From NCBI GenBank assembly GCA_021826035.1, contig JAKBBE010000135.1:1-7230 (forward strand): a stretch of 7,230 nt of DNA. The letters are read 5' to 3'. The notes under the pieces were generated by a model. The model was not told where the DNA came from. It was given only the letters and a program-made list of their open reading frames with translations, and made no database searches. This stretch comes from Pseudomonadota bacterium. Its GTDB lineage: Bacteria; Pseudomonadota; Gammaproteobacteria; Steroidobacterales; Steroidobacteraceae. Positions 1 to 7,230 of this stretch are shown piece by piece; the stretch's first letter is position 1, and every line of letters starts with the position of its first letter. The position numbers were made by a program, and so were the translations under genes.

Positions 1-238
1 CCAATTCGCCGAGCGGCACGTAGGCGGTGCGCCGGACGCTGCCCGCGGCGGCGCAGATCGCCTGCAGCAGATGCGTCTTGCCCGCCCCCGCGGGGCCGCA
101 GAACCAGCTGACCCCGGGCTCCCCGAGTGCCGCGCGGCGCGCATGTTCGAGCGCCTCGGCGTTGCGCGCCGGCAGGAAGCTCTCGAACACGGCGCGATCG
201 GCCAGGCGTACTCCGAGCGGCAGCTGCTGCATCGTCAT
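1..238 (-). CDS. hda: DnaA regulatory inactivator Hda, 5' part (3' end beyond window)
   Basis: Only the first 79 codons are present; the gene runs off the left edge. Hda is a DnaA-like AAA+ protein that, with the DNA-loaded beta clamp, stimulates hydrolysis of ATP bound to DnaA after initiation. Seen here: a short N-terminus with Q5-L6-P7-L8, matching the clamp-binding QL-type motif of Hda proteins, then the typical GVRLADRAVFESF stretch and a Walker A motif GPAGAGKT at residues 48-55. The start at 238 gives the usual short leader before QLPLGVRL; a second ATG at 232 is two codons further in and cannot be excluded. The stop of the upstream phosphatidyltransferase gene is one codon before this start (TGA-ACC-ATG) and no clear Shine-Dalgarno is visible, so translational coupling is likely. 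The Hda identity, rather than DnaA, rests on the short N-terminus; DnaA has a long domain ahead of Walker A. Confidence 0.9.
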   Translation of the reverse strand, partial: MTMQQLPLGVRLADRAVFESFLPARNAEALEHARRAALGEPGVSWFCGPAGAGKTHLLQAICAAAGSVRRTAYVPLGEL

Positions 239-241
239 GGT

Positions 242-793
242 TCAGGCCGCCCGCTGCGCAGCGTTCCACGCACGGCGCGTGAAGGTCGCCCCATAGTCAA
301 AGCCCGACAGTGCCGTGGTGAAGAACACAATGAGCGCAAACGCACGCAGCTCGCCGGCAATCGGCAGACGCGAGGCGGCCACTAGCATCACACTGGCGAG
401 GTACAGCAGCTGCGCGGCGGTGTTGATCTTGCTGATCACCGTCGGGCGGCCGCGCAGCGGGCCGAACCAGACCCGATAGATGAGCGCCCCGAGGGCGATC
501 ATCACGTCGCGGGCCACGGCGGCGGCGGTCACCCACCACGGGACGAGGCCGAGCCAGGCCGACTCGACGAAGACCACGACCAACAGCAGCTTGTCGGCCG
601 CCGGATCGAGTACCTTGCCGAGTTCCGAGACCCAGTTGAAGCGCTTGGCGAGAAACCCGTCGAGACCGTCGGAGACCGCCGCGACCACGAACAGTGCCAG
701 GGCCAGCTCGTACCGATGCGCGTGCAACGCACCGGCCACCGGCCAGATCAACGCCAGCCGGATCAGACAGATCAGGTTGGGTATGTGGCGCAC
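242..793 (-). CDS. CDP-alcohol phosphatidyltransferase family membrane protein
   Basis: A 183-residue integral membrane enzyme of the CDP-alcohol phosphatidyltransferase family, which transfers a phosphatidyl group from CDP-diacylglycerol to an alcohol acceptor. The family signature is present: D42-x2-D45-G46-x2-A49-K50, then G59-x3-D63-x3-D67. These aspartates bind the metal and the CDP moiety. The usual Arg after the Ala is Lys50, with Arg51 next to it. About five or six hydrophobic segments are visible, near residues 5-22, 30-41, 68-84, 86-106, 125-141 and 150-163. The length fits PgsA (glycerol-3-phosphate acceptor), but the acceptor cannot be told from the sequence, and many gammaproteobacteria have a separate pgsA, so no symbol is given. 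The start is GTG at 793, two codons after the DUF2066 stop in the same frame. The MRHIPNLICLIRLAL beginning matches the family, and no other start fits. No Shine-Dalgarno is visible, so it is probably translated by coupling. Confidence 0.88.
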   Translation of the reverse strand: MRHIPNLICLIRLALIWPVAGALHAHRYELALALFVVAAVSDGLDGFLAKRFNWVSELGKVLDPAADKLLLVVVFVESAWLGLVPWWVTAAAVARDVMIALGALIYRVWFGPLRGRPTVISKINTAAQLLYLASVMLVAASRLPIAGELRAFALIVFFTTALSGFDYGATFTRRAWNAAQRAA

Positions 794-796
794 GGC

Positions 797-1879
797 TCAG
801 GGCGAAGGCGCCGCCGGAGAGTAAGGGGCAGGAGGCGGTGCCCCGCTCGGCGCCGCCGCGCCGAGCGGGGTCGGGGCCGGCGGCGCGGGCGGCGGCGGCA
901 CGTACCGGTAGGTCAGCACCCGGTCCGAAGCCTGCGGCTTCAAGCGCGGCGACAACGAGAGCCTCTGGCGCAGGCTCGCCGCACCACCGCGCGCCCAGAG
1001 TTCGAATTCCACGGTGCTGCCGTCGATCTCCCGGACGGTGCTCTGGTGGACCCCCGGCACCGCCGCCAGCATGGTCTCCGCCCGCGCATAGTCGGCGAGG
1101 GTCCGCAGTCCCACGATGCGAACCGTCGTCTTGGCAATCCCGCCCCCCGGGGCGGCCTGCAGCGGCGGCGCCAGCCATTCGACGGTCTGATCGATGCCCG
1201 AGGTGACCGAGCCGGTGAACTGGCGCGTGGCGAACGGGGTGACGAGTGTCCAATGCCACGTCTCGGGCGCCGGGACCGCGGCGGACGTCGAGCCCGACGA
1301 AGCCACCGCGGCCGCGGTCCTAGCCCGGCCGATGAGCAGCTGCTCGGCGCCGAAGTTGCGCGCCATCGCCAGCAGTGCCGTGGAGGGCAGCAGCGGCCCG
1401 TCCGCCGTGCGCACCGTCAACGGCACGATACTGATCGGCAGCCCGCGCCGCTCGGCCGCCTGCTGCACCGAGGCGCCGTCCGCGGCCTGCTCGAGCGCCG
1501 CCGGCGGGGGACTCAGTACGACGAGGGTGAAGGGACGATCGGCGTTCCAGAGATTGCGGCCGGCGGCGCGGATCGCCTGCTCGAGCGGGCCGGCCTGGAA
1601 GGTCACCTGCAGCGTGCCCGTCGGCCCCTGCTGATAGCCTTGCACGTACTGCGCCGCATGGGTCGTCAGCGCGGCGAGCGGCGGATCCTCGGCCGCGGCG
1701 GTATGACCCGTGGCCCGCACCAGCACGGCCTGCAGCGCCTGGGCCAGTGCGGCGGGCGTCTGCGCCGCCGTATCCACGGTGAACACCGGCACCTCGCGGC
1801 TCGCCAGGCACACCGCCGGAAGTGCTGCGCAGGTCAGCAGCGTCAACAAGCGCCCTACGCGGCGCAATGCGGTGGTCAT
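797..1879 (-). CDS. DUF2066 domain-containing secreted protein
   Basis: A 360-residue protein of the DUF2066 family, whose function is unknown. The first 26 residues form a Sec-type signal peptide: basic MTTALRR, a hydrophobic [13 protein letters not shown] core, and probable cleavage after LA at 25-26, so the protein is expected in the periplasm. The Cys at 24 is not in a convincing lipobox. Next comes the domain proper, with VPVFTVDT, a region of [15 protein letters not shown] type and later NLWNADRP. The C-terminal end, roughly the last 35 residues, is a Pro/Ala-rich low-complexity tail ([11 protein letters not shown] type), probably disordered. The frame stays open upstream to an ATG at 1945, but the start at 1879 places the signal peptide at the N-terminus and is preferred. 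The gene is divergent from purM and heads a three-gene minus-strand unit. DUF2066 beside purM is a familiar gammaproteobacterial arrangement; what links the two is not known. Confidence 0.85.
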
Positions 1880-1995
1880 GCGAACGAGCCTTCGATCCTG
1901 GTGTTTGTACCGCGCCACGGCGCCGGACGGAATGTACAATACCATATGCGAACCGGCCGCAAGGCGGCAGCCCCCAGCCTCGGAAAGACCACTGC
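1880..1995. promoter_or_regulatory. Divergent intergenic promoter region between DUF2066 gene and purM
   Basis: This 116-base spacer must hold the promoters for both the minus-strand DUF2066 unit and the plus-strand purM unit, because the genes diverge. The only AT-richer stretch is around 1931-1945. On the plus strand TACAAT at 1935-1940 is a good -10 match (5 of 6). No convincing -35 sits 16-18 bases upstream; TTGTAC at 1905-1910 is too far at 24 bases. On the minus strand TATTGT (1942-1937) is a fair -10 over the same bases. No PurR-type operator palindrome was recognised by eye. Confidence 0.4.
1982..1987 (+). promoter_or_regulatory. Ribosome binding site of purM
   Basis: GGAAAG lies 8 bases before the ATG at 1996. 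It supports this ATG over the in-frame upstream codons, as does the family-typical distance to the [15 protein letters not shown] motif. Confidence 0.6.
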
Positions 1996-3033
1996 ATGAC
2001 TGATCCGAAAGTCTCGCGCGGCATGACGTACCGCGACGCTGGCGTCGACATCGACGCCGGAGACGAGCTCGTCGAACGCATCAAACCGCATGTTGCGCGC
2101 ACACGCCGGCCGGAGGTGCTGGCCGGAGTCGGCGGGTTCGGAGCGCAGGTGGAGATCCCGGCCGGTTATCGTCGGCCGGTGCTCGTCTCGGGCACCGACG
2201 GGGTCGGCACCAAACTGCGTCTGGCCATCGACACCGGCCGGCACGACACCATCGGCATCGATCTGGTCGCCATGTGCGTCAATGACGTGCTGGTGCAGGG
2301 TGCCGAGCCGCTGTTCTTCCTCGATTACTACGCCACCGGAAAATTACGGGTCGAGGTCGCCGAGGCGGTCGTGCGCGGCATCGCCGAGGGCTGCGCGCAG
2401 GCCGGCTGCGCCCTGGTCGGCGGCGAGACCGCCGAAATGCCGGGCATGTACCACGGTGAAGATTACGACCTGGCTGGGTTCTGCGTCGGCGTGGTGGAGA
2501 AGGACGCCATCATCGACGGCCGCCACACCCGCCCGGGCGATGTGGTCATCGGCCTCACCGCCTCCGGGCCGCACTCGAACGGCTACTCGCTGATCCGTAA
2601 GCTCCTCGCCACGAGCGGCGCCGATGCACACACCATGCTCGAGGACCGACCGCTCCTCGAGCGGCTGCTCGCCCCGACGCGCATCTATGTCAAACCGCTG
2701 CTCGCGCTGGCGCGCGCGGTGCCGCTGCGCGCCATGGCCCACATCACCGGCGGCGGACTGACGGACAACATCCCGCGCGTGTTGCCCGAGGGACTGGAAG
2801 CGGTGCTCAAGCGGCGCAACTGGCCGCACGACCCGGTGTTCGACTGGCTGCAGCGCACCGGCCGGATCGAGGCGGCCGAGATGTACCGCACCTTCAACTG
2901 CGGCATCGGCATGGTGGTGGTCGTGCCGGCCGGGCACGAGACCGCCGCGCTCGAGTTCCTCGCCGCACACGGCGAGCAGGCGCAGCTGATCGGGGAGATC
3001 CGCTCCGGTACGCGTGGCGTCGTCATCGAGTGA
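1996..3033 (+). CDS. purM: Phosphoribosylformylglycinamidine cyclo-ligase (AIR synthetase)
   Basis: PurM closes the imidazole ring: FGAM plus ATP gives aminoimidazole ribonucleotide, step 5 of de novo purine synthesis, in the cytoplasm. The 345-residue product has the normal family length. Visible motifs, in order: [19 protein letters not shown] at 11-29, GVGGFGA at 44-50, the ATP-site [13 protein letters not shown] at 65-77, [20 protein letters not shown] at 89-108, [11 protein letters not shown] at 142-152 and [10 protein letters not shown] at 189-198. The C-terminal half contains [16 protein letters not shown] and FNCGIGMVV, as expected. It is the first gene of a plus-strand operon. Its stop overlaps the purN start by four bases (GTGA), indicating coupled translation of two purine enzymes. 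Nothing looks damaged. Confidence 0.98.
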
Positions 3034-3689
3034 GCGCGCGCGGTGCACTGCGGCTCGGGATCCTGATCTCCGGCCGCGGCTCGAACATGGCGGCGATCGC
3101 GCAGGACTGCCGCAGCGGGCGCCTCGGCGCCGAAGTTGCGCTCGTCCTGTCCGAGCAGCCCGCAGCCGCGGGCCTGGAGACGGCCCGCGGGCTCGGGCTG
3201 GCGACGCGCGCGATCCCGTGGCCCGGTGCGGCGCAGCGCTGCGAGTTTGAACAGGAAGCGGCTGCGGCACTCGATGCAGCCGGCATCGAACTCATCGTGC
3301 TCGCCGGGTTCATGCGCATCTTGTCGGCCGAGTTCGTGACGGCCCGCGCCGGCCGCATCCTCAACATCCATCCGTCGCTGCTGCCGAAGTTTCCCGGGCT
3401 GCATACCCACCGGCGCGTGCTCGAGGCGGGTGAACGCTCCCACGGGGCCACCGTGCATTACGTCACACCCGAACTCGATGGCGGCCCGCGCGTGCTGCAG
3501 GCGAGGATCGCCGTGCGCAGCGCCGACAGCGAGGAGAGTCTCTCAGCGCGGGTTCAGGCGACCGAGCACATCATCTACCCGAAGGCGATCGGCTGGTGCG
3601 CCGAAGGACGGCTCCAGTGGCGCGAGGAGCGCCCGTGGCTCGATGGCGCGCCGTTGCTCACCCCGGTGCTCGAGGAGTTCGATGCGTAA
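3030..3689 (+). CDS. purN: Phosphoribosylglycinamide formyltransferase (GART, folate-dependent)
   Basis: PurN transfers the formyl group of 10-formyltetrahydrofolate to GAR, giving FGAR, step 3 of purine synthesis. The 219-residue product matches the PurN family. It shows [10 protein letters not shown] at 11-20 (phosphate binding), LAGFMRIL at 91-98 (folate site), the catalytic N112-I-H114 in [13 protein letters not shown], then HGATVHYV and the catalytic Asp150 in PELDGG. By alignment from memory these correspond to Asn106, His108 and Asp144 of the E. coli enzyme. The start is a GTG at 3030 overlapping the purM stop; it places the ILISGRGSN strand at the usual distance from the N-terminus, with a short six- or seven-residue lead. 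The 3' end overlaps the next gene. Confidence 0.96.
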
Positions 3690-4425
3690 GAGAGTCTCGA
3701 TGCGCCTGCAGATCCTGCCGGCGGCGCTCGCGCTGCTCGCAGTCCTGACGCTGGCGCGCGCGAGCAGTCCGCCGCCGGCGCCGGCCGCCGTGAAGCCGCC
3801 GACCTTCCTCGCCACCTACTCGGTGGCCTGGCATGGCATCACCGCCGGGCGCTCGACGCTGACTCTCGCGCAGACCGGCCCCGACGAATACCGCTACAGC
3901 TCGGTCGATCGGGCGGGCGGACTGTTCCATCTCTTCCTGCCCCACGACATCACCCAGGAGAGCCGCTTCCGGCTGGTGAACGGCGCGGTGCAGCCGCTGA
4001 GCTTCCGTTCCCAGGGCGGCGGTCCGCCCGAGGACGTGCATTTCGACTGGACGAGCGGTCGGGTGACGGGCACCGCCAAACACAAGCAGATCGACCTGAA
4101 ACTCGAGTCCGCCACTCAGGATCCGGGCTCGGTGCAGATCGCCCTGATGCTCGGATTCCTCGCCGGCAAGCCGCCGGCGAGCTTCTGGATGCTCAACACG
4201 GACGTGATCAACCGGTTCGAGTTCGTCCGGCGCGGCGCAGCAACGCTGCACACTCCGCTCGGTGAACTGCACACCCTGCTCTACACCAGCCATCATCAGG
4301 GCGCGCGGCGCACAACCTACATGTGGCTCGCCCCGTCGCTCGATTACCTGCCGGCGCGCCTCGAGCAGCGCCGCGGTGAGGAAGTGATCTTCTCGCTCAA
4401 CATCCGCGCCTTCAAGAAACAATAA
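3682..4425 (+). CDS. DUF3108 domain-containing exported protein
   Basis: A 247-residue protein of the DUF3108 family, commonly found directly after purMN in gammaproteobacteria; its function is unknown. It begins with a signal peptide (basic MRKRVSMR, then hydrophobic LPAALALLAVLTLA, probable cleavage at ARA-SS near residue 27), followed by a short Pro/Ala linker and a beta-rich domain. Typical family features are FLATYSVAWHGITAGRS near the start of the mature part, then repeated beta strands, and YLPARLEQRRGEEV close to the C-terminus. The first ATG at 3682 overlaps the purN stop by 8 bases and has GAGGAG four bases upstream. An ATG at 3700, behind AAGAGAG, would remove six residues and is equally plausible. 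Periplasmic or outer-membrane location is inferred. Translation is probably coupled to purN. Confidence 0.87.
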   Translation: MRKRVSMRLQILPAALALLAVLTLARASSPPPAPAAVKPPTFLATYSVAWHGITAGRSTLTLAQTGPDEYRYSSVDRAGGLFHLFLPHDITQESRFRLVNGAVQPLSFRSQGGGPPEDVHFDWTSGRVTGTAKHKQIDLKLESATQDPGSVQIALMLGFLAGKPPASFWMLNTDVINRFEFVRRGAATLHTPLGELHTLLYTSHHQGARRTTYMWLAPSLDYLPARLEQRRGEEVIFSLNIRAFKKQ

Positions 4426-4462
4426 CGACCCATTGTCGGGATCGGCGAGGAGAGGCACGACG

Positions 4463-4570
4463 GTGCACGCGGTCGGAATCCTGGCCTATCGCCCCCCAGA
4501 CTTGACCCTGCCCATCACCGTTCCCCGTAGCGCGCGCACGGCGGGCCCATTCCTTCGGAGTGTTCTGTAG
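4463..4570 (+). CDS. Possible 35-residue small ORF (hypothetical)
   Basis: A GTG-initiated 35-codon ORF ending in TAG. What draws attention is the purine-rich stretch GAGGAGAGG at 4447-4455, a strong Shine-Dalgarno-like sequence seven bases before the GTG. The peptide starts MHAVGILAYRPPDLTLPI and matches nothing I recognise; it is rich in Pro, Arg and Leu, has no clear membrane segment, and lies 37 bases after the DUF3108 stop. Short ORFs like this arise by chance in high-GC DNA, and GTG starts are frequent there, so it is more likely spurious than real. Confidence 0.18.
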   Translation: MHAVGILAYRPPDLTLPITVPRSARTAGPFLRSVL

Positions 4571-4680
4571 GCGCGCGGCAATTGAAGCACAGCGAAGACA
4601 GATGTCGTCGCGATCTGAAAGCCGCGGCGCGCGCCGGCACCCGCATTGACCGCTTCTGAGCGCACCACTTCAGTAGCACA

Positions 4681-4698
4681 CCCCGAACCCCGTCGGGG
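4681..4698 (-). terminator. Hairpin 3' of dcd, weak terminator candidate
   Basis: CCCCGA and TCGGGG form a perfect 6-bp stem with a 6-base loop, 17 bases beyond the dcd stop codon. No T run follows on the minus strand, so intrinsic termination is doubtful. The position after the last gene of the unit is the main argument. Confidence 0.25.
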
Positions 4699-4715
4699 CA
4701 GGTCCGCTCCGTGCG

Positions 4716-6122
4716 TCAGGTCTTGGGCAACGTCACGCCCTTCTGCCCCTGGTACTTGCCACCCCGGTCCTTGTAGGACGTCGCGCACACCTCGTCCGAC
4801 TCGAAAAACAACATCTGGGCGACGCCTTCGTTAGCGTAGATCTTGGCAGGCAGCGGCGTGGTATTGGAAAACTCCAGCGTGACGTGCCCTTCCCACTCCG
4901 GCTCCAAGGGCGTTACGTTCACGATGATGCCGCAATTATGGACGAAGACTCCGGCGTCCAGGGCGAAGTTGCCCGCTTCGGGGACCGTCAGACAGTAAAC
5001 ATCGTGATCGCCGGACATCTCGCGGATCGCAGCGACTTTGTGATTGCGATACACGGGGGAAGCATGAAGGCGCTCAAGCGCATCCGGGAATCGACCGAAG
5101 ACCGAACGATCGTATTGCCGCGATGCCGCCGCACCCCGGTTGAAACCTGTCTCATCGTGTGCAGCGCGTACGCGATCGGCCGGGATCTCACCTCGCCGGT
5201 TGCTCCGCCTCGCCCCATCCGCCTGCGGGCGTCGACGGGAGTCATCCTCGGCAGTCCAACCGGTGTGCCGCCGCATGGGATCCGCTGCGGCCATCCCGAT
5301 CGGGTTTGTCGGCCGATGGTTCCGGGGATTGAAATCCACGGGGGAGTGATCGGTATCCACGGCTTGCGCGCAGATGCCGTGTCGGAGGAGCCACTCATCG
5401 GCCAGACGATGCGTGGCAGACATCTGCCCGTCGATCGGTTGATACACGCACTCCTCGCCGCGCACGACATCACGGTACAGCGGCATGAGTGCATCGCCCG
5501 GGCGCAGTGTCTGCGCCGCAGCCATCCGGCCATCGCGCCGCATAAACTGATGATCCGCCGTCGCATGGATGAACCGCCCGTCATCCAGCTCGATCTCGAT
5601 GAGCGAGTCGCGCCCGATGAATCGGGGTGCATCGAGCAAAGACACGATCAGCCGGCCGTTCGGTCCGATGCTGTACCCCCAGAAGGACTCGCCGCAATCA
5701 TGCCGCCGCGCCATCTCCTCGAGCGTCGCAGCGGTGCCGTCGACAAGGGCCACGCGGGTATCACCCCGGAAGCAGCGCGCGTAGGTCGATTTCCCAAGAC
5801 ACACCGTGAGCACGCTGCGCGGAATGCGGAAGTACTCGACCGTGCGCGCCAGCGCAAAGGAATTCGGCGGGATCACGCACACATCGGCCTTCAGGTCGAC
5901 GAAACTCTTCTCGTCGAAGGCTTTCGGATCGACGATGGTCGAGTTGATGTTGGTGAAAATCTTGAACTCATCCGCACAGCGAACGTCGTAGCCGTAGCTC
6001 GACGTGCCGTAGGAGACGATCTTGTGGCCATCGACGTAGCGCACCTGCTCGGCCGCAAACGGCTCGATCATGCTCTGCTCGCGCGCCATGCGCCGGATCC
6101 AATGGTCGGATTTGATGCTCAT
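4716..6122 (-). CDS. dcd: dCTP deaminase precursor interrupted by an in-frame intein
   Basis: Dcd deaminates dCTP to dUTP, the precursor of dUMP and dTTP. The ORF encodes 468 residues, but family members of this type have about 188. Residues 1-116 are an ordinary Dcd N-terminal part ([20 protein letters not shown] at 41-60, [20 protein letters not shown] at 84-103, active-site KSTYAR at 111-116). Residues 397-468 are the C-terminal part ([20 protein letters not shown], then Glu417, ending [12 protein letters not shown]). Joined, they give exactly 188 residues. The 280 residues between are an intein. By alignment from memory with E. coli Dcd, Ser112 and Arg116 correspond to Ser111 and Arg115, and Glu417 to the catalytic Glu138, so the active site is split and activity should require splicing. 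The start is ATG at 6122, with a distant AAGG 12 bases upstream. It follows mrp/apbC by 73 bases on the same strand, a common gammaproteobacterial order. No frameshift or stop interrupts the whole ORF. Confidence 0.97.
4935..5774 (-). mobile_element. Dcd intein, 280 residues, class 1, with degenerate HNH region
   Basis: This in-frame insert codes for precursor residues 117-396. Block A is [13 protein letters not shown], with the nucleophile Cys1. Block B is [10 protein letters not shown], with Thr72 and His75 (intein numbering) in the TxxH motif, followed by [11 protein letters not shown]. Block F is [15 protein letters not shown], and block G is DAGVFVHN, with penultimate His279 and terminal Asn280. 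The next residue is Cys+1, so all residues for a standard Cys1/Asn/Cys+1 splicing pathway are present. Between blocks B and F lie about 175 residues, longer than a mini-intein linker, with no LAGLIDADG motif but an HNH-like remnant. Hand counts of G+C in sample lines (58-63%) do not differ from the dcd extein (about 55%), so composition gives no sign of recent arrival. Splicing competence is inferred from motifs only. Confidence 0.95.
5265..5411 (-). other. Decayed HNH homing-endonuclease motif inside the Dcd intein
   Basis: Precursor residues 238-286 resemble the nuclease part of HNH-type inteins: [10 protein letters not shown], then [16 protein letters not shown], then [10 protein letters not shown]. 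Active relatives, as I remember them, read about HHIDFNxxNNRPxN and end in an EH-x3-H-like helix. Here the paired histidines before the aspartate are Ser260-Pro261, the NN pair is N268-H269, and the EH pair is D281-P282. Asp263, Asn265, Asn273 and His286 remain. A basic stretch follows ([16 protein letters not shown]), perhaps the old DNA-binding tail. The nuclease is probably dead; family assignment is by motif memory, not by search. Confidence 0.6.
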
Positions 6123-6195
6123 CGGCTGACACTACCTTGAATGATTGCCCGTAACGGCCGTCGGCTCGGGCCGGTTGCGCGTGCGTGTCCGGGCT

Positions 6196-7230
6196 TCAGC
6201 CCTTTTCCACTACGATCTTCGGAAATACCCCGCTGCGATCGAGCGGCCGCAGGGAGAGCGCCGCGGCGGTGCGCCGCGCCATCTGCAGGTACGCGTCCGC
6301 GCGCGCCGATTCCGGCTCGGCCGCCACGGTCGGACGGCCGCCGTCGGCTTCCTCGCGCACGCGCGCATCGAGTGGCAACTCCCCGAGCAGACGCACGCCG
6401 TACTGCTCGGCCATGCGCGCCCCGCCGCCGATCCCGAAGATGTGATCGACGTGGCCGCAGTTGGTGCACACGTACAGGCTCATGTTCTCGACGATCCCGA
6501 GCACCGGCACGGAGACCTTCTCGAACATCTTCAGCCCCTTGCGGGCGTCGGCGAGCGCAATGTCCTGAGGGGTCGTGACGATCACGGCGCCGGCGACCGG
6601 CACCTTCTGCGCCAGCGTGAGCTGGATGTCCCCGGTGCCCGGCGGCAGATCCACCACCAGGTAATCGAGTTCGCCCCATTGCGTCTGCGAGAGCAGCTGC
6701 TGCAGCGCCTGAGTCACCATCGGGCCGCGCCAGACCATGGGCTGCTCGGAGTCGACCATGAACCCGATCGACATCGCCGCCACGCCGTGGTTGCGCAGCG
6801 GCAGGATGTGCTTACCGTCCGGGGACGTCGGCTGCTCGCCGGCGAGTCCGAGCATCAGCGGCTGGCTCGGGCCGTAGATGTCCGCATCGAGCACCCCGAC
6901 GCTCGCTCCCTGGGCGGCCCAGGCGAGCGCGAGATTCGCCGCGACGGTGGACTTGCCCACTCCGCCCTTGCCCGAGGCGACCGCCACGACGTTCTTGATG
7001 CCCGCGAGCGGCTGCAGCGGCCGCTGCACGCCGTGCGGGCGGATCTGCGCCTCGATGCGAAAGTGCACCGAGGCGGAAACGCCTGCGGCCGCGACGTGCG
7101 CAGCGAGTGCGGCGGCGAGGCGCTCCTGGTACCCCCCGACCGGGAAGCCGAGGACGATGTGCGCCGCGTAGCCGTCCGGGACCGCGCTCAGCTCGCGCAG
7201 CGCCCCCGCCTCGCGCAGCGTCTGGTGCAG
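6196..7230 (-). CDS. apbC: Mrp/ApbC/NBP35-type iron-sulfur cluster carrier P-loop ATPase, 5' end beyond window
   Basis: A P-loop ATPase that carries and delivers Fe-S clusters to apoproteins in the cytoplasm. 344 residues are visible and the frame is open to the right edge. A GTG at 7068 could be taken as a start, but the upstream codons are coding: they give the end of the N-terminal DUF59/MIP18-like domain, for example IVLGFPVGGYQERLAAAL, so the gene is simply cut. Visible motifs: the deviant Walker A GKGGVGKS at visible residues 87-94, DADIYGPSQP after it, VVDLPPGTGD as the Walker B/switch region, and CTNC at 255-258, the CxxC that binds the bridging cluster between subunits. The C-terminus ends FPKIVVEKG. 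It lies upstream of dcd on the same strand, with 73 bases between. The symbol could equally be given as mrp. Confidence 0.95.
   Translation of the reverse strand: MHQTLREAGALRELSAVPDGYAAHIVLGFPVGGYQERLAAALAAHVAAAGVSASVHFRIEAQIRPHGVQRPLQPLAGIKNVVAVASGKGGVGKSTVAANLALAWAAQGASVGVLDADIYGPSQPLMLGLAGEQPTSPDGKHILPLRNHGVAAMSIGFMVDSEQPMVWRGPMVTQALQQLLSQTQWGELDYLVVDLPPGTGDIQLTLAQKVPVAGAVIVTTPQDIALADARKGLKMFEKVSVPVLGIVENMSLYVCTNCGHVDHIFGIGGGARMAEQYGVRLLGELPLDARVREEADGGRPTVAAEPESARADAYLQMARRTAAALSLRPLDRSGVFPKIVVEKG

Follow-up and report, generated by a model that had tools for sequence, protein, structure and literature searches.

The window, the whole 7,230-nucleotide stretch of DNA analysed here, holds a dCTP deaminase gene (dcd) of 468 codons, and the 280 residues in its middle raise the question of what they are, whether they still leave the protein by splicing, and how much of a mobile element they retain. 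The initial annotation proposed an in-frame intein at 4935..5774, whose removal would give a seamless 188-residue Dcd. The parts of the gene on which this proposal turns are as follows.

4716..6122, minus strand: dcd gene with intein, encoding a 468-residue dCTP deaminase precursor (open reading frame, PF22769 and TIGR02274)
5775..6122, minus strand: N-extein, 116 residues, ending GKSTYAR (the intein-free L112 aligns to the solved Dcd 4dhk)
4935..5774, minus strand: intein at the dcd-a site, 280 residues, CFRGDT...VFVHN, precursor residues 117-396
4716..4934, minus strand: C-extein, 72 residues, starting CGIIV, plus the stop codon (match to intein-free Dcd)
5385..5774, minus strand: N-terminal Hint half, intein residues 1-130, with C1 and block B TADH (occupancy, dN/dS, predicted fold)
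4935..5057, minus strand: C-terminal Hint half, intein residues 240-280, ending HN

The reading frame, the junctions and the Pfam and TIGR scores agree on this layout. The exteins (residues 1-116 and 397-468) match PF22769 in two stretches (E 1.1e-28), and the dCTP deaminase equivalog model TIGR02274 is likewise split in two on the frame (140.9 bits against a cut-off of 92.8). A search for a Hint or intein score between residues 117 and 396, the check proposed at the outset, returned PF14890 Intein_splicing (E 4.6e-14; 52.9 bits, cut-off 35.8) and the intein end models TIGR01445 (31.2 bits, cut-off 24.5) and TIGR01443 (23.9 bits, cut-off 15.6). Alignment of the 116 + 72 flanking residues with the Dcd of relatives gave an exact fit to the 188-residue proteins of the intein-free L112 and L011, with no residue gained or lost at the junction, and L112 aligns without gaps to 4dhk across the same point. 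The calculated masses of 52.4 kDa for the precursor, 31.3 kDa for the intein and 21.2 kDa for spliced Dcd agree with the rounded values (about 52, 31 and 21 kDa) noted earlier. Together these scores and alignments support, from sequence, the identification of the insert as an in-frame class-1 intein in dCTP deaminase. It had also been guessed that standard annotation would name the whole frame dCTP deaminase and miss the insert; this holds for nearly all named proteins among the listed matches, the exceptions being P0023 and P0027, whose names add "intein/homing endonuclease".

It was asked at the outset if Dcd inteins at this position were already catalogued, and they are. The account in PMC6293099 of gp069 from cyanophage vB_AphaS-CL131 describes a dcd intein that excises itself after expression in E. 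coli, and mentions dCTP deaminases of the same kind found earlier in two bacteria (Proteobacteria and Chloroflexi). Judged by sequence, the CL131 intein occupies GKSTYAR/C (the slash marks the insertion point), so a dcd intein at this position is already known. The window intein has the same insertion point and a homologous splicing domain, and is assigned to this CL131-type allele, dcd-a.

Around dcd, the gene order read from the open reading frames is shared with L004, L005 and L011. An mrp/apbC-like gene (Pfam family) lies upstream on the same strand; beyond dcd, on the opposite strand, are genes with DUF3108, formyl transferase (purN-like) and AIR synthase (purM-like) domains (Pfam). A single dcd place was found in G001, the nearest metagenome-assembled genome (MAG) to the window. 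That genome holds another intein match, at L091:7-3249, in a 1080-aa frame that by its appearance encodes a putative UvrD/PcrA helicase.

The statement that all class 1 splicing residues are visible holds for the nucleophiles C117 (intein C1), N396 (terminal Asn) and C397 (C+1), for the penultimate His and for the T-x-x-H of block B (T188-A-D-H191), and needs qualifying for block F, where the window has Cys and Gly at the positions of the consensus Asp and His. That class-1 consensus is not universal, and the same Cys and Gly are found in 30 aligned dcd-a inteins and in CL131, whose intein is reported to excise itself. The T, D and H of block B are invariant across these 30 inteins, as are the first residue, the terminal Asn and the +1 residue, although most of the rows were picked by a pattern that requires the junction. 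The penultimate residue varies among 119 listed dcd-a matches (R 36, H 28, Q 21, K 17, S 12, G 4, E 1), and Lys (FVKN) stands there in 55 of the 96 listed proteins in which a strict pattern finds two inteins; Lys is also the residue in the self-excising CL131 intein. A Hint fold is present in the predicted structure of the window intein, with pLDDT below 50 at model residues 146-181, in the endonuclease remnant; the AF2 model of the whole 468-residue precursor has a pLDDT of 41. The insertion presumably adjoins the catalytic residues of E. coli Dcd, a point on which no conclusion is built.

Between the two Hint halves lies what is left of an endonuclease region.

5058..5384, minus strand: endonuclease-region remnant, intein residues 131-239, about 109 residues (dN/dS 0.98 against L008)
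5262..5354, minus strand: degenerate HNH motif, intein residues 141-171 (full-length P0003 reads THRHHIDFDRRNNRPTNLVRMAASDHIRLHN)
5261..5262, minus strand: deletion scar, 288 bp (96 codons) absent relative to full-length L008

In DNA alignment with the 376-residue intein of L008, the nearest full-length relative with DNA, the window shows one in-frame loss of 288 bp, corresponding to reference intein residues 172-267, and no other gap; the deletion was also located by protein alignment to P0003. Relative to the P0003 motif, the HNH motif of the window is altered at its opening pair of His residues, at an Asn and around the final His. L008 has Ser for the last Asn and so is possibly not a fully intact reference. 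Pfam HNH_3 was found in the CL131 intein and was not found in the window intein or in full-length L008. A full-length 376-residue copy at L003:5349-6476 (G002) has Val for the Asp of the motif, and may be less far along the path of decay than the window. A TGCAC pair at the deletion ends was considered by eye as microhomology and rejected, its register giving a deletion of 291 bp and not 288.

Between the window and L008, dN/dS is 0.98 in the remnant (95% bootstrap 0.58-1.92), 0.23 in the Hint halves (bootstrap 0.10-0.47) and 0.08 in the exteins. The same remnant segment gives 0.17 and 0.18 in the full-length control pairs L008-L003 and L008-L009, which are more diverged (segment dS 0.87 and 1.32 vs 0.22), so that the contrast is one at unequal depth; for the remnant of L098 the value is 1.60, with a wide interval of 0.83-3.85. 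With the remnant near 1 and the Hint halves constrained, the splicing part has been kept while the endonuclease part drifts. A plain Fisher test of remnant against Hint was significant for the window (p 0.0014) and L098 (p 1.6e-6), and also for the full-length control (p 0.001), whose endonuclease is likewise under weaker constraint than its Hint part; the claim of decay therefore relies on dN/dS with its controls. Where a mobile HNH intein has an intact endonuclease domain, 96 codons are gone here, the motif is changed and what remains has a dN/dS of 0.98. A mini-intein, in the definition given in PMC1508164, has 130-200 residues and no endonuclease sequence; the window intein has 280, of which about 109 are remnant. 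The window copy is thus a decayed intein between the mobile and the minimal form, its remnant drifting near-neutrally and its splicing halves constrained.

The same form occurs in close relatives. Over its full length the window is 99.0% identical to part of JAJZDW010000017.1 (L001; Proteobacteria bacterium isolate JA6.bin17 MAG); five codons of dcd differ, with one amino-acid change, at residue 348 in the remnant. P0002, a cluster of six member sequences, differs from the window at residues 348 and 394, and all three share the 280-aa intein. In a tree of dcd exteins and the mrp-like neighbour (36 rows hand-chosen from 77 exteins, five of them, including L112, without the neighbouring gene), the sister of the window is L098 (support 98/94); the 307-aa intein of L098 bears two different deletions and its own set of changes in the HNH motif. 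The window and L098 form a clade of four (100/100) with full-length L008, weakly placed within it (84/42), and with the empty L112, which is placed by dcd alone and whose nearest flanks match those of the window at 82-91%. From sequence comparison the deletions of the window and L098 appear to be independent, chiefly because their endpoints differ and so do the changes in the motif. The close relatives, like the window mostly metagenome assemblies, thus include empty, full-length and differently eroded dcd alleles. In the extein table the truncated L014 was left out and L126 was added by hand; L018 and L026 are absent from both table and tree.

Wider sampling places this clade in a series. Among 80 genomes searched for as relatives of G001, itself included, 69 had a match, which on a reading of the table comprise 14 with dcd-a alone, one with both dcd-a and a second-site intein (dcd-b, described below), one with dcd-b alone, 46 with an uninterrupted dcd, four with fragments and three with only weak matches outside dcd. 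In the order sample, kinship disregarded, 27 of 396 genomes (again with G001) carry dcd-a, 24 singly and three together with dcd-b. Four of these 27 inteins are full-length (375-376 aa) and 23 are shortened in a graded manner (190-307 aa), with 11 of the 27 at 224-307 aa. The full-length intein as query matches four of 369 genomes in the class-wide sample, likewise taken without regard to kinship, G001 among them. The protein database returned 4997 matches to the window precursor; of the best 120, which were listed, 103 have at least 550 aa and 17 are shorter, and among the 114 of these 120 that could be classed by pattern, 99 contain a full-length intein (at least 365 aa) and 15 a shortened one. 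We make no claim that the presence of dcd-b drives endonuclease loss in dcd-a; in the order sample, carriers of dcd-a alone are mostly eroded too (20/24).

Lengths were tabulated for 134 of 144 intein-bearing rows, some of them identical, after nine without the strict site-a pattern and one without a C-terminal junction were dropped. All 22 deletion-bearing rows retain intein residues 1-120 and 341-376, and none retains 221-250; residues 121-130 are kept to 96%, and 131-140 and 331-340 to 90-95%. The dispensable stretch in this natural deletion series is therefore about residues 141-330 of 376. The HNH pattern used misses one full-length copy, L172 (G002, the same genome as L003), which has Val for Asp in the motif. 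On viral contigs the GKSTYAR/C junction was seen in six of 11 confirmed loci (L212-L217), and in five of these six the pattern recognises an HNH motif. The Dcd N-extein pattern matched in one of the six, and at L213 the intein length is based on an erroneous C-terminal match. The mobile form of dcd-a could be moved between hosts by phages.

Taken together, we regard the window insert, with a probability of roughly 0.93, as a class-1 intein at a known dcd site that splices to give active Dcd, its endonuclease decayed, the copy heading from a mobile intein towards a mini-intein. The gene would be translated as a 52-kDa precursor in which the first 130 or so and the last 41 or so intein residues form the Hint domain; excision would proceed through Cys1, the T-x-x-H of block B, the His-Asn at the end of the intein and the Cys+1 that opens the C-extein, and would ligate GKSTYAR to CGIIV in a 21-kDa active Dcd. 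Because a conserved motif of the enzyme is interrupted by the intein, Dcd activity would depend on splicing, and so the Hint part would stay under selection. The ancestor was probably a full-length 376-residue intein that homed by means of its HNH endonuclease. Once that enzyme had lost its use, the motif may have mutated and the 96-codon in-frame deletion then removed much of the domain, leaving about 109 residues to drift. With the motif mutated and 96 codons lost, the copy would no longer be mobile by its own enzyme.

That the insert has ceased to splice, leaving an inactive fused protein in a host that makes dUMP by another route, would suit the drifting remnant and the unusual block F. 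Such a gene should hardly have exteins and Hint halves as constrained as these (dN/dS 0.08 and 0.23), and the nucleophiles are retained, dcd is free of stops and frameshifts in the window, L001 and P0002, and G001 offers no second dcd place; we consider this unlikely. Continued mobility, with the remaining HNH-like region acting as a shortened endonuclease, is very improbable: the frame does run intact through the remnant, and the shortened relatives L170 and L173 keep the HNH motif by pattern, but in the window the motif has changed at its first His pair, Asn and last His region, and the remnant beside the 96-codon gap has a dN/dS near 1. The use of metagenome assemblies for the window and most close relatives invites the suspicion that the deletion arose when a full-length intein was misassembled. 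We give this almost no credence, since the 280-aa form recurs in the six member sequences of P0002 and in L001, which at 99.0% DNA identity is an assembly separate from that of the window, and since an assembly error would not produce drift to either side of the scar. The splicing, decayed intein thus remains the preferred reading.

The same loop of Dcd is interrupted elsewhere. In L010 and its relatives a different and unrelated intein, dcd-b, with a LAGLIDADG domain, lies at GK/STYAR, five codons upstream of the dcd-a site (carriers include L010:5334-6563 in G007, L046 and L007); the best-matching NCBIfam model for it, on P0124, is that of an intein-bearing replicative DNA helicase. It occurs in 13 of the 396 genomes of the order sample. 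L126:2705-5077 (G008) has both, the LAGLIDADG type after GK and an eroded HNH type after STYAR, with only STYAR between. Among the 145 distinct proteins listed from two protein searches (best 120 each), 126 carry both by a looser pattern, always with STYAR between, 16 carry dcd-b alone and three are unclassed; these lists were selected by similarity to double-intein queries, so that 126/145 is no frequency. On the list of 120 doubles the strict junction pattern finds 96 and the looser one 107. The number of twins was not shown to exceed chance expectation (three doubles, 27 and 13 carriers, 396 genomes, p 0.051). P0254 (1315 aa) has three inteins of 412, 376 and 341 residues among 186 extein residues, with spacers of 5 and 12 residues. 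Its third intein scores 27.1 bits with Pfam Hint, just below the cut-off of 29.7, and its third-site +1 residue is Cys, where 263 of 263 uninterrupted EP-x-WEG motifs examined have Glu. This triple form is known from one protein cluster, P0254, with six member sequences, and searches of the open-licence literature turned up no account of dcd genes with two or three inteins.

This conserved loop is likely to be a hotspot for inteins: three or more points within a span of 17 residues (GK/STYAR/C...EP/C) would have been invaded separately by unrelated inteins, of LAGLIDADG type at the first point and of HNH type at the second. Many bacteria would then carry two inteins with five residues (STYAR) between them and one protein three, making up 86% of its precursor, while the HNH intein erodes stepwise, its lengths grading from 376 down to 190 residues, the window being one intermediate. 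If so, the five-residue middle extein poses a hard problem for the order of splicing, and the twin and triple arrangements raise direct questions about interference between adjacent inteins. Haloferacales MCM-a and MCM-d, as presented in PMC10643990, resemble dcd in placing two inteins at neighbouring sites of one gene; the dcd sites are five codons apart.

Of the known dcd-a inteins, that of CL131 shares with the window's the gene, the insertion point GKSTYAR/C, 37% identity along its length, the nucleophiles and the block F departures. It has 352 aa, a Pfam HNH_3 match and Lys before Asn, whereas the window intein has 280 aa, a ruined HNH motif and His before Asn. The full-length proteobacterial inteins of about 376 aa (L008, L003, L009, P0003) occupy the same site and retain the 96 residues absent from the window, whose Hint halves are 92 and 93% identical to those of L008; the HNH motif is whole in P0003 and L009 and carries a single substitution in L008 (Asn to Ser) and another in L003 (Asp to Val).

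The homing cycle, as treated in the sections of PMC1654191 concerned with it, predicts that the endonuclease decays after fixation of an intein while the splicing part must stay, and the limits of the cycle are described there. The parts of PMC1508164 devoted to fungal PRP8 inteins ask how a full-length intein shrinks to a mini-intein. PRP8 and dcd-a are alike in forming an allelic series of full-length, mini and empty forms; in the same parts of that study no PRP8 intermediates were detected, neither intermediate lengths nor endonuclease remnants, whereas dcd-a has intermediates. The window is one of them, beside full-length, differently eroded and empty relatives, and if the stepwise erosion proposed for the HNH intein is correct, the series supplies what the PRP8 study lacked. 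The natural deletions show which part of an intein can be lost, which is useful for small splicing tools, and the dcd-a family lets the reduction from full-length to mini-intein be traced step by step.
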